64,000 nucleotides of DNA from Propioniferax innocua (GTDB lineage: Bacteria; Actinomycetota; Actinomycetes; Propionibacteriales; Propionibacteriaceae). The notes beneath the pieces were generated by a model that saw only the letters and a program-made list of their open reading frames with translations, did not search any database and was not told the DNA's origin. The stretch spans positions 1,240,001 to 1,304,000 of the forward strand of contig NZ_VFOR01000001.1 in assembly GCF_006716235.1 (NCBI RefSeq). The letters run 5' to 3'. Below are positions 1 to 64,000 of this stretch, piece after piece. The position numbers were made by a program, and so were the translations under genes. Within the stretch, counting starts at the first letter, position 1. Each line of letters begins with the position of its first letter.

Positions 1-58
1 TTACATCGTCCCGGGCCTCGGCGACGCCGGTGACCGTTTGTACGGCCTCGCGGAGTGA
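1..58 (+). CDS. upp: Uracil phosphoribosyltransferase, 3' end only (partial)
   Basis: Only the last 18 codons are in the window, reading in the frame that starts at base 2 and ending at TGA 56-58. The tail YIVPGLGDAGDRLYGLAE matches the C-terminal PRPP/uracil-binding segment (YIVPGLGDAGDR) that is highly conserved in bacterial Upp. Upp converts uracil and PRPP to UMP in pyrimidine salvage. The catalytic core lies upstream of the window, so the assignment rests on this signature alone, but the signature is very specific. Confidence 0.85.
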   Translation, partial: YIVPGLGDAGDRLYGLAE

Positions 59-273
59 CCGGGCCGATCATCGGCTGACCGGGGCCGAACCTGCGCCACC
101 AGTCAGCGGGAACCGACTGTTCCTGCTCATCGTCCTGTGGCGTCGATCTCTTTCGGGCATCGCCACAGCCGGACGCATGCTCATGCTCACCCATGCATCC
201 ATGATGCCGCAGGCGCTGGCGTCGTCGCTGACGCGCCGGACGACACATCGGTGAACGCTGAGGGCACAGCGGC

Positions 274-285
274 TAGCTTGGGAGT
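274..285 (+). promoter_or_regulatory. -10 element of a probable leaderless menB transcript
   Basis: TAGCTT at 274-279 lies six bases before the GTG start of menB. No Shine-Dalgarno sequence is placed usefully. The same TANNNT-N6/7-start arrangement recurs before at least ten other genes here. The rest of 59-285 shows nothing recognisable. Confidence 0.55.
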
Positions 286-1176
286 GTGACTTTTCATAGC
301 GAGGATTGGGAACCCGTCGAGGGGTTCGACTTCACCGACATCACCTACCACCGCGCCAAGGATGTGCCTGCGGTGCGTATCGCGTTCGACCGCCCGGAGG
401 TGCGCAACGCGTTCCGGCCACACACGGTCGATGAGCTCTGCACCGCCCTCGAGGACGCCCGCACCAGCGGAGACATCGGATGCGTCCTGCTCACCGGCAA
501 CGGTCCCTCCCCCAAGGACGGCGGATGGGCCTTCTGCTCCGGCGGCGACCAGCGCATCCGTGGCCGCGACGGCTACCAGTACGCCTCCGGGGAGACCGCC
601 GACAGCGTCGACAAAGCCCGTGCCGGACGCCTCCACATCCTCGAGGCCCAGCGCATCATCCGCTTCATGCCCAAACCGGTGATCGCCATGGTCAACGGTT
701 GGGCCGCAGGCGGCGGGCATTCCCTGCACGTGGTCTGCGATCTCACCCTCGCGAGCGCTGAACACGCGCGCTTCAAACAGACCGATGCCGACGTCGGCTC
801 ATTCGACGGCGGTTTCGGCTCGGCCTACCTCGCCCGTCAGGTGGGTCAGAAGTTCGCCCGCGAGATCTTCTTCCTCGGCGAGACCTACGACGCCGCCGAG
901 GGACAGCGCATGGGCACGGTGAACAAGGTCGTCACCCATGACGAGCTGGAGAAGGTGGGCCTGGAATGGGCCGCGAAGATCTGCGGCAAGTCACCGACCG
1001 CCCAGCGCATGTTGAAGTACGCCTTCAACGCCATCGACGACGGGCTGGTGGGCCAGCAGATCTTCGCCGGGGAGACCACACGTCTGGCGTACATGACCGA
1101 TGAAGCCGTGGAAGGCCGTGACTCATTCCTCGAGAAACGAGCCCCTGACTGGTCGGACTTCCCCTACTACTTCTGA
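286..1176 (+). CDS. menB: 1,4-dihydroxy-2-naphthoyl-CoA synthase
   Basis: MenB closes the second aromatic ring of menaquinone by Dieckmann-type cyclisation of o-succinylbenzoyl-CoA. The 296-residue protein is full length. It has the crotonase fold: SGGDQ at 85-89 within the MenB-specific run CSGGDQRIRGRDGYQYA, the oxyanion-hole segment GWAAGGGHSL at 138-147, and GSFDGGFGSAYLARQVG from 171. These are diagnostic of MenB rather than generic enoyl-CoA hydratases. The start is GTG 286, with a -10-like hexamer six bases upstream, so translation is probably leaderless. No other men genes are in the window. Confidence 0.96.
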   Translation: MTFHSEDWEPVEGFDFTDITYHRAKDVPAVRIAFDRPEVRNAFRPHTVDELCTALEDARTSGDIGCVLLTGNGPSPKDGGWAFCSGGDQRIRGRDGYQYASGETADSVDKARAGRLHILEAQRIIRFMPKPVIAMVNGWAAGGGHSLHVVCDLTLASAEHARFKQTDADVGSFDGGFGSAYLARQVGQKFAREIFFLGETYDAAEGQRMGTVNKVVTHDELEKVGLEWAAKICGKSPTAQRMLKYAFNAIDDGLVGQQIFAGETTRLAYMTDEAVEGRDSFLEKRAPDWSDFPYYF

Positions 1177-1210
1177 ACCGAAGCGCCCCGTCCAGAGGCC
1201 CCTTCCTCCA

Positions 1211-1335
1211 AGCCCACGGCCAGAACCTGCGGACCGCGCCCTGAACCGGGGCTGGCCCCTTCCCCCTAGCCCACGGCCAGAACCTGCGGACCGCGCCCTG
1301 AACCGGGGCTGGCCCCTTCCCCTTGGCCCACAGCC
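1211..1335. repeat. 57-bp tandem repeat, two copies plus a decayed third
   Basis: AGCCCACGGCCAGAACCTGC begins at 1211 and again at 1268, 57 bases apart, and the rest of the unit is nearly identical. A shortened, diverged third start (GCCCACAGCCAG) lies at 1326. The core GGCCAGAACC also occurs reverse-complemented at 1491-1500 inside the next element. Confidence 0.85.
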
Positions 1336-1350
1336 AGGGCGCCCCGAAGG

Positions 1351-1424
1351 CCCTTCCCCAGCAGCCTCTTTTCCGGCAGCCCCTTCCCCAGCAATCTCTT
1401 TTCCGGCAGCCCCTTCCCCAGCAG
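1351..1424. repeat. 30-bp tandem repeat, about 2.5 copies
   Basis: CCCTTCCCCAGCA begins at 1351, 1381 and 1411. The intervening CTCTTTTCCGGCAGC is conserved between copies 1 and 2. The array ends abruptly at GGTTCCTGG. Confidence 0.85.
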
Positions 1425-1471
1425 GTTCCTGGAGTCAGCTCAGGTGGCCCCAAGACGAGGGGCACCACACA

Positions 1472-1567
1472 TAGAAAAACGTTGCGGTCAGGTTCTGGCC
1501 ACAATGCCACCCGAAACGTCTTCATCAGACGCAGATGAGGACCCATTCTGACCGCAATGTTTTTCTA
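1472..1567. repeat. 96-bp element bounded by 20-bp inverted repeats
   Basis: The left arm TAGAAAAACGTTGCGGTCAG (1472-1491) and right arm 1548-1567 are inverted repeats with one mismatch. The interior has a smaller hairpin (TCATC/GATGA around 1523-1539). The shape suits a non-autonomous mobile element or a long structured RNA. I see no clear target-site duplication and no transposase. Confidence 0.6.
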
Positions 1568-1568
1568 C

Positions 1569-1660
1569 ATATATGGGGGGTGCTATATACAGGGGCGCCA
1601 TATATAGGGGTGTCACATATGGGCGGACTCCATATACGGGGCGCCATATACAGGAGGATG
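1569..1660. repeat. Degenerate 14-17 bp ATATAC/GGGGCGCC tandem repeat
   Basis: About six consecutive units resemble ATATACAGGGGCGCC: for example ATATATAGGGGTGTC, ACATATGGGCGGACTCC and ATATACGGGGCGCC. The alternating AT-rich and G-rich composition is unlike the coding DNA nearby. Confidence 0.7.
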
Positions 1661-1715
1661 TCGCCGATGCGAGCTGAGCGTCATTGAGCCAATTTTCTAT
1701 ACGCAGAGGGGAGAT

Positions 1716-1794
1716 TTCTGCACCCATGGGGATAGCGGGACTTCTGCACCCATGGGGATAGCGGGGCTTCTGCACCCATGGGGATAGCGGGACT
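1716..1794. repeat. 26-bp tandem repeat, three copies
   Basis: TTCTGCACCCATGGGGATAG starts at 1716, 1742 and 1768, with only single-base differences between copies. Each unit contains an NcoI-like CCATGG palindrome. Confidence 0.9.
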
Positions 1795-1855
1795 CCGAGA
1801 TCACGCCGAAGATCGCGGTGCCCCCCCCACTCACATGCGCTGAAACCCCGCGCGT

Positions 1856-1897
1856 GCACTGGACACAACAAGAGCACTGGACACAACAGGAGCACTT
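1856..1897. repeat. 18-bp tandem repeat, about 2.3 copies
   Basis: GCACTGGACACAACAAGA at 1856 is followed by GCACTGGACACAACAGGA at 1874 and a partial GCACTT at 1892. Confidence 0.8.
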
Positions 1898-1987
1898 GAG
1901 CCGCAACCGGATGACACCCGGTCGGATGTTCGCTACCCGCGCACAGCCGCCCCTACGTGTTCCAGCGTGGCCGACGCTCCGTGACGT

Positions 1988-2112
1988 ACGCCCGCAGCAG
2001 ACGCGACGTCACCCCGCAACACATGCGACGCACAACCTGCAACACACGCGGCACACGCCCCGTAGCAAATGCGACGTACACCCCGCGGCGCGTGTGACGT
2101 ACAAGTGTCGTA
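1988..2112. repeat. Degenerate ~23-bp repeat, five to six copies
   Basis: Units of the type CCCCGTAGCAAATGCGACGT recur with substitutions (CCCGCAGCAGACGCGACGTC, CCCGCAACACATGCGACGCA, CCCGCGGCGCGTGTGACGTA). The array runs up to about 100 bases before dinB. Confidence 0.65.
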
Positions 2113-2214
2113 CCGCAAGGAGAAGATGCCTTCATGCCACCGCTCACCAACACTCACCGGTCACTCCGCTCACGCATGTCGGCGAATCGACCTCAGCCAG
2201 ATCGTCTCTGAACA

Positions 2215-3513
2215 GTGCGTTCCTGGCCATCGATCCTGCATCTCGATCTGGACGCGTTCTTCGCGTCGGTCGAGCAGCGTGACAAACCTTCACTGCGCGG
2301 AAAACCGGTGATCGTCGGGGGCATCGGCTCCCGTGGCGTCGTCTCCACCGCGTCATACGAGGCCCGTGAATATGGCGTGCATTCGGCGATGGCCACAGCG
2401 GAAGCACGTCGACGCTGCCCTCATGCCGCATACCTCTCAGGGCGTTTCCATGCCTACCGTGAGGCGAGTGAGTCTGTGATGACAGTACTGCGGTCAGTCT
2501 CCCCGCTGGTGGAGCCGTTGAGCCTCGACGAAGCCTTCGTCGATCTCGGAGCCAGCTGGTTGATCCCTTCCCCCAGTGACGATGCCACCGTGCTCCAGCT
2601 GGCTCAGGAGATCCGTGCTGCGGTCTTCGCCGAGACCCGGCTCACAGCCTCAGTCGGCGTAGGAACCTCGAAGTTCATCGCCAAGCTGGCCACGAACCTC
2701 GCCAAACCCGATGGTTGCCACCTCGTACCGGCCGGAACCGAGATCGACCTGTTGGCACCCATGCCCGTGAGTGCCATCCCCGGTGTCGGCCCGGCCACAC
2801 GTGAACGACTGGACCGTATCGGGATCCGCACCATCGCCGATCTCCAGAACGCCCGCCCCGGAGAATTGCGCCGGGAACTCGGGCAGGCCGCTGCGGCCGG
2901 TCTCGTCGAACTCGCGCACGCGCGTGATGACCGCGCCGTCGTGGCACACCGGGATGCCAAATCCATCTCTGTCGAGGACACCTTCGAACACGATGAGACC
3001 GACCGGCGCCAGCTCGAGGCGATCTGTGCCCGTGACGCGGGCGAGGTCGCGCATCGACTCGACCGGGCCGGGCTCTTCGCCCGGACGATCACGGTGAAGG
3101 TGCGCCTCGCCGACTTCACGACGCTGTCTCGTTCGCACACCCTCGACGGTGCCACCGACAGCCCCGAGTCCATCGCTTCCATCGCACGGCAGCTACTCGA
3201 CGGGATCGATGTCTCCGACGGCGTCCGTCTGCTCGGTGTCGGTGTCTCCGGTTTCTCGACCACGGCTCAGGAGGAACTGTTCTCCGTCGGAGAGAAGCCG
3301 ACGTCGACATCAGCGCCGGTGGTGTCGACGCGGGAGCGACGCCGTTCCACGAACTGGCGGCCGGGTGCTGATGTGACCCACGAGATCCATGGGCCGGGCT
3401 GGGTGTGGGGGTCGGGACGCAAGGTGGTCACCGTCAGGTTCGAGACCGCAGACACCGGTCCGGGGCCGGTGCGATCATTCGCCATCGACGACCCGCAACT
3501 CCACCTGGTCTGA
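2215..3513 (+). CDS. dinB: DNA polymerase IV (Y-family translesion polymerase)
   Basis: A Y-family polymerase that bypasses damaged template bases with low fidelity. The 432-residue protein has the catalytic acidic motif DLDAFFASVEQ at 11-21, the second carboxylate motif PLSLDEAFVDL at about 101-111, a helix-hairpin-helix thumb (SAIPGVGPATRERL) and a little-finger domain. The C-terminal segment THEIHGPGWVWGSGRKVVTVRFE is typical of the longer actinobacterial DinB form. Start GTG 2215 is chosen because the family begins only a few residues before DLD. No LexA box is evident upstream. The gene stands alone after the repeat region. Confidence 0.93.
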   Translation: MRSWPSILHLDLDAFFASVEQRDKPSLRGKPVIVGGIGSRGVVSTASYEAREYGVHSAMATAEARRRCPHAAYLSGRFHAYREASESVMTVLRSVSPLVEPLSLDEAFVDLGASWLIPSPSDDATVLQLAQEIRAAVFAETRLTASVGVGTSKFIAKLATNLAKPDGCHLVPAGTEIDLLAPMPVSAIPGVGPATRERLDRIGIRTIADLQNARPGELRRELGQAAAAGLVELAHARDDRAVVAHRDAKSISVEDTFEHDETDRRQLEAICARDAGEVAHRLDRAGLFARTITVKVRLADFTTLSRSHTLDGATDSPESIASIARQLLDGIDVSDGVRLLGVGVSGFSTTAQEELFSVGEKPTSTSAPVVSTRERRRSTNWRPGADVTHEIHGPGWVWGSGRKVVTVRFETADTGPGPVRSFAIDDPQLHLV

Positions 3514-3570
3514 ACCGCCACCGGTGACGGTGATCGTACTCAGTGCGGATTCCGTCCAGACCGGCCGCCC

Positions 3571-3630
3571 CAGGGCTTGCCAACGATCACCCAGGGCCTG
3601 CCAACGACCGCTCAGAGCTTGTCGACGATC
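3571..3630. repeat. 21-bp repeat, three imperfect copies running into a kinase 3' end
   Basis: CAGGGCTTGCCAACGATC begins at 3571, with a near copy at 3592 and a diverged copy CAGAGCTTGTCGACGATC at 3613. The last copy encodes the C-terminal residues of the minus-strand kinase gene. Confidence 0.6.
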
Positions 3631-5207
3631 TTGTCGGCCTCCTTGGCGGTCAGGTCACCGGAGAACCGCATGGACTCGACCTCGAGACGAAACTGCGCGA
3701 GGCCCGCAGTGGTCATCTCGCGCTCGTCCAGGGCCCCCTGGAGCTGCTCTCGGGCCGAGGAGTTCTCGACCTTGGAGATCTCCTCGGCGATCTTCTTCCG
3801 CTGCTTGCTCTGGTCTTTGGTCTCGTTCGACGTCGAACCCTGTCCGTCACCTTCACTCTGGCCGGAACCATCGCCGTTCCCCGAGCCATCGCCCTGACCC
3901 GATCCGTCTCCCTCACCGGATCCGTCACCCTCACCAGAGCCGTCACCCTCACCTGAACCGTCGCCCTCACCGGAGCCGTCACCTTGACCCGGAAGCTTCG
4001 GAAACTCGGTCGGGAACGGGTTCTTCGGCCCTTCGTCGGTCGGTTCCTCAGTGGGTTCTTGGGTGGGTTCGGTGTCGGTCGGCTCCTGCGTCGGTTCACC
4101 CTGCGGCTCGTCGGTGGGTTCTTGGGATGCGCTCGGGGACGCCGTGTCACCGGGCTCGAGAGGACTCTTCCCATCTCGCCCCATGAGGAGCCACGCACCC
4201 AGGCCCAACAGCAACAGCACGAGCAGCAGGGCGACCACCCAGCCCGCTCCGCCTCGACGACGAGGTCGATCGTCATAGGGTTCCAGTTCGTCGAAGTCGT
4301 CCTCCTCGACCTCCACGTACTCCTCTTCCGGCGCAGCTGCAGGCATGACTCTCGTCTGCTGCGCTGTCGTGGCCGGCATCAGCATCGTGGCCGCATCGGG
4401 ATCGACACGCAGCGCCTTGATCTGTTGCAGGATCGCTGGGCCGTCCGGACGCTGCTGCGGTTCCTTCGCGAGCAGGCGGTCGATGAGGTCATCCAAAGCA
4501 GGCGGGACGCCGGTGCGCAACTGCGATGCACGCGGTGGATCGGCATTGATCTGCTGCTGCGCGACCGCAATCGCCTCACCTCGGAACGGTGGCGTGCCAG
4601 TCAACGCTGCCATCAACAGACATCCCAGCGCATACCAGTCAGACTTCTCGGTGGCCTGTTTGCCCATCGCCTGTTCAGGCGACATATAGGCCGCCGTGCC
4701 CATGGCCGTGGCAGGCGCGGTGAGCGCTGCTCCGTGTTGTTGGCCGAGCTGGGCGATACCGAAGTCGACGATCTTGACCGTGCCATCGTGGAACATGACG
4801 TTCCCGGGCTTGATGTCGCGGTGGATCACGCCGACCTTGTGCGCAGCCATGAGGCCCTGGGTGACGCCGAACGCCACTTCCAAGGTCTCGGGAACCGACA
4901 GATGGTCCTCGGCCCTGATGCGTTCTGCAAGGCTGGGCCCGGTCAGCTTCTCCATGACGATGTAGGCGTCCTCGGCGTCGAAGCCAGCGTCGTAGATGCT
5001 GACCACGTGCGGATCGGACAGCCCTGCTGTGGCCACCGCTTCCCGACGGAATCGTTCAAGGGTCGTGGCATCGGAATCACTCGATTCCACCAGTTTGATC
5101 GCCACGTCTCGTTCCAGGCGCGTGTCCCGCGCCGTGAAGACCTGCCCCATGCCACCTTCACCAAGGCGGTCCAGGACGTCGTAGCGATTCGCGATGTTTC
5201 GAGCCAT
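3612..5207 (-). CDS. Transmembrane Ser/Thr protein kinase (PknB-like kinase domain)
   Basis: A eukaryotic-type Hanks kinase. From start ATG 5207 (531 aa): P-loop GEGGMG at 16-21, lysine K38 (VAIK), catalytic HRDIKPGN from about 129, DFG near 149, activation segment GTAAYMSPEQ. A negatively charged juxtamembrane stretch precedes one membrane helix at about 321-342. The extracytoplasmic part begins with a Pro/Thr/Glu-rich linker (TEPTQEPTEEPTDEG), then a (GDGSGE)n repeat, then a helical C-terminal segment of about 60 residues. There are no PASTA repeats, so the ligand is unknown. An in-frame GTG at 5234 would add nine residues (MGCRVIIAP). It converges on dinB and lies just downstream of lgt on the same strand. 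Confidence 0.9.
   Translation of the reverse strand: MARNIANRYDVLDRLGEGGMGQVFTARDTRLERDVAIKLVESSDSDATTLERFRREAVATAGLSDPHVVSIYDAGFDAEDAYIVMEKLTGPSLAERIRAEDHLSVPETLEVAFGVTQGLMAAHKVGVIHRDIKPGNVMFHDGTVKIVDFGIAQLGQQHGAALTAPATAMGTAAYMSPEQAMGKQATEKSDWYALGCLLMAALTGTPPFRGEAIAVAQQQINADPPRASQLRTGVPPALDDLIDRLLAKEPQQRPDGPAILQQIKALRVDPDAATMLMPATTAQQTRVMPAAAPEEEYVEVEEDDFDELEPYDDRPRRRGGAGWVVALLLVLLLLGLGAWLLMGRDGKSPLEPGDTASPSASQEPTDEPQGEPTQEPTDTEPTQEPTEEPTDEGPKNPFPTEFPKLPGQGDGSGEGDGSGEGDGSGEGDGSGEGDGSGQGDGSGNGDGSGQSEGDGQGSTSNETKDQSKQRKKIAEEISKVENSSAREQLQGALDEREMTTAGLAQFRLEVESMRFSGDLTAKEADKIVDKL
3850..3990. repeat. In-gene 18-bp coding repeat for (GDGSGE)n
   Basis: In-frame 18-bp units within the kinase gene encode seven or so GDGSGE/GDGSGQ/GDGSGN blocks. 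They form a flexible acidic spacer outside the membrane and are likely to vary in number between strains. Confidence 0.75.
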
Positions 5208-5243
5208 GGGGGCAATGATGACACGGCACCCCACGTGTCCTGC

Positions 5244-6275
5244 TCAACCGCCGGAGCGTTCCTCCATGTCACTTTCTGCTTCCTTGCTTCCAGAAGCGGC
5301 TTCCTCCGTGGGCGTCGGTTCTGCCACGAGTTCTCCGTCCACACCGCCGTTCGACTCCTCGGAAGTCGCGGAGTCGTTCTCCACCTCGGGCTCACCTCCG
5401 GCTTCGGGCGCATCACCGTCGGCATCCTGTTCCTCGATGGCTCGGTCCGATACGCCGCTCGGGGCGTGCACGCCACGGCGTCGGGACACCGCCCATAGGA
5501 GGAGCCCGGCCATCACCATCGGGATACTGAGCCACTGCCCCATACTCAGGTTGAAGCTGAGCAGGCCGAGGAAGTCGTCGGGTTCCCGGAAGAACTCGGC
5601 GATGAACCGGAACAGTCCATAGCCAACGAGGAAGAACGCAGATACCTCACCCAGCGCGCGCTCACGACGTGCGTAGGCCCACAGAAGGACGAAGAGCAGC
5701 AGCCCCTCGAGCGCGAACTGGTAGAGCTGTGAGGGGTGTCGCGGCGTGGAATCCGCCATGGGGAAGATCATCCCCCAGGGCACGGCGGTGGGGCGGCCCC
5801 ACAGTTCACCGTTGATGAAGTTGCCGATGCGCCCCGCTGCGAGGCCAAGGGGGACAGCGGGCACCAGGAGGTCGGTGACTTCCAGGAACGGGCGCTTGGC
5901 TCGCAACGCGAACATCAGCAGAGCCAGGGTCACGCCGATCGCGCCACCGTGAAAGCTCATCCCCCCTTCCCAGAGGAAGAACATCTCCAGCGGATACGTC
6001 AGGTAATGACCGGGCTGATAGAACAGGCAGTAGCCGAGCCGACCGCCGACCATGACTCCCACAATGCTGGCGATGAGGAGATTTTCAACGTCGTCGCCGA
6101 CCCAGGGTCGTGGTTTCGAGATGCGATCGAAGGGCGGGTGATGCAGCCGCCTACGCAACAGCACGTAAGCGATCACGAACCCGAGCAGGTACATCAGCGC
6201 ATACCAGTGAATCTGCAGGGGGCCGAGGCGAACAGCCACGGGGTCCCAACCGGGATGGGTCAAAGTCAACGGCAC
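5244..6275 (-). CDS. lgt: Prolipoprotein diacylglyceryl transferase
   Basis: Lgt transfers diacylglycerol from phosphatidylglycerol to the lipobox cysteine of prelipoproteins at the cytoplasmic membrane. From GTG 6275 (343 aa) the protein starts [20 protein letters not shown], then [12 protein letters not shown] (first membrane helix). It contains the [11 protein letters not shown] region, FHGGAIG and the Lgt signature [14 protein letters not shown], and about seven membrane helices. A frame-open upstream extension exists but is Arg/Pro-rich noise, so the GTG was chosen. The last ~70 residues are an acidic cytoplasmic tail ([17 protein letters not shown]), longer than in most Lgt. The RbsB-type lipoprotein in this window is a natural substrate. 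Next to the kinase gene, with 36 bases between them. Confidence 0.95.
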
Positions 6276-6394
6276 GAGGCCAGTGTGCCAACTGCGACGC
6301 GGGACCGCGACACGCTCCGCCGGCGCCAAGCCCTTCCGAACGGCGGTATCAGCCCGCGAACATGCGACACTGGACCGCGTGACCAGGGAGGACC

Positions 6395-8191
6395 ATGACT
6401 GACGACGCGTGCGAGGAGCTTGGCATCCCCGACATCTCCGAGGCCCGTCAGATCGGCTCGGGGGCCTTCGGTCGCGTCTACCGAGCGCGGCAGAATTCAC
6501 TGGATCGCATCGTCGCGGTGAAAGTCCTGGCCAATGTCGAACTCGACGAGGAGACCACGCGCCGGTTCGACCGTGAGGGCAAGGCCATCGGGCGGCTGTC
6601 GGGGCACCCGAACATCGTCGATGTCTATTCCCAGGGCGCCACAGAGGACAACAAGCCCTACCTGATGATGGAGTTCTGCCCCGGCGGTTCATACGGTGAT
6701 CAGATCCGTCGTGAAGGTTCTCTGACGTGGCGCGAGGCCACCGAGGTGGTGATAACCACTGCCGGAGCGCTCGAGACCGCGCATCGAGCAGGCATCCTGC
6801 ACCGTGACATCAAACCCGACAACATCCTGATCGACGACTACGGCATCCCCCGACTCGCCGATTTCGGGATCGCCCGTATGTCGAAGTCCGCCGATCTCAC
6901 CGCGACCGGAACCCTCACCGGTTCACCGGCGCACATGCCACCTGAGCTGATTGCGGGGGAATCCGCCACCACCGCCAGTGATGTCTATTCCTTGGCCTCG
7001 ACACTGTTCACCCTGATCGCCGGACGCCCGGCGTTCGTCCGCGACACCGACGAGTCGATCGTCCCGCTCCTGCAGCGGATCAGCTTCGAACCCGCGCCCC
7101 GGCTCGAGGAGTGGGGCGTTCCGCGTCCCGTCGCCGATGTGGTCGCCCGCGCACTCTCCAAGGAACCGGCGGAACGGCCCGGCACGTGCGAGGCATTCGG
7201 CAACGAACTCAACCATGCACGGGCTGCTTCCGGCATCGAACAGGTTCCGATGAAGATCCACGGTGATCGCCCCCTGGATCCAGAGGCGACGCGCGATGTC
7301 GCCATGGCCCCTTGGAATTCCTCCGGCGATCTCGCCCCGGCCCAGCACTCCGGCCCGGTATCCTCCGGTCCCTCCGCGAGTTCAGTGCACAGCGCTCCTG
7401 CACCGTGGTCTACACCCCCCACCTTCGCCGCTCCGACGCCCGTGCCCCAATTGCGGAGCCAGCCGGGGCACATGTCGATGCCGCAGGGCCAATTCGGCCC
7501 CATGCAACCAGCACATCCTGCCCTAGGCACATCCTCGGTCACTGGGCAGTCCTCATTCGTCGGCGGCCCGGTATCACATGGTCGCAGCCGGCGCCCCCTG
7601 ATGATCTCCCTGGCCGCGGCAGCGTTCGTGGTGGTGCTGATCGTGGCGTTGGCCGCAACGCTCGGTGGCAAGGAGAAACCCACCGTCGACCATGGCGCGA
7701 CCGGGCTTCTCGTGGACGGCGGAAGCGTTTCGGGCGACTGGGTGCCCAAGAACACCACGAAGATGGATATCGTCGAGACCCCGTGCGGCACGGTGAGCTC
7801 GCCCTACAGTCGTATCGAGGAACAGGGCTACGTCGAGAACGGGCGGTCCATTCCCCGATGGTCATCGCTCGGCGCCACGGCCACGAGTGAGTCCGCCGCG
7901 CAACAGGGCTTCACCGAATGGTCCGAAGCGTTCGCAGACTGCGCAGGAACAGATATGCCCGACGAAGTCACGGAGGCCCCTCTCCCCGACCTCCCCTGTG
8001 ACTGCTCCGACAGTGCGGCCTTCACCTACCGCGAAGGTGGTGTCGAGACCCACGTCGGACTCGTGCGCAAGGGTGATGCGCTGGCAGGAGTCCAGTTGCA
8101 GAGCAGCGTCGGTGCCGCCACCCAGCATTCCGATGCCGTGTTCCAGGATCTGATGTCCGAAGCCGCCAGACGCGCCGAGGCCGTTGGGTGA
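6395..8191 (+). CDS. Transmembrane Ser/Thr protein kinase
   Basis: A 598-residue Hanks-type kinase: P-loop GSGAFG at 21-26, K43, HRDIKPDN from about 136, DFG at 156-158, and SPAHMPPE where most relatives have SPAYMAPE. A Pro/Ser/His-rich linker follows, then a single membrane helix near residues 400-422 and an extracytoplasmic domain of about 170 residues with several cysteines (ETPCGT, FADCAG, LPCDCSD) that may form disulfides. No PASTA domain. Start ATG 6395 has a good Shine-Dalgarno sequence, AGGGAGGA. It diverges from lgt and its stop overlaps the start of mshA by four bases (GTGA), so the two are translationally coupled. Confidence 0.92.
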
Positions 8192-9360
8192 GTTCATTCC
8201 TCGTCCTGTGCCTGCACTCATCGCCGTGGTCACAGCCGGGCATCGGCGACGCCGGGGGCATGAACGTCTACGTCCGGCACACCTGCGATGAGCTGGTGAA
8301 GGCCGGCCACGATGTCACGTGTGTGACATTGCCTCGCTCCGGGGAGGTTCCGCTTCCCGGGCCGATGCCGCGGTGGCTCCATGTACTGGATCTTCCACTG
8401 GCCGAGGTCGGCAAGGGCTCCCTGCCGGAGCACTTCGACTCCATAACCGAAGCCGTTGCCCCCTTCGCCAAGGATGCCGACGCGGTGTTGGCCCACTACT
8501 GGATCTCCGCCGAGGTCGGTCGACGCATCGCTGCGGAGCGTCTGACCACCATGTTCCACACCACCGGGGCCGCCAAGAACGCATCCTCCGGCCCGGGTGA
8601 ACGCCCCGAACCGGCCCATCGGGTCGAGGCCGAGCGACGCGCAGCGCAGGCGTCCAGGGCCGTCCTCGTCAACACCCCGGGTGAGGGCCAGGAAACTGCC
8701 CGCTTGTTGAATGTCCCGCTCGACCGGTTCCAGGTGGCTGCGCCGGGCATCGACCACACCGTGTACCACCCCGGTGACACCGGAAAACCGAGCGATGTCG
8801 ATACTCGCCGGGGCCGCGACGAGATCGTGGTCGGACTGGCAGGCCGGCTGCAGCCGCTCAAGGGGCCGCAGATCCTGCTGGAGGCCCTGCGAATCGATGC
8901 AGAGTCCCTGACTCCGGGCGAACGACCGCTGCGAGCGTGGATCATCGGCGACGGACCACCTGGTTTCATGGCCGAGCTCCGAGCGTCCGCTCCAGAGCGG
9001 GTCGACTTCCTTGGCCGGCTCGATTCGAACGGGCTCGCCGATCGCATGCGTGACGCCGACCTGTGGGCCGTTCCGTCATCATCGGAGACGTTCGGACTCG
9101 TTGCGGCAGAAGCCCAAGCCTGTGGGACGCCGGTGATCGCCACCGATGTCGGAGGTCTTCCGCACGCGGTCGGTGGTGGATGGCTGGTGCCGGATCGCGA
9201 TCCGGCCTCCTGGGCCCGGACGCTGCGGTTTGCCGCGTCGTCAACCGATGAGCGAGCACGCCGAGCTCAGGCGGCGGTGGAGCACGTCCGTGAACTCACA
9301 TGGCCCAACACCGCACGCCGAATCGCCGAGGTGTTGCTCAGCGCTCGATCTCGCCTCTGA
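8188..9360 (+). CDS. mshA: MshA-like glycosyltransferase (mycothiol first step)
   Basis: A GT4-family glycosyltransferase of 390 residues. MshA joins UDP-GlcNAc and 1L-inositol-1-phosphate, the first committed step of mycothiol. Key features are the N-terminal [20 protein letters not shown] (the [10 protein letters not shown] motif is characteristic of MshA), the C-lobe start [20 protein letters not shown] and the nucleotide-sugar motif [20 protein letters not shown] with the E-x7-E glutamates. It is somewhat shorter than mycobacterial MshA (about 480). It is coupled by GTGA to the preceding kinase and converges on ino1, which makes its inositol-phosphate substrate. A different GT4 acceptor is possible, but the context supports MshA. 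Confidence 0.85.
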
Positions 9361-10423
9361 TGAACGCCTCGAGGTTCGCTCGAGCGGTCTCGTCGTCGAA
9401 CTGCTGTGGCGGCGACTTCATGAAGTAGGACGACGCGGAGGTCAACGGTCCCCCGACCCCACGGTCCAGACCGATCTTGGCCGCACGGATGGCGTCGATG
9501 ATCACCCCGGCAGAGTTCGGCGAGTCATGCACTTCGAGCTTGTACTCGAGGCTGATCGGAGCATTGCCGAACCCGTGGCCCTCGAGCCGCACGAACGCGA
9601 ACTTGCGGTCCTCGAGCCACCCCACGTAGTCCGAGGGGCCGATGTGCACATCGGCACCGGCGAGCTCGCGAGGGATGTTGGAGGTGACCGCCTGGGTCTT
9701 CGAGATCTTCTTGGACTCCAGCCGTTCACGCTCGAGCATGTTCTGGAAGTCCATGTTGCCGCCGACGTTGAGCTGGTAGGTGCGGTCGAGCACATACCCG
9801 CGGTCTTCGAGGAGCTTGGCGAGCACGCGGTGCGTGATGGTGGCGCCGACCTGCGATTTGATGTCGTCGCCGACGATCGGCAGACCAGCAGCGGTGAATT
9901 TGTCGGCCCATTCCTTCGTTCCGGCGATGAACACCGGCAGAGCGTTCACAAAAGCGCATCCCGCATCGAGGGCGGCCTGCGCGTAGAAACGGTCGGCCTC
10001 CTCCGAACCCACGGGGAGATAGGAGACCAGGACATCGACCTGTGCATCACGGAGCGCCTGCGCCACGTCGATGGGTTCGGCCTCGGATTCGGTGACGGCT
10101 TCGCGGTAGTACTGACCCAGGCCATCGAGCGTCTGCCCCCGCTGGACCGGGACACCGAGGTGTGGAACGTCCGAGAACTTGATCGTGTTGTTGTGGGAGG
10201 CCCAGATGGCCTCCGAAAGATCCTTGCCAACCTTCTCGGCATCCACATCGAAGGCAGCGACGAATTCCACGTCGCCGACGTGATAGCCACCCAACACGAC
10301 ATTCATGAGGCCGGGGATCGACTCCTGCGGATCGGCGTCGCCATAGAACTGGACCCCCTGGATCAGGGATGACGCACAGTTGCCCACTCCGGCAATGGCG
10401 ACTCGAATGGATTGCTCGCTCAC
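9338..10423 (-). CDS. ino1: Inositol-3-phosphate synthase
   Basis: NAD-dependent conversion of glucose-6-phosphate to 1L-myo-inositol-1(3)-phosphate, feeding mycothiol and phosphatidylinositol. The 361-residue protein has the NAD-binding [12 protein letters not shown] at 12-23, the conserved [28 protein letters not shown] segment and [12 protein letters not shown]; this is the compact prokaryotic type. Start GTG 10423 is preceded by AAGGAGA five bases upstream; longer frames would run through the tRNA. Its 3' end overlaps mshA by 23 bases in opposite orientation. Confidence 0.95.
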
Positions 10424-10501
10424 GACTCTCCTTCGTCTCAGGCCTCGCCGGCCACCGCGCCTCCAGATGACACCGTTGACCCGGCGTCGCCTGAACGCAG
10501 C

Positions 10502-10527
10502 GAAGCCCGAGCCTCGGCTCGGGCTTC
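10502..10527 (-). terminator. Hairpin downstream of tRNA-Arg
   Basis: GAAGCCCGAG (10502-10511) pairs perfectly with CTCGGGCTTC (10518-10527) across the loop CCTCGG. It lies five bases past the tRNA 3' end and before ino1. There is no T-tract, as is common in actinobacterial terminators. Confidence 0.7.
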
Positions 10528-10532
10528 TGTCG

Positions 10533-10605
10533 CGCGCCCGGAGGGATTCGAACCCCCAACCTTCTGATCCGTAGTCAGATGCTCTATCCGTTAAGCTACG
10601 GGCGC
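10533..10605 (-). tRNA. tRNA-Arg (anticodon ACG)
   Basis: Acceptor arms GCGCCCG/CGGGCGC, anticodon stem TCTGA/TCAGA with loop CTACGGA, T-arm GGGGGTTCGAATCCC. The anticodon ACG reads CGN arginine codons after A34 deamination. Discriminator base G, CCA not encoded. Confidence 0.96.
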
Positions 10606-10627
10606 ATTGGTCAACGACCGAGGACAA

Positions 10628-10657
10628 AATATACGCACTCGCTCCCCCTTGACGCAA
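10628..10657 (-). promoter_or_regulatory. Promoter for tRNA-Arg
   Basis: Reading leftward, TTGCGT (10657-10652), an 18-bp spacer and TATATT (10633-10628) end 23 bases before the tRNA. This is a good sigma-70-type match. Confidence 0.55.
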
Positions 10658-10782
10658 ATCGCCTCACCCTCCCCCGTGACAGACCTCACAGGAACAGCTG
10701 GCCGCAATGGAGCAGACCAGCGCACCAACAGGGCTACCATCGGACCACTGTCGAACTGGTACCAACGCAGGAGAACAACGAC

Positions 10783-12606
10783 GTGACTTCTACAGTTCAG
10801 GCCCCCACGGCCCACGAGGCCGTGCTCGCATGGGTTGAGCAGACCGCTGCCATGACGAAACCGGACGCGATCCGATGGTGCGACGGGTCGGAGGCCGAGT
10901 GGAAGGAGCTCTCGAGCAGGCTTGTGAGCTCTGGCGCGCTGGTCCCTCTCAACGAGGAGACCAAGCCCAATTCCTTCTACGCCCGCAGCCTTCCGTCAGA
11001 TGTGGCCCGTGTCGAGGATCAGACGTTCATCTGCACCAAGACCGAGCGCGGCGCCGGGCACACCAACAACTGGGCCGATCCTGTGGAGATGAAGCAGACG
11101 ATGTCTGCTCTCTACGACGGCTGCATGAAGGGCCGCACGATGTACGTGATCCCCTTCTGCATGGGCCCGCTCGACGCCGAGGATCCGAAGTTCGGCATCG
11201 AAATCACCGACTCGGAGTACGTCGTGCTCTCCATGCGCATCATGACGCGCATGGGCCAGGCCGCCCTCGACGCCTTGGGCACCGATGGCGATTTCGTGAA
11301 ATGCGTTCATTCGGTGGGGGCTCCGCTGGCCGAGGGCGAGCAGGACGTGCCGTGGCCATGCAATGACACCAAATACATCTCGCACTTCCCCGAGACCCGC
11401 GAGATCTGGTCGTTCGGGTCGGGCTACGGAGGCAATGCCCTGCTCGGCAAGAAGTGCTACGCACTGCGCATCGCGTCAGCCATGGCCCACGACGAGGGCT
11501 GGCTGGCCGAGCACATGTTGATCCTCCGCCTCACGTCCCCCGAGGGGAAGACCTACACGATCTGCGCGGCCTTCCCGAGCGCCTGCGGCAAGACGAACCT
11601 GGCCATGCTCGAACCCACCCTTCCGGGATGGAAGGTCGAGACCTGCGGCGATGACATCGCCTGGATGCGCTTCGGCGAGGACGGACGCCTGTACGCGGTG
11701 AATCCCGAATACGGGTTCTTCGGCGTCGCACCTGGAACGGGATGGGACACCAACCCCAACGCGATGCGCACGATCGAGAAGGGCAACTCGATCTTCACCA
11801 ATGTCGCCCTCACCGACCACGGCGATGTGTGGTGGGAAGGCATGACGAAGGTCAAACCCAAGCACCTCACCGATTGGAAGGGCCGTTCCTGGACGCCCGA
11901 CGAGGGTCCCGTGGGCGGCGAGCCGGAAGAGAAGGCAGCGCACCCGAACAGTCGTTTCTGCACTCCCATCACGCAGTGTCCGATCCTGTCCGACGAGTTC
12001 GACTCCCCCACCGGCGTTCCCGTGGACGTCATCCTCTTCGGTGGTCGCCGCGCCAGCACGATTCCGCTGGTCGCCGAGGCACGTGACTGGAATCACGGCG
12101 TGTTCATGGGCGCGACCTGTTCGTCGGAGACCACTGCAGCGGCAACGGGCAAGGTGGGCGTCGTGCGCCGGGACCCCATGGCGATGCTGCCGTTCATCGG
12201 GTACAACGCCGGCGACTACCTCAAGCACTGGGTCAAGATGGGCGAGAAGGGCGGCGACAAGATGCCGCGCGTGTTCTACGTCAACTGGTTCCGCCGCGGC
12301 GACGACGGCTCGTTCCTGTGGCCGGGGTTCGGAGAGAACAGCCGCGTTCTCAAGTGGATCTGCGAGCGCCTCGAAGGCCGGGTCGAGGCGACCGAGACGC
12401 CCGCCGGCGCCATCCCCACCGAGGACGGACTCGACCTCTCGGGCCTGGACGTCAAGGGTGACGACATCGCAGAAGCCACCGCCTTCAAGGCCGATGAATG
12501 GCGCGCCGAGATCCCACTGATCCAAGAATGGCTGGACTCGTTCGGCGAGGATCTCCCAACCGAGGTCGCCGCCGAGTTCGACAAACTGAAGGACGCTCTG
12601 GCCTGA
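10783..12606 (+). CDS. pckG: Phosphoenolpyruvate carboxykinase (GTP)
   Basis: Interconverts oxaloacetate plus GTP with PEP, CO2 and GDP, the first step of gluconeogenesis. At 607 residues it matches the GTP-dependent family. The P-loop with the reactive cysteine is [13 protein letters not shown], and other family blocks include [53 protein letters not shown] and [12 protein letters not shown]. Start GTG 10783 is chosen because GCAGGAGA lies nine bases upstream and the family starts here; the open frame continues back through the tRNA. It is monocistronic and followed by strong hairpins. Confidence 0.97.
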
Positions 12607-12659
12607 CCTGACCGGGCCCGCAATGGGCCCAAGACGAAAAGAATCCGAAACGAAAAAGA

Positions 12660-12697
12660 CTTGGGCCGCAGCATCGGAGGCGATGCTGCGGCCCAAG
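12660..12697. terminator. 17-bp perfect hairpin, bidirectional terminator
   Basis: CTTGGGCCGCAGCATCG (12660-12676) and its exact complement at 12681-12697 enclose the tetraloop GAGG. It sits between pckG (+) and tRNA-Ser (-), so it can end both transcripts. A smaller hairpin, GGGCCC-GCAAT-GGGCCC at 12614-12630, precedes it. Confidence 0.85.
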
Positions 12698-12704
12698 CCA
12701 TACG

Positions 12705-12795
12705 CGGAGGTGGCGGGATTTGAACCCGCGAGAGGGGTTAAGACCTCAACCCGCTTAGCAGGCGGGCGCCATAGACCTGACTAGGCGACACCTCC
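12705..12795 (-). tRNA. tRNA-Ser (anticodon GCT)
   Basis: A 91-nt class II tRNA: acceptor GGAGGTG, anticodon stem CCCGC/GCGGG with loop CTGCTAA (GCT), a long variable arm (TTGAGGTCTTAACCCCTCTC) and T-arm GCGGGTTCAAATCCCGC. Reads AGC/AGU serine codons. Discriminator G. Confidence 0.96.
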
Positions 12796-13072
12796 CCAGC
12801 CACACGAGCACAAGCACCCGAAGCAGCCAGCGGTTAACTGTAACCGAGCCCCGCTGGCACGGCAACCGAATCGTTTCACCCACACGGGCAACACACTCCG
12901 ACCATGGTCTTACTCCGACCGGGCAGGCATGGCCCGGGGTCCGAATGTTCGCAAAACTCCGCAGAGATGGTCGCAACGGCCGAAGATCGCTGTCCATTGC
13001 GGGTTATCCTGCGATGCAGACTCCACACAGAATGTGACGAGCTCCGTTCCGGGGCTGGGGGAAGGGGATTCC

Positions 13073-14122
13073 ATGGCGAAGCGCATGGCCACCGACGAGG
13101 ATGACGAGAAACTCTCGCTCTTCGACGATGACGGCTTCGACGGCACGGACGACGACAAGCGACGCCGTGGCGCGCGCAGGCCACTGGTCATCATCGGGGC
13201 GCTGTTCCTGGTGCTGGTCCTCGGCGGCGTCGCCGTCGCCGGGTGGTACCTCTCCCGCGTCAACACTGCGCTCGACGACATCGAGCGCGGGCCGCAGCTG
13301 CCCACCAACTACCCAGGGCAGCCCGAGCGCGCCGATGACTACGAGGCCCAGAACATCGTTCTCATGGGCAGCGACGACCGCTACGACGGCGGCGGCGGAC
13401 GCTCGGACTCCCTCATCGTGCTGCACCTCTCCGGTGACGGCGAGAGCGCTTACCTGGTCTCGTTCCCCCGCGATCTGTGGGTGCCCATCCCCGATCACGG
13501 CACTGCGAAGATCAATGCTGCCTACGCCTACGGTGGCCCGCAGCTCACCGTCAAGACGATGGAGCAGCTGCTTGATACCCGTATCGACCACACTGCGGAG
13601 ATCGACTTCGCCGGTTTCATCGCCCTCACCGACACGCTCGGCGGCGTCACGGTGAACAACAAGGTGGAATCGTCGTGGAAGGAATACCACTTCCCTCGCG
13701 GTGAGCTGACCTTGAAGGACGGCAAGGAAGCCCTCGTCTATGTGCGCCAGCGAAAAGAGCTGCCCAATGGTGATCTCGATCGTGCTGAACGCCAGCGTGC
13801 GGTGATCAAGGCGATCATCTCCAAGGCTGCCTCCCCCGAGACGCTCACCAACCCGGGCAAGTTCAGCTCGATGGTCGGCGACATGAGCCGCCACATCACC
13901 GTCGACGAGACCCTGACCACCGAACAGATCCGATCGCTGGCCCTGGATTCCAAGATCCGCAGCGGTTCACAGATCAAGTCGTTGCAAGCCCCCATCACCG
14001 GGTTCGAGATGTCGTCCGATGGCCAGTCCATCGCCGTGGTTGACGAGCCCGCAATGGCTGAACTGGCAAAGGCCCTGCAGAACGACACGATGGACGAGTA
14101 CGCAAAGAAGCACCCGAACTGA
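13073..14122 (+). CDS. LytR-CpsA-Psr (LCP) family protein
   Basis: LCP enzymes transfer undecaprenyl-linked glycopolymers onto peptidoglycan on the outer face of the membrane. The 349-residue protein has an acidic cytoplasmic N-terminus, one membrane helix at about 37-58 and an LCP domain with the conserved NIVLMGSDDR, RSDSLIVLHL, YLVSFPRDLWVPIP, KINAAYAYGG, VDFAGF-like IDFAGFIALTDTLGGV and the VRQR arginine motif. ATG 13073 has GGAAGGGGA upstream. The next LCP gene begins 13 bases after its stop, so they form an operon. The 277 bases upstream, up to tRNA-Ser, hold the promoter region and no other feature. Confidence 0.93.
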   Translation: MAKRMATDEDDEKLSLFDDDGFDGTDDDKRRRGARRPLVIIGALFLVLVLGGVAVAGWYLSRVNTALDDIERGPQLPTNYPGQPERADDYEAQNIVLMGSDDRYDGGGGRSDSLIVLHLSGDGESAYLVSFPRDLWVPIPDHGTAKINAAYAYGGPQLTVKTMEQLLDTRIDHTAEIDFAGFIALTDTLGGVTVNNKVESSWKEYHFPRGELTLKDGKEALVYVRQRKELPNGDLDRAERQRAVIKAIISKAASPETLTNPGKFSSMVGDMSRHITVDETLTTEQIRSLALDSKIRSGSQIKSLQAPITGFEMSSDGQSIAVVDEPAMAELAKALQNDTMDEYAKKHPN

Positions 14123-14135
14123 TCCGAGGTCACCT

Positions 14136-15794
14136 GTGAAGTCATCCCGCACCCTCGGGAGTTGGAACGAGAAGCTGCGGAAGGTCCGCGGCGCCGGCTC
14201 CAAGAATGTTCCCGGCGACCCTCGCGAGAGTTTCACGGCCGGATCACTCTGGACGGCCGTGGGCACGTATGTGCCGGGATCGGGCCTGATCAAGGGCGGA
14301 CGCCGCATGCTCGCCGGCACCGTGGCCTTCGGGCTGTTCCTCATCACGCTGTTGACGCTCAGCGTCTGGGCACTCGTCGACACCCGTTCTCTCCTGCACC
14401 TGGCGGTGAATGCGGGGTTCCTCAAGGCGATGGTCGTGGTGCTGCCGCTGCTGACCCTCGGTTGGCTCTGGTTGATCGTGCAGACCCATCTCGACCTGAA
14501 GCCACGTGGTGTGCTCACCTCCGCGCAGCGGGGCATCTCCACAGCGCTGGTCGTGGCTCTGAGCTTCAGCATCGCTGCCCCCATGGCCGTGGCCTCCCGT
14601 TATGCATTCGATCAATCCCGGTGGCTCGACACGATCTTTCGTGACGGCAACACCATCCGCTCCGGCACGGCCCCGGATGTGAACCCCTCCGACCCGTGGA
14701 AGAACAAGCCGCGCGTCAACATCCTGTTGCTCGGCGGCGATGCGGGCCCCGACCGCGAGGGATCCCGCATGGACACGATCGTGCTGGCGAGCATCGACAC
14801 ACAGACAGGAGACACCGTGCTCCTGCAGATCCCGCGGAACGCCGCCAACGCTCCGTTCCCGAAGGACTCCCCCCTCTCCGAGTACTACCCCGAAGGGTTC
14901 TCGAGCGGTTGGTCCGATGACCCGCAATACATGTTCAACAACGTGTACGACGGGGTCCCCGACAGTGTGCCCGCCGATGTGCTGGGGCCCACCGATGACC
15001 TCGGTGCGGACGCCATGAAACTCGCTGTCGGTGCTGCGACGGGCCAGCAGGTCGACTATTACGCCATGGTGGATCTCGCCGGCTTCAGCAAGTTGATCAA
15101 CGCCCTCGGCGGTGTGACTGTCAACATCAACACCTGGGTGGCGATGGGCGGCGATTCGGACGCGGGCATCCCCCCGTCCAAGTGGATGAAGCCCGGAGCC
15201 AATCAGCATCTCAACGGCACCGAGGCGCTCTGGTTCGCGCGCGGGCGCTACGGCTCCAATGACTTCCAGCGCATGGACCGTCAGCGTTGTGTCATCGAGG
15301 CCGCCATCGAGCAGGCCAATCCCGGCAACATGCTCGCGCGTTACGAGGACATCGCCCGCCAGTCCAAGGACATCATCAAGACCGACATGCCCGCCGAGAT
15401 CCTCCCCGCCCTGGTGGATCTGGGCCTCCGCGTGAAGGACGGGCAGCGAGACAGCATCGTGCTCCGCAACGATGAACACGGGTTCTGGTCCGGTGATCCG
15501 GATTGGGCTCTCGTCCGGGCTCGGATGGAGAAAGCAATCGAGGATCAGAAGCCCAAGACCCCGGAACCGAAGCCTTCCGAGAAGCCGAACGATGAGCCAC
15601 CGGCCGATCCGCCGCCGGGTGAGCAGCCTCCCGAGCAGACGCCGGAAGTACAGCCGACGACCGCGGCCCCGCCTCCGGACACCGGGGAACCGGAACAGCC
15701 TCTCCCGCCGGTGGCTCCGCCGGAGGACCTCCGCACGTCCTGCGAGTTCCAGCCCGAGGTCGCCAAGGAAGAACTGGCCAATCCACCCTTCTGA
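14136..15794 (+). CDS. LytR-CpsA-Psr (LCP) family protein with three membrane helices
   Basis: A second LCP protein, 552 residues. Unlike its neighbour it has three predicted membrane helices (about 58-80, 94-116, 133-155). The LCP domain follows (NILLLGGDAG, RMDTIVLASID, LLQIPRNAANAPFP, VDYYAMVDLAGFSKLINALGGV, LWFARGRYGSNDFQRMDRQR), then a long Pro/Glu-rich C-terminal tail (EPKPSEKPNDEPPADPPPGE) that probably spans the wall. Start GTG 14136, 13 bases after the first LCP gene with GAGGT upstream. Likely role: attachment of a wall glycopolymer, possibly with different substrate from its neighbour. Confidence 0.92.
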   Translation: MKSSRTLGSWNEKLRKVRGAGSKNVPGDPRESFTAGSLWTAVGTYVPGSGLIKGGRRMLAGTVAFGLFLITLLTLSVWALVDTRSLLHLAVNAGFLKAMVVVLPLLTLGWLWLIVQTHLDLKPRGVLTSAQRGISTALVVALSFSIAAPMAVASRYAFDQSRWLDTIFRDGNTIRSGTAPDVNPSDPWKNKPRVNILLLGGDAGPDREGSRMDTIVLASIDTQTGDTVLLQIPRNAANAPFPKDSPLSEYYPEGFSSGWSDDPQYMFNNVYDGVPDSVPADVLGPTDDLGADAMKLAVGAATGQQVDYYAMVDLAGFSKLINALGGVTVNINTWVAMGGDSDAGIPPSKWMKPGANQHLNGTEALWFARGRYGSNDFQRMDRQRCVIEAAIEQANPGNMLARYEDIARQSKDIIKTDMPAEILPALVDLGLRVKDGQRDSIVLRNDEHGFWSGDPDWALVRARMEKAIEDQKPKTPEPKPSEKPNDEPPADPPPGEQPPEQTPEVQPTTAAPPPDTGEPEQPLPPVAPPEDLRTSCEFQPEVAKEELANPPF

Positions 15795-15812
15795 CGTGCC
15801 GAACCCATGAAA

Positions 15813-15841
15813 CTGACTCATACCGCGTGAACGGCTAGACT
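15813..15841 (+). promoter_or_regulatory. Candidate promoter for tRNA-Ser(TGA)
   Basis: CTGACT (15813-15818), a 17-bp spacer and TAGACT (15836-15841) end 28 bases before the tRNA. Confidence 0.45.
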
Positions 15842-15868
15842 GGCTGGCCGCAGCAGTTCATCCTGCTG

Positions 15869-15955
15869 GGCGAGATCGCATAGTGGACTAGTGCAGCCGC
15901 CTTGAAAGCGGCCGAGCGGGCAACCGTTCCGTGGGTTCGAATCCCACTCTCGCCG
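15869..15955 (+). tRNA. tRNA-Ser (anticodon TGA)
   Basis: An 87-nt class II tRNA: acceptor GGCGAGA/TCTCGCC, anticodon stem GCCGC/GCGGC with loop CTTGAAA (TGA), a long variable arm and T-arm GTGGGTTCGAATCCCAC. Discriminator G, no encoded CCA. A protein gene starts two bases after its 3' end. Confidence 0.96.
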
Positions 15956-15956
15956 C

Positions 15957-16394
15957 GTGAAGAGCAGCACGTATCTGCTGCGCCCGGTCCCACCGGTGCG
16001 CGCTTTCCTGACCGCATCGGCTTTGTGCATCACCGGTGCCGTCCTGATCGTGCTGGCCACCGACAACGCATGGCACTGGATCGTCACGGTTCTGGGTGTG
16101 TTGTTGGTGACGCTCGGCGTCGCCCTCACCGTGTTGGGCGTCATCGCGTTGTACCGCCTGCGGGTCCGAGCCGTGTTCGATGCCACCGGTTACAACATCC
16201 GGTCCCAGCGCGGGCAGGTCGACGGCACATGGATCGATGTCACCCGCGTGACACTCTCCGGACCGCGACTGGTCATCGAGCGTCGCGAAGGGGAGGACCA
16301 CCAGGTGCTGACGCCGATGGGCGACCGTGATCCGTTGGCCGAGGAGATGCTGCAGGACATGTCGCATCGCCTGCACAACCGTTACGGCCTGTGA
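15957..16394 (+). CDS. Small two-helix membrane protein, function unknown
   Basis: A 145-residue protein. It has a short N-terminus, two membrane helices (about 15-34 and 41-65, LTASALCITGAVLIVLA and IVTVLGVLLVTLGVALTVLGV), then a cytoplasmic domain of about 80 residues that resembles the PH-like domain found in small actinobacterial membrane proteins (VFDATGYNIRSQRGQ, LVIERREGEDHQVL). I do not recognise a named family. The first possible start, GTG 15957, lies one base beyond the tRNA-Ser 3' end, so RNase Z processing of a shared transcript would leave a leaderless mRNA. GTG near 15993 is an alternative that keeps both helices. Confidence 0.7.
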   Translation: MKSSTYLLRPVPPVRAFLTASALCITGAVLIVLATDNAWHWIVTVLGVLLVTLGVALTVLGVIALYRLRVRAVFDATGYNIRSQRGQVDGTWIDVTRVTLSGPRLVIERREGEDHQVLTPMGDRDPLAEEMLQDMSHRLHNRYGL

Positions 16395-16438
16395 CACCAC
16401 CCCGCGTGGCTGTTTCGTCGCGCCGTTAGTCTCGGAGC

Positions 16439-17410
16439 ATGGCAACCATGCGAGTCATTCGAGCTGATGGGGCAGGTGGCCCCGAGGTCCTGGTCGTCCA
16501 CGAGGTGCCTCGTCCCGAGGCGAAGGCCGGTGAGGTGCTCATCGAGGTGACCGCGGCCGGGATGAACCGCGGTGACGTCATGCAACGACACGGCCATTAC
16601 CCCCCTCCCGAAGGCGTCACCGACGTGCTGGGGCTGGAGGTGTCGGGCACGATCGCCGAGGTTGGCGACGGCGTCGAGGGCTGGTCGCCGGGAGACGAAT
16701 GCGTGGCCCTGTTGGCCGGAGGCGGTTACGCTGAATACGTCGCCGTGGATGCACGTCAGGTCATTCGACCACCCCGCGGCATGGATCTGGTCACCGCCGG
16801 CGGTTTCATCGAGGTGGCCGCCACGGTCATCTCGAACCTCGATCTCGCGGAGCTCACTTCGGGCGAGACATTCCTCGTGCACGGTGGCGCGGGAGGTATC
16901 GGATCCTTCGCCATCCAGTACGCCAAGTCGCTGGGCGCGAAGGTCGTGGCCACCGCCGGGCAGCCGCAAAAACTCGATCTCTGCCGTGAGCTCGGTGCCG
17001 ATGTGGCCGTCTCGTACCACGATGACTGGGCCGCAGCGGTCAAGGATCTCGGCGGCGTCGACGTCATCCTGGACTCCATCGGCGCGAAGTACCTCGATGC
17101 CCATGTGTCCCTGCTGAAACGTGATGGGCGGATGGTCACCATCGGTCTGCAGAAGGGGCGCCGCGCCGAACTCGATCTCGGACTGCTTCTGGGCAAGCGC
17201 GGGACGCTGATGGCGACGACGCTGCGCAGCCGTTCGGCCGAGGAGAAGGCGGAGATCCTCGCGCGAGTGGCGGAGGTGACCCAGGAGGGTTTCGCCAACG
17301 GTGTGTTCCGCTGCGTCCCGGTGCGTGAATTCGCGCTCGATGATGTGCGGGCCGCCCACGAGTTCTTCGATTCCGGTGACCACACGGGCAAACTCGTGCT
17401 CCGCCCCTGA
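16439..17410 (+). CDS. NAD(P)H:quinone oxidoreductase, zinc-free MDR family (PIG3 type)
   Basis: A medium-chain reductase of 323 residues. It has the GroES-like N-domain with GMNRGDVMQRHGHYPPPEG, the nucleotide-binding loop HGGAGGIGSFAIQYAKSLGAKVVATAG, and no zinc-binding Cys/His set. The arrangement MRVIRADGAGGPEVLVVHEVPRP and GLEVSGTI matches the PIG3/QOR group that reduces quinones one electron at a time with NADPH. Start ATG 16439 follows TAGTCT by six bases (leaderless); ATG 16448 is possible too. The substrate cannot be fixed from sequence. Confidence 0.88.
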   Translation: MATMRVIRADGAGGPEVLVVHEVPRPEAKAGEVLIEVTAAGMNRGDVMQRHGHYPPPEGVTDVLGLEVSGTIAEVGDGVEGWSPGDECVALLAGGGYAEYVAVDARQVIRPPRGMDLVTAGGFIEVAATVISNLDLAELTSGETFLVHGGAGGIGSFAIQYAKSLGAKVVATAGQPQKLDLCRELGADVAVSYHDDWAAAVKDLGGVDVILDSIGAKYLDAHVSLLKRDGRMVTIGLQKGRRAELDLGLLLGKRGTLMATTLRSRSAEEKAEILARVAEVTQEGFANGVFRCVPVREFALDDVRAAHEFFDSGDHTGKLVLRP

Positions 17411-17451
17411 GCGTCCGCTGCATTTGAGCACGGCCTCGGCCTGACGTCACG

Positions 17452-18600
17452 GTGTTCGCCGCCTATCGGAACGTGTGGGTCTCCCCCGCCGCACGCAACA
17501 TCCTCGCGCTCGGTATGGCGTTGCGCATGCCGCATCTGGGGGCGACCCTCCTCATGACGGTCCACGTCGTCGATCTGACCGGCAGCTACGGTCTGGGGGG
17601 TGTCGTGACGACGGTGTGGACTCTGGCGTCCACCGTTGCAAATGTCCTGCGAGGGCGCCTTCTCGACCGTTTGGGCCTACGACGCACCTGCATGGTTCCA
17701 CTGATCGGTCTCCCACTTGCATGGCTGTCCGTCCCGTTCCTGGATTTCGGGCCGCTGGTGATCGTGGCTGCTCTGCTGGGTCTCCTGCAGGTCCCGATCT
17801 CATCGGTGGTGCGCTCGGCTCTCGCCGCCAATCTGCCGCCGGAACATCACCGCGGTGGTTTCGCACTGGATTCGGTGTCCACCGAGATGTCCTTCGTGCT
17901 GGGGCCTGCCATCGCCGTCACGCTGGGAACCGTGTTCGACACCGGGTGGACGCTGACCGGGATGGGGATGGCCTCGGTGACGGCCATCGGCGTCCTGATG
18001 TGGCTGAATCCCTCACTGCACACCGGCGACGGCGATGCCGCCACCCATGGCTGGTTCACCCGTCGCGTCATGGGCGTGCTGCTGGTCACCTTCGCGACGC
18101 TTCTGCTTCTGGGTGCCTCAGATGTCACGATCGTCGCGGCCACCCGCGCCATGCGGGCCGAGCACTGGCTTGCTGTGGTCATGGTGTTCTGGGGAGGCGG
18201 CTCGGTGTGCGGTGGCGTCCTCTACGGCATGCTGCCCCGGCCGATCCATCCCGGGCTGATCCTGGCCGGGCTGGCCACCATGTTCGCGATCTCCTCGGTC
18301 TCTGCGACGGTGCCGTGGCTGTGTGCGTTGTTGTTCATCGCGGGCCTGTTGTGTGCACCGACTCTGACCTCCACCGTGGAGACACTCTCGTCGCTCACGC
18401 CCGCATCGGTCCGGGGCACGATGTTCGGTCTGCACAGCGCTCTCATCACCGCCGGAGTCGCCGTGGGGGCTCCCGCTGCGGGGATCGTGGTGGACGCTGG
18501 CGGATGGCGTTTCGCGGTGGTGGTGCTCTCGGGGACCACGCTGCTGCTGGCCGGCGTGGGGGCGATGCTGCTGCGACGCCCACGCATCGGTTCAGCCTAG
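17452..18600 (+). CDS. MFS transporter
   Basis: A 382-residue major facilitator with about 12 hydrophobic helices. The loop between helices 2 and 3 carries GRLLDRLGLRRTCMVPL, the MFS motif A equivalent. It begins 41 bases after the oxidoreductase gene and may be cotranscribed. It resembles sugar/drug efflux MFS proteins but no specificity motif is visible. Start GTG 17452 is the longest; no clear ribosome binding site. Confidence 0.85.
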   Translation: MFAAYRNVWVSPAARNILALGMALRMPHLGATLLMTVHVVDLTGSYGLGGVVTTVWTLASTVANVLRGRLLDRLGLRRTCMVPLIGLPLAWLSVPFLDFGPLVIVAALLGLLQVPISSVVRSALAANLPPEHHRGGFALDSVSTEMSFVLGPAIAVTLGTVFDTGWTLTGMGMASVTAIGVLMWLNPSLHTGDGDAATHGWFTRRVMGVLLVTFATLLLLGASDVTIVAATRAMRAEHWLAVVMVFWGGGSVCGGVLYGMLPRPIHPGLILAGLATMFAISSVSATVPWLCALLFIAGLLCAPTLTSTVETLSSLTPASVRGTMFGLHSALITAGVAVGAPAAGIVVDAGGWRFAVVVLSGTTLLLAGVGAMLLRRPRIGSA

Positions 18601-18610
18601 ACTCGTCAGC
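18598..18610 (+). promoter_or_regulatory. -10 element for leaderless bpa, overlapping an upstream stop codon
   Basis: TAGACT at 18598-18603 ends seven bases before ATG 18611. Its first three bases are the TAG stop of the MFS gene. Confidence 0.5.
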
Positions 18611-19216
18611 ATGACTTCCGAGCAGCCTGAGAAGCAGCGCGTCATCACCGGCCAGACCGATGACGGACAGACCTTCGTCGTCAGCGACACCGGACTCGCC
18701 AAGGTGGACGCGCCCGATTCCGACCCCTCTGGAGAAAACCTTCCTGGTGCCGAAGACTCAGGCGCCACGCAGAAGGACGATGACGCCCTCTCCCATCCGA
18801 CCGACCAGATCGAGGAGCCGGCCAAGGTCATGCGGATCGGGACGATGGTGCGCAAACTTCTGGACGAGGTCAAAGCCGCACCCCTGGATGATGCCTCCCG
18901 CGTTCGTCTGAGCAGGATCTACGAACAGTCGGTCACCGAGCTCGGTGAGGGGCTCTCTCCCGAACTCGCCGAGGAATTGCAGCGGATCGCCGAACCCTTC
19001 GCTGACGGCGCCACGCCCTCGGACGCCGAGCTGCGCATCGCACAGGCACAGCTGGTCGGTTGGCTGGAGGGTCTTTTCCAAGGCATCCAGACAGCACTCT
19101 TCGCTCAACAGATGGCGGCACGCTCCCAACTCGAGCAGATGCAACGTGCTTTGACCGCCAATGCCCAAAGTGGCCACGAGAGTTCCGGCCAGGAGTCCGG
19201 CGGGCTGTATCTCTGA
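18611..19216 (+). CDS. bpa: Bacterial proteasome activator
   Basis: Bpa (PafE) forms an ATP-independent ring that opens the 20S proteasome gate and feeds it damaged or unfolded proteins. The 201-residue protein has a disordered acidic N-terminus of about 70 residues. The conserved four-helix core follows: EEPAKVMRIGTMVRKLLDEV, APLDDASRVRL, PSDAELRIAQAQLVGWLEGL and FQGIQTALFAQQMAARSQLEQM. The extreme C-terminus GGLYL matches the GQYL/HbYX-type docking motif that inserts in the proteasome alpha-ring pockets. Its presence implies that prcA/prcB exist elsewhere in this genome. Confidence 0.93.
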   Translation: MTSEQPEKQRVITGQTDDGQTFVVSDTGLAKVDAPDSDPSGENLPGAEDSGATQKDDDALSHPTDQIEEPAKVMRIGTMVRKLLDEVKAAPLDDASRVRLSRIYEQSVTELGEGLSPELAEELQRIAEPFADGATPSDAELRIAQAQLVGWLEGLFQGIQTALFAQQMAARSQLEQMQRALTANAQSGHESSGQESGGLYL

Positions 19217-19392
19217 CCGCCCTGTTCTGCCGGAGATGAACCCGGCGTCAGGCATCATGGAATTTCCTCGACTTTTTTCGAGATGTCGGGAACCTTTCCT
19301 CTCTTCTCTTCGTCGTAAGCCCCAGACAAGACGGAGACGCCCCCCAGTCACGCTGAGAACAGTCACGCTGGGAACGACCATGGAGAGAAGGA

Positions 19393-19962
19393 ATGACGAT
19401 CCCCACGCTGCAGGCCGATGCGACTGCCCGAGGCTGCGTTCAGCGCACCGACATCTTCCAGAATGTTCTCCTCGAGGATCCGCCCACTTCACTGAACACG
19501 GCTGAACGTCGCGCCACCATGAAGTTGACCAGCCAGGCGGCGAAGATCTGCGGAGCCTGCCCGCTGCAGAACGAGTGCTTGTACACCGCTGTCGTCGATC
19601 ACGATGTGGCCGGTTTCGTCGCCGGCACCACCGAAAAGCAGCGGTTGAAGATCCGTCGAGCCCTCGGCTGGAAAGTCACGCCCGACAACATGGACAGTCT
19701 GGCGGGTGCCTTCACCCAGAACCGTCAGGTCGACCACGACGAGGTCGTTCGGCTGCGCATGGCCAACCCGCACGAGAGCCTCGAGATGTTGGCGCAGCGC
19801 ATGGGGTGCTCACTCTCCACGATCAAGCGTCACCTGCGGCGTCACCGCCAGGAACGCACCTCCCCCAAGCCACGCCAGGTCAAGGTGAAGCCCTCACTGC
19901 GCAAGGTCCTCACCGCCGCCCAGCAGGTGCTCAATCCGCAGACGCAGCGTCAGGCCGCCTGA
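19393..19962 (+). CDS. WhiB-family iron-sulfur regulator with C-terminal helix-turn-helix
   Basis: WhiB-like proteins bind a [4Fe-4S] cluster and partner with the primary sigma factor. Four cysteines fit the pattern: C15, C53, C56 and C62 (GCVQRTDIF, ICGACPLQNEC). The usual G(V/I)WGG turn after the cluster is replaced by VAGFVAGTTEKQR at 72-84. The protein is long (189 aa): after the basic RLKIRRALGW segment there is a region ESLEMLAQRMGCSLSTIKRHLRRHR that looks like a helix-turn-helix, then a Lys/Arg-rich tail. ATG 19393 has AGAAGGA close upstream. The 176 bases upstream contain no other gene. Confidence 0.85.
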   Translation: MTIPTLQADATARGCVQRTDIFQNVLLEDPPTSLNTAERRATMKLTSQAAKICGACPLQNECLYTAVVDHDVAGFVAGTTEKQRLKIRRALGWKVTPDNMDSLAGAFTQNRQVDHDEVVRLRMANPHESLEMLAQRMGCSLSTIKRHLRRHRQERTSPKPRQVKVKPSLRKVLTAAQQVLNPQTQRQAA

Positions 19963-20749
19963 ACCAGCGATCCAGTTCCCTCACCGTGCCGCCATCAGCG
20001 AAGCGCCCGGTGACGTGGTCGGCAACGACCCGCACCTCTGCCGGAGCATCGCCGATGGCGACTCCACGTCCAGCCCATTGCAGCATCTCGATGTCGTTGC
20101 GGCCATCACCCATCGCGAGCACATCATCACGGTCGATCCCGAGATCGGCGCAGACCCGAGCCAGACCGGTGGCCTTGTGAACCCCCTCTGGTGCGATGTC
20201 GAGCCACGCCGAATGACCGATGAAATAGTTGACGCCGTGCAGACCCAGCTGCCGGGCCAGCACCATGAAATCCGGCTCGGTGCTGTTGGGGTCGCGGACG
20301 ATGACGCGCGTGGCCGGAAGCTCACGTAGCTCCTCACGCGGAACGACGGTCACTCGACCCGACAGATCCCCTTCGGGGAACTCTCCGGTGACGCGATATC
20401 CGACGCCGGGTTCCTCGATCCCGATCAACGCGCGAGGCGCCATCTCGGTGATCCGGTCGATCACATCTGCCGGTTCGAACGTCACCTCACAGATGATCTC
20501 CATCGGTGGATACTGCACCACCACGGCACCATTCGACGCCACCGCCGGCCCCGGTGGAAGGTCCAGGGCGTCGAACACGATCTTCGTCCCGGCCCAGGCC
20601 CGCCCCGTGGCGAGCACGACACGGGCCCCGGCGTCAAGGATGCGGTGCACGGCGGCGTGGATCTCGTGCGGAAGGTAACCGTCGTGGTCGACGAGCGTCC
20701 CGTCTATGTCCAACGCCACCAGCTTCGGCTTCCACGACTCCCAGGTCAT
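19931..20749 (-). CDS. HAD-superfamily hydrolase, Cof type
   Basis: A haloacid-dehalogenase phosphatase of about 272 residues. It has motif I LVALDIDGTLVD (nucleophile D in DIDGT), motif II LATGRAWAG, a C2-type cap domain, motif III lysine, and motif IV GDGRNDIEMLQWAGRGVAIGDA. The Cof group hydrolyses phosphosugars and phosphorylated cofactors; the substrate here is unknown. Start ATG 20749 has GGGGGA upstream. An alternative ATG at 20794 would overlap the serS stop by four bases (ATGA) and add 15 residues. Its 3' end overlaps the whiB-like gene by 32 bases, tail to tail. Confidence 0.88.
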   Translation of the reverse strand: MTWESWKPKLVALDIDGTLVDHDGYLPHEIHAAVHRILDAGARVVLATGRAWAGTKIVFDALDLPPGPAVASNGAVVVQYPPMEIICEVTFEPADVIDRITEMAPRALIGIEEPGVGYRVTGEFPEGDLSGRVTVVPREELRELPATRVIVRDPNSTEPDFMVLARQLGLHGVNYFIGHSAWLDIAPEGVHKATGLARVCADLGIDRDDVLAMGDGRNDIEMLQWAGRGVAIGDAPAEVRVVADHVTGRFADGGTVRELDRWFRRPDAASAD

Positions 20750-20790
20750 GTCATCCCCCGACGCTCCACCAACGGCTGCGTCCGCGTGGT

Positions 20791-22065
20791 TCATACAACC
20801 GGTTCCAGCCGTTCGAGGCCGAGGTAGGGCTGCAGCACTGCGGGGACGTGGACCGAGCCATCGGCCTGCTGGTGGTTCTCCAGCACCATGATTATCATGC
20901 GCGTCATCGCACACAGGGTTCCGTTGAGCGTCGCGATCGGTCGGACGCCATCGTCGAATCGGCCGCGGATCTGCATCCGTCGGGCCTGGAACTCGGTGCA
21001 GTTCGAGGTCGAGGTGATCTCACGGTAACGCTGCTGGGACGGCAGCCAGGCTTCGCAGTCGAATTTCCGGGCCGCAGACATACCCAGATCTCCCGACGCC
21101 ACGTCGATGACGCGGAACGGCAGTTCGAGCGAAGAGATGAAGTCCTTCTCAAAGCCCAGGAGTCGTTCATGTTCGGCTTCTGCATCGGCGGGGTCGCAGT
21201 GAACGAACATCTCGACCTTGTCGAACCAATGCACACGGAAGATACCTCGGGTGTCCTTGCCGTGTGAACCGGCTTCGCGTCGATAACAGGGCGAGAACGC
21301 CGCGTAGTGGCGTGGGAGTGTCTCCGCCTCGAGGATCTCACCCCCGTGATAAGCGGCCAACGCAACCTCGGAGGTGCCCACGAGATACAGGTCGTCGGCG
21401 GGCAGGTGATACACGTCGTCGGCGTCACCCTGGCCGAGGTAACCGGTCCCCTCCATGGCCTGCGGACGGACCAATGCCGGGGGGATCATCTGCGTGAAGC
21501 CCCACTCGGTCGCCTTGGCCATCGCATGGTTCAGGAGAGCGAACTCCAGCCTCGCCCCCACTCCGGTGAGGAAATAGAACCGTGATCCGGAGACCTTCGC
21601 TCCACGCTCAAGGTCGATCGCACCGAGCATCTCACCCAGTTCCACATGGTCTCGTGGCTCAAACCCTTCGGCTGCGAAGTCGCGGGGTTCGCCGATCGTC
21701 TCGAGGGTGACGAAGTCCTCTTCCCCACCGCGCGGGACCTGATCGAGCACCTGGTTGGGCATGCGCTTCATCAACTCATCGAACCGCTCGCCCGCGGCGT
21801 TCGCCGCCTCATTGGCGGCCTTGACCTCGGCCGCAAGCGACTTCGTGCGCGCCAGCAGCTCGGACTTCTCCTCACCCGACGCCTGGGCGACCTGTTTGCC
21901 GAGGCCCTTCTGCTCGGAACGTTTCGCCTCGAACTCGGACAGCTTCTCGCGCCGTTGGGCGTCGGCGTCCAGCAGTTCGTCGACGAGTGCGGTGTCGGCG
22001 CCACGAGCGCTCAGCCATCCGCGGACGGTATCGGGGTTCGCACGCAACAACTTGGGGTCGATCAC
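20791..22065 (-). CDS. serS: Seryl-tRNA synthetase
   Basis: Charges tRNA-Ser. The 424-residue class II enzyme has the N-terminal coiled-coil arm (about residues 30-105, rich in [11 protein letters not shown] and [11 protein letters not shown]) that grips the long variable arm. Motif 2 is around [29 protein letters not shown], and motif 3 is [22 protein letters not shown]. Start GTG 22065 lies six bases after TAGGCT (22077-22072 on this strand), so it is probably leaderless. Two tRNA-Ser genes are in the same window. Confidence 0.97.
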
Positions 22066-22126
22066 CCCGCCAGCCTAGCCCCCGCCGCGATCGGGCGTCG
22101 CGCTCCCCATCAGATGGTCACGATGC

Positions 22127-23701
22127 TCAGGACGGCTTCATGAGTGTGAGGGCACCGGGCATGACGGTGGCATCGACCACACGAGCCTCCCCCTCTGTAT
22201 CGCCATCGAGCTGGAACTGCTCGGCCCGACCGGCTTCGATCCGGACCCGCCGCGCCCGCACATACTCAAGGTTCTCCTCGTCACCAACACGGGTGAGGAC
22301 CTTGCGCGTCATGCGCAACAAATCGACCGCCGAGGTGGGCGAGGCCACGAGGAGATCGAGATAACCGTCATCGGCTTGAGCGTCGGGGATGATCTGGATG
22401 CCACCCTGCAGCATGCCCACATTGCCGACGAGAACGAGCATCGCTTCTCGCGTCACCGGTTCGTCATCGTCGATGATGATGGTGACCGGCAGCGGTGGAT
22501 GGTCGACGTTCTGAGCCGCGGCGACGAAGTACGCAGCAGAGCCGACTGCACGTTTGAGGTCGGCATCGGTACGGTCCATGATGACCGCGTCGATACCCAC
22601 TCCGGCCATGACGCCGGAGACATAGCGGTGTTCCTCGTCGATGACGATCTCCACAAGATCCATCGGTGTCGGTGTTCCCTCCAACGCCACTCGCAGAGCG
22701 GACTGTTCATCGAGGGGGATCTGCAGGTTCCGGGCGAGCAGGTTTCCAGTGCCCGCGGGGATGACGGCGAACGGCACCCCGGTGTCGGCGAGTTCCTCGC
22801 AGACGACCCGGACCGTGCCATCTCCACCTGCGGCCATCACGAGGTCCACCTCGAGCTCCAGCGCTTTCTGCGCCATCGCATGGCCCGGGTCGTCTGCGGT
22901 GGTCTCCAGCCAGATCGGCGCCTGCCAACCGTGCGTCTCCAACTCATGGGCCACATGACGCCGGAAGGTGTCCAGGTCTTCGACCTTCACCGGGTTGTAC
23001 ACGATGGCGCACCGCTTGGGCGGTCCGGCGATGGCCTCGTCCGCATCTCTCGATTCGGGCCCGAGCGCAAAGTAGTCCTTCGGCAGCACGCGGACACGGC
23101 AGGACACCAGAGCGATCGCGGATGCCGCGGCTCCCCATATGAATCCACCCACGATATCGGAGAACCAGTGGGCGCCCATCAACCAACGGTCGAGGCCCAC
23201 CACCACGGTCAGGCCCACCGCGGCGAACCACACGCCATGCCGCATGACGCGGCCCTGACGCGTCACGATGGTGGCTGCGAGGGCCATACACCCACCGACG
23301 GTGATCGCCGTCAGATGCCCCGAGGGGTAGGCCCACCCGGATGTGGTGAGCACGTCCATCGCCCCGTCGGGTCGCGGGCGTCGAACGAGCATCTTGATGA
23401 GCAGATGGCCGCCCCATCCGATCACGATGGAGACCCACATCGCGAGCCCGAGGTACAGCAGACGTCGCTTTCGCAACCACCACCCGGCCACGGCCACCAG
23501 TACGTAGATGACACCGGGCCACGTGACCAGCGCGAAGGCTGCTGCGATCTGCCCAAGCGCCGAGGTGTACTCGGCTGCCGGGATCGCAACGGCTTCATCC
23601 AGCGGCTCGAGGGTTCCTCCCAGAACCAACACCGTCCACACCGTGAACGCGACGATCGAGCCTCCGATCGCCACCACCGATGTCGTGGAGGGGGGTTTCA
23701 T
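22127..23701 (-). CDS. PAP2 phosphatase-diacylglycerol kinase fusion protein
   Basis: A 524-residue two-domain membrane protein. The N-terminal half is a type 2 phosphatidic acid phosphatase with membrane helices and the three PAP2 motifs: KMLVRRPRP, YPSGH, and GAHWFSDIVGG. The C-terminal half is a DAG/lipid kinase catalytic domain beginning CAIVYNPVKV, with the nucleotide-binding AAGGDGTVRVV and PAGTGNLLARNL. Opposite activities (lipid phosphatase and lipid kinase) are joined, suggesting lipid recycling, perhaps of undecaprenol or diacylglycerol. Start ATG 23701 overlaps the pheA stop (ATGA), hence translational coupling; a longer in-frame start at 23725 is less likely. Confidence 0.9.
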   Translation of the reverse strand: MKPPSTTSVVAIGGSIVAFTVWTVLVLGGTLEPLDEAVAIPAAEYTSALGQIAAAFALVTWPGVIYVLVAVAGWWLRKRRLLYLGLAMWVSIVIGWGGHLLIKMLVRRPRPDGAMDVLTTSGWAYPSGHLTAITVGGCMALAATIVTRQGRVMRHGVWFAAVGLTVVVGLDRWLMGAHWFSDIVGGFIWGAAASAIALVSCRVRVLPKDYFALGPESRDADEAIAGPPKRCAIVYNPVKVEDLDTFRRHVAHELETHGWQAPIWLETTADDPGHAMAQKALELEVDLVMAAGGDGTVRVVCEELADTGVPFAVIPAGTGNLLARNLQIPLDEQSALRVALEGTPTPMDLVEIVIDEEHRYVSGVMAGVGIDAVIMDRTDADLKRAVGSAAYFVAAAQNVDHPPLPVTIIIDDDEPVTREAMLVLVGNVGMLQGGIQIIPDAQADDGYLDLLVASPTSAVDLLRMTRKVLTRVGDEENLEYVRARRVRIEAGRAEQFQLDGDTEGEARVVDATVMPGALTLMKPS

Positions 23702-24612
23702 GACCCCAACAACCCGTTCAGCCACGTGCGTGCCGCCCCGAAGTCCTCCTCGGAGAAGCCTGCATCCACCTGCGGGGCCACGCGCTGGGCCGTCGGGTAC
23801 GAGCCGAGGAACACCACGTCACGACACGTCCGTTTCAAACCCATCAGCGTTTCAGCGACGCGTGCCTGCGCGATGTGGCCCTCGAAGTCCATCGAGAAGC
23901 AGTAGGTTCCCAGCGTCGTCCGCGTCGGGCGTGATTCAAGCCGGGTGAGGTTGACGCCCCGAGCAGCGAACTGCTGCAGCGTGTGAAGCAGCGCCCCGGG
24001 GCGGTCGGTGTGGATGAATGCCACCACGGTGGTCTTGTCGTAGCCGGTCGGTTCCGACGGCGTCCCCAAAGGAGAGACCACGACGAAGCGGGTGGTGGCG
24101 TCGCGGTTGTCCGCGATGCCGTCGGCCAGATGCACAAGGTCATGCATGTCGCCGGCCACCGAGGCGCAGATGGCGGCGTCATAACGGCCGGAGGACGCCA
24201 CTTCCGCCGCTGCGGCCGCCGTGGAGGCAGCGTCATACACCTTGGCGTTCGGCAGGTTCTCGGTGAGCCACCGGCGGCATTGCGCGGACGCGTGTGGGTG
24301 CGTGGCCACGCTGCGCACATCCAAAAGGTCCATCGGAGCCCGCGCAACCAGGCTGAACTGGACCGGGAGGGTCACCTCGGAGGTGATCATGAGCGGCGTC
24401 TCTGAGTGCGTGAGTTCGTCCAATGTCGACGAGACACCGCCTTCGACCGAGTTCTCGATCGGCACCAGGGACGCCTCGACCGTTCCGTCACGAACGGCGT
24501 CGAGAGCCGTGATGACCGAGGGAAAGGGACGCCCGTGCGTCGCACCGGTCGACTGCAGTGCCTGATGGGCGAAGGTCCCGGCCGGGCCGAGATATCCGAT
24601 CGGACCTGTCAT
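23698..24612 (-). CDS. pheA: Prephenate dehydratase
   Basis: Converts prephenate to phenylpyruvate in phenylalanine synthesis. It is the monofunctional 304-residue type: N-terminal GYLGPAGTFAHQAL, the VPIENSVEGGV loop, the catalytic TRF motif (DATTRFVVV), and a C-terminal ACT regulatory domain GALLHTLQQFAARGVNLTRLESRP that binds phenylalanine. ATG 24612 overlaps the stop of the upstream mannosyltransferase gene, and its own stop overlaps the next gene, giving a three-gene chain of 4-base overlaps. Confidence 0.96.
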   Translation of the reverse strand: MTGPIGYLGPAGTFAHQALQSTGATHGRPFPSVITALDAVRDGTVEASLVPIENSVEGGVSSTLDELTHSETPLMITSEVTLPVQFSLVARAPMDLLDVRSVATHPHASAQCRRWLTENLPNAKVYDAASTAAAAAEVASSGRYDAAICASVAGDMHDLVHLADGIADNRDATTRFVVVSPLGTPSEPTGYDKTTVVAFIHTDRPGALLHTLQQFAARGVNLTRLESRPTRTTLGTYCFSMDFEGHIAQARVAETLMGLKRTCRDVVFLGSYPTAQRVAPQVDAGFSEEDFGAARTWLNGLLGS

Positions 24613-26270
24613 GAAGCCGCTCCTTCGGTCGCCGTCACCGAGCCGGGTGCATCACCGGCCCGTTTGCGTTCTGGTTTGCTTCCGAACCCCTCGGGCACCG
24701 GCGCGGTGCTGTACGAACCACCCTGCAGGCTTGCGCGGTGCCACCAGAGCACGACGGTTGCGATGATGAGGGCCGAACCTGTGGCTCCCACGATCTCTCG
24801 GCTGCGTTGGGCGACGTGTCGCATCACATCACCGTAGATCACCACACGTCCGGGCACGTAGACCGCGTTGAGCAGCACGACGCGCCAGATGAGCACCCAG
24901 TCGAGCATGGTGGCTCCGACGAAGGCCAGCGGCACGAACGTGAGGAGGTCGTACCACGGCAACGAGTACAACGACGAGATCGTCCATCCCGCAGCGATGG
25001 TGACCGCGGTACGGCAGGCGATCGTCAGCGGATCGGTACGCGGATCCACTCCCTCGGCCAACCCCGGAGCGGCCTTCCAGGGCAGCAGACGGCTCAACAT
25101 CCAGGTGATGAGGATCGTGAGGGCCCAGCCGAAGACGTTCAGGAAGGCCTGCGAGCGGGTCGGGGTCAGCAGCGGATCGAGCATGAGCGCGAAGGGGCGG
25201 GCCCACGAGTTGCCCGCCACGTAGCTGGCGTTCTTGATCGCCAGCTCCAGCGCCTGGGGGTAGATCACGATGTAGGCGAGCACGGTCGGGATTCCGGCGC
25301 CCACGAGGAAGGCCAGCAGCCTCTTGGGTTCACGGCGGTAGGCCCACACCATCGCCAGGCCGTAGATGCCGGCGGTGGCCTTGCCCGCACAGGCGAGACC
25401 CACCATGAATCCCGCACCGAACGCGGTACGCCTCATGATGATGAGGCCGCCCACCACGAAGGCCATGATGACCGCCTCGTTGTGGGCACCCACCACGACG
25501 GCCCAGACCATCGGCTGGCACGATGCGATGGCCAGGACGCGCGCCTGCACCTTCTTGTCACTGCGCGCCATCCACAACAGGCCCCCGACGCAGAGGAGCA
25601 TGCCGATCATCGTCTGCATCTGGAAGTAGAAGATGACGTCGTGCATGTTGGAGCCCGCCAGGCGGTTGGCCAGCCACATCGAGCCCATGAGAATGGGGCC
25701 GTAGACGCTTGGGGTGTCCTGCCACGGACGTTCCGACCAACGCACGATCGGGTCCCACTGCTGGCGGAACAACTCAGCCGGGGTGATCGAATAGGGATCC
25801 ATGCCGATGAGTTGGATCCGACCGTAGGCGGCATACATCAGGGAGTCGGCGGAGGTCATGGGTGGGACCACCGAGGCCGCCACGATCATCCCGGCACAGA
25901 ACAGCGCCATGCGTCGGATCTCGGGCTGCCAACCATGACGCAACGCACGCAGCCAGATCACTGCGCCGACGCATCCCACCAGCACCGCGGTGACCCCCAT
26001 CGACACCACGAGCCATTCATTGGGCTGGTTGCTGAGATCCACCGGCAGGTACCAGGGCGGCAGCAGGTTCTGGCGGGGGCCCAGCTGCAGCGTCACCACC
26101 GAGGGGCCCAGGAACGCGGTGAGGGACCCGATGACGGTGGCGATGAAGCACAACAGGTACCCGAGCATCGGACGCCGATGCCACGGAACGCCCTGATGCT
26201 CCAGAGGCGTCAGCAACCGCCAACGGCCACCGCTGGTCGCGTCAGCTTTCCCCACACTCGCCCCTCTCAC
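24609..26270 (-). CDS. GT-C membrane mannosyltransferase (MptA/MptB-like)
   Basis: A polytopic protein of 553 residues with about a dozen membrane helices. The first extracytoplasmic loop holds DSLMYAAYGRIQLIGMDPYS and a large loop DTPSVYGPILMGSMWLANRL, features of polyprenol-phosphomannose-dependent alpha-1,6-mannosyltransferases that build lipomannan in actinobacteria. The donor would be decaprenyl-phosphomannose. No Dpm synthase is in the window. Start GTG 26270 is the first available; the conserved region begins near MLGYLLCFIATVIGS (residue 35), so a shorter form is possible. It heads the pheA-PAP2/DAGK chain and diverges from mycP. Confidence 0.82.
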   Translation of the reverse strand: MRGASVGKADATSGGRWRLLTPLEHQGVPWHRRPMLGYLLCFIATVIGSLTAFLGPSVVTLQLGPRQNLLPPWYLPVDLSNQPNEWLVVSMGVTAVLVGCVGAVIWLRALRHGWQPEIRRMALFCAGMIVAASVVPPMTSADSLMYAAYGRIQLIGMDPYSITPAELFRQQWDPIVRWSERPWQDTPSVYGPILMGSMWLANRLAGSNMHDVIFYFQMQTMIGMLLCVGGLLWMARSDKKVQARVLAIASCQPMVWAVVVGAHNEAVIMAFVVGGLIIMRRTAFGAGFMVGLACAGKATAGIYGLAMVWAYRREPKRLLAFLVGAGIPTVLAYIVIYPQALELAIKNASYVAGNSWARPFALMLDPLLTPTRSQAFLNVFGWALTILITWMLSRLLPWKAAPGLAEGVDPRTDPLTIACRTAVTIAAGWTISSLYSLPWYDLLTFVPLAFVGATMLDWVLIWRVVLLNAVYVPGRVVIYGDVMRHVAQRSREIVGATGSALIIATVVLWWHRASLQGGSYSTAPVPEGFGSKPERKRAGDAPGSVTATEGAAS

Positions 26271-26417
26271 GTCACGGCCACATGAACCCCACTGTTTCCA
26301 CCACTTCGGAAAACAGCCGGAAACAGCCTGAATCGAATACAGGCTAGCGGGTGTTCCCCACCGAGCCGGTGTGACGCGTCCGCCGAATGGACGAGTGATC
26401 CGTCATGCCGCGGCCGG

Positions 26418-26430
26418 TATGGTTTGAGCC
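26418..26430 (+). promoter_or_regulatory. -10 element for leaderless mycP
   Basis: TATGGT at 26418-26423 ends seven bases before the GTG start at 26431. The 160-bp gap back to the divergent mannosyltransferase also contains the direct repeat GGAAACAGCC/GAAAACAGCC. Confidence 0.55.
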
Positions 26431-27633
26431 GTGAATTGCCATGCCCGCCGCGCTCTGGCCGCCGGAACCGTCGCAGCACTTGCGTGTGGGCCTGCCCTGG
26501 CGGTCCCGACTCCGGCGCAGGCGGCCGAAGGCCCGTTCGACGCGTCCACCTGCACCGACTACGAGCCCTTCGAGCCGGCACCCGCCTGGCAGGTCGACCG
26601 ACTCGACCTCGACTCCCCCGCGCTGACGGCCTCCGGGGAGGGGATCACGATCGCTGTGCTCGATACCGGGATCGACGACTCCGACAATCCGGTGTTGGAG
26701 GGTGTGGTGGCCGAAAGCCTCGACTTCGCCGGTCCGGCCGAGGACATCAACTGTCAGCACGGCACCCAGGTGGCTTCCCTCATCGCCGGTCAGACACCCG
26801 AGGATGGGTCCACGTCGTTCCGCGGTGTCGCTCCACGGGCCAAGGTGATCGGCATGCGTGTGCTCACCAGCGCCAGTGCCGACCCGAACGAGTCCGGACA
26901 GCAGGGAGAGCCCCTGACTCCGACGATCGCCGCGATCGACCGCGCGATCGAGATGGACGTCGACATCATCAACATCAGCCAGCAGGGCACGGACACCGTC
27001 GCCTATCAGGACGCCATCACGCGCGCGGTCGACGCCGGGATCGTGGTGGTGGCCGCCGCCGGGAACCAGGGCGGTGAGGGGCCGGCTCCCTACCCGGCCT
27101 CCTACCCCGGCGTCATCGCCGTCGGCATGACTGACAGCAATGACGTCGCGCACGAGTCCTCACAGTCCCACCCCGATCTGGAGGTGACGGTGGCTGCCCC
27201 GGGCGTCGACGTCCTGGCCGCGAACCCGTCCGGTGGCGGGCAGTCGTGGGAGCAGGCGACGGGCACCTCGTTCGCCACACCGATCGTCAGTGGAACGGTG
27301 GCCCTGATGTTGGAGGACGACCCCTCGCTGACGCCTCCTGACGTGCGCAAGCGTCTGCAGGAAAGCGCGGACCCACCTGCCGGGGCGGTCCCTGACCCTC
27401 AGCTCGGCTACGGCGTTGTCAACCCCGGTCGAGCCATGAGCGACCTTCCGGCGTTGGCTCCGGCCGCCGAGCAGTCCCCCGAACCGCCACAACTCGCGCC
27501 CCACCCCCATGATCGTCCCGAGCCGAACCACCTGGCTCGCAATCTCTCGGTGGGATTCGCCCTCGGCGTCGCCGGAATCGTCACGCTCGGTCTCGGCACG
27601 GTGATGGCCCTCCGCGCCCGACGCGACCGCTGA
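26431..27633 (+). CDS. mycP: Mycosin, type VII secretion-associated subtilisin protease
   Basis: Mycosins are membrane-anchored S8 proteases needed to keep the ESX translocon stable and to process substrates. The 400-residue protein has a signal peptide (1-32, cleavage near AQAAE), catalytic D78 (IAVLDTGID), H110 (CQHGTQVAS), oxyanion N212 (AAAGNQGG) and S280 (GTSFATP). A Pro-rich linker and a C-terminal membrane helix with basic end (ALRARRDR) follow. Two early cysteines (C41, C108) could form the mycosin disulfide. It converges on eccC. Confidence 0.95.
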   Translation: MNCHARRALAAGTVAALACGPALAVPTPAQAAEGPFDASTCTDYEPFEPAPAWQVDRLDLDSPALTASGEGITIAVLDTGIDDSDNPVLEGVVAESLDFAGPAEDINCQHGTQVASLIAGQTPEDGSTSFRGVAPRAKVIGMRVLTSASADPNESGQQGEPLTPTIAAIDRAIEMDVDIINISQQGTDTVAYQDAITRAVDAGIVVVAAAGNQGGEGPAPYPASYPGVIAVGMTDSNDVAHESSQSHPDLEVTVAAPGVDVLAANPSGGGQSWEQATGTSFATPIVSGTVALMLEDDPSLTPPDVRKRLQESADPPAGAVPDPQLGYGVVNPGRAMSDLPALAPAAEQSPEPPQLAPHPHDRPEPNHLARNLSVGFALGVAGIVTLGLGTVMALRARRDR

Positions 27634-27698
27634 GCAGCGGTCCCTTCGCGACGCCGAGCCCGTCCCTGAGACCCATCTCCCGGGTCAGGCTTCTGGCG

Positions 27699-30600
27699 TC
27701 AGGCTTCTGGATCGGGGGTGTTGACCGTCTGGATCAGCACGTTGCCGTGTCTGGTCACCCACGTGCCGCGGCCGGGCGGCAGAGGTGAGGGCTTGACGCC
27801 ACCAAGAAGCGCGCCCTCTTCCTTGGAACCGGACATGATCAGACCGGGAGACTGCTGGTCCCGCATGCGGGAGATGATCTGATCGCTGAATCCTGCGCGT
27901 CCCGCACCTCCCATGCCACGAGCAAGGATGATGTGCAGACCGATGTCACGGGCCTGGGAGACCAGATCGAACAAAGGTTGCAACGGGTTGCCCATTCCGG
28001 TGGCGACGAGCTCGTAGTCGTCGGCCACCACGAACACGTCCATACCCGACCACCAGGATCGGTCCCGCAACGCCTGCTGGCTCACGTCGGCTCCCGGAAG
28101 TCGACTGCGAAGAGCCTCGCCAAGGTCGCTGCCGACCTGCTTCGCAGCGGCTTCGGACGCTGCGTAGGACAACAGCATGTCATCAGGCAGCAGCCCCAGG
28201 TGCGAACGCCGGTAGTCGAGCAGGAACACACGTGCCTCATCGGGCGTGTAGCGCGCTGCGATGCCTTGAAGGACCGTGCGGATCACCGTGGATTTGCCTG
28301 ACTCCGGCGCACCGTAGAGCACCATGTGCGGCTCTGCGGCCGTATCGAACCAGACCGGTTCGAGTTGGAGTTCGTCGATGGCGATCGGGATCGACTTGTC
28401 GTTCTCGTCCCATGTGATGGGCGGCAGCTCCGACGGTGCGAGGTCGTGCGGCAGCATCCGCACCCCTGCGGCCTTCGGACCCTGCCAGGCCTGTTTGGAG
28501 CTCGCCACGAAGTCCTTCACCCCATCGGCCAGGGATTCGACATCATCGGAGCCGTCAGCGCGGGGAATACCCACGAGCATGTGCAACCCCTCGGGGTTGA
28601 TACCCCGCCCCGGGCGCCCAGCGGGCACATTGGCCTGCCACTTACGGTTGAACTCCGAATCGAAGGCGTCGCCCAACTTGAGCTCGAGCCGCGACTGGAA
28701 CTGGTCCCTGATGGCCATACGCAGTTCCTGCCACTTGTTGACGCTGACCCATACGTGCAGGCCAAAACCCAGTCCCCGCTGCGCGATCTGTGTGATGCTC
28801 GGATCGAGATCCATGAACTCGTCCTTGATCGTCTGCCATCCATCCACCACCAGGAACACATCAGCTGGAAAACGATCCGGCGGGATCGACCCATCAGCCC
28901 GTCCGCGTCTGTAGGCGCGCATCGATTCCACGCCAAGTTCCAGGAAAGCCTCCTCCCGCTGTGCGAGCAGGGAGGTGAACTCCGCCACTGTGCGCTTCAC
29001 ACGATCCACATCGAGACGACCACAGACCGAGCCCACATGCGGCAGATCACGCAGGGACATCATGGCGCCACCCCCGAAGTCGAGGACGTAGAACCCCACC
29101 TCCGCCGGGGTGTGCGTCAATGCCATCCCGGCGATGGATGCACGGAGCCCCGTCGACTTGCCGGCCTGGGGCCCACCTGCCACTGCAAGGTTGCCACCGG
29201 CCCCGGAGTAATCCAGCCACAACGGATCGCGACGCTGCTGGCGAGGCCGGTCCACCAGCGCAACGGGCGCACTCAGGCGGCCCTGAACACGGTTGTCCAC
29301 CACGTTCAACCCGCGTGGACCTGTGGTGAGTCGCCCGCCTTCTCCAAGGGTCTCCTGAAGCAGTCGGTCCATCGACAAGGGATCATCCAACGGCGGCAGC
29401 CACACCTTGTGGGCAGGCCAGCCCTGCCCCACAAGCTGCCCGACGACCATCGAGAGCAGCGTCTCCTCCTCGGCATCATCATCTGCGCGAGAAGGACGTC
29501 GAGAGGCGGCGGATTGTTGAGCGGCCCCGCGATCGGCTTCGGCGAGAGCAGCGTCAAGCTCCGGGATGCCGGTACGGTCAGTCGGCGCGACGGGCTCGAG
29601 CAGTTCAGGCTCGGGTGGTTCCACCTCCGGCTGATATCCGGCGGTGAACTCCAGCACGGGCGGAACCCAGGTGCTCTCGCCCGAGGGCTCGTCCAAGTCC
29701 TCGGTGAAGCGGTGCGGTTGGGCGCGCGTCGATGGCGCCGTCGGCTTCCAGGGCCCCGAGACGTACGCGGCCTTGAACTGTGCCATCGAGGATGTGTCGT
29801 ATTTCAGGTAGCCGTTGCCGGGGGCGCTGGGCAGCTCGTAGGCGTCGGGGACGCCGATGACGGTACGAGATTCTGCAGCCGAGAACGTGCGCAGGGCAAC
29901 GCGGTATGACAAGAAGGTGTCCAGTCCTCGCAGCTTGCCTTCTTCCAGACGCTGTGAGGCAAGGAGCAGGTGGACGCCGATCGAACGGCCGATACGGCCG
30001 ATCTGGATGAACAGGTCGATGAACTCGGGGCGCGCGGTGAGCAGCTCGGAGAACTCGTCGACGACGATGAACAGGCTCGGCATGGGCTCGAGGTCTGCCC
30101 CGTCCTGCCGCGCCGCCTCATACTCCTCGCGGTTCTTGATGTCCCGGTTCTTCAGCGCCGCGTTCGCCTGGGCCAGCACCTCCATGCGCCGGTCCAGCTC
30201 ACCACCGATGGCGTCCTGCATACGGTCCACCAGCGACAACTCGCCTTCGAGGTTGGTGATGACCGCCGAGGTGTGCGGCAGCTCGTCGAGCCCCGCGAAG
30301 GTGGCACCACCCTTGAAGTCCACGAGCACGTAGTTGAGCTGATCTGGCGGATGGGTCATGGCGAGCCCAAGCACCAGCGTGCGCAGGAACTCCGACTTGC
30401 CCGAACCCGTGGCGCCGATGCACAGGCCGTGCGGCCCCATGCCGTTCATGGCGGCTTCCTTGATGTCCAGCTCCACCGGCTGCCCCGTGGGCGAGTTTCC
30501 GATGCTGATTCGAAGGCGGTCATGGAGTGAGCGCGGTCGCCACGCCTGATTGGTGTCCACAGCGGTCGGATCGGGGACGCCGAGCTGGGTCGGCCAGTCC

Positions 30601-31865
30601 TTGGGCTCCTCGACGGTCACGGTCTCTTCGGCGGGGCCGTCGTCGGTCTCGGTCACCTTGTCGGGCATGCGCCATCCCGCCAGAGCGCGGGCCGCCATCT
30701 CGGCGCTCACCATCGGAATCTGATCCGCCGGCCCGATGTCGGAGGCACGCACCCCCGTTTCACGACGCAGATGCACCGTCAGGTGACCGGCCTCGTTGAC
30801 GTGCAGGACGACGGTGCGGGCGTTGATGCGTCGCGGCGCGTCCCCCTCGCTGATGTGGATGCTCGTGGCCCGGGTGTTCGGGCCCGCGAACTGTGCCACG
30901 TTGAGCCCCTCGATGCCATCGCCGACGACCACGACCTGCGCTGGAGGGTCCTCCTTCATCGTGCCGGTGGCACCTTCGGCAAGCCGCCCCAGCTCCGCGG
31001 AGTCAGTGGCGATGAGCCGCGCCGTGCCGAGACCATCCAGCCTGTCGGGATGCTGTGTGTGCGGAAGCCATTTGGCCCACTCCCACGCGTCGGCCCGATC
31101 CCGGTCGATGCAGAACAGCAGGCGCAGGTCCGAGGGAGCGTGCCATGTGGCGAGTTGGGTCACCATGGCGTAGCCAAGGCGTCGTGCGCGATCGGCGTCG
31201 CCGGTGATGATGACGCGTTCGTAGGAGCGCACATCCACTGAGATCGGCATGGTCGGCACGCGCCGGTGCGTCGCCATGAAACGACGCAGGGCACCGACGG
31301 TGAGAGGCTCCAGATCGTCGATCGGCTTGGATTCGGGCGGCATGATGCGCTGCACGAATGCCTGCTGCCCGAGGGCCACCCGGATGGAGGCGAAGTCGTC
31401 ATCGGCGACACGCCGCTCCCACATGCGTCGGGTTCCGGCGATCGCCCACAGTCCGTCGGGATCCGGGTGGATCCACATGGTGGCCTTGCGCTGCTCATCG
31501 GCGGTCTCACGGACCCGTTCACGCATCTGGCCCAGGTAGCGGAAGTAGTTGCGCCGCTCCATGTCGAGCTGTTGGGCCTGCTCATCGTTGCCGCGGCCCA
31601 TCTGGGTCACCATCATGCCGAGCATCGAGATGCCGTACATGCCCCCCATCACCGCCCCGAGAGGGCCACGACCACCGCCGCCGGAGGTCATCATCATCGC
31701 CATGGCGCCGGCCCCCGCGAGCATGGGCAGCATCATCAGAACATTCCGGAAGTTTCCTCCCGATTTTGCGGGTGGGATCTCCGGCGGAGACTCCAGAAGT
31801 ACGTCTCCACGAGGCATTTTCGGCCCGTCGGCACGGCGGGGCCGGGTGAACTCCTTGGTGGCCAC
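27699..31865 (-). CDS. eccC: Type VII secretion FtsK/SpoIIIE-type ATPase, EccCa-EccCb fused
   Basis: The motor of the ESX translocon. The 1,388-residue protein has two membrane helices near the N-terminus (FRNVLMMLPMLAGAGAMAMMM and a following Gly/Met-rich segment), a DUF (stalk) region, then three P-loop ATPase domains. Walker A motifs are GATGSGKSEF, GGPQAGKST and GAPESGKST; Walker B-like strands are LFIVVDEF, VFLVVDGW and VFVVADDY. The third domain is the usual substrate-signal receptor. This is the single-polypeptide form as opposed to split EccCa/EccCb. Start GTG 31865 lies seven bases past TAGTGT, so leaderless; upstream in-frame codons overlap eccD and are rejected. Divergent from eccD. 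Confidence 0.96.
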   Translation of the reverse strand: MATKEFTRPRRADGPKMPRGDVLLESPPEIPPAKSGGNFRNVLMMLPMLAGAGAMAMMMTSGGGGRGPLGAVMGGMYGISMLGMMVTQMGRGNDEQAQQLDMERRNYFRYLGQMRERVRETADEQRKATMWIHPDPDGLWAIAGTRRMWERRVADDDFASIRVALGQQAFVQRIMPPESKPIDDLEPLTVGALRRFMATHRRVPTMPISVDVRSYERVIITGDADRARRLGYAMVTQLATWHAPSDLRLLFCIDRDRADAWEWAKWLPHTQHPDRLDGLGTARLIATDSAELGRLAEGATGTMKEDPPAQVVVVGDGIEGLNVAQFAGPNTRATSIHISEGDAPRRINARTVVLHVNEAGHLTVHLRRETGVRASDIGPADQIPMVSAEMAARALAGWRMPDKVTETDDGPAEETVTVEEPKDWPTQLGVPDPTAVDTNQAWRPRSLHDRLRISIGNSPTGQPVELDIKEAAMNGMGPHGLCIGATGSGKSEFLRTLVLGLAMTHPPDQLNYVLVDFKGGATFAGLDELPHTSAVITNLEGELSLVDRMQDAIGGELDRRMEVLAQANAALKNRDIKNREEYEAARQDGADLEPMPSLFIVVDEFSELLTARPEFIDLFIQIGRIGRSIGVHLLLASQRLEEGKLRGLDTFLSYRVALRTFSAAESRTVIGVPDAYELPSAPGNGYLKYDTSSMAQFKAAYVSGPWKPTAPSTRAQPHRFTEDLDEPSGESTWVPPVLEFTAGYQPEVEPPEPELLEPVAPTDRTGIPELDAALAEADRGAAQQSAASRRPSRADDDAEEETLLSMVVGQLVGQGWPAHKVWLPPLDDPLSMDRLLQETLGEGGRLTTGPRGLNVVDNRVQGRLSAPVALVDRPRQQRRDPLWLDYSGAGGNLAVAGGPQAGKSTGLRASIAGMALTHTPAEVGFYVLDFGGGAMMSLRDLPHVGSVCGRLDVDRVKRTVAEFTSLLAQREEAFLELGVESMRAYRRGRADGSIPPDRFPADVFLVVDGWQTIKDEFMDLDPSITQIAQRGLGFGLHVWVSVNKWQELRMAIRDQFQSRLELKLGDAFDSEFNRKWQANVPAGRPGRGINPEGLHMLVGIPRADGSDDVESLADGVKDFVASSKQAWQGPKAAGVRMLPHDLAPSELPPITWDENDKSIPIAIDELQLEPVWFDTAAEPHMVLYGAPESGKSTVIRTVLQGIAARYTPDEARVFLLDYRRSHLGLLPDDMLLSYAASEAAAKQVGSDLGEALRSRLPGADVSQQALRDRSWWSGMDVFVVADDYELVATGMGNPLQPLFDLVSQARDIGLHIILARGMGGAGRAGFSDQIISRMRDQQSPGLIMSGSKEEGALLGGVKPSPLPPGRGTWVTRHGNVLIQTVNTPDPEA

Positions 31866-31878
31866 GATGAGGACACTA
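31866..31878 (-). promoter_or_regulatory. -10 element for leaderless eccC
   Basis: On the minus strand TAGTGT (31878-31873) is followed by seven bases and the GTG start. The 121-bp gap between eccC and eccD probably carries both promoters. Confidence 0.5.
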
Positions 31879-31986
31879 CAGCCCCTGAGCACTAGGCTGC
31901 TCGCATGCAGCGATCCCCGGGGCACACCGGGGACGAAGGGCGGCCATACCGGTGCTCGACCGGATGACGAGGGGAGCTCACAGACC

Positions 31987-33363
31987 GTGACCGCGACAAC
32001 CGATATCGCTCGTGTGACCATCATCTCCACGAGTCGACGCATCGACCTCGCGCTCCCGGGCAACACGACCCTCGCCGAGCTCCTCCCCTCCATCGTGCGC
32101 TTCGCCGGGCAGGGCGCCGGCACCGACGCTCTCCAACAGTGGGTCATCCAGCGCATAGGCGAGGACCCGTTCGATCCGTTCGTCCAGGTCGCCGATCTGG
32201 GGATCTCCGACGGGGAGACGCTGCACCTGCGCCACCGTGAGGCGACCATGCCCGACGCGGCCTTCGATGACGTGGTCGACGGCATCTCCACCGGTACGTC
32301 ATCGCAGCCGGCCTGGAGCAATGAGGACGGCCAACGCTTCGGTCTCGTCGCACTCGCGGTGCTGTTGATCGGGTTCCCGGGGGCTGCGGCCGTCCTGGCC
32401 CACAGCGTCGCGGTCTCGGCGGGCGTGTTGGCCCTGTCGGCCGTGTGCAGTTTCGTCTCGATCCTGCTGGCGCGAACTCTCGGTCTCCGACCGGTCTCCG
32501 GCGTTCTGGCCTGGAGCGGGGTCGCCCTGGCCGGTGTCGCCGGAGCCACGATCTTCGCACCATTGGCTCTTCCGGTCTCGGCGACGCCCATCGCAATGCT
32601 GACTGCTGCGACTGCCGTCCTGTTCGCCGCAACGGGCACCGCTCTGGGTACGCAGGTGACCGCCTACGAACTCATGGGCGTGGCCATGGCCGCAGCGGTG
32701 GTGACCGTGGTCGCGATCATCTCGACGCTGCAACCCGAGTGGTTTCTCGCATCCAGCACCATCGGCCTGACAGTGGTGCTGGTGCTGACTCCGGCTCTCC
32801 CGGGGTGGAGTTTCTCGCTGGCCAAGGTCGCCATGCCCAATCTCCCCACCACCGCCGATGCCCTGATGGCCGACCGCCAGCCGGTGCAGGCCGACATCGT
32901 CGAACGCGCCATCGCATCGGACCGTTTCCTCGCAGGTCTGGCGTTGGGTACGGGCGTGGCCGCGGTGACGCTGTCATCGGTGGTCGTGCTCAGCGGATCC
33001 GGCTGGCCTCCGACGGCGTTCATCCTCGCCGCCGGCATCGCACTGCTGCTGCGCGCCCGCTCGTTCCTGTCCCGCCCCACGCGTCTTGCTCTGCTGACCG
33101 GCGGAAGCATCGTCACCCTCATGGGCCTGAGTCGGCTTCTTCTCACGCTGCCCCCCATGGGCCAGGTGGTGCTCGGGACCATACTCGTGCTCGGCGCCGG
33201 AGCCCTCCTCACCAGTTACTCCGCCACGCTCTACGCCAAGATCCTGTCGCCGGTCTGGGGACGCTGGGGCGACATCTTCGAATGGCTCGCCATCATGTCA
33301 CTGATCCCCCTCGCGCTCGCGGTCATCAACCTGTACGGGTGGGCGTTCGGCCTGGCCGGCTGA
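31987..33363 (+). CDS. eccD: Type VII secretion integral membrane protein EccD
   Basis: EccD forms the translocon's membrane vestibule. The 458-residue protein starts with a ubiquitin-like domain (residues 1-85; RVTIISTSRRIDLALPGNTTLAELLPSI). About 11 membrane helices follow, with no large loops; this is the EccD layout. Start GTG 31987 has GAGGGGAG about ten bases upstream. It is followed 56 bases later by an enoyl-CoA hydratase gene on the same strand. Confidence 0.93.
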   Translation: MTATTDIARVTIISTSRRIDLALPGNTTLAELLPSIVRFAGQGAGTDALQQWVIQRIGEDPFDPFVQVADLGISDGETLHLRHREATMPDAAFDDVVDGISTGTSSQPAWSNEDGQRFGLVALAVLLIGFPGAAAVLAHSVAVSAGVLALSAVCSFVSILLARTLGLRPVSGVLAWSGVALAGVAGATIFAPLALPVSATPIAMLTAATAVLFAATGTALGTQVTAYELMGVAMAAAVVTVVAIISTLQPEWFLASSTIGLTVVLVLTPALPGWSFSLAKVAMPNLPTTADALMADRQPVQADIVERAIASDRFLAGLALGTGVAAVTLSSVVVLSGSGWPPTAFILAAGIALLLRARSFLSRPTRLALLTGGSIVTLMGLSRLLLTLPPMGQVVLGTILVLGAGALLTSYSATLYAKILSPVWGRWGDIFEWLAIMSLIPLALAVINLYGWAFGLAG

Positions 33364-33419
33364 CACGATCACTGCTCGGACGCTGTCGCCGATCGGCCAC
33401 CGCGTGCTTCAATGCCCGC

Positions 33420-34199
33420 ATGGTCGAACACAGGTCACTGAAGATCCACCGCGAGGACGCCGTGCTGCGCGTCACCCTCGCCAACCCCGCCCAACGCAAC
33501 GCACAGACCCCTTCCCTGTGGAAGGCGCTGGGCGAGGTCGCCCGAACCCTCGACCCGGACATCCGCGTGGTGATCATCGACGCCGAGGGCAATGACTTCT
33601 CCGCAGGACTTCACCTCGACATGTTCCGAGCCGATGGCATGGAGGGCGAGGTGAACCTCATGCAGAAGGCGAAGGCATCCGAGACCGAGTTCGCCGAGTT
33701 GATCGCCGAGTACCAGCGCGGTTTCACCGCGTGGCGCGAGACCGACGCGATCGTGGTGGCGGCCGTCCAGGGGCATGCCATCGGAGCAGGGTTCCAGCTG
33801 GCGCTCGGAGCCGACCTGCGAGTGGTCTCCGATGACGTGCACTTCGCCATGCGCGAGGTGTCACTGGGCATGATCCCCGATCTGGGCGGCACCGCCCCGC
33901 TCACCCAGACCGTGGGTTATTCGCGGGCGCTCGAGATCTGCCTGACCGGACGCTTCGTCGAGGCTCAGGAAGCGGTGGGATCGGGGCTGGCCTCACTCGC
34001 GGTACCTCGTCAGGACCTCGCCGCCACGACCGACCAGGTGGTCGCTGCCCTGCTCGAAGCCCCCGCACCCGCGGTGCGCGAGATGAAGAAACTGGCGCTC
34101 GCGGCCACCCTGACCCCGGTCTCCGAACAGGTCACGAACGAGGCCGCGGCGCAGGCGCGTCTGCTGCATCGGATCGCTGCAGGCTCTTCCAAGGGGTGA
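33420..34199 (+). CDS. Enoyl-CoA hydratase/isomerase family protein
   Basis: A 259-residue crotonase-fold protein: oxyanion-hole segments SAGLHLDMF and VQGHAIGAGFQLALGADLRV, and the helix REVSLGMIPDLGGTAPL. One catalytic glutamate equivalent falls at E in MREVSLGMIPD; the second position is D in PDLGGT, so isomerase activity is possible. It probably acts in fatty-acid beta-oxidation. It sits inside the ESX locus between eccD and the eccE-linked gene, without any known role in secretion. Start ATG 33420. Confidence 0.85.
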   Translation: MVEHRSLKIHREDAVLRVTLANPAQRNAQTPSLWKALGEVARTLDPDIRVVIIDAEGNDFSAGLHLDMFRADGMEGEVNLMQKAKASETEFAELIAEYQRGFTAWRETDAIVVAAVQGHAIGAGFQLALGADLRVVSDDVHFAMREVSLGMIPDLGGTAPLTQTVGYSRALEICLTGRFVEAQEAVGSGLASLAVPRQDLAATTDQVVAALLEAPAPAVREMKKLALAATLTPVSEQVTNEAAAQARLLHRIAAGSSKG

Positions 34200-34232
34200 G
34201 TCGGCCTCGCCCGGCACCGGCCACACCCGGCG

Positions 34233-34796
34233 TCAGCCGAACAGCGCCCGGTACTCCAGCGGTGCGGGGCGCACGGTGGCCCGCACGAGCCGGTGAGCGC
34301 TGACAACCGCCACCTGGTTCTCACTGAGGGTCGACGCCGCGCGCGTCTGGCCCCCGGTCAGGAAGAACGCCCGACGCAGGTTCGCAGCGCCCTCCTCGTC
34401 GGGGGTGACGAGGGCGAGATCGGCGGCCCGGAACGGGGCCGGTGATTCCTCCGGGGAGGCCACCCCGAGGTGAGCCTGCCATGGCCCCAGCTGTGGTGGC
34501 AGATCCCCCAACACCAGCGAAGGCCGGTAAGGAAGGCCCGAATCGGGAATCTGCGGCCCGTGATCGACGCTGACGCCGGTGTGCCGGAGCCGATCCAACA
34601 GGGACCGCCACGGCTCGGCGTCACCGGTGACGCTGATGTGCACGCCGAGCGCGGCCGCGCGATACACCACCAACCATGAGACGTATTCGGGTGCCCCCAG
34701 GACGATGCGTGTTCCGTGGGGCCGGAACAGCCGGATCGTGACCGGGCCACGTGGGCCCTGGCCAAGTACCAGCCCGGAAGGTCCAAGAACGCTCAC
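34233..34796 (-). CDS. Unrecognised protein coupled to eccE (ESX-associated)
   Basis: A 187-residue protein without membrane helices. Its GTG start lies inside the eccE stop (GTGA, 4-base overlap), so it should be made with EccE. Visible features: an N-terminal beta-rich segment (VLGPSGLVLGQGPRGPVTIRLFRPHGTRIVLG), a helix with ALGVHISVTGDAEPW that resembles a small Rossmann-like beta-alpha turn, and a basic C-terminal half. The run 'GTRIVLG..YVSWLVVYRAAALGVHISV' reminds me of the cytosolic part of EccE proteins in some actinobacteria, so it may be a detached EccE domain, but I cannot confirm that. Coding is supported by strong third-position GC and by the coupling. Confidence 0.7.
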   Translation of the reverse strand: MSVLGPSGLVLGQGPRGPVTIRLFRPHGTRIVLGAPEYVSWLVVYRAAALGVHISVTGDAEPWRSLLDRLRHTGVSVDHGPQIPDSGLPYRPSLVLGDLPPQLGPWQAHLGVASPEESPAPFRAADLALVTPDEEGAANLRRAFFLTGGQTRAASTLSENQVAVVSAHRLVRATVRPAPLEYRALFG

Positions 34797-35977
34797 ACCG
34801 ACCACCCCCGGCCCAGGGGCACGGTTCCCAGCATGCCGGGAACAGCCATGCCACCGGGGGATTCGAAGGAGACTCCGGCCTCCTCGGCGGAGTCGCACAC
34901 GGCGTCGAGCACGTCGATGACGCGGTCTGCGTCGGAGTCGACGAGCCGGACCGCCCCGGTGGCGTCCCGCCCGTGGCTGACGGTGTAGGCCACCACTCCC
35001 CACAGCGCTGAGGCCTGCATGGACAGGGCCAACAGCGTCGCGTGACCCAGATCGGGGTCATCACCCCAGTCACGAACCGTCATGACCGCATGCTCGAACC
35101 CGTCACAGGACCAGATCTCCCAGTCCTCATCCGAGGCCGGCTCCTGTGCCGGACGGATCTCGTCGACCGCGCCGATGCACCGGGCGAGAACATCGGTGAT
35201 CTCCTCGTCGTCCACAAGTCGCGTGGTGAGGCCGCGAAGTTTCAATTGGGACTGCACCCGGTGCACGCCGAACCGCAGCGCGGCCATCGGCCCCTCCGGG
35301 CCCACCTCGTGGTTGGAAGGCCCCCGACGTGTCACGGCCGGCAGGCAGCGTCGTGGGTCCAGTCGCACGGCGATCCATGTCGAACACACCGCAGGAGGTA
35401 CGGGATTGCCGAGTTCACGGTAGGCCGCCACGACCTGCGCCTGGTCGCCCAAAACCCGTGTCGCCGGCGCTCCGGCGAAATGCGTGATGACCTGGAGCCC
35501 GTCGAAGACGATGTCGTCCACCACGGTCAGCTCATCGAGGTCCTGCAGCCGCAGTGTCGCACCGGTGTCGGCGATCAGATCGTCGTCCTCCACGACGGCG
35601 AGTGCAGCGACCCATGCGTCACCATCGAAGACCATGCCCAGCGGCTCGCCGCGTCCGGTCTGCGTGGGGGTCACATGGAGGTGCGGCACCCATTCGGCCA
35701 ATGGCTGCAGCCGACCCGTGGGCGCATCGGCGCGTGGCCGACGCTGGCCGTAGGCCCACCGTCGACGCAGCACATGCACCATGGAGCGTCCCGAGGCGAG
35801 TGGCAGTGCGAACAGCAGGGTCACCGCCAGGACCAGGATGCCCAGCCCGAAACCGATCCATGAACGGGCGAAGAAATAGACCGCAGCCATGAGCACGGCG
35901 GCTTCCACCACCAGCAGGCCGATCGTGTGTCGGAAGATCCACGGACGCGGCGGCATCAGCTCGGCTGCTTGACTCAC
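34793..35977 (-). CDS. eccE: Type VII secretion protein EccE
   Basis: EccE lines the periphery of the ESX membrane complex. The 394-residue protein starts SQAAELMPPRPWIFRH, followed by two membrane helices (about residues 18-37 and 40-60; LLVVEAAVLMAAVYFF, GLGILVLAVTLLFALPL). A soluble domain follows, with GRSMVHVLRRRWAYGQRR and EWVPHLHVTPTQTGRGEPLGMVFDGDAWVA typical of EccE. Start GTG 35977 has AGGAGGA four to five bases upstream. It diverges from eccB with 204 bases between. ESX-4-type loci usually lack eccE, so this is a five-component-type system. Confidence 0.88.
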   Translation of the reverse strand: MSQAAELMPPRPWIFRHTIGLLVVEAAVLMAAVYFFARSWIGFGLGILVLAVTLLFALPLASGRSMVHVLRRRWAYGQRRPRADAPTGRLQPLAEWVPHLHVTPTQTGRGEPLGMVFDGDAWVAALAVVEDDDLIADTGATLRLQDLDELTVVDDIVFDGLQVITHFAGAPATRVLGDQAQVVAAYRELGNPVPPAVCSTWIAVRLDPRRCLPAVTRRGPSNHEVGPEGPMAALRFGVHRVQSQLKLRGLTTRLVDDEEITDVLARCIGAVDEIRPAQEPASDEDWEIWSCDGFEHAVMTVRDWGDDPDLGHATLLALSMQASALWGVVAYTVSHGRDATGAVRLVDSDADRVIDVLDAVCDSAEEAGVSFESPGGMAVPGMLGTVPLGRGWSV

Positions 35978-36181
35978 GCGTCCTCCTGGAAGACTCCTGT
36001 GGCGATCTCGGCTGGCGGACTGGCGCCGTGACGCCATCCATGGTCAACTGCGAGTGGACCGGGCCCAGCCTATCCACACCGATGGACATAATGGGTCCGG
36101 ACCGTTCCGGGTCTTCGCTCTCCGGCGGCCCCGACGAACGCTGCCCACCCGCCTGTCGACCACACCCCCGAAGGAGCCTGG

Positions 36182-37549
36182 ATGGCCTCGCGCAAGGACC
36201 TGTTGAAGGCACACTCCTTCTTCAGCCAACGCATGGTGTCGGCGCTGGTCAACAGGAATCCCGACGATCAACACCCCCCGCTGCGCAGGATCCGTATCGG
36301 CACCTTCATCGGCGTGTTGTTGAGCGTGCTGATCCTCGCGGGGTTCGGGGTCGTCGGGCTGATCCGCCCGGGCAACTCCACTGCATGGCAGCAGGACAAG
36401 ACGATCGTCATCGATTCCGGCTCGGGCCAGGTGATGGTCTACCTGCAGGACAAGCTGTATCCCTCGTACAACATCACCTCGGCCCGATTGGCCGCCGGTG
36501 GAGCCGACAAGGTGAAGACGGTGAAGTCCAAGTCCTTGGCCGGTTTCCCGCGCGAGAGCACGATCGGGATCCCCAAGGCTCCCTCGGAGCTTCCGCCGGA
36601 GAAGGACATGGGCGCCACTCCCCTGCGGGTCTGTTCGGTTCCCCCGAAGGAAGGGCACGGGTCACGCTTCACGACGCTCGAGCTCGGCCAGGGCGGCGTC
36701 CCAGCCGATTCCATCGATTTCGTCGCCCGCGCCGAGGGCAGCAGCCTGAACGAGGAATACCTCGTCAGTGGCGGCGTCGCCTACCCGATGCCCGATCATG
36801 CCTTGGCGATCCATCTGGGGTTCGGCGAACAGTCGGTGACGCCGGGCAACGCCTGGCTGCGATCCTTGCCGCAGGGCCCCGAACTCGAGCCGCTGGTGGT
36901 GCCCGGTCAGGGTGGGCCGAGCCGCGCGCCGGTGCCCGGCAAGGCAACCACGGTGGGAGATCTGGTGCATGTGGAAGGTGGCCAGACCCCAGTGCACTAC
37001 ATCCTGCGCGAAGGCGGGCTGAGTGAGATCTCGGCTCTGGAGGCCGCTGTTCTCGAGGTGAGCGAGGGTGCTGAATCAGTGGGTGTCACCGCTGCGGAGG
37101 CTCGCGCCGCCATCGACCCGGAGCATCCCCGCAGTGGCGCCGATGGCCTGCCTGCCGGGCTCCCCCGGCGTCCGGCGGTGGACGACATGGAGAACGCCTC
37201 GATGTGTGCCGTGTGGCCCGACGGCTCGGGTGAGCCGCTCATCGAGGCCAATGGACCGGCACCGACAGCCAGCGAGCAGAACCCGGATCCCAATGTGGCG
37301 GATCTGGTGCTCATGCCGAGCCTGCACGGGGCGATCCTGCGCGTGGATTCCTCGGTCGGCACCGCCGACCCCGGCACCCTGGTGACCAACGGCCGTCGCT
37401 ATGGCATCGCCGACATGGAGGCCCGTGCGGCTCTGGGTTACGGCGAGGTCGAGGCCACAGCGGTTTCCGCACAGGTCCTGCGCCTCATCCCCGAGGGGCT
37501 GGAACCGGGTCAGTCTTTGTCGATCGACGCTGCACTGCGCGGAAGCTGA
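36182..37549 (+). CDS. eccB: Type VII secretion protein EccB
   Basis: EccB anchors the periplasmic part of the ESX complex. The 455-residue protein has a cytoplasmic N-terminus with ASRKDLLKAHSFFSQRMVSALVNRNPD (conserved EccB start), one membrane helix at about 40-61, and a large extracytoplasmic domain of repeated beta modules. Two cysteines, C151 (LRVCSVPP) and C342 (ASMCAVWP), match the conserved EccB disulfide. ATG 36182 has AAGGAG about seven bases upstream. Confidence 0.95.
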   Translation: MASRKDLLKAHSFFSQRMVSALVNRNPDDQHPPLRRIRIGTFIGVLLSVLILAGFGVVGLIRPGNSTAWQQDKTIVIDSGSGQVMVYLQDKLYPSYNITSARLAAGGADKVKTVKSKSLAGFPRESTIGIPKAPSELPPEKDMGATPLRVCSVPPKEGHGSRFTTLELGQGGVPADSIDFVARAEGSSLNEEYLVSGGVAYPMPDHALAIHLGFGEQSVTPGNAWLRSLPQGPELEPLVVPGQGGPSRAPVPGKATTVGDLVHVEGGQTPVHYILREGGLSEISALEAAVLEVSEGAESVGVTAAEARAAIDPEHPRSGADGLPAGLPRRPAVDDMENASMCAVWPDGSGEPLIEANGPAPTASEQNPDPNVADLVLMPSLHGAILRVDSSVGTADPGTLVTNGRRYGIADMEARAALGYGEVEATAVSAQVLRLIPEGLEPGQSLSIDAALRGS

Positions 37550-37690
37550 GCGATCCGCTTCAGACAGGCGTCGGCCGTGAAGCGCTCCGTGCGCCGACAA
37601 ATCCCACGGCACTGGCCTCTCGACAACGGAAGCAACCACTCAGCAAAAGCGCGGACCCCGCAGAAGACAGAAACAGTTGGCACGGAACGA

Positions 37691-37728
37691 CGAAGCGGCG
37701 TGACCCCCGGTGGGGTCACGCCGCTTCG
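37691..37728. terminator. 17-bp perfect hairpin between eccB and the esx pair
   Basis: CGAAGCGGCGTGACCCC (37691-37707) pairs exactly with 37712-37728 across loop CGGT. It separates convergent eccB (+) and the WXG100 genes (-). Confidence 0.85.
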
Positions 37729-37748
37729 GACGCGGTGGCGTCAGTGGT

Positions 37749-38036
37749 TCACCACTGGCCCTCGATGGAGCGCTCGGTGTGGGTGTAGTTTCCGCCGATG
37801 GTGGAAACGGTCGTGCTCAGCGTCTGGATGATGGTCTCCATGTCGTTGATCGACTGGTCCCACTCGGTGAGGACTCCCTGGTAGGCCGTCTTGGCGGGGC
37901 CATCCCAGGAGGCGGTGTAGGTCTGGAGGTTCTGCTTCATATCGTCACGCAGGCCAACCATCTTCTCCTTGGCCATGCGGAGGTCATTCGCAGCTTCGTT
38001 GAGGTAGCTGCTTCCAACGACAACCTGATCGCTCAT
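37749..38036 (-). CDS. WXG100 family ESX substrate (EsxA-like)
   Basis: A 95-residue helical-hairpin protein with the WXG turn as W44-D45-G46 (ASWDGPAKTAY) and a C-terminal export signal Y84-T-H-T-E88 (YxxxE). It is expected to form a heterodimer with the adjacent Esx protein and leave by the EccC-driven machine. The gene is 36 bases downstream of the other WXG100 gene, with SD-like AAAGAGA just upstream. Confidence 0.94.
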   Translation of the reverse strand: MSDQVVVGSSYLNEAANDLRMAKEKMVGLRDDMKQNLQTYTASWDGPAKTAYQGVLTEWDQSINDMETIIQTLSTTVSTIGGNYTHTERSIEGQW

Positions 38037-38072
38037 GCTCAGTCTCTTTCTCTAGAAGTCGTGTCTTGGAGG

Positions 38073-38390
38073 TCACTTCGCGGAGTTGATGATCGCGGCC
38101 ACGGCGTTGGCGGCCTCGACCTGCTCAGCCTCATTGCGGTCGTACTGGATGTTGGTGTCGACGAGCTTGCCGTGGAACTCGTCCAACTTGACGAGCACCT
38201 GAGCGAACTCTTCGTCAAACTTCTTGTAGGACTGCAGGTAAGCGCGAGCGGCGTCGCCCTTCCATCCGGTCATGAGGGTCTGAACCTCACTGGTGAGCTG
38301 CGTACGAACGGCAGTGATGTCGCGGCAGGTCTGCTCGACGACTTCTCCCGACTTCTTGAGGTCGGATGAGGAGTGAGCCTGGTTGGTCAT
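38073..38390 (-). CDS. WXG100 family ESX substrate (EsxB-like)
   Basis: A 105-residue WXG100 protein: W43-K44-G45 (GWKGDAARAYLQSY) between two helices, and Y83-D-R-N-E87 as the YxxxE signal. Start ATG 38390 has AGGAGGAAA five bases upstream. It is transcribed first of the pair, the usual esxB-esxA order. The 249-bp gap to the divergent substrate gene holds the promoters. Confidence 0.94.
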   Translation of the reverse strand: MTNQAHSSSDLKKSGEVVEQTCRDITAVRTQLTSEVQTLMTGWKGDAARAYLQSYKKFDEEFAQVLVKLDEFHGKLVDTNIQYDRNEAEQVEAANAVAAIINSAK

Positions 38391-38639
38391 GATTTCCTCC
38401 TGTGTTGAGCGGGCCCCTGGCGGGCTCGGGGCCCCACGGGGTGATCTGGCAGGGACATTACGGAGATTTCGCGCCGAAGCCACCCCACGGGCAGCGGACA
38501 TTTCCGGATCGGGCAGTGGAATCTTCCGCGACCTGCGATGTGCCATGGGCCACGGCTCCATTGCTTGAATGAGGCACAGGCAAATCGCCCGCACACGTGC
38601 GCCACCAGGCGTTCGATGCAAGCGGATCCAGGAGGCACG

Positions 38640-39044
38640 GTGGTCCACGCGACGCAGATGCAGATGGCCGACGGAGGAGGCTCCTCATCGCAGCCGTCGG
38701 TGCAGAGCTCCATCACAGTCGACCCAGGTCAGATCAAGCAGTTCGCGACATTCCTCGCGGAGATGAAGTCCGAGATCCAGTCACTCCATGACCGCATGGA
38801 GACGTTGGGGATCAAGCCGGAGGATTTCGGCATCCATGGATCGTCCAAGACCGCAGGCGATGCTCACGCCACAGCACTCACTGCGGCCATCGGCAACCTC
38901 GACCGGCTGCGCAACCGCGCCGACGAATTGGTGGACGGCACCAACGAACTCTCCCGGCTCTACGCAGACACCGAGGAACTCAACCGCGCCAATGCCGAGA
39001 AGGTGGCCGGTGCCCTGAACGGAGAGGACGCCGCCGATGCCTGA
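38640..39044 (+). CDS. Small probable ESX substrate with YxxxE signal
   Basis: A 134-residue, mainly helical protein, first of a coupled pair. After a Ser/Gly-rich N-terminus there are two helices: VDPGQIKQFATFLAEMKSEI and NLDRLRNRADELVDGTNELSRL. No WXG is present, but Y108-A-D-T-E112 is a classical YxxxE type VII signal just after helix 2. It resembles small EspC-like substrates (DUF2580 group). Start GTG 38640 has AGGAGG four bases upstream. Its stop overlaps the next gene by eight bases. Confidence 0.78.
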   Translation: MVHATQMQMADGGGSSSQPSVQSSITVDPGQIKQFATFLAEMKSEIQSLHDRMETLGIKPEDFGIHGSSKTAGDAHATALTAAIGNLDRLRNRADELVDGTNELSRLYADTEELNRANAEKVAGALNGEDAADA

Positions 39045-41094
39045 GTCGACGACCACCGCACCCATGTCGATGGTGTGCACACCCGAGGGCAACCTCGACA
39101 CCTCCTACACCCAGCGTCAGGGTCTGGCTCGGATCGGTTCGGTTGCGCGCACCTCGCTGAGCGACAGCGAGACCGCGTGGCGTGAAACCGCGTCAGCGGC
39201 CCAGGACGTGGCACGGCTCATCCGGGAACGACTCGACTCCCTGCTCGGCACCGAGGGATGGAGCGGCCGTGGCGCCGACGCCTTCCGCTCGATGCTGGAC
39301 GACGACCTGCTGGCCCATCTCGATGCCTACGCCGAGAGTGCCGAGGCGATGGCCGAGAACCTCAAACCCATCACCAGTTCAGCCGATTCGGCGGCCGAGA
39401 CCGCGTCGAGCAATGACGTGCCGTGGGACGTGGACGTGGCATGGTCGGTTGAGCGTGTCGACCCCGAGCGGTCCCTCTGGGGGCATCTCGATGAGTTCTT
39501 CACCGGTGACGACGACGCCTACGAGGAAGCCAAGGAGAACGCTCCCTACAACGTTCTGAACGGCGGACGCTCGGTGGTCAGGGAGGTCGAGAAGAACACC
39601 TGGGAGCAGATCCGCGCCCAGAGCCAGGCCGCTGCGATGCCTGCGGAGTACGCCGCCACCGGCACCCCGGTGAGTTCCGAGGTCAACCAGTTCGATCACG
39701 CGATGGAGAGCTTGGGACTCAACAGCGCCCAGCGATCCGCCGTCCAGGCCGCTGCGAGTGACACCGATGCGCAACTTGCCGCGTTCAAGCCCGCCGAGAT
39801 CAAGGAGTTCTCCTTCCGCGGCGGCCGTTACGCCGCAGAGACCCCCACCGGGGTTGCCCCCGACGTGGCCCCGAGCAGCGTCGCCCCCTCGGCCTCCGGC
39901 GGAAGCCCAACCGGAACATCCCCCATCCCCGCTTCGGCAGGCAACGGATTTGGTGACGGGCCCGGTGCGGCCCTGCCTGGTGCCGGCGGCCCCAACACCG
40001 ACCTTCCCGGCACCAACGGCCCCGGTCTGAATGGCCCTGGCCTGAATGGCCCTGGCCTGAATGACCCCGGTCTGAATGACCCTGGCCTGAATGACCCCGG
40101 TCTGAATGACACGGGACCACAGGTGAGCGGCCCCGAGATGGACGTCCCCGGCGCCTTCGGCCCGGACGCCACCGTTCCGGGAGGCATGCCCCCCGGGGTG
40201 AGCAACCCCGACCCGTCGATCAGCCCCGGCACTTCGATCAGCCCCGACACTTCAATCAGCCCCCACAATGACACGCTGCCGGGAGTCGATCTCGATCACG
40301 ACGGCCCCCGGGATCCACAGAAGATCGGGGTGCCGCCCACCACGGTGGAGGCCGGCGCGCCGACTGCCCCCACCGGCCCCATGCCGGGAACGATCTCGCC
40401 CAACGGACCGCTCGTGGGCACCCCGCATCCGATCACCGGCCCCGGCGCCGGAGCACCCACGCTCACTCCGGGCGTCCCGGGACTCACTCCCCTGTCCTCC
40501 GGAGGTGCCATGTCACACGGAGGAACGGGGACGACCCCGCAGCCCCATGCCATGGGCGGGCACCCGGCGTCAGTCCGAGGCGCACAGGGATCCTCGTTCG
40601 GCGGATCGGGAGCCGGCACTCGAGTCGGCGGTTTCGGATTCGGCAACACCGCTCACGGCAACTCCGGCCCCGGATCCGGCCCAGGAAATGCTGCGGGCAG
40701 GGGACACCTCCCCGGCGGTTCCGGAAGCAGCACCGGACCGGGAACCGCCGCCATCAAGGGCCCCTTGGCCGGCGGATCGGGAACCGGCTTCGGCGGTTCT
40801 GGAGCGGGCGCTTCCCCGGTGGTCGGTCGCGGCACCTCGTTCACCACCGGCCCATTGGGTCGCGGCATCGTGAACCCCGGCATGGTCGGCCCGATGGCCG
40901 GCCCCGGCGGCGCTCCCGGCGCCGGTGGCGTCGGTGGCGCCGGTGGCATCGGTGGCGCCGGGGGCGCCGGGGCACCCATGGCACCCATGGGCGCACGCGG
41001 CGGTGGCCGCAACACCGAAGAGAAGTCGCAGACGCGCGTCAACAACTGGCTCGAAGAGGATCAGGAGACCTGGGAGGCCGCAGCCCGAGACTGA
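39037..41094 (+). CDS. Large repeat-rich WXG-domain ESX substrate
   Basis: A 685-residue protein. Residues 1-270 are helical, with W75-S-G77 (EGWSGRGADAFRSML) as a WXG turn. Residues about 270-650 are Gly/Pro/Asn-rich and disordered, including six exact GLNGP/GLNDP blocks and SISPGTSISPDTSISP. The C-terminus NNWLEEDQETWEAAARD is a short conserved ending seen on many actinobacterial PPE-like ESX proteins. The layout (helical N-domain, low-complexity tail) is that of a PPE-like surface protein. It likely exports with the coupled 134-residue partner. It overlaps aat by 34 bases, tail to tail. Confidence 0.82.
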   Translation: MPESTTTAPMSMVCTPEGNLDTSYTQRQGLARIGSVARTSLSDSETAWRETASAAQDVARLIRERLDSLLGTEGWSGRGADAFRSMLDDDLLAHLDAYAESAEAMAENLKPITSSADSAAETASSNDVPWDVDVAWSVERVDPERSLWGHLDEFFTGDDDAYEEAKENAPYNVLNGGRSVVREVEKNTWEQIRAQSQAAAMPAEYAATGTPVSSEVNQFDHAMESLGLNSAQRSAVQAAASDTDAQLAAFKPAEIKEFSFRGGRYAAETPTGVAPDVAPSSVAPSASGGSPTGTSPIPASAGNGFGDGPGAALPGAGGPNTDLPGTNGPGLNGPGLNGPGLNDPGLNDPGLNDPGLNDTGPQVSGPEMDVPGAFGPDATVPGGMPPGVSNPDPSISPGTSISPDTSISPHNDTLPGVDLDHDGPRDPQKIGVPPTTVEAGAPTAPTGPMPGTISPNGPLVGTPHPITGPGAGAPTLTPGVPGLTPLSSGGAMSHGGTGTTPQPHAMGGHPASVRGAQGSSFGGSGAGTRVGGFGFGNTAHGNSGPGSGPGNAAGRGHLPGGSGSSTGPGTAAIKGPLAGGSGTGFGGSGAGASPVVGRGTSFTTGPLGRGIVNPGMVGPMAGPGGAPGAGGVGGAGGIGGAGGAGAPMAPMGARGGGRNTEEKSQTRVNNWLEEDQETWEAAARD
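40021..40110. repeat. 15-bp in-frame tandem repeat, six copies
   Basis: Six consecutive units like CCTGGCCTGAATGAC encode (P)GLNG/GLND blocks. Only third-base and Gly/Asp changes separate them, so copy number may vary. Confidence 0.9.
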
Positions 41095-41840
41095 TCTCCG
41101 CTCGATGGGGGCACCCACGGCTCCCTCCAGACCGAACCGTCCAGCTCACCACGCACGAAACGCGGCGTGGTGAGCTGGACCGCGTCGGAGAGAAGATCGA
41201 CATAATCCTCACGGGGAAGATCCACCGCCCCCATCGACGCCAGGTGATCGGTCATCCACTGCACGTCCAACACCCGGCCCGACCCTGGCTCCAACAGCGA
41301 CACCAGGGCCATCAAGGCCACCTTCGAGGCATCACGCCCATAACGGGGGTCGTGGAACATCGATTCCCCGGCGAACAGGCCACCGACGCTGACACCGAAC
41401 AGGCCCCCCACCAGTCGATCTGCGGCGTCCCATACCTCCACCGAATGTGCTGCTCCGGACTCGTGCAGTTCCTGGTAACAGGCGACGAAATCGGCGTCGA
41501 TCCAGCCGCCTTCCCGCCGTTCGTCAGCACACCTCGAGACGACGGCGTCGAAATGCATATCGACGCTGACGCGATAGCGTTTCGCCGACTTCCGTAAAGA
41601 TCGGCGCACCCGCAACCCGTCCAACGGAAGGGTCGCTCGTGGCGTCGGCGAGAACCAACCGATCACATCGGCCACGCTCCCATCGGCGAACCGCACTCCA
41701 TCCAGCGGCATGGCGAACAGCCCACGTCGATAGCAGTGCAGCATGGCCGCACTGCTGAGCGCATGGCTGACCAGGAGGAGTTCCTCTCCGCATGGCCAGG
41801 TTCCCGGGTCGTCTATGTCGATGTCGAACATGTGGCTCAC
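41061..41840 (-). CDS. aat: Leucyl/phenylalanyl-tRNA-protein transferase
   Basis: Adds Leu or Phe from tRNA to N-terminal Lys/Arg of proteins, creating a ClpS/ClpAP N-degron. The 259-residue protein shows WFSPTPRATLPLDGL, GGWIDADFVACYQELHESGAAHSVEVWD, LVGGLFGVSVGGLFAGESMFH and VDVQW-like LDVQWMTDHL, all Aat landmarks. Start GTG 41840 overlaps the stop of the upstream EcsC-like gene (GTGA). Its 3' end runs 34 bases into the large ESX substrate gene. Confidence 0.94.
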   Translation of the reverse strand: MSHMFDIDIDDPGTWPCGEELLLVSHALSSAAMLHCYRRGLFAMPLDGVRFADGSVADVIGWFSPTPRATLPLDGLRVRRSLRKSAKRYRVSVDMHFDAVVSRCADERREGGWIDADFVACYQELHESGAAHSVEVWDAADRLVGGLFGVSVGGLFAGESMFHDPRYGRDASKVALMALVSLLEPGSGRVLDVQWMTDHLASMGAVDLPREDYVDLLSDAVQLTTPRFVRGELDGSVWREPWVPPSSGDQSRAAASQVS

Positions 41841-42505
41841 CCTCGACGGCGGGTCACCAACTCCTCACGGGCGAAGCGCCCGATGGTCCAGGTGTCCCAC
41901 CCGTCGAAGGCCGCACCCACGCCACCGCCCACCACCGGGACCCGCTTGGCGAGGAAGACCAGAGCCAGTTTCTTGCCGGTGAGCCGCGTCAGCAGTTCAC
42001 TCCCGATGCGATCGGAGATCTGGGCACCCAGATCGGGGTCGATGACCGGGGCGGTGGCCACCACCATCGGCGAATGGGGCAGATCACGACGGGCCAGGGT
42101 CTGCTCCAGACCGTCAGCCACCAAGCACATGGCGATGGCGGTGCGAACGCGCTCATCATCCACGTCATAGCCCCTCAGATGGGCGATGGCAGCCACCATG
42201 CGCGCCTGCACCACGGCAAGACCAGCAAGGTTCGCCGGTGCGGTCACGGCCATGGTGACGAATCCCCCGATGTTGGTCAGCAGACCCTGCGCGCTGCCCA
42301 TACCGACATGCTGGTTCACCAGCTGGTCGATCGCCCCCTCGACGTCACCGGTTCGCTCAAGAGCGGCTGCCGCTGCCGATTTGGCTCCAGCCATGCCGTT
42401 GACGCCATCGATGGCCAGCGTGACGACGCGCCGGAGAACGCCCCCGAGCATCCGCGGCCCCGATGTCCTCACCACGGAGAACCCGGCCTGCCCTTCGTCA
42501 GCCAT
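41837..42505 (-). CDS. EcsC-like family protein
   Basis: A 222-residue protein with an Ala-rich helical centre. The segment AIDQLVNQHVGMGSAQGLLTNIGGFVTMAVTAPANLAGLAVVQARMVAAIAHLRGYD and the ending VPVVGGGVGAAFDGWDTWTIGRFAREEL match EcsC-type proteins, whose function is not established. Start ATG 42505 has GGGAGG five bases upstream. It is translationally coupled to aat. Divergent from the rbs operon. Confidence 0.75.
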   Translation of the reverse strand: MADEGQAGFSVVRTSGPRMLGGVLRRVVTLAIDGVNGMAGAKSAAAAALERTGDVEGAIDQLVNQHVGMGSAQGLLTNIGGFVTMAVTAPANLAGLAVVQARMVAAIAHLRGYDVDDERVRTAIAMCLVADGLEQTLARRDLPHSPMVVATAPVIDPDLGAQISDRIGSELLTRLTGKKLALVFLAKRVPVVGGGVGAAFDGWDTWTIGRFAREELVTRRRG

Positions 42506-42568
42506 GAAACCTCCCACGCCCTGAGTCTCTCCTCTGAACTGGTCACCACCAGAGTACGCCGCCGCTCA

Positions 42569-42597
42569 TTGACAGTGCAGAATCGACGACCTACCCT
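42569..42597 (+). promoter_or_regulatory. Promoter of the rbs operon
   Basis: TTGACA (42569-42574), exactly 17 bases, then TACCCT (42592-42597). The transcription start would fall about 42604, within the operator that begins two bases further on. Confidence 0.8.
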
Positions 42598-42598
42598 T

Positions 42599-42628
42599 GT
42601 GGGAACGTTTCCATGGAAACGTTCCCAC
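42599..42628. promoter_or_regulatory. 30-bp palindromic double operator for RbsR
   Basis: A perfect palindrome centred at 42613/42614 (CCATGG centre). Each half holds a LacI-type site centred on AACGTT (42604-42609 and 42618-42623; centres 14 bp apart), GGGAACGTTTCC and its mirror. LacI/RbsR proteins bind such CG-centred sites. Located across the predicted start site, it should block initiation until ribose is present. Confidence 0.8.
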
Positions 42629-42676
42629 GCATGCTGGGGCAAACACCGGAAGTCGGAATCAGGTCAAGGAGGACCG

Positions 42677-43711
42677 ATGGGGGTCCAACGCGTGACGATC
42701 AAGGACGTCGCCCACGAAGCCGGCGTCTCGGTCAGCACGGCCTCCCGCGTCCTCTCCCGGGCAGGCTCCACCTCACCGACGGCTGAGGAGAACGTCCGTG
42801 AGGCGGCGACGCGTCTGGGATACCGCATCAACCTGCATGCGCGGTCACTGCGCTCCCTCCACACCCAGACGGTCGGGCTGCTGATCCCCGATGTCCGCAA
42901 CCCGTTCTTCGCCGAACTCGCCCACACCATCGAACAACGCGCTCTGGCCAGCGGCTACTCGACCCTCCTCGGCAATGCCAACGAGCAGCTCGACCAGCAG
43001 GAGCGGTACATCCAGAACACTCGCTCGCTACGCGTCGACGGAATGATCATCGCCCCACAGGGCCAGGGCCAGGGCGGACTCAACGATCTGGTGGCCGACG
43101 GCACACCGATGGTCTTCGTCGACCGTGTGGCACCGGGAATCAAACTTCCCTCAGTCACCTCCGACCCCAGCAACGGCATCGCCGAGGCGCTCCGGCATCT
43201 GCACGAATGCGGGCACCGACGCATCGGCTGCATCGCCGGCCCCCAGCACACCTCGACCGGCCGGGAACGCCTGCAGCAGGTGCGTGACGCCGCCGAATCG
43301 CTCGGCCTGGAACTCCCCGACAGCACCATCCATATCGGCGATTTCCAGGAAAGATCGGGCGCCGAAGGGGCAGCAAAACTCGTGGACGCCGGCGTCGACG
43401 CCATCTTCGCCGCAGACAGCCCCATGACGCTCGGCGCATTGCGCGCTCTGCAAGCGCGTGGCGTGCGGGTCGGTCAGGACGTCTCCCTCGTCGGATTCGA
43501 CGATCTTCCACTGTTCTCACTCACCGATCCGCCCCTGAGCGTCGTGGCCCAGGACGTGCAGAAACTCGGCGAGCACGCGTTCGACCTTCTCCTCGAGGTG
43601 ATCAACGGAAGAAACCCCACCTCGGTTCGTCTCCCCACGCGTCTGGTGACGCGAGCCTCCACCAGAACCCCACATCAAGCCGACAACCGGAAGTTGGTCA
43701 ACCATGAGTGA
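42677..43711 (+). CDS. rbsR: LacI-family repressor of the ribose operon
   Basis: A 344-residue repressor. The N-terminal LacI helix-turn-helix is VTIKDVAHEAGVSVSTASRVLSR (6-28) with the hinge helix NLHARSLRS; the periplasmic-binding-protein-like effector domain follows (VGLLIPDVRNPFFAEL, GHRRIGCIAGP, LVGFDDLPLFSLTDPPLS). Being first in the ribose gene cluster, it most likely senses ribose and represses the operon, including itself, via the palindrome at 42599-42628. ATG 42677 has AAGGAGGA five bases upstream. Confidence 0.9.
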   Translation: MGVQRVTIKDVAHEAGVSVSTASRVLSRAGSTSPTAEENVREAATRLGYRINLHARSLRSLHTQTVGLLIPDVRNPFFAELAHTIEQRALASGYSTLLGNANEQLDQQERYIQNTRSLRVDGMIIAPQGQGQGGLNDLVADGTPMVFVDRVAPGIKLPSVTSDPSNGIAEALRHLHECGHRRIGCIAGPQHTSTGRERLQQVRDAAESLGLELPDSTIHIGDFQERSGAEGAAKLVDAGVDAIFAADSPMTLGALRALQARGVRVGQDVSLVGFDDLPLFSLTDPPLSVVAQDVQKLGEHAFDLLLEVINGRNPTSVRLPTRLVTRASTRTPHQADNRKLVNHE

Positions 43712-43763
43712 CGCGCCCGACCGGGCCCCCACCCCGAAGGAACATGCAGCCCAAGGAGGCAGC

Positions 43764-45317
43764 GTGCAGACCGGGGCAGCACAGCCTGTCCTGACCCTCG
43801 ACGGCGTCACCAAGCGCTTCGGCCCGATCACCGTCGTCGACGATGTGACCGTTCATCTCCATCCCGGGCAGGTCACCGCCCTGCTCGGCGAGAACGGAGC
43901 CGGCAAATCGACGCTCATCAAGATGATGTGTGGCGTCTACCAGCCCGACGGTGGCCGCATCCTCATCGACGGCGTAGAGACTCAGCTCCCGAACACACGC
44001 GTGGCGGCGGCCCATGGGATCGCGACGATCCACCAGGAACTGAATCTGACGCCGAACATGAGCGTCGCCGAGAACATCGTCCTGGGAAACACCCCGAGCC
44101 GCTTCGGCCTCGTCAACCGCCGCGAGATGCGTCGCCGAGCCCGCGCGGCCCTCGACCGCATCGGTCTGGACGTCAACCTCGACCGTCCGGTCGGGACCTT
44201 GGGCGTGGCGCGCCAGCAGCTCGTGGAGATCGCCAAGGCCCTGGCCACCGACGCACGGATCCTGATCCTCGATGAACCCACCGCCGCGCTGACCGGCAAG
44301 GAGATCTCCGCCCTGTTCGACGTGGTCGAGGAGCTACGGGCCAAGGGCGTCGCCATGGCCTTCATCTCGCACCATCTCGATGAGATCGCGACGATCGGCA
44401 ACACCGTCACCGTCATCCGCGATGGCCAGTACATCGACACCGTCTCCGCACAGACCCCCGAACCGGAACTGATCCGCATGATGGTGGGCCGCGACATCGC
44501 CGAGCAGTTCCCCCGCCGGTCCGCCGACCCGGGGGATGTGGTCCTCGACGTTCAGGGGCTCACCTCCCAGGGCGCCTTCGCCGACATCGACCTGCAGGTC
44601 CACGCCGGTGAGGTCCTGGGCATCGCAGGTCTCGTCGGGGCCGGACGCACCGAGGTGCTGCGCGCTATCGCCGGCGTCGACGCCTACGACGCCGGATCTG
44701 TCGCCGTGGGCGGGCGTCGGGTGCCCGGCAACAGCGTCACCTCCGCCATCGCCAACGGCATCGGACTGGTGCCCGAGGACCGCAAGGCCGAAGGCCTCGT
44801 GCTGGGCGCCTCGGTGCAGGAGAACATCGGCTATGCGACGCTGCGGTCCACAAGTCACCTGGGCCTGGCGGACCTGGGCGGGCAGCGACGCAGGGCCCAG
44901 GGGGTGGTCGATCGACTCCGCATCCGGCTCGCCAGCCTCGATCAGGAGGTCAAGAACCTCTCGGGCGGCAACCAGCAGAAGGTCGTCTTCGGCCGTTGGG
45001 TGGAGGCCGAGTCCCACGTCCTCCTGCTCGATGAACCGACCCGCGGCGTCGACGTGGGCGCCAAGGTCGAGATCTACGAACTCATCAACGCCATCACCGA
45101 AGCAGGTCACGCCGTGGTGATGGTCTCCAGCGAGCTGCCCGAGGTCATGGGCATGAGCGACCGCATCGTCGTCATGAGCCGTGGACGCATCGCCGGCGAG
45201 GTGGATCCTGCCACGGCGACGCAGGACTCCATCATGGCGCTCGCCGTCAGCAACACCCCATCGGCCACCGATGACATCGCCACATCGGACCCCACTTCCG
45301 AGGAGAAGGCATCATGA
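43764..45317 (+). CDS. rbsA: Ribose ABC transporter ATP-binding protein
   Basis: A twin-domain ABC ATPase for sugar uptake. The first domain has GENGAGKST and signature LGVARQQLVEIAKAL with ILDEPTAAL; the second has the degenerate GLVGAGRTE (normal for this family) with LSGGNQQKVVFGRW and LLDEPTRGVDVGAK. From GTG 43764 it is 517 residues; this start has AAGGAGG four bases upstream. An ATG at 43704 overlaps the rbsR stop by eight bases and would add 20 residues (MSDAPDRAPTPKEHAAQ...), so coupling by that route is the alternative. Confidence 0.94.
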   Translation: MQTGAAQPVLTLDGVTKRFGPITVVDDVTVHLHPGQVTALLGENGAGKSTLIKMMCGVYQPDGGRILIDGVETQLPNTRVAAAHGIATIHQELNLTPNMSVAENIVLGNTPSRFGLVNRREMRRRARAALDRIGLDVNLDRPVGTLGVARQQLVEIAKALATDARILILDEPTAALTGKEISALFDVVEELRAKGVAMAFISHHLDEIATIGNTVTVIRDGQYIDTVSAQTPEPELIRMMVGRDIAEQFPRRSADPGDVVLDVQGLTSQGAFADIDLQVHAGEVLGIAGLVGAGRTEVLRAIAGVDAYDAGSVAVGGRRVPGNSVTSAIANGIGLVPEDRKAEGLVLGASVQENIGYATLRSTSHLGLADLGGQRRRAQGVVDRLRIRLASLDQEVKNLSGGNQQKVVFGRWVEAESHVLLLDEPTRGVDVGAKVEIYELINAITEAGHAVVMVSSELPEVMGMSDRIVVMSRGRIAGEVDPATATQDSIMALAVSNTPSATDDIATSDPTSEEKAS

Positions 45318-46324
45318 GCACCTCAACCGCACAACCCACGACGTCCGGCTCCCAGAAGGACGCCCAGTCGTCACGCAAGCAGGATTCCTTCGCCCAGCGT
45401 CTCGGACGTTTCGCGTTGGACAACGGTGCGCTCGTCGGCCTGATCGTGCTGTGCATCGGCCTTTTCATCGCCACACCGGACTTCCTCACCATCCCCAACT
45501 TCATCAACATCGGCATCCAGGCCGCAGTGGTCGCGATCCTGGCGTTCGGCATGACCTTCGTGATCGTCACCGCCGGCATCGACCTGTCAGTGGGCTCGGT
45601 AGCAGCCCTTGGCGCAATGGCATCGGCGTTCATGTTCAGCAACGCCGGGCTCCCGGGGTGGCTGACGCTGATCATCGGCCTGCTCGTCGGCCTGTTGGCG
45701 GGATCCATCTCGGGTCTTGCGACCGCCTACGGCAAGCTCCCGGCGTTCATCTCCACCTTGGCCATGATGTCGGTGGCCCGCGGTCTGACCCTGGTGATCT
45801 CCGACGGCACCCCGATCAAAACCTCGGACGCGGTCAACACCATGGGCGGCAACATCGGCATGTTGCCGGTCCCCATCATCATGATGGTCCTCGCCGGCCT
45901 GGTGTGCTGGTTCATCCTCACCCGCACCGTGCTGGGAAGGTCCATGTACGCCATCGGCGGCAATGCCGAGGCGGCACGCCTCTCGGGCCTCCCGGTACGT
46001 CGCATCCTGGTCACCGTGTACGCCCTCTCGGGGTTGTTCGCCGGACTGGCCGGCATGGTGCTGGCCGGACGCCTGTCCTCTGCCCAGCCGCAGGCCGGCG
46101 TCGCCTATGAGATGGATGCGATCGCCGCCTGCGTCATCGGCGGAGCCTCGCTCGCCGGTGGCAGCGGCAAGGCGTCGGGCACTCTCATCGGCGCGGTGCT
46201 GCTCGCAGTGATCCGCAACGGCCTGAACATCCTGAACGTCTCGTCGTTCTGGCAGCAGGTGGTCATCGGCATCGTGATCGCCGTCGCCGTGGGCTTCGAC
46301 GTCTTCCGCTCCAAGAAATCCTGA
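45314..46324 (+). CDS. rbsC: Ribose ABC transporter permease
   Basis: A 336-residue inner-membrane permease with around ten membrane helices. It has the RbsC hallmarks FGMTFVIVTAGIDLSVGSV, AYGKLPAFISTLAMM, GRSMYAIGGNAEAARLSGLPV, and GGASLAGGSGKASGTLIGAVLLAVIRNGLNIL. The start codon overlaps the rbsA stop (ATGA). Confidence 0.95.
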   Translation: MSTSTAQPTTSGSQKDAQSSRKQDSFAQRLGRFALDNGALVGLIVLCIGLFIATPDFLTIPNFINIGIQAAVVAILAFGMTFVIVTAGIDLSVGSVAALGAMASAFMFSNAGLPGWLTLIIGLLVGLLAGSISGLATAYGKLPAFISTLAMMSVARGLTLVISDGTPIKTSDAVNTMGGNIGMLPVPIIMMVLAGLVCWFILTRTVLGRSMYAIGGNAEAARLSGLPVRRILVTVYALSGLFAGLAGMVLAGRLSSAQPQAGVAYEMDAIAACVIGGASLAGGSGKASGTLIGAVLLAVIRNGLNILNVSSFWQQVVIGIVIAVAVGFDVFRSKKS

Positions 46325-46369
46325 CGCTTCACACCTCCCCGACCCAACACATCCATGAAGGGAAAGATC

Positions 46370-47299
46370 ATGATGGGAACATTCAAGAAGGCAACGGCCC
46401 TGTTCGCGGCATTGACGCTGAGCGTGGGGTTGTCGGCCTGCAATCGCGGCGGCGAAGAAGCCGGCGACGGCAAGGTCCTGCTGGCTCTGTCCACGCAGAC
46501 GAACCCGTTCTTCGTCCAGTTGCGTGACGGCGCGCAGGCGAAGGCCGACGAGCTCGGCATCGAACTGGAGATCCAGGACGCCTCCGACGATGCGGCCACC
46601 CAGGTGAACCAACTCAACAACGCCGCCACCACCGGCGCCGATGTGGTGATCGTCAACCCTACCGACTCCGACGCGGTGAGCCCCGCGGTCAAGCAGCTCA
46701 ATGACGCCCAGATCCCCGTGGTCGCGGTGGACCGTGGCGTCAACGACGCCGAGGTGGCCTCATTCGTCTCCTCCGACAACGTGGCCGGCGGCAAGCAGGC
46801 CGCCGACGAGGTGGCCAGCGCCATCGACGAGAAGGGCAGCGTCCTGGTGTTGCAGGGCATCCCGGGTTCCTCCGCTTCGCGTGACCGGGGCACGGGCTTC
46901 GACGAAGGGCTCGGTTCCTACCCCGACATCAAGGTGGCTGCCAAGCAGACCGCCGGATTCGACCGGGCCAAGGCCCTCGACGTGACCACCAATCTGCTGC
47001 AGGCAAACCCCGATGTGAAGGCGATCTTCGCCGAGAACGATGAGATGGCACTGGGAGCGATCGAGGCGCTGGGTGACCGCACCGATGAGATCGCCGTGGT
47101 CGGTTTCGACGGCACCGAGGACGGCATCGCAGCGATCGAGGACGGCTCCATGACCGCCACCATCGCTCAGCAGCCCGCCGAGCTCGGCGCACTGGCCGTG
47201 GAGCAGGCCAAGGCAATCCTGGACGGCGAGGAGCCCGAGTCCGAGGTTCCCGTCGAGGTTGTGAATGTCACCAAGGAGAACGTGGGTGATTTCCAGTGA
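46370..47299 (+). CDS. rbsB: Ribose-binding lipoprotein
   Basis: The extracytoplasmic substrate-binding protein of the importer. It has a lipoprotein signal with lipobox LSAC followed by NRGGEEAGDG; Lgt (this window) would modify the cysteine. The mature protein is a type I periplasmic-binding fold (LLALSTQTNPFFVQLRDGAQAKADELGIEL, VDRGVND, QGIPGSSASRDRGTGFDEGL, AIFAENDEMALGAIEAL). Start ATG 46370 has GAAGGGA seven bases upstream; an in-frame ATG at 46355 has none. About 309 residues. Forty-five bases after rbsC. Confidence 0.94.
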   Translation: MMGTFKKATALFAALTLSVGLSACNRGGEEAGDGKVLLALSTQTNPFFVQLRDGAQAKADELGIELEIQDASDDAATQVNQLNNAATTGADVVIVNPTDSDAVSPAVKQLNDAQIPVVAVDRGVNDAEVASFVSSDNVAGGKQAADEVASAIDEKGSVLVLQGIPGSSASRDRGTGFDEGLGSYPDIKVAAKQTAGFDRAKALDVTTNLLQANPDVKAIFAENDEMALGAIEALGDRTDEIAVVGFDGTEDGIAAIEDGSMTATIAQQPAELGALAVEQAKAILDGEEPESEVPVEVVNVTKENVGDFQ

Positions 47300-48216
47300 T
47301 GCACCCCGGCATCACCGTGGTGGGATCGGTGAACGCCGACCTCACCATGACCGTGGAGCGTCACCCCCTGCCCGGTGAGACCCTCGCCGGGCAGGGGGGC
47401 CTGGTCAAGCCCGGCGGCAAGGGCGCGAATCAGGCCGTGGCCGCCGCGCTGCTCGGCGCTCGCGTCCGCATGGTCGGCGCGGTCGGCGATGACGCCAACG
47501 CCGCGCCGGCACTCGTCGGGCTAAAGGAGTCGGGGGTCGATCTGCTGGGCGTCGCCACGGTGCCGGGACCCACGGGCCTGGCGGTGATCGTGGTGGATGC
47601 CCGAGGAGAGAACACCATCGTCATCAACGCCGGCGCCAATGCGCACGTCGATGCCCGAACGGTGAAGGCACACGAGGAACTGATCGGTGGCTCGGAGATC
47701 GTCCTGCTTCAGGGCGAGATCCCTCGTTCCGGATTCGAGGCCGCTGTTCATGCCTGCCAAGGACGTCTTGTCGTGAATCTCGCCCCGGTGATCGAGGTGG
47801 ACCCCGACTGTCTCCGGCGAGCAGACCCCCTGATCGTCAACGAACACGAGGGGGCGCTCGCCTTGGCTCTGCTCACCGGCAAGGAGCCTCCTGTGGGCAT
47901 CTCATGGCAGGACCTCACCCTGGCTCTGCGAGAGCAGGGGGTTCCTTCGGTGGTGATGACCGTCGGGCCCGAAGGCGCGATCATCGCCGACGATTCCGGC
48001 CTGCACGAGGTACCGAGTCCCCAGGTGGTGGCGGTGGACACCACCGGCGCCGGGGACGCCTTCGTGGGGGCCCTGTGCTGGCGTCTCACCGAAGGTGATT
48101 CGCTCGTGGACGCGGCACGCGTCGCCACTCGCGTCGGGGCCCACGCCTGTCTCGGGCCCGGAGCACAGCCCTCGTACCCGCGTCAGGGTGATGAACTGCC
48201 CGAGGTGACGCCATGA
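47296..48216 (+). CDS. rbsK: Ribokinase
   Basis: Phosphorylates ribose to ribose-5-phosphate. The 306-residue PfkB-family kinase has GSVNADLTM, PGGKGANQAVAAALLGARVRMVGAVGDD and the ATP/anion-hole signature DTTGAGDAFVGALCWRL with the catalytic Asp. Start GTG 47296 overlaps the rbsB stop (GTGA). Confidence 0.95.
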   Translation: MMHPGITVVGSVNADLTMTVERHPLPGETLAGQGGLVKPGGKGANQAVAAALLGARVRMVGAVGDDANAAPALVGLKESGVDLLGVATVPGPTGLAVIVVDARGENTIVINAGANAHVDARTVKAHEELIGGSEIVLLQGEIPRSGFEAAVHACQGRLVVNLAPVIEVDPDCLRRADPLIVNEHEGALALALLTGKEPPVGISWQDLTLALREQGVPSVVMTVGPEGAIIADDSGLHEVPSPQVVAVDTTGAGDAFVGALCWRLTEGDSLVDAARVATRVGAHACLGPGAQPSYPRQGDELPEVTP

Positions 48217-48596
48217 AGAAGAGCGGCATCCTGAACGCCCGACTGAGTGGGGCCCTGGCCCGTCTCGGACACACCGACACCGTGGTGATCGCCGACTGTG
48301 GACTGCCCATTCCCCACGATGTCGAGGTCATCGACCTCGCACTCGTGTTCGGGGTGCCCCGCTTCATCGAGGTTCTCGATGCGGTGCGTGACGAGATCGT
48401 GGTCGAATCCGTCGTGGCGGCTCACGAAGCCGTCTCCACCCCTGCCGGGGACTGGCTCGATCAACGTTTCGACGACGTGGAGCACATCTCCCACGCCGAG
48501 CTCAAGGAACGGGTACGTGACGCCTCGGTGGTCGTGCGCTCCGGCGAGACGACCAGCTACGCGAACGTGATCCTGCAATGCGGCGTGCCGTTCTGA
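48213..48596 (+). CDS. rbsD: D-ribose pyranase
   Basis: Interconverts beta-pyranose and beta-furanose ribose, so that ribokinase gets its furanose substrate. The 127-residue protein has MKKSGILNARLSGALARLGHTDTVVIADCGLPIP, with the catalytic histidine in RLGHTD, and the family ending VRSGETTSYANVILQCGVPF. ATG 48213 overlaps the rbsK stop. Last gene of the operon; no terminator hairpin is obvious in the 83 bases that follow. Confidence 0.96.
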   Translation: MKKSGILNARLSGALARLGHTDTVVIADCGLPIPHDVEVIDLALVFGVPRFIEVLDAVRDEIVVESVVAAHEAVSTPAGDWLDQRFDDVEHISHAELKERVRDASVVVRSGETTSYANVILQCGVPF

Positions 48597-48667
48597 CCGG
48601 CGCGCACCTCTGAACGACGCGCGGCGTCCACGATCCACCGCCGCAGCCTTTCCTCCCTCCCCCCGGT

Positions 48668-48679
48668 TAGGCTGCGGCG
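48668..48679 (+). promoter_or_regulatory. -10 element for leaderless rarD
   Basis: TAGGCT (48668-48673) ends six bases before the GTG start at 48680. Confidence 0.5.
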
Positions 48680-49654
48680 GTGACCACCCCCGACTCCCCC
48701 GGTACGCACGACGCGACCGAGCTCCGCAGTGGAGCGTTGTACGCCATCGGCGCCTACGGCCTGTGGGCTCTGTTGCCCCTGCTGTTCGTCTTCATCGAGG
48801 CCGGCCCCATCGAGATCCTGGCGATCCGGGTCGTGTTCTCGGTCTTCTTCTGTCTGCTGCTGATGCAGCTCGTCGGCCGTTGGAGCCATCTGCGCGAGGC
48901 CGTCGCATCACGGGAGACGGTCGGTTGGCTGTCACTCGCCTCTCTACTGATGGGCACCAATTGGTTGTGCTTCATCTTCGCCACCACCACCGGTCGTGTG
49001 CTCGAGGCCTCCTTGGCGTACTTCATCAACCCGTTGATGACCGTGCTGTTGAGCGTTCTGGTTCTCCGGGAACGGCTTCGCATCCTGCAGTGGGTGGCCA
49101 TTGGGATCGGCGTGGCCGCCGTGGTCGTCATGACCGTCGCCTACGGCACGCTGCCCCTTCTCTCCCTGCTCATGGCCACGTCATTCGCCATCTATGGCCT
49201 GGTGAAACGGCGCCTGGGACGTTCGACGGCCCGCCCTTTGGGCGCCATTCCGGGGCTGACACTGGAGACTCTGTTCCTGTTGGCACCCGCGCTGATCGCG
49301 GTGGTCCTGCTCTGGGCCCGCGGCGATCTGGTGACCGGATCCACCGGGTGGTTGTTGCCGACGCTGCTGGCCGGGACCGGCGTCCTGACCGCGGTTCCCC
49401 TGATCTTCTTCGCCGCTGCTGCTTCACGCATCCCGCTCTCGTGGGTCGGGATGTTCCAGTACATCGCTCCGATCGGGCAGTTCATCATCGGCTGGGGCGT
49501 CCTCGGCGAGCCCATGCCGGCGTCCCGGTGGCTGGGTTTCGCGATCGTCTGGGTCGCGGTGCTGGTTTTCATCGGCGACGTGGCTCTGCGACGCCGCGAG
49601 CGTCAGCGCCAGCTTGACGTTGAGCCGCGTCTGCCCGGCACAACGCAGAACTGA
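48680..49654 (+). CDS. rarD: RarD-like EamA family transporter
   Basis: A drug/metabolite transporter superfamily protein of 324 residues with ten membrane helices in two EamA repeats. RarD features: GALYAIGAYGLWALLPLLF, MGTNWLCFIFATTTGRVLEASLAYFINPLMTVLLSVLVLRERL and LIFFAAAASRIPLSWVGMFQYIAPIGQFIIGW. RarD of E. coli is tied to chloramphenicol sensitivity; the substrate is unknown. The last 11 residues (VEPRLPGTTQN) are encoded by the first copy of an 83-bp tandem repeat that continues downstream. Confidence 0.9.
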   Translation: MTTPDSPGTHDATELRSGALYAIGAYGLWALLPLLFVFIEAGPIEILAIRVVFSVFFCLLLMQLVGRWSHLREAVASRETVGWLSLASLLMGTNWLCFIFATTTGRVLEASLAYFINPLMTVLLSVLVLRERLRILQWVAIGIGVAAVVVMTVAYGTLPLLSLLMATSFAIYGLVKRRLGRSTARPLGAIPGLTLETLFLLAPALIAVVLLWARGDLVTGSTGWLLPTLLAGTGVLTAVPLIFFAAAASRIPLSWVGMFQYIAPIGQFIIGWGVLGEPMPASRWLGFAIVWVAVLVFIGDVALRRRERQRQLDVEPRLPGTTQN

Positions 49655-49983
49655 ACTGCTGTCAGCGCCACCCAAACCAGCCACCCCACCCCACCTCTAC
49701 GTAAAGCCGCGTCTGCCCGGCACAACGCAGAGGCAGACGGGTGACAGCAGCCACCCAAACCAGCCACCACACCCCACCTCTACGTAAAGCCGCATCTACC
49801 CGGCACAACGCAGAGGCAGACGGGTGACAGCAGCCACCCAAACCAGCCACCACACCCCACCTCTACGTAAAGCCGCATCTACCCGGCACAACGCAGAGGC
49901 AGACGGGTGACAGCAGCCACCCAAACCAGCCACCACACCCCACCTCTACGTAAAGCCGCGTCTGCCCGGCACAACGCAGAGGT
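49617..49983. repeat. 83-bp tandem repeat, about 4.4 copies
   Basis: CCCGGCACAACGCAG recurs with its first base at about 49634, 49716, 49799, 49882 and 49965: a spacing of 82, then 83 three times. Copies 2-4 are almost identical and carry CCACCCAAACCAGCCACCAC. Each unit contains an imperfect palindrome CCTCTACGT...GCCG/CGGC...ACGCAGAGG. Copy 1 is diverged, reads as the rarD C-terminus and provides its stop. The 397-bp space up to the next gene holds only this array and a 68-bp leader. Confidence 0.95.
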
Positions 49984-50039
49984 AGGCGGATGGCAAGAGC
50001 GAGCAGTGGCCGACCGAATGGCAGGGGTGGAAGAACCCC

Positions 50040-50051
50040 TAAGGTGGCGGT
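50040..50051 (+). promoter_or_regulatory. -10 element for a leaderless hypothetical gene
   Basis: TAAGGT (50040-50045) ends six bases before ATG 50052. Confidence 0.5.
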
Positions 50052-50786
50052 ATGGCTCTGACATACGAGAACGTGGTCGATGACTCGATCCTGCTGCACT
50101 TCGAGGCACAGAACGCCTTCGCCGACTTCGTCACCGAGCAGACCGGTGGTGGCTCCGAGGAGGTCAAGGTGGATCTGGAGAAGCAGCAGATCACCTTCAT
50201 CCCCAAGCTGCACAAGCGTGACGAACTCGTCTGTCGAGCCCACCTGATCGGGTCGGTCGCCGCCGATCCGCATTCGGCCATGTGGGGGTGGAACAACCCC
50301 CAGTTCGTGGGCCAGCCCATCGTGAAGCTCTCCGAGCGCATCCGCGGCTTCGGGGAGTCCAACGGGATCGCCGAACTGAGCAACGGCGAGATCCCCCTTC
50401 CCGACGAGACCGACACCCATCATGCGGCCAATCGCATGGCAGCGGTGGGCTGTCGGATCACCGGGATGCCGGTGGCCCACATCGTGGGGGCCGGGTCCAC
50501 CGCGGTGGTGTTCGCCCTCGACCCGGTGGGCTTCACCCTCGGCCAGCCCGACGGCGTCTCGTTCCCCCGTGTGGTCATCGGCCCCATCCAGGAGGGCGGC
50601 TGGGTCAACGACCACCGCCGCGCCGTCCAGGGTTATGCCCAGGCACGCAACATCCCCCACGGGTGGGCGCCCGGCTTCACCGGAATCCAGCTCCGGTTCC
50701 CACAGGGGCCGGTGACGGTCGACTTCGACGAGCAGGGTCGCATCAGCACCGTGAACGCCCAACTGAGCGCCCCCGAGGAACGCTGA
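50052..50786 (+). CDS. Conserved hypothetical protein (DUF6882-like)
   Basis: A 244-residue soluble protein. Features: an N-terminal helix FEAQNAFADFVTEQTG, a beta stretch KQQITFIPKLHKRDELVCRAHLIGSV, a Trp-rich segment SAMWGWNNPQFVGQPIVKLSERIRGFG, and HHAANRMAAVGCRITGMPVAHIVGAGSTAVVFAL. The WGWNNP segment resembles actinobacterial DUF6882 proteins of unknown function; this match is from memory and weak. No signal or membrane helix. The next gene (sirtuin) starts five bases after its stop, so they are probably cotranscribed. Confidence 0.75.
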   Translation: MALTYENVVDDSILLHFEAQNAFADFVTEQTGGGSEEVKVDLEKQQITFIPKLHKRDELVCRAHLIGSVAADPHSAMWGWNNPQFVGQPIVKLSERIRGFGESNGIAELSNGEIPLPDETDTHHAANRMAAVGCRITGMPVAHIVGAGSTAVVFALDPVGFTLGQPDGVSFPRVVIGPIQEGGWVNDHRRAVQGYAQARNIPHGWAPGFTGIQLRFPQGPVTVDFDEQGRISTVNAQLSAPEER

Positions 50787-50791
50787 TCCCG

Positions 50792-51622
50792 ATGACGCAG
50801 TTCGACACGGGCACATTCGACCCCGATCTGTTGGACGCCGTCGCGTCGGCGCAACACGTGGTGGCGCTCACCGGAGCGGGCATGAGCGCCGAATCCGGTG
50901 TCCCGACCTTCCGTGACGCCCAGACCGGCCTGTGGGAGCAGTACTCGGCAGAAGACCTGGCCACTGAGGATGCTTGGCTCGCCGACCGGAACCTCGTGTG
51001 GTCCTGGTACCAGTGGCGCGCACGGTTGGTGCGTGCGTGCGAGCCGAACGCCGGCCACCGCGCACTCGGCGAATGGCAGACACGGCTGCGCGATTCCGGT
51101 GGTCGGCTCGAGGTGGTGACGCAGAACGTCGATGACCTCCACGAGCGTGGTGGGGCCGAGGTGCTCTCCCATCTGCATGGTTCGCTCTTCGAATTCCGCT
51201 GTGACGAATGCTCCGAGCCAGCCGAGCATGATCCCGGCGTCGCCGCCGATGGTCGGGCAGGGTCGGACGAGGACCTCACCGAAACGCTCGCCTCACCACC
51301 ACCGGCCTGTGCGTCCTGCCGGATCGGCCGGCTGCGTCCGGGCATCGTGTGGTTCGGCGAGATGCTCCCGGTCGACGCCTTCGACCGGGCACAGGACGCC
51401 TTGGCGGAATGTGATCTGGCCGTGGTGATCGGAACCTCGGGCATCGTCCAACCGGCCGCCGCCCTGCCCTATGTGGCGCTGGGGAACGGCGCACCGGTGA
51501 TCGAGATCAATCCGGCCGAGACACCGTTCACCGATCACGCCACATGGCACCTCGACGGCACCGCCGCCACGACGTTGCCGCAGCTCATCTCCACCGACGG
51601 GGCGGCGCCACATAGGCGATGA
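50792..51622 (+). CDS. cobB: Sir2 NAD-dependent protein deacylase, class III type
   Basis: Removes acyl groups from lysines using NAD. The 276-residue protein has GAGMSAESGVPTFR at 28-41, QNVDDLHERGG with catalytic H129 (LHGSLFEF), zinc-binding C137/C140 and C173/C176, and GTSGIVQPAAALPY. Y73 and R76 (SWYQWRARL) match the Tyr-Arg pair that recognises succinyl/malonyl lysine in class III sirtuins. ATG 50792. Its 3' end overlaps a small gene on the other strand. NAD-dependent regulation could link it to the nad operon 3 kb away. Confidence 0.92.
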   Translation: MTQFDTGTFDPDLLDAVASAQHVVALTGAGMSAESGVPTFRDAQTGLWEQYSAEDLATEDAWLADRNLVWSWYQWRARLVRACEPNAGHRALGEWQTRLRDSGGRLEVVTQNVDDLHERGGAEVLSHLHGSLFEFRCDECSEPAEHDPGVAADGRAGSDEDLTETLASPPPACASCRIGRLRPGIVWFGEMLPVDAFDRAQDALAECDLAVVIGTSGIVQPAAALPYVALGNGAPVIEINPAETPFTDHATWHLDGTAATTLPQLISTDGAAPHRR

Positions 51623-51791
51623 CGCCACCAACGAACGCCGCCGACACGACCCCCATCAACCACAGGGGCCACGATGTCTGCGCGTCCATGAGGAAGTTCA
51701 GCAGCCAGAACAACACCACCGACAGCGCGGCGAAGCCCACGGCGCCTCCGATCACTTCTACAGGTCCACCCCGAGACGCTCGGTCATTCAT
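51585..51791 (-). CDS. Small two-helix membrane protein, unknown
   Basis: A 68-residue protein: a short charged N-terminus (MNDRASRGGPVEV), two membrane helices (GGAVGFAALSVVLFWLLNFLM and LWLMGVVSAAFVGGVIAYV) and a basic end PPRRWR. The clean hydrophobic pattern supports coding; no family recognised. Its tail overlaps cobB by 38 bases. An upstream GTG at 51803 would add four residues. Confidence 0.5.
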   Translation of the reverse strand: MNDRASRGGPVEVIGGAVGFAALSVVLFWLLNFLMDAQTSWPLWLMGVVSAAFVGGVIAYVAPPRRWR

Positions 51792-51901
51792 CCGGCGCAC
51801 CACGCAATGTCATTTGCACGCGTTGTCAAAGTTCGGCAGCTTCTCGATCGCCCAAAAAACGCCTCCGCGTACAACGCCTGACACCGCACCGGCGTCGAAG
51901 C

Positions 51902-52798
51902 TCAGTCGTCCACGGCGTCGCGGCCGCGTCGCACGATGAGCGGGTCGGGGTCGAAGACCACCGAGTTGTCGCGTCCCTCGTAGTCGAACTGGTTGAGGAA
52001 GTGCCGGATCGCGTTGATACGTGCCCGCTTCTTGTCGTTCGACTTGATGGTGATCCAGGGCGCGTAGTCGGTGTCGGTGCGCAGGAACATCTGCTCCTTG
52101 GCCTCGGTGTACGCCTCCCACTTGTCGAGCGACTCGAGGTCCATGGGAGAGAGCTTCCAGCGTCGCACCGGGTCGATCTGGCGGATCGCGAACCGCGTCC
52201 GCTGCTCACGCTGGGTCACCGAGAACCAGAACTTGGTGAGGTGAATACCCGAATCGATGATCATCTTCTCGAACTGCGGTGCCTGCCCCATGAAGATCTC
52301 GTACTCCTCGTCGGAGCAGAAACCCATGACGCGCTCGACGCCGGCCCGGTTGTACCAGGAACGGTCGAACAGCACGATCTCCCCGAACGTCGGGAAGTGC
52401 TGCACGTAGCGCTGGAAGTACCACTGACCACGCTCGCGGTCATTGGGCTTGGTGAGCGCCACGACACGGGCATAGCGGGGATTGAGGTGTTCGGTGAAGC
52501 GCTTGATCGTGCCGCCCTTGCCCGCAGCGTCGCGGCCCTCGAACACGATGATGTGGCGCAGGTCGTAGTCCTGACCCCAGTACTGGAGCTTCAGCAACTC
52601 GATCTGGAGCTTGTACTTCTCTTCCTCGTACTCCTGCTGGGACATCCGCTCTTTGTACGGGTAGTCCTGCTCCCAGGTGTTGACCGCTCGCCCCATGGGG
52701 TCGACGAGGTCGGGATCCTCCTGCTTGCCGTCGCTGATGCCGTAACCCTCGGCACGCAACCGGTCGATGTATTCGCGCAGGCTCTGGTTGTGAAGCAT
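51902..52798 (-). CDS. ppk2: Polyphosphate kinase 2
   Basis: Uses polyphosphate to phosphorylate nucleoside diphosphates (or the reverse). The 298-residue class I PPK2 has Walker A GRDAAGKGG at 88-96, DRSWYNRAGVE (lid/Walker B region) and TQREQRTRFAIRQIDPVRRWKLSPMDLES. Start ATG 52798 follows TATTCT (52811-52806) by seven bases, hence leaderless. It diverges from the inositol-phosphatase gene, 56 bases away, so the two promoters are back to back. Confidence 0.95.
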   Translation of the reverse strand: MLHNQSLREYIDRLRAEGYGISDGKQEDPDLVDPMGRAVNTWEQDYPYKERMSQQEYEEEKYKLQIELLKLQYWGQDYDLRHIIVFEGRDAAGKGGTIKRFTEHLNPRYARVVALTKPNDRERGQWYFQRYVQHFPTFGEIVLFDRSWYNRAGVERVMGFCSDEEYEIFMGQAPQFEKMIIDSGIHLTKFWFSVTQREQRTRFAIRQIDPVRRWKLSPMDLESLDKWEAYTEAKEQMFLRTDTDYAPWITIKSNDKKRARINAIRHFLNQFDYEGRDNSVVFDPDPLIVRRGRDAVDD

Positions 52799-52854
52799 GA
52801 GCTATAGAATAGGCGCGCCACATGAACAGGTGGTGACACACTACCGTGGGCTCC

Positions 52855-53706
52855 GTGAACGAACCCGCTGATCGCACCCCTGCAACAGACACCGAGGACG
52901 GACCCCGGATCAAGGAGCTTCGCGAGCTCGCCATCCACATCGCCACCGGGGCCGCCGAGATGGCCGCTCGAATGCGCCACGAAGGTGTTGCGGTGGCCGC
53001 CACCAAATCGAGCAGTACCGACGTGGTGACCGAGGCCGACCGCGCCACCGAACAGCACATCCGCGAACTCATCTCCCGGGCCCGCCCCGACGACGCCATC
53101 CTCGGCGAGGAAGGCGACTCAGTCTCGGGCACCACCGGCCTCACATGGGTGGTGGACCCCATCGACGGAACGGTCAACTATCTGTACGGGATCGGCTCCT
53201 GGGCAGTCTCGGTAGCCGTGGTGGAAGGTGAGCCCGAACCCACGTCGTGGCGAACCCTCGCCGGTTCGGTGGTCGCTCCCAGACTCTCCGAGGTCTACAG
53301 CGCGGGGGCTGGCGAAGGCGCAACGCTCAACGGTCGCCCGCTGCGGCTCGAACCCCACAGCGGACTCTCCGACTCCCTGGTGGCAACCGGCTTCGGCTAC
53401 GAGTCCGCACGGCGCACGGCACAGGGACGCGTCGTGGCGCAGCTCCTGGGTTCGGTCCGCGATATCCGACGCATGGGCTCGGCCGCGCTGGACCTGTGTG
53501 CGGTGGCCGCGGGCCGCGTCGACGCGTACTACGAACTCGGCACCAAGCCATGGGACCACGCCGCAGGCGCTCTGGTGGCGCGCGAGGCAGGCGCATGGGT
53601 CGGCGGCCTCAAGGACGACGAACGCGAGAGCGAACGCATGCTCGTGGCCGCGAATCCGGGAATCTCCAAGCAACTCCGCGCGGCCCTGCGGGACGCAGGA
53701 GCATGA
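52855..53706 (+). CDS. Inositol monophosphatase family protein
   Basis: A lithium-sensitive-type Mg-dependent phosphatase of 283 residues. The metal-binding motifs are GEEGD (EE), WVVDPIDGTVNY and WDHAAGALVAREAGAWVGG. It would release free inositol (or dephosphorylate a related sugar phosphate). Start GTG 52855 is seven bases after TACCGT (52842-52847), matching the leaderless pattern; GTG 52846 lies inside that hexamer and is less likely. Its stop overlaps the nrtR start (ATGA). Confidence 0.9.
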   Translation: MNEPADRTPATDTEDGPRIKELRELAIHIATGAAEMAARMRHEGVAVAATKSSSTDVVTEADRATEQHIRELISRARPDDAILGEEGDSVSGTTGLTWVVDPIDGTVNYLYGIGSWAVSVAVVEGEPEPTSWRTLAGSVVAPRLSEVYSAGAGEGATLNGRPLRLEPHSGLSDSLVATGFGYESARRTAQGRVVAQLLGSVRDIRRMGSAALDLCAVAAGRVDAYYELGTKPWDHAAGALVAREAGAWVGGLKDDERESERMLVAANPGISKQLRAALRDAGA

Positions 53707-54680
53707 CCGACGCCAGCCCCACCGCATCTGGCGCATCGGCCGCCGAACTCCATGCCGAACTGGTCGCGGTGGTGCTGCGAGCCGATCGGACCGGCGTGCA
53801 GGTCCTGGCCCCCGGCTCCCCGGCACGGCTGCCCTCCGGCCCTCTGCGCGACGACCACGAGTCCCTGCAGGAGGGAGTCCGCGACTTCGCCGTCGAACAG
53901 ACCGGCCATCGGCTGGGCTTTGTGGAGCAGCTCTACACCTTCGCCGACCTCGGCCGCGTCGGCCGCGACGACCACGACGACCACGACGACCGCGACGATC
54001 GACTCATCTCCATCAGCTACCTGGGCCTGACCCGCCACGTCGGCAAAGCCGACAACTGGCGTGCGGTGTACGACCTGCTGCCATGGGAGGACCGGCGGCG
54101 AAGCGATTCGCGCACGACCGTCGACGCTTTGGTGGACGCTCTACGCCCATGGGAGGCAGCCGGCACCGACGACGCCGATGAGCGTCGAACGCGCATGGCG
54201 CACCTGTTCGGCGTCGGCTCTGCGACATGGCGCCCGGAGTTGGCTCTGCAACGGTACGAACTGCTGTGGGAGGCCGGTCTCGTGGGCGAGGCGCGTCGGG
54301 GACGCTCTGACGAGCATGCGCCACACACTGGCACCTCTGTGCCCACCGGCGAAGCCATGACGTGGGATCACCGCCGCATCCTCGCCACCGCGCTGTCCCG
54401 TCTGCGCGCCAAGCTGCAGTATTCCCCCGTCGTCGCGGAGTTGATGCCAAGGGAGTTCACGCTCGGGCAGTTGCAGGAGGTCGTCGAGTCGATCGTCGGC
54501 CAGTCGGTGCACAAGCAGAACTTCCGGCGCGCGGTCCAAAAGGACGAGCTCGTCGAACCGCTCGATCGGATGTCCCACGGAACGGGCGGGCGTCCCGCCC
54601 AACTCCACCGCTTCCGTGACGAGGCCCTGGACGAGCGTCAGCAGGTCGGCACCAAGGTGCCGATCCACCGCTCGCGCTGA
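53703..54680 (+). CDS. nrtR: NrtR-family Nudix-related transcriptional regulator of NAD synthesis
   Basis: NrtR repressors couple a Nudix-like ADP-ribose sensor to a winged-helix DNA-binding domain. The 325-residue protein has an N-terminal Nudix fold (GPLRDDHESLQEGVRDFAVEQTG at 46-68) in which the catalytic REUXEEXG core has become RDFAVEQTG, so hydrolysis is unlikely. A low-complexity Asp/His run lies at 88-100. The C-terminal domain DHRRILATALSRLRAKLQYSPVVAELMPREFTLGQLQEVVESIVGQSVHKQNFRRAV matches the NrtR winged helix. Adjacent to nadA-nadB-nadC, its likely targets. Confidence 0.85.
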   Translation: MTDASPTASGASAAELHAELVAVVLRADRTGVQVLAPGSPARLPSGPLRDDHESLQEGVRDFAVEQTGHRLGFVEQLYTFADLGRVGRDDHDDHDDRDDRLISISYLGLTRHVGKADNWRAVYDLLPWEDRRRSDSRTTVDALVDALRPWEAAGTDDADERRTRMAHLFGVGSATWRPELALQRYELLWEAGLVGEARRGRSDEHAPHTGTSVPTGEAMTWDHRRILATALSRLRAKLQYSPVVAELMPREFTLGQLQEVVESIVGQSVHKQNFRRAVQKDELVEPLDRMSHGTGGRPAQLHRFRDEALDERQQVGTKVPIHRSR

Positions 54681-54726
54681 CCGTTCATCGCCTCGCCTGT
54701 ACACCGGAGACCCCTCGGACTTTGTA

Positions 54727-54800
54727 ATGCTCTATGTGAGCACTATGCTCACTCTCGACAGTTATGCTCAGCATGAGCAATCTTGCTGTGGTGAACAGCA
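54727..54800. promoter_or_regulatory. Cluster of palindromes before nadA, candidate NrtR operators
   Basis: GTGAGCA-CTA-TGCTCAC (54736-54752) and TGCTCA-GCA-TGAGCA (54765-54779) are perfect palindromes, and TGCTGT-N5-ACAGCA (54784-54800) is a third. ATGCTC recurs directly at 54727, 54745 and 54764 (18-19 bp apart). It is the only long non-coding stretch in the nrtR-nad cluster (144 bp). Confidence 0.6.
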
Positions 54801-54824
54801 CGCTCACATCCGAGAGGTACCGCC

Positions 54825-55835
54825 ATGACCCTGTCCAGCACCAGCAGCACGGCACGGCCCGCACGCAACGATGCGACCGAACACCCGGCCTACGCCAAGG
54901 TGCAACACCTCATCCCCACCGTCGAATGGGCCACGTTCGTGGAGGACATCGATGCGATCAACCGCCTCAAGGCCGAGCAGGACGCGGTGATCCTGGCCCA
55001 CAACTACATGACCCCCGAGGTGTTCCATGCCGTCGCCGACATCGGAGGGGACTCCCTTGCCCTGGCCAGGGAAGCGCAGAACGTGGACGCGGGAACGATC
55101 CTGCTGGCTGGCGTCCATTTCATGGCCGAGACCGCCAAACTGCTCAACCCGAGCAAGCGCGTGCTTCTGCCGGACCTGCGCTCGGGCTGTTCTCTGGCGG
55201 AGTCCATCACGCCTGCGGACATCGCCGAACTGCGGCGTCAGCACCCCGGGGCACCGGTGGTGACCTACGTGAACACCTCGGCCGCGGTGAAGGCCGCCAG
55301 CGACATCTGCTGCACCTCGGGCAATGCCGTGGAGATCATCAAATCCCTCGGCGTCCCCGAGGTGATCATGGTTCCCGACCAGTACCTCGCACGGAACATC
55401 GCCGCCCAGACCGATGTGCGCGTCATCACCCACCCGGGAGCGTGCGAGGTGCACGAACGCTTCACCCCCACCGACATCACCCAGATCCGCGATTCACACC
55501 CCGGTGTCACCGTGTTGGCACACCCCGAGTGCCCACCCGAGGTCGTGGCGGCGTCCGACCACTCCGGCTCGACCGCCCAGATGCAGTCATACGTGGAGGA
55601 ACAGCAGCCGCGTCGCGTCGCCCTCATCACGGAGTGCTCCATGAGCGACAACGTGGCGGCCAACAACCCGGACGTCGAGTTCATCCGTCCCTGCAACCTG
55701 TGCCCGCACATGAAACGCAATTCGCTGAAGGCGATCCGCCACGCCCTCGAGACCGGGCGACACGAGATCACCGTCGACGCCGAACTCGCCGCCCCCGCGC
55801 GTCGGGCGATCGAGCGGATGTTGGAGGTGAAGTGA
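54825..55835 (+). CDS. nadA: Quinolinate synthase
   Basis: A [4Fe-4S] enzyme condensing iminoaspartate with dihydroxyacetone phosphate. The 336-residue protein has AHNYMTPEVFHAVADIGGDSLALA, the cluster cysteine in DLRSGCSLAESI, THPGACEVHERF and the C-terminal CNLCPHMKRN. ATG 54825 has GAGAGGT seven bases upstream. First of nadA-nadB-nadC. Confidence 0.96.
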   Translation: MTLSSTSSTARPARNDATEHPAYAKVQHLIPTVEWATFVEDIDAINRLKAEQDAVILAHNYMTPEVFHAVADIGGDSLALAREAQNVDAGTILLAGVHFMAETAKLLNPSKRVLLPDLRSGCSLAESITPADIAELRRQHPGAPVVTYVNTSAAVKAASDICCTSGNAVEIIKSLGVPEVIMVPDQYLARNIAAQTDVRVITHPGACEVHERFTPTDITQIRDSHPGVTVLAHPECPPEVVAASDHSGSTAQMQSYVEEQQPRRVALITECSMSDNVAANNPDVEFIRPCNLCPHMKRNSLKAIRHALETGRHEITVDAELAAPARRAIERMLEVK

Positions 55836-57322
55836 ACGCACCGGTCGTGGTGGTCGGCTCCGGTCTGGCCGGCCTGGTCGCCGCCCGGTCCATCACCGGC
55901 CCCTGCCTGCTCGTGACGCCGGGGCGTCTGACGCAGGGGGCGGCGTCGATGTTGGCGCAGGGCGGCATCGCAGCCGCAGTGGGACCCGATGACAGCGTCG
56001 AGCTCCACGCCCATGACACATGGATCGCCGGGGACCGCGCCGGGGATCCGGAGATGATCGCTCGCGTCACCGGCGCCGGCCCCGGCACCATGGAGGAGCT
56101 GCGTTCCGTGGGCGTCGCCTTCGACACCACTCCCACCGGAGAACTCGATCTCCACCTCGAGGCCGGTCACAGCCGTCGCCGCATCGCCCATGTGCGCGAC
56201 ACCAGTGGTGCGGCGATCACCTCGGCGGTCGCGCGGGCCGTGGCAAAGGGGCCGGTCGAGGTCCTCGAACACACTCAGGTGGTGGATCTGCTCGTGGAGT
56301 CGGCCGGGCACGATGACACGGCAGATGGCAACACCACAGGGCGTGTCACAGGCGTACTGATCGAGGACGCCTCCGGCCGACGTGCCATCGACGCCGCCGC
56401 CGTGGTCCTGGCCACCGGCGGACATGGCGGTCTGTGGCATCATGCCACCAGCTCCCCGCACGCGGTCGGCGCAGGTGTCGCCATGGCGGCGAGGGCGGGC
56501 GTCCGCACCGATGATCTTCATCTGATGCAGTTCCACCCGACGGCCCTGGACGCCGGTGGAACCGGGCCGATGCCCCTGCTGACCGAAGCCCTGCGCGGAG
56601 CCGGAGCGGTACTGCTCGCGGACGGGCGACGATTCGTCGACGAACTGCGGCCCCGCGATCAGGTGGCCGCGGCGGTGTGGGAACAGCTGCAGGCCGGACG
56701 TCGCGTGCATCTCGACGCCCGTGGCGTCGAAAGGGTCGTCGAACATTTTCCGCAGGTCAACGATCTGTGCCGACAGGTCGGCCTGGAACCCTCGCGCGAT
56801 CTGCTCCCCACCCGTCCCGCAGCCCACTACGCCATGGGAGGCATCACCGTGGACCGACGTGAACGCACGAGTCTTCCGGGACTGTGGGCCGTAGGTGAGG
56901 TCGCTCGAACAGGTCTGCATGGGGCGAATCGCCTCGCGTCGAACTCACTGCTCGAAGCCTTCGTGACCGGCCGTGACGCAGCATCCGACATCGCCTGCTG
57001 GATCCGTGATGAACGTGCGCGCAGCGGGCAGGGATGGAGCGAGGTTCCATCGGCCGATCCGGCCACCGTGGTGGCCCGAGGACCGGGTTCGATCATGGAT
57101 CTCACCGAGGTCCAGGAGACGCTGGAGGCCGGTTGCGGGGTGCTGCGTGACGCATCCGGGATCCGCGCCACGATCGAACGACTCGCCCCCATGGTGGCGT
57201 CCGATGATGCCGCTTACGTCGCATGGCTCGTGGCCCATGCCGCACTCGATCACCGGAACAGTCGCGGCGCGCACCGGCGCGTCGACGATCCATCACTCGC
57301 AACGAAGGGAGCAACGGCATGA
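55832..57322 (+). CDS. nadB: L-aspartate oxidase
   Basis: An FAD enzyme making iminoaspartate from aspartate. The 496-residue protein has FAD-binding VVVVGSGLAGLVAA at the N-terminus, GAASMLAQGGIAAAVGPDDS, HLEAGHSRRRIAHVRDTSG, LMQFHPTALD, and the late GLWAVGEVARTGLHGANRLASNSLLEA. GTG 55832 overlaps the nadA stop (GTGA) and follows TGGAGGTGAA. Confidence 0.95.
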   Translation: MNAPVVVVGSGLAGLVAARSITGPCLLVTPGRLTQGAASMLAQGGIAAAVGPDDSVELHAHDTWIAGDRAGDPEMIARVTGAGPGTMEELRSVGVAFDTTPTGELDLHLEAGHSRRRIAHVRDTSGAAITSAVARAVAKGPVEVLEHTQVVDLLVESAGHDDTADGNTTGRVTGVLIEDASGRRAIDAAAVVLATGGHGGLWHHATSSPHAVGAGVAMAARAGVRTDDLHLMQFHPTALDAGGTGPMPLLTEALRGAGAVLLADGRRFVDELRPRDQVAAAVWEQLQAGRRVHLDARGVERVVEHFPQVNDLCRQVGLEPSRDLLPTRPAAHYAMGGITVDRRERTSLPGLWAVGEVARTGLHGANRLASNSLLEAFVTGRDAASDIACWIRDERARSGQGWSEVPSADPATVVARGPGSIMDLTEVQETLEAGCGVLRDASGIRATIERLAPMVASDDAAYVAWLVAHAALDHRNSRGAHRRVDDPSLATKGATA

Positions 57323-58191
57323 TCGCAATGGCTTTGGACGAACTGGTGCAACGGGTCCTGATCGAGGATCTGGGCGATGTCGGTGACCTCACATCGATGA
57401 CGACCCTCGATGAGGACGAGTCGGGAACTGCACGGATCGTGGCCCGCGAAGATGCGGTGATCTCGGGCACCTCGGTGGTTGAGGCGACATGTCGAGCCGT
57501 CGATGTGAGGCTTCAGGTCGCCTGGATGCGGACCGACGGTGATCGCGTCGAACCCGGTGATGTCGTCGGCGAGATCTCCGGATCGGCCCGCTCCATCGTC
57601 ACCGCCGAACGGACGGCCCTGAACTTCCTCGGACGTCTCTCGGCCGTGGCGTCGAACACTGCCCGCATGGTCGATCTGGTGGACGGCACGGGCGTCCGGA
57701 TCGTCGACACACGCAAGACCACCCCTGGTCTTCGCGCGCTGGAGAAGGCCGCGGTCCGCCACGGGGGTGGCGTCAACCATCGCATGGGGTTGCACGACGC
57801 CATCCTCGTGAAGGACAACCACATCGCTCTGGCCGGTGGGATCGCTGCGGTGCATGCCCGACTCGCCGCCCGGTGTGGCCACATGGTGCGCGTGGAGGTG
57901 GAGGTCGATTCCCATGACCAGCTCGGCGAACTACTGGCTCTCGACGCCACGCGTATCGCGGCCGGGGCTGCACCGGTGGTGCACGGGGTGTTGCTCGACA
58001 ACATGTCCCCCGAACAGGTGGCCGAGGGAGTGGCGATGGTGCGCGCGCACCCTGCGCCGGTGGTGGTGGAGGTCTCCGGTGGCGTCAACCACGACACCGT
58101 GCGCGGGCTCGCAGAAGCGGGACCGGACGTGATCTCGATCGGCGCACTCACCCACTCCGCCGGATGCATCGACTTCGGTCTGGATCTCTGA
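57319..58191 (+). CDS. nadC: Nicotinate-nucleotide pyrophosphorylase (carboxylating)
   Basis: Quinolinate phosphoribosyltransferase, giving nicotinate mononucleotide. The 290-residue protein has EDLGDVGDLTS, ERTALNFLGRLSAVASNTAR, VDTRKTTPGLRALEKAAVRHGGGVNHRMGLHDAILVKDNH and the C-terminal SGGVNHDTVRGLAEAGPDVISIGALTHS. ATG 57319 overlaps the nadB stop (ATGA). AAGGGAG lies eight bases upstream. Confidence 0.96.
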   Translation: MIAMALDELVQRVLIEDLGDVGDLTSMTTLDEDESGTARIVAREDAVISGTSVVEATCRAVDVRLQVAWMRTDGDRVEPGDVVGEISGSARSIVTAERTALNFLGRLSAVASNTARMVDLVDGTGVRIVDTRKTTPGLRALEKAAVRHGGGVNHRMGLHDAILVKDNHIALAGGIAAVHARLAARCGHMVRVEVEVDSHDQLGELLALDATRIAAGAAPVVHGVLLDNMSPEQVAEGVAMVRAHPAPVVVEVSGGVNHDTVRGLAEAGPDVISIGALTHSAGCIDFGLDL

Positions 58192-58204
58192 CCTCCTGAG
58201 CATG

Positions 58205-58327
58205 CTCCACCTCTACGTTGCGCCGGGCAGACACGGCACAACGTAGAGACAGCACCAGACCAGGCCAGACGAAGACCCTCCACTCCTGCGTTGTGCCGCG
58301 CAGACGCGGCTCAACGTAGAGGTGGAG
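58205..58327. repeat. Pair of palindromic repeats bounded by a 16-bp inverted repeat
   Basis: CTCCACCTCTACGTTG (58205-58220) is inverted exactly at 58312-58327. Inside are two smaller palindromes: CTCTACGTTGCGCCG/CGGCACAACGTAGAG (58211-58225/58234-58248) and 58283-58300/58305-58321. The units are related to the 83-bp repeat at 49617-49983, so this is a dispersed family. Confidence 0.85.
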
Positions 58328-58366
58328 CCGACCCGATCGGGCTTCAGCGCAGGAGCGGAGACGCGT

Positions 58367-58394
58367 GGAGGCCCGACCGTGCGGTCGGGCCTCC
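58367..58394. terminator. Hairpin between nadC and phoX
   Basis: GGAGGCCCGACCG and CGGTCGGGCCTCC form a 13-bp stem with almost no spacer (loop of 2-4 bases). It can terminate the minus-strand phosphatase transcript and the nad operon. Confidence 0.75.
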
Positions 58395-58450
58395 AGCAGC
58401 TCACGGAACAGATCCCGGTAGCAGAGCCGCTCCCGGGAGCCGATCGAGGA

Positions 58451-60817
58451 TCAGGCCTCGTCGTTGCCCTCGGTCTCGTCGGCGTCAACCGGCTGGCCGG
58501 CACGGGCGTTGCGCATCAGCAGACGCGCGCCCAGGCCGAGCGCACCGGCGCCAGCGGCACCCGCACCGAACAGACCGGCGGTCGCACCCGTGGACGGGAG
58601 CTTGCCACCGGGCTTGTCTCCGCCATCGACCGGTGCCGGAGCACCATCGGCCGGTGCTGACGACGGGGCCTCCGCAGGCGCCGAGGATGCCGGGCTCGAA
58701 GGCTCCGAGCTGGGCTCCTGCGACGGCGTCGCCGTCGGCTCGGCCGATGGGGTCGCGGTGGGCTCCTGCGACGGCGTCGGGGTGGGCTCAGCAGCGGTGC
58801 GCCAGACCGTCACGATCGACGGACGCGGGTAGTCACCGTCGGGCCAGGTGGAGACATGCGTGTCGAAGTCGGCCTCATCATCCTCACCGGGGTGCTGCAC
58901 CGCGACGTTGACACGCTCCGGGGTCACCCACGGGCCGCAGGTCTCGGCTGCGATCGGCACCGAGAGGAACTGCATGACCCTGCCACGCTCCTCACCCTCG
59001 AGCGGAACCGCGTACAGACCGTCATGGGCGTCGAGCTTGTTTCCGTCGGTGGAGATCCACAGGTTTCCGTACTCGTCGAAGGTGAGGTTGTCGGGGCACG
59101 AGATCGGCGAAACCTGCGACTTGTCGAAACCGCCGTAGTAGCTGCCCGGATCGTTCGGGTCACCGGCCAGCAGCAGGATCTCCCAGGTGAAGGTCTCGGC
59201 GGTTGCGTCGTCCCCGTCCTCGATGAGCTCGATGACGTGGCCGTGCTTGTTGGTGCTCGCGTCATCCTCGGTCACGAAGCCACGCGGGTTGGCCTCGTCG
59301 GCGTCGGCGGCGGTGCGCTTGGTGTTGTTGGTCATGGCCATGAACACATGCCCGGTCATCGGGCTGGGCTCGATGTCCTCGGGACGGTCCATCTTGGTGG
59401 CGCCCATCTTGTCGGCTGCCTGACGCGTGTGGATGAGCACCTCGGCTGCCGTCATGTCGGGGACGAACGACTCGTCACCGTGCACGAGCTTGATCCACTC
59501 ACCGGTGCCACCGAACTTGCCGTCGGACGGCACCGCACCGGTGCCGTCGATCTCAGCCTCGGGCGAATCGCCGGTGAAGCGTGCGACGTAGAGCGTGCCG
59601 TGGTCGAGGAGGTCGGCATTGGGGTTGCCACCGTCCTTGGCGTTGGCCTGCTCCATCGGGGCGTCGGAGACGAACTTGTAGACGTAATCGAAACGCTCGT
59701 CATCGCCCATGTAGACCGCGACACGGCCATCGGGGCCGACGTTCATGTTGCCGGCCTCATGCTTGAAACGGCCCATGGCGGTGCGCTTCTTGGGCGTCGA
59801 GGTGGGATCCCAGGGGTTGACCTCCACCATCCAGCCGAAGCGGTTGGCCTCATTGGGCTCCTTCGACAGGTCGAAGCGATCATCGAAGTTCTCCCAGCGA
59901 CGATCGGTCTCGCCCTCGGGCAGCCCGTAACGTGCGTAGGCCTCCACGGCGGCCGGATCATCGATCGCAGCGGCGTTCGCGAAGTACTGGTTGAAGTTCT
60001 CCTCCGAGGTCAGCCACGTGCCCCACAGCGTCAGGCCGCCGGCGCAGTTGTTGAGCGTTCCCTTGACCTTGGTGCCGGTCGGGTCGGCCGAGGTCTTGAG
60101 CAGATCATGTCCAGCGGCCGGACCGGTCATCTCGAAGTCGCTGGTGGCGGTGAAGCGACGATTCAGTTCGTGATCCACGATCGGCGTCAGCTCACCGGTG
60201 CCAACCGTCTTCTTGACCGCGACCACCGAAAGACCATGGGCGGCCCACTCGACCTCGACCTGCTCCCGCGTCGGATTTCCGGGCTCGTAACCGGGGAACA
60301 TGATGTTGGGATTGGTGTACTCGTGGTTCACCATCATGATCTCAGTCTCGGCATCGACGTCGAAGAAGCCGAGGAAGTCGCAGTTGTAGCCGAACTGCCC
60401 CTCTTGGGCGGCAGCGGTCTGGTTGGCCGGGTCGAAGTCCGGGGCGCTCGAGAAGAGCTTGTCGCCCCAGCGCATCACGACGTCCTGTTCGAACCCCTCG
60501 GGAATGACCACCGCGTCCTCGGTGGAAGGCGCGATGGGCGTCCAGTCAAGGCCGGTGGCCGGGCTGAGCGCATGAGCAGGAGCACCACCGCGGATGGCCT
60601 GGAAGCTCAGCCCCGTCGCTGCGGTTGCTCCCACGACCGCACCGACCTTGAGCACCGTACGACGGGAGATGATCGACTCGACGACGTCTCCGAAGTAGGT
60701 GTTGGACGTGGTGTTCGGGACTTCATGGAAGCAGGCATTGCCACAGCGGTACTGGCAGGTGGCGCTGGATCGGTTGCCGTGGATCGGCGCGAACAGCTTG
60801 AGCAGACGACGAGACAT
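58451..60817 (-). CDS. phoX: Tat-exported PhoX-like alkaline phosphatase with LPXTG-type tail
   Basis: A 788-residue PhoX (DUF839) family protein; PhoX enzymes are Ca/Fe-dependent extracytoplasmic phosphatases induced by phosphate limitation. The N-terminus has the actinobacterial start MSRRLLKLFAPIHGNRSSATC with a Cys cluster, then a Tat signal (SRRTVLKVGAVVGATAATG, RR at 52-53). The body includes MMVNHEYTNPN, GRFKHEAGNMNVGPDGRVAVYMGDDERFDYVYKF and CPDNLTFDEYGNLWISTDGNK. A Pro/Ser/Thr/Glu repeat linker precedes LPSTG (740-744), an Ala/Gly hydrophobic stretch, RLLMRNAR and a 15-residue acidic end. ATG 60817 has GGGAG eight bases upstream. Confidence 0.88.
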   Translation of the reverse strand: MSRRLLKLFAPIHGNRSSATCQYRCGNACFHEVPNTTSNTYFGDVVESIISRRTVLKVGAVVGATAATGLSFQAIRGGAPAHALSPATGLDWTPIAPSTEDAVVIPEGFEQDVVMRWGDKLFSSAPDFDPANQTAAAQEGQFGYNCDFLGFFDVDAETEIMMVNHEYTNPNIMFPGYEPGNPTREQVEVEWAAHGLSVVAVKKTVGTGELTPIVDHELNRRFTATSDFEMTGPAAGHDLLKTSADPTGTKVKGTLNNCAGGLTLWGTWLTSEENFNQYFANAAAIDDPAAVEAYARYGLPEGETDRRWENFDDRFDLSKEPNEANRFGWMVEVNPWDPTSTPKKRTAMGRFKHEAGNMNVGPDGRVAVYMGDDERFDYVYKFVSDAPMEQANAKDGGNPNADLLDHGTLYVARFTGDSPEAEIDGTGAVPSDGKFGGTGEWIKLVHGDESFVPDMTAAEVLIHTRQAADKMGATKMDRPEDIEPSPMTGHVFMAMTNNTKRTAADADEANPRGFVTEDDASTNKHGHVIELIEDGDDATAETFTWEILLLAGDPNDPGSYYGGFDKSQVSPISCPDNLTFDEYGNLWISTDGNKLDAHDGLYAVPLEGEERGRVMQFLSVPIAAETCGPWVTPERVNVAVQHPGEDDEADFDTHVSTWPDGDYPRPSIVTVWRTAAEPTPTPSQEPTATPSAEPTATPSQEPSSEPSSPASSAPAEAPSSAPADGAPAPVDGGDKPGGKLPSTGATAGLFGAGAAGAGALGLGARLLMRNARAGQPVDADETEGNDEA

Positions 60818-60945
60818 GGCTTTGACTCCCGGTGGTTCGTGCATGAGAACGGGCCCAGCACATACCGCACAGGCAAAGCCCCGGAAGCATCCGGTTACCG
60901 GAGGGTGAACGATCGGCAACCATCTCCGCTCTGCACATTACGTGG

Positions 60946-61302
60946 TCAGCGTCGACCGTGGAGACGGTCCAGGGCCCGCCGATCCTTCTTGGTCGGACGC
61001 CCCGCGCCGGGGTCTCGACGCGCCACGGGGTGGGAGAGATACGCGGGCCGAGGTGGCGAGTGATCCACGTAGGCGGCCTGCGCGAGCGGGGCACCCACAC
61101 GTTTGGTCAGCAACTGCACAACCTCGAACTCCCGCGTCCAACCTGGCTGACGAACCTCGACCCGGTCCCCCACCCGTACCTGTTGACCAGGCTTGACCGG
61201 ACCACCATTGCATCGCACATGCCCGCCCTTGCAGGCCTTCGTTGCGATCGAGCGGGTCTTGTAGATCCGCACCGACCACAACCACACGTCCAAACGCGCC
61301 AT
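60946..61302 (-). CDS. S4-domain RNA-binding protein (Hsp15/RqcP-like)
   Basis: A 118-residue protein with an S4 fold: MARLDVWLWSVRIYKTRSIATKACKGGHVRCNG, then VKPGQQVRVGDRVEVR. Proteins of this type bind stalled 50S-peptidyl-tRNA complexes or act in translation quality control. The C-terminus is basic (GAGRPTKKDRRALDRLHGRR). ATG 61302 lies six bases after TAGACT (61314-61309), so probably leaderless. Confidence 0.9.
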   Translation of the reverse strand: MARLDVWLWSVRIYKTRSIATKACKGGHVRCNGGPVKPGQQVRVGDRVEVRQPGWTREFEVVQLLTKRVGAPLAQAAYVDHSPPRPAYLSHPVARRDPGAGRPTKKDRRALDRLHGRR

Positions 61303-61353
61303 CAGACCAGTCTACGCGCGGCTCATCGACGAGCCCATGTCACCGAGCCGGCC

Positions 61354-63345
61354 TCACAGCGTCGCAGCCAGCTCAACGCCCTGCCGGATGGCCCGTTCGG
61401 CGTCGAGCTCGGCCGCCACATCCGCGCCACCGATCACGTGCGCCCCGGGCGTGTCTGCGAGCTCACGAAGGGACTCCTGCCCGGTGCACACCACAACCGT
61501 GTCCACCGCGATCACCTGTTCGACTCCATCGACGGTGATGTGAACTCCGGCGTCATCGATGCGTTCGTACTGCACTCCGGTGTAATGGTGGACGCCCTTG
61601 GCCCGCAGGGAGGCCCTATGCACCCAGCCGGTGGTCACCCCAAGACCCTTGCCGATCTTGGTGGTCTTGCGCTGCATGAGATGCACCTCGCGCAGACTCG
61701 GAGCCACATCGGGCTCGACCAGCGAGAGATGCGCCCCCACATCGGCGACCCCCCACTCGGCTCGCCATTCATCCACCGGCTGCGGGGTGGGATTGGGCAC
61801 ATGCCGTTGGGTGAGGAACTCGCTCACATCCACACCGATGCCCCCAGCCCCCAACACTGCGACGCGCTCCCCCGCGATCCGTTCTCCACGCAGAAGCTCG
61901 GCATAGGTGATGACGCTTGGATGGTCGATGCCTTCGATGTCGGGAATGCGTGGGGTCACACCGGTGGACACCATCACCTCGTCGAAACCACGAAGGTCCT
62001 CAGCCCGCACTGGCCGATTGAGGTGCACAGTCACACCATGGGCCTCGAGCTGCGCGGTGAAGTACGCAATCGTCTCGGCGAACTCCTCCTTGCCCGGAAC
62101 CTGCATGGCGAGTGCGAACTGCCCACCGACCTCCGCGCGAGCCTCGAAAAGTTCCACGACATGACCCCTCTGTGCGGCCGTGACCGCGGCCGCCAGCCCG
62201 GCGGGCCCGGCCCCCACGACGGCCACTCGTTTGGCCTGCCGCACCGGGGAGATGACGAGCTCCTGCTCGCGACCCGCACGTGGGTTCACCAGGCAGGACA
62301 CGCTCCGGCTGCTGAACGTGCGGTCCAGACACGCCTGGTTGCAAGCGATGCACGTGTTGATGGGCTGCCCCGTCACGGCTCTGTTCACCCATTCGGCATC
62401 GGCCAGGAAGGGGCGGGCCATCTGCACCAGATCGGCCTGCTCAGCGGCGAGCACGCCTTCGGCGACGTCAGGGGTGTTGATGCGGTTGGATGCCGCCACC
62501 GGAATGCTCACCGCATCCCGAACCCGGGCGGTGGCATCGACGAAAGCCGCACGCGGGACCGAGGTGACGATGGTGGGCACGCGCGCCTCGTGCCAACCGA
62601 TCCCCGTGGCGATGTAGCTGGCTCCGGCGTCCTCGACAGCCCTGGCCACATCGAGCACCTCGGGCCAGGTCTGACCATCGGGAACGAGATCGAGCACCGA
62701 GAGCCGGTAGGAGATGATGAAGTCCGGTCCGGTCGCGGCGCGCGTGCGCCGTACGATCTGGAAGGGCAGCCGGCGCCGGTTGGCAGCCGACCCACCCCAC
62801 CGGTCGGTCCGACGGTTGGTGCGCGGCGCGAGGAACTGGTTGATCAGATAACCCTCGGACCCCATGATCTCCACGCCGTCATAGCCCGCCTCGGCAGCGA
62901 GTTCGGCGGCACGGACAAAGTCATCCACGGTGCGACGGACCATCGGTTCGGGAAGCGCCATCGGCGTGATGGGGCTGATCGGGGCTTTCACCCGAGAGGC
63001 CGAGACGGCCCACGGAGTGGCTCCATAACGTCCGGCGTGCAGGAGCTGCAGGATGATCCGTCCGCCGTTGTCGTGCACCGCATCGGTCACGACGCGGTGG
63101 CGCCGCGCATCCCTGCGCGTTCGCATCAGACCGGCTTTCGGGTAGAGCGTTCCGGCAATGTTCGGAGAGAAGCCACCGGTCACGATCAGCCCGACACCAC
63201 CGCGGGCTCTCTCGGCGTAGAAGGCGGCCAGACCATCGAGCTTCGATCCGTCCTCGAGCCCTGTGTGCATGGATCCCATGATCGTGCGGTTTCTGAGCGT
63301 GACCCCATTCAGAGTGAGCGGCTCGGAGAGCAGCGGGTACGACAT
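61354..63345 (-). CDS. fadH: 2,4-dienoyl-CoA reductase (FadH-like, FMN/FAD/4Fe-4S)
   Basis: Reduces 2,4-dienoyl-CoA during oxidation of polyunsaturated fatty acids. The 663-residue protein has an N-terminal TIM barrel of the OYE family (LTLNGVTLRNRTIMGSMHTGLEDG, HAGRYG, GYLINQFLAPRTNRRTDRWGGS), a 4Fe-4S segment CIACNQACLDRTFSSRSVSCLVNPRAG, and two dinucleotide folds (VAVVGAGPAGLAAA and VAVLGAGGIGVDVSEFL). Length matches E. coli FadH (about 672). ATG 63345 has GGGAGGG four bases upstream. A role with the window's enoyl-CoA hydratase is plausible but the genes are far apart. Confidence 0.93.
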   Translation of the reverse strand: MSYPLLSEPLTLNGVTLRNRTIMGSMHTGLEDGSKLDGLAAFYAERARGGVGLIVTGGFSPNIAGTLYPKAGLMRTRRDARRHRVVTDAVHDNGGRIILQLLHAGRYGATPWAVSASRVKAPISPITPMALPEPMVRRTVDDFVRAAELAAEAGYDGVEIMGSEGYLINQFLAPRTNRRTDRWGGSAANRRRLPFQIVRRTRAATGPDFIISYRLSVLDLVPDGQTWPEVLDVARAVEDAGASYIATGIGWHEARVPTIVTSVPRAAFVDATARVRDAVSIPVAASNRINTPDVAEGVLAAEQADLVQMARPFLADAEWVNRAVTGQPINTCIACNQACLDRTFSSRSVSCLVNPRAGREQELVISPVRQAKRVAVVGAGPAGLAAAVTAAQRGHVVELFEARAEVGGQFALAMQVPGKEEFAETIAYFTAQLEAHGVTVHLNRPVRAEDLRGFDEVMVSTGVTPRIPDIEGIDHPSVITYAELLRGERIAGERVAVLGAGGIGVDVSEFLTQRHVPNPTPQPVDEWRAEWGVADVGAHLSLVEPDVAPSLREVHLMQRKTTKIGKGLGVTTGWVHRASLRAKGVHHYTGVQYERIDDAGVHITVDGVEQVIAVDTVVVCTGQESLRELADTPGAHVIGGADVAAELDAERAIRQGVELAATL

Positions 63346-63432
63346 TGTCCCTCCCAAAGTCGGATGCGCCCGTATCTTACCGGCCAGTAGGAATGCCGCC
63401 ACCCCAGAAGCGCCTGCGCAATGCAGCGTTTG

Positions 63433-63469
63433 ATCCATGATCAACCACCTCAGGGAGTTGATCATGGAT
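63433..63469 (+). promoter_or_regulatory. Inverted repeat enclosing the RNase HI translation start
   Basis: ATCCATGATCAAC (63433-63445) and its exact complement GTTGATCATGGAT (63457-63469) frame an 11-base loop. The start codon ATG 63464 is in the right arm and the Shine-Dalgarno AGGGAG (63452-63457) is in the loop. Confidence 0.6.
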
Positions 63470-64000
63470 GAGAATCTGCAGTTCGTACTGGCCTCCGCAG
63501 CACTCCATGACACAATCGCCCGCGTGATCACGGCAGCAGCAGATGGATCGGCCCTCAACAACCCCGGACCCGCAGGTTGGGCGTGGTTCATCGACGACAC
63601 ATGCTGGGCCGCCGGCGGCTGGCCCAGCTCCACGAACAATCGAGGCGAGCTCCAGGCGGTGCTCGACCTTCTGCACCAGACCGCCCACGTGGACGACGAA
63701 CTGACCGTGCTGTGCGATTCGCAGTACGTCATCAACGTCATCACCAAGTGGATGAGCGGATGGAAACGCAAGGGATGGAAGAAGGCCGACGGCAGGCCGG
63801 TCCTGAACGTCGATCTTGTGCAGGCACTGGATGAGGCCATGCTGGGACGGAACGTGACATTCGAGTGGGTCCGCGGACACTCGGGGCACGAGCTCAACGA
63901 GGCCGCCGACAAACTCGCCCGAGCCGCGGCGGAAGCCTTCCGCGATGGGACGAAGGTGAAATCCGGCCCCGGTTTTCCCGGCGCTGGAACCGCTCCACTC
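63464..64000 (+). CDS. rnhA: Ribonuclease HI, 3' truncated by the window edge
   Basis: Degrades RNA in RNA-DNA hybrids. The frame is open to the last base (179 codons, no stop). Catalytic residues are visible: D in AAADGSALNNPGPAGW, E in STNNRGELQAVL, D in LCDSQYVINV and the late D in NEAADKLARAAAE; WVRGHSGHE holds the His loop. Start ATG 63464 has AGGGAG six bases upstream and gives a 20-residue extension; GTG 63524 (MITAAADGS) matches the family start better but has no ribosome binding site. The C-terminus continues past the usual end into a Gly/Pro-rich extension. Confidence 0.9.
   Translation, partial: MDENLQFVLASAALHDTIARVITAAADGSALNNPGPAGWAWFIDDTCWAAGGWPSSTNNRGELQAVLDLLHQTAHVDDELTVLCDSQYVINVITKWMSGWKRKGWKKADGRPVLNVDLVQALDEAMLGRNVTFEWVRGHSGHELNEAADKLARAAAEAFRDGTKVKSGPGFPGAGTAPL

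Follow-up and report, generated by a model that had tools for sequence, protein, structure and literature searches.

A tandem-repeat patchwork between menB and dinB of Propioniferax innocua is one of 18 sites around a dispersed paired-palindrome element

Introduction

Among described systems, REPINs, doublets of REP sequences that form hairpins, come closest in architecture to the element reported here. As far as the accessible text of their description goes, they consist of two inverted conserved cores set apart by a constant distance, 71 bp in the case of GI doublets. What counts in the variable spacer between the cores is its length and its capacity to form a hairpin (Bertels and Rainey, 2011; PMC3116915). 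GTAG- and CGTC-tagged REPs form head-to-head dimers of palindromes with spacers of mostly 20-100 bp, and the CGTC families are apparently without a dedicated transposase, again going by the accessible part of the source (PMC3733652). The origin of tandem repeats, in turn, is difficult to observe, as arrays usually come to notice only once they have formed. ERIC, BOX, Correia and similar elements are intergenic, imperfectly palindromic and in the 100-150 bp class, as is the element here; their sequence and internal layout differ from it. To our knowledge, no systematic link between these elements and flanking minisatellites has been reported.

Here we describe the intergenic region between a menB-like and a dinB-like gene of Propioniferax innocua, located in a window of 64,000 nucleotides (the whole stretch of DNA that was analysed). 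The repeat patchwork in this region is genuine and represents one of 18 sites around a paired-palindrome element that we did not find described. Like REPINs, the element is intergenic and dispersed and has mirror-arranged palindromic cores at a fixed distance, a variable spacer and the potential to form a hairpin (PMC3116915). In contrast to REPINs, it occurs in 18 copies instead of hundreds, in a genome that has neither a Y1/RAYT transposase over the cut-off nor a clear excess of single intergenic palindromes, its inner arms do not covary, and tandem arrays are found in the intergenic region of every copy. With the REP dimers it shares the pairing of palindromes and, with the CGTC families, the apparent lack of a dedicated transposase, whereas its halves are palindromes of ~23-27 bp that carry no GTAG tag, the distance between them does not vary among the 18 copies, and it has additional A/T tracts and C-rich ends (compared with what is accessible of PMC3733652). 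The Fis-bound recombinational enhancer of Hin, judged by the accessible text (PMC3798978), is similar only in the way it works, having two dimer-binding sites at a fixed helical phase; the element is not a member of that system and its copies are dispersed. Imperfect terminal inverted repeats of the CCCCATACAT type recall MITEs, as do the clean borders of one subfamily (A) next to a longer shared right flank in another (B), but neither a target-site duplication nor an autonomous parent with the same ends was found. In the accessible literature on palindromic elements, minisatellites, REPINs in Actinobacteria and slippage hotspots, which included few subscription papers, neither the element nor a link between it and arrays is described.

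Results

The menB-dinB intergenic region

The interval (window positions 1177-2214) is bordered on the left by a menB-like gene of the enoyl-CoA hydratase/isomerase family (286-1176, forward strand; PF00378), whose product is ~83% identical to the proteins of three relatives, and on the right by a dinB-like gene for a Y-family DNA polymerase (2215-3513, forward strand; PF00817, PF11799). A preliminary description had listed six tandem-repeat families and an inverted repeat in this region, and all of them were recovered using TRF and a repeat finder. Six merged tandem arrays cover 517 of the 1038 bp, compared with a mean of 0.007 arrays and a maximum of 1 in 300 dinucleotide-preserving shuffles.

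In the left flank of the element, TRF reported a 57-bp unit in 2.5 copies (1197-1337) and a 30-bp unit in 2.5 copies (1351-1424), the latter with a 15-bp sub-period (1361-1415). The right flank contains a 26-bp unit in 3.0 copies (1716-1794), an 18-bp unit in 2.3 copies (1856-1896) and a degenerate 22/23-bp unit in 3.0/4.6 copies (1983-2086). The remaining array, a 15-bp unit in 5.1 copies (1577-1654), starts within the last bases of the element and resembles the element's own end: the repeat finder matched GGGGCACCACACATAGA of the outer end (1459-1475) with GGGGCGCCATATATAGG. This likeness departs from the earlier view that the families are mutually unrelated apart from one shared, inverted sequence, GGCCAGAACC. 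The latter is indeed present as a 12-nt inverted match between the 57-bp array (1218-1229 and 1275-1286) and the element (1489-1500); in the array, the inverted 12-nt GGCCAGAACCTG common to both could be due to chance or be a captured piece of the element. The inverted repeat, described before as an element of 96 bp, was confirmed at 1472-1567, with outer arms of 20 nt that are 95% complementary, but it is only the core of a longer, dispersed unit (1459-1580).

In 43 other loci examined, menB lies near dinB in three, in divergent orientation in each. The gap measures 77 bp in L095, L012 has a called gene between menB and dinB, and the calls in L009 are untrustworthy, one overlapping menB. Since the two genes are divergent wherever they are close in these loci, there is no orthologous intergenic region for comparison. 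The right-hand neighbour dinB is probably incidental, as had been supposed: going by family names and our own reading, the 36 genes flanking the 18 copies have no common theme.

Elsewhere in the window, adjacent arrays with 15/30/45-bp and 18-bp periods occur without the element at 40020-40110 and 40206-40267. With periods that are multiples of three, they are perhaps coding.

A dispersed element with fixed geometry

When the interval was searched against its own genome, the inverted repeat matched at dispersed places. DNA search yielded six further places with 73-83% identity, and the matches were limited to window positions ~1457-1595, save for one 28-bp match elsewhere. A covariance model of seven copies (R1) found 17 places at E ≤ 1, and a pattern search for palindromes, which occur as pairs at a constant offset, revealed an 18th copy. 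The sequence-only model R2, built from the 18 copies and therefore matching them by construction, returned these 18 places and no others at E ≤ 5, with hits on both strands in each case. The lowest score among them was 59 bits, with nothing weaker and no truncated relics at E ≤ 5; of 1112 first-look candidates, 150 were scored in this search, which may therefore have overlooked weaker copies. Using cmsearch with default filters on a 464-kb sample including the window, only the window copy was matched. The 2.79-Mb genome holds the 18 copies on contigs C1 and C2, with none found on the remaining 332 kb, and all 18 are intergenic according to gene calls made with our own codon-usage script.

The window copy (1459-1580, forward strand; found by sequence searches and both models, 92.8 bits with R2) is ~121 bp long, belongs to subfamily A and has the ends GGGGCACCACACAT and ATATATGGGGGG. 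Its left palindrome GGTCAGGTTCTGGCC (1486-1500) and its right palindrome GGACCCATTCTGACC (1539-1553) have two mismatches each to GGWCAGANNCTGWCC, and the second starts exactly 53 bp after the start of the first. The left outer arm, an A-tract with a half-site (1472-1491, forward strand), is complementary to the right outer arm, a half-site with a T-tract (1548-1567, forward strand).

The same geometry was found throughout: in 18 of 18 copies the GGWCAGANNCTGWCC-like palindromes start 53 bp apart, which is about five helical turns, and at every locus 53 bp was the best of the spacings from 40 to 69 (1 kb scanned per locus). For comparison, the Fis sites in the Hin enhancer are spaced by 48 bp. 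Individual copies deviate from the motif, with 21-25 of its 26 positions matched by the two palindromes taken together. In window orientation, the consensus starts with a C/G-rich end, followed by a CCATACAT-like box, a tract of A5 (or T5), RTTGAGGWCAGANNCTGWCCKCAA and 26 unconserved bases; beyond this spacer follows roughly the mirror image of the left-hand series, and the ends are CCCCATACAT-like. Identity between groups amounts to 67% in the cores, 52% in the outer parts and 32% in the spacer (shuffles: 26%). As the spacer is near-random and the spacing is nevertheless constant, its length is kept and its sequence is not.

Grouping by eye assigned seven copies to subfamily A and five copies, with T5 on the left, to subfamily B, leaving six ungrouped. 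The spacers are related in subfamilies A and B (59% identical within groups), and the ungrouped copies partly share sequence, for example L180 and L188. Palindrome matches with 0-1 mismatches occur at 30 places, 16 of which have a partner at 53 bp. The 14 without a partner look like chance, since they are mostly inside called genes (11 of 14) and none matches R2. With up to two mismatches, there are at least 183 forward and at least 182 reverse matches in the genome, compared with 63 and 75 for the reversed pattern; this excess beyond the 18 elements is perhaps a matter of codon composition.

Tandem arrays accompany every copy

The preliminary description had overlooked that its inverted repeat exists in 18 copies and that arrays are present in the intergenic region of all 18. 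At a TRF score of at least 50, this compares with 21 of 169 other intergenic regions (Fisher p = 1.2e-14), each counted once, as was the window copy of the element, with a net (array-free) length of 100-1100 bp and drawn from 20 grid stretches and from what remained of the window and of the 18 element loci. Applying the same net-length window to both groups, which omits two element regions under 100 bp net, resulted in 16/16 versus 21/169 (p = 2.8e-13). At higher TRF scores, arrays were found in 16/18 element regions versus 16/172 others (score 80) and in 13/18 versus 9/173 (score at least 120). The array density is 3.1 per kb in element regions and 0.5 per kb in the others, a few regions being counted twice here owing to the overlap of L197 with the window and of L187 with L204. 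An array wholly outside the element was present in 17 of the 18 regions at score 50, and in 14, 12 and 10 at scores 80, 100 and 120. These data demonstrate a strong association of the element with arrays.

The position of the arrays is less distinctive. Their median distance to the element is 65 bp versus 107 bp for random placement (p ~0.05), a weak bias. The direction of the replication fork was derived from dnaA (C2:1,005,756), a dif-like site with three mismatches (C1:169,578) and the GC skew, which changes sign near this site. On this basis, 25 arrays lie fork-downstream and 18 upstream (binomial p 0.36), covering 2306 of 5524 bp and 1460 of 5379 bp, respectively. Near the dif-like site and in the 360-500 kb part of C2, the copies seem to lie closer together, an apparent clustering that was noticed only afterwards; the idea of a ter- or ori-specific site was considered and rejected.

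Over all sampled DNA, the genome has 15.7 arrays per 100 kb, compared with 15.0 in ten relatives (400 kb). Intergenic arrays number 31 in 46.8 kb here (window included) versus 13 in 45.9 kb in the ten relatives, and these 31 are part of 73 arrays in the 464-kb sample. Being about twice as common as in relatives, the intergenic arrays indicate that some genome-wide proneness exists. Loss of mismatch repair was rejected as a general cause, since the genome has a NucS gene over the cut-off, which means that loss of NucS is not the reason for the arrays, and the overall array density is like that of the ten relatives. NucS is not known to act on slippage loops.

The arrays grew after the element had arrived

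Outside the element, nine of 43 arrays match the end of their own element (score at least 9), compared with 2% using shuffled ends. Arrays enter seven of the 18 elements, 5-24 bp deep, and reach the palindromes in none. Subfamily B allows a comparison between paralogues of one genome: with the same borders, a 21/22-bp unit, counted with up to three substitutions, is present in two copies in L181, in three in L186 and in six in L184. In L193 and L195 no such unit was found at this threshold, and one diverged copy can be seen by eye. L186 has, in addition, a clear 59-bp array of 2.4 copies made of element end and flank, which is absent from L181, L184 and L195; in L193, a degenerate threefold copy lies at the same place (by eye). 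The own-end matches, the palindromes that are never reached and the differing unit numbers in subfamily B show that arrays arose and grew with the element already in place, and did so more than once.

Mobility and distribution

Homology between copies of subfamily A stops within ~14 bp of the element, whereas copies of subfamily B share sequence from about -8 to about +200, broken by arrays. Because the copies of a subfamily are alike by descent and lie at unrelated sites, the element has been copied to new places; its dispersal is thereby shown. The genome-wide search for a transposase covered the Y1/RAYT type (PF01797), for which the best hit reached 11.7 bits and none exceeded the cut-off of 23; of 14 control genomes, ten were matched, six over the cut-off. 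No transposase was found among the 36 genes flanking the copies, and for target-site duplications with lengths of 3, 4, 5, 6 and 8 no direct repeat exceeded random partner pairing. One end motif (up to three mismatches) gave 23 matches, 22 of them inside elements and distributed over 16 of the 18 copies; the 23rd, with three mismatches, is on C4. Since two elements and 14 of the 36 ends were unmatched by this motif, a diverged parent could be missed.

In relatives, R1 matched none of 196 other genomes of the family at E ≤ 0.01. R2 gave partial matches of 18-21 bits in six of 393 other genomes of the class (E 0.0008-0.009), where about four are expected by chance. Because of their strict filters, both searches miss weak matches. 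No convincing relative was found among the 196 family and 393 class genomes. By DinB, the nearest named relatives (~60% identical) are headed by Propionibacteriaceae, and the 56 relatives that were searched all belong to genera other than that of the window. An origin from phages or plasmids was discarded, blastn against both collections being without a match at E ≤ 0.01; six viral contigs have an exact end motif, and the element was absent from all six stretches examined. The element family has so far been seen only in this genome.

Fold and neighbouring genes

The element folds better than its shuffles on both strands (z -5.05 and -5.25). Covariation in the outer arms was mixed, with two of five measures reached by only 8 and 9 of 500 shuffles and the other three unremarkable (50, 121 and 87 of 500). 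Pairing and covariation of the inner arms were no better than in shuffles, and the local palindromes had no excess of covariation over shuffles. A known structured RNA was ruled out for window positions 1-4000, which had no Rfam match at E ≤ 1.

The gene pairs around the copies are convergent in five cases, divergent in five and co-directional in eight; in 79 other regions with a net length of at least 200, the numbers are 10, 26 and 43. Convergent pairs are therefore somewhat commoner around the copies (5/18 versus 10/79, p 0.15). An intrinsic terminator was nevertheless rejected, as the gene orientations fit poorly with five copies between divergent genes. Likewise, a regulon was dismissed for want of a visible common theme in the flanking genes, 34 of 36 of which had a family match over the cut-off; the exceptions are the right-hand gene of L190, without a match, and the left-hand gene of L194, with a match below the cut-off.

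Other repeats were also noticed in this genome. A second, unrelated REP-like palindrome of ~46-50 bp (CCACCTCTACGTNGTGCCGCGTCTGCCCGGCANAACGTCAAGGTGG-like) is dispersed over window positions 49623-49989 and 58192-58450 and loci L207, L208, L209, L216, L194 and L187, and is itself contained in the array unit, which measures 83 bp (4.4 copies) in the window and 71, 83 and 93 bp at loci L208 and L216. A terminator-like hairpin of ~42-46 bp, GGACCTGAGGGTTTGTGGCC or its mirror, is common to three intergenic regions (L209 661-884 and 1848-2118; L210 3742-3886). Finally, two stretches of L200 (12625-14489 and 14901-15122) have 86 bp in common at 96.5% and lie in a part with few called genes; our guess is the remnant of an insertion sequence.

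Discussion

The interpretation that we favour, with a probability of about one half, is that the element is a REPIN-like, once-mobile, protein-bound palindrome that makes adjacent DNA prone to tandem duplication. While the association with arrays is observed, protein binding and a causal role are what we infer from it. One copy of a dispersed, genome-specific element of ~121 bp lies at the heart of the interval, and its paired palindromes may serve as a DNA recognition site for a dimeric or tetrameric protein, either a factor of the host or the trans-acting enzyme behind the dispersal of the element. A block formed by nucleoprotein or a cruciform, or else nicks at the element ends, could cause replication to stall or re-prime just outside the palindromes, and the adjacent DNA would be duplicated in tandem and then expand by slippage. 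With local sequence differing from site to site, mutually unrelated arrays would result. Of several conceivable mechanisms, block or nicking followed by slippage is the most likely one. Because REPINs also hold a fixed spacing, the spacing alone is no proof of a host function. Several findings speak against our reading: the arrays are biased only weakly towards the element and have no clear fork-side preference, so that the fork block is not directly supported; covariation is not above shuffles in the inner arms and local palindromes and is unremarkable in three of five outer-arm measures; target-site duplications stay at the random level; and some proneness to arrays is genome-wide. Two ideas of the preliminary description find partial support here: unit numbers that differ between paralogous flanks agree with repeated local duplication, as expected from slippage or recombination, and a dispersed element of constant architecture in the middle of the interval fits a site with a structural role.

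Alternatively, for a purely selfish REPIN- or MITE-like element, the spacing would serve the transposition complex, and the arrays would be scars of transposition or aborted excision without any host function. Subfamily A, where homology ends within ~14 bp, does look like a movable unit, some arrays match element ends, and REPINs too pair two inverted conserved cores at a set distance around a variable spacer (accessible text of PMC3116915). However, the genome has no Y1/RAYT-type transposase over the cut-off and none of any kind among the 36 flanking genes, end-motif matches are confined to elements in 22 of 23 cases without truncated relics at E ≤ 5, target-site duplications do not exceed random, and the only 18 copies are strongly diverged, which leaves us rather doubtful about this explanation. 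We consider it improbable that there is no causal link at all and that elements and arrays both pile up in intergenic regions that tolerate insertions and have no regulatory content. Such a coincidence would be in line with the arrays in other intergenic regions (31/73 in the 464-kb sample, window included) and with the weak distance bias, but it is at odds with the net-length-matched comparison (16/16 versus 21/169), with the 9/43 arrays that match their own element's end and with arrays in subfamily B that arose within and beside a homologous unit.

The layout of A-tract, stem and T-tract, the strong fold on both strands with some covariation in the outer arms and the somewhat commoner convergent gene pairs could point to the RNA level, where the element would act as a bidirectional intrinsic terminator or a post-transcriptional structured RNA. 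This is very unlikely in view of the copies between divergent genes, equal in number to the convergent ones, the T5 that replaces A5 on the left in subfamily B and breaks that part of the stem, a spacing that is exact to the base despite a near-random spacer, and the lack of an Rfam match at E ≤ 1 in window positions 1-4000. Accordingly, the element is probably a DNA site recognised by a protein rather than an RNA. An assembly artefact or chance hardly comes into question with one architecture at 18 loci and six arrays where shuffles have 0.007.

Protein-bound, duplication-promoting palindromes would be of wider interest, as the 18 paralogous sites of one genome present different stages of arrays beside a common sequence: one (by eye), two, three and six copies of a flanking unit, arrays of the element's own end and arrays of unrelated units. 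This suggests the palindrome as a breeding spot for new repeats. In its boldest form, which we put forward only tentatively, the element would be a minisatellite-creating bacterial DNA element, a nucleoprotein site of fixed geometry that turns any adjacent DNA into new tandem arrays, with the array-rich intergenic regions as its footprints. If the element is the cause, the birth of minisatellites would become testable on a plasmid with a 121-bp cassette; if it is not, the genome of P. innocua would still contain a sharply defined family of palindromic elements with an invariant 53-bp geometry.
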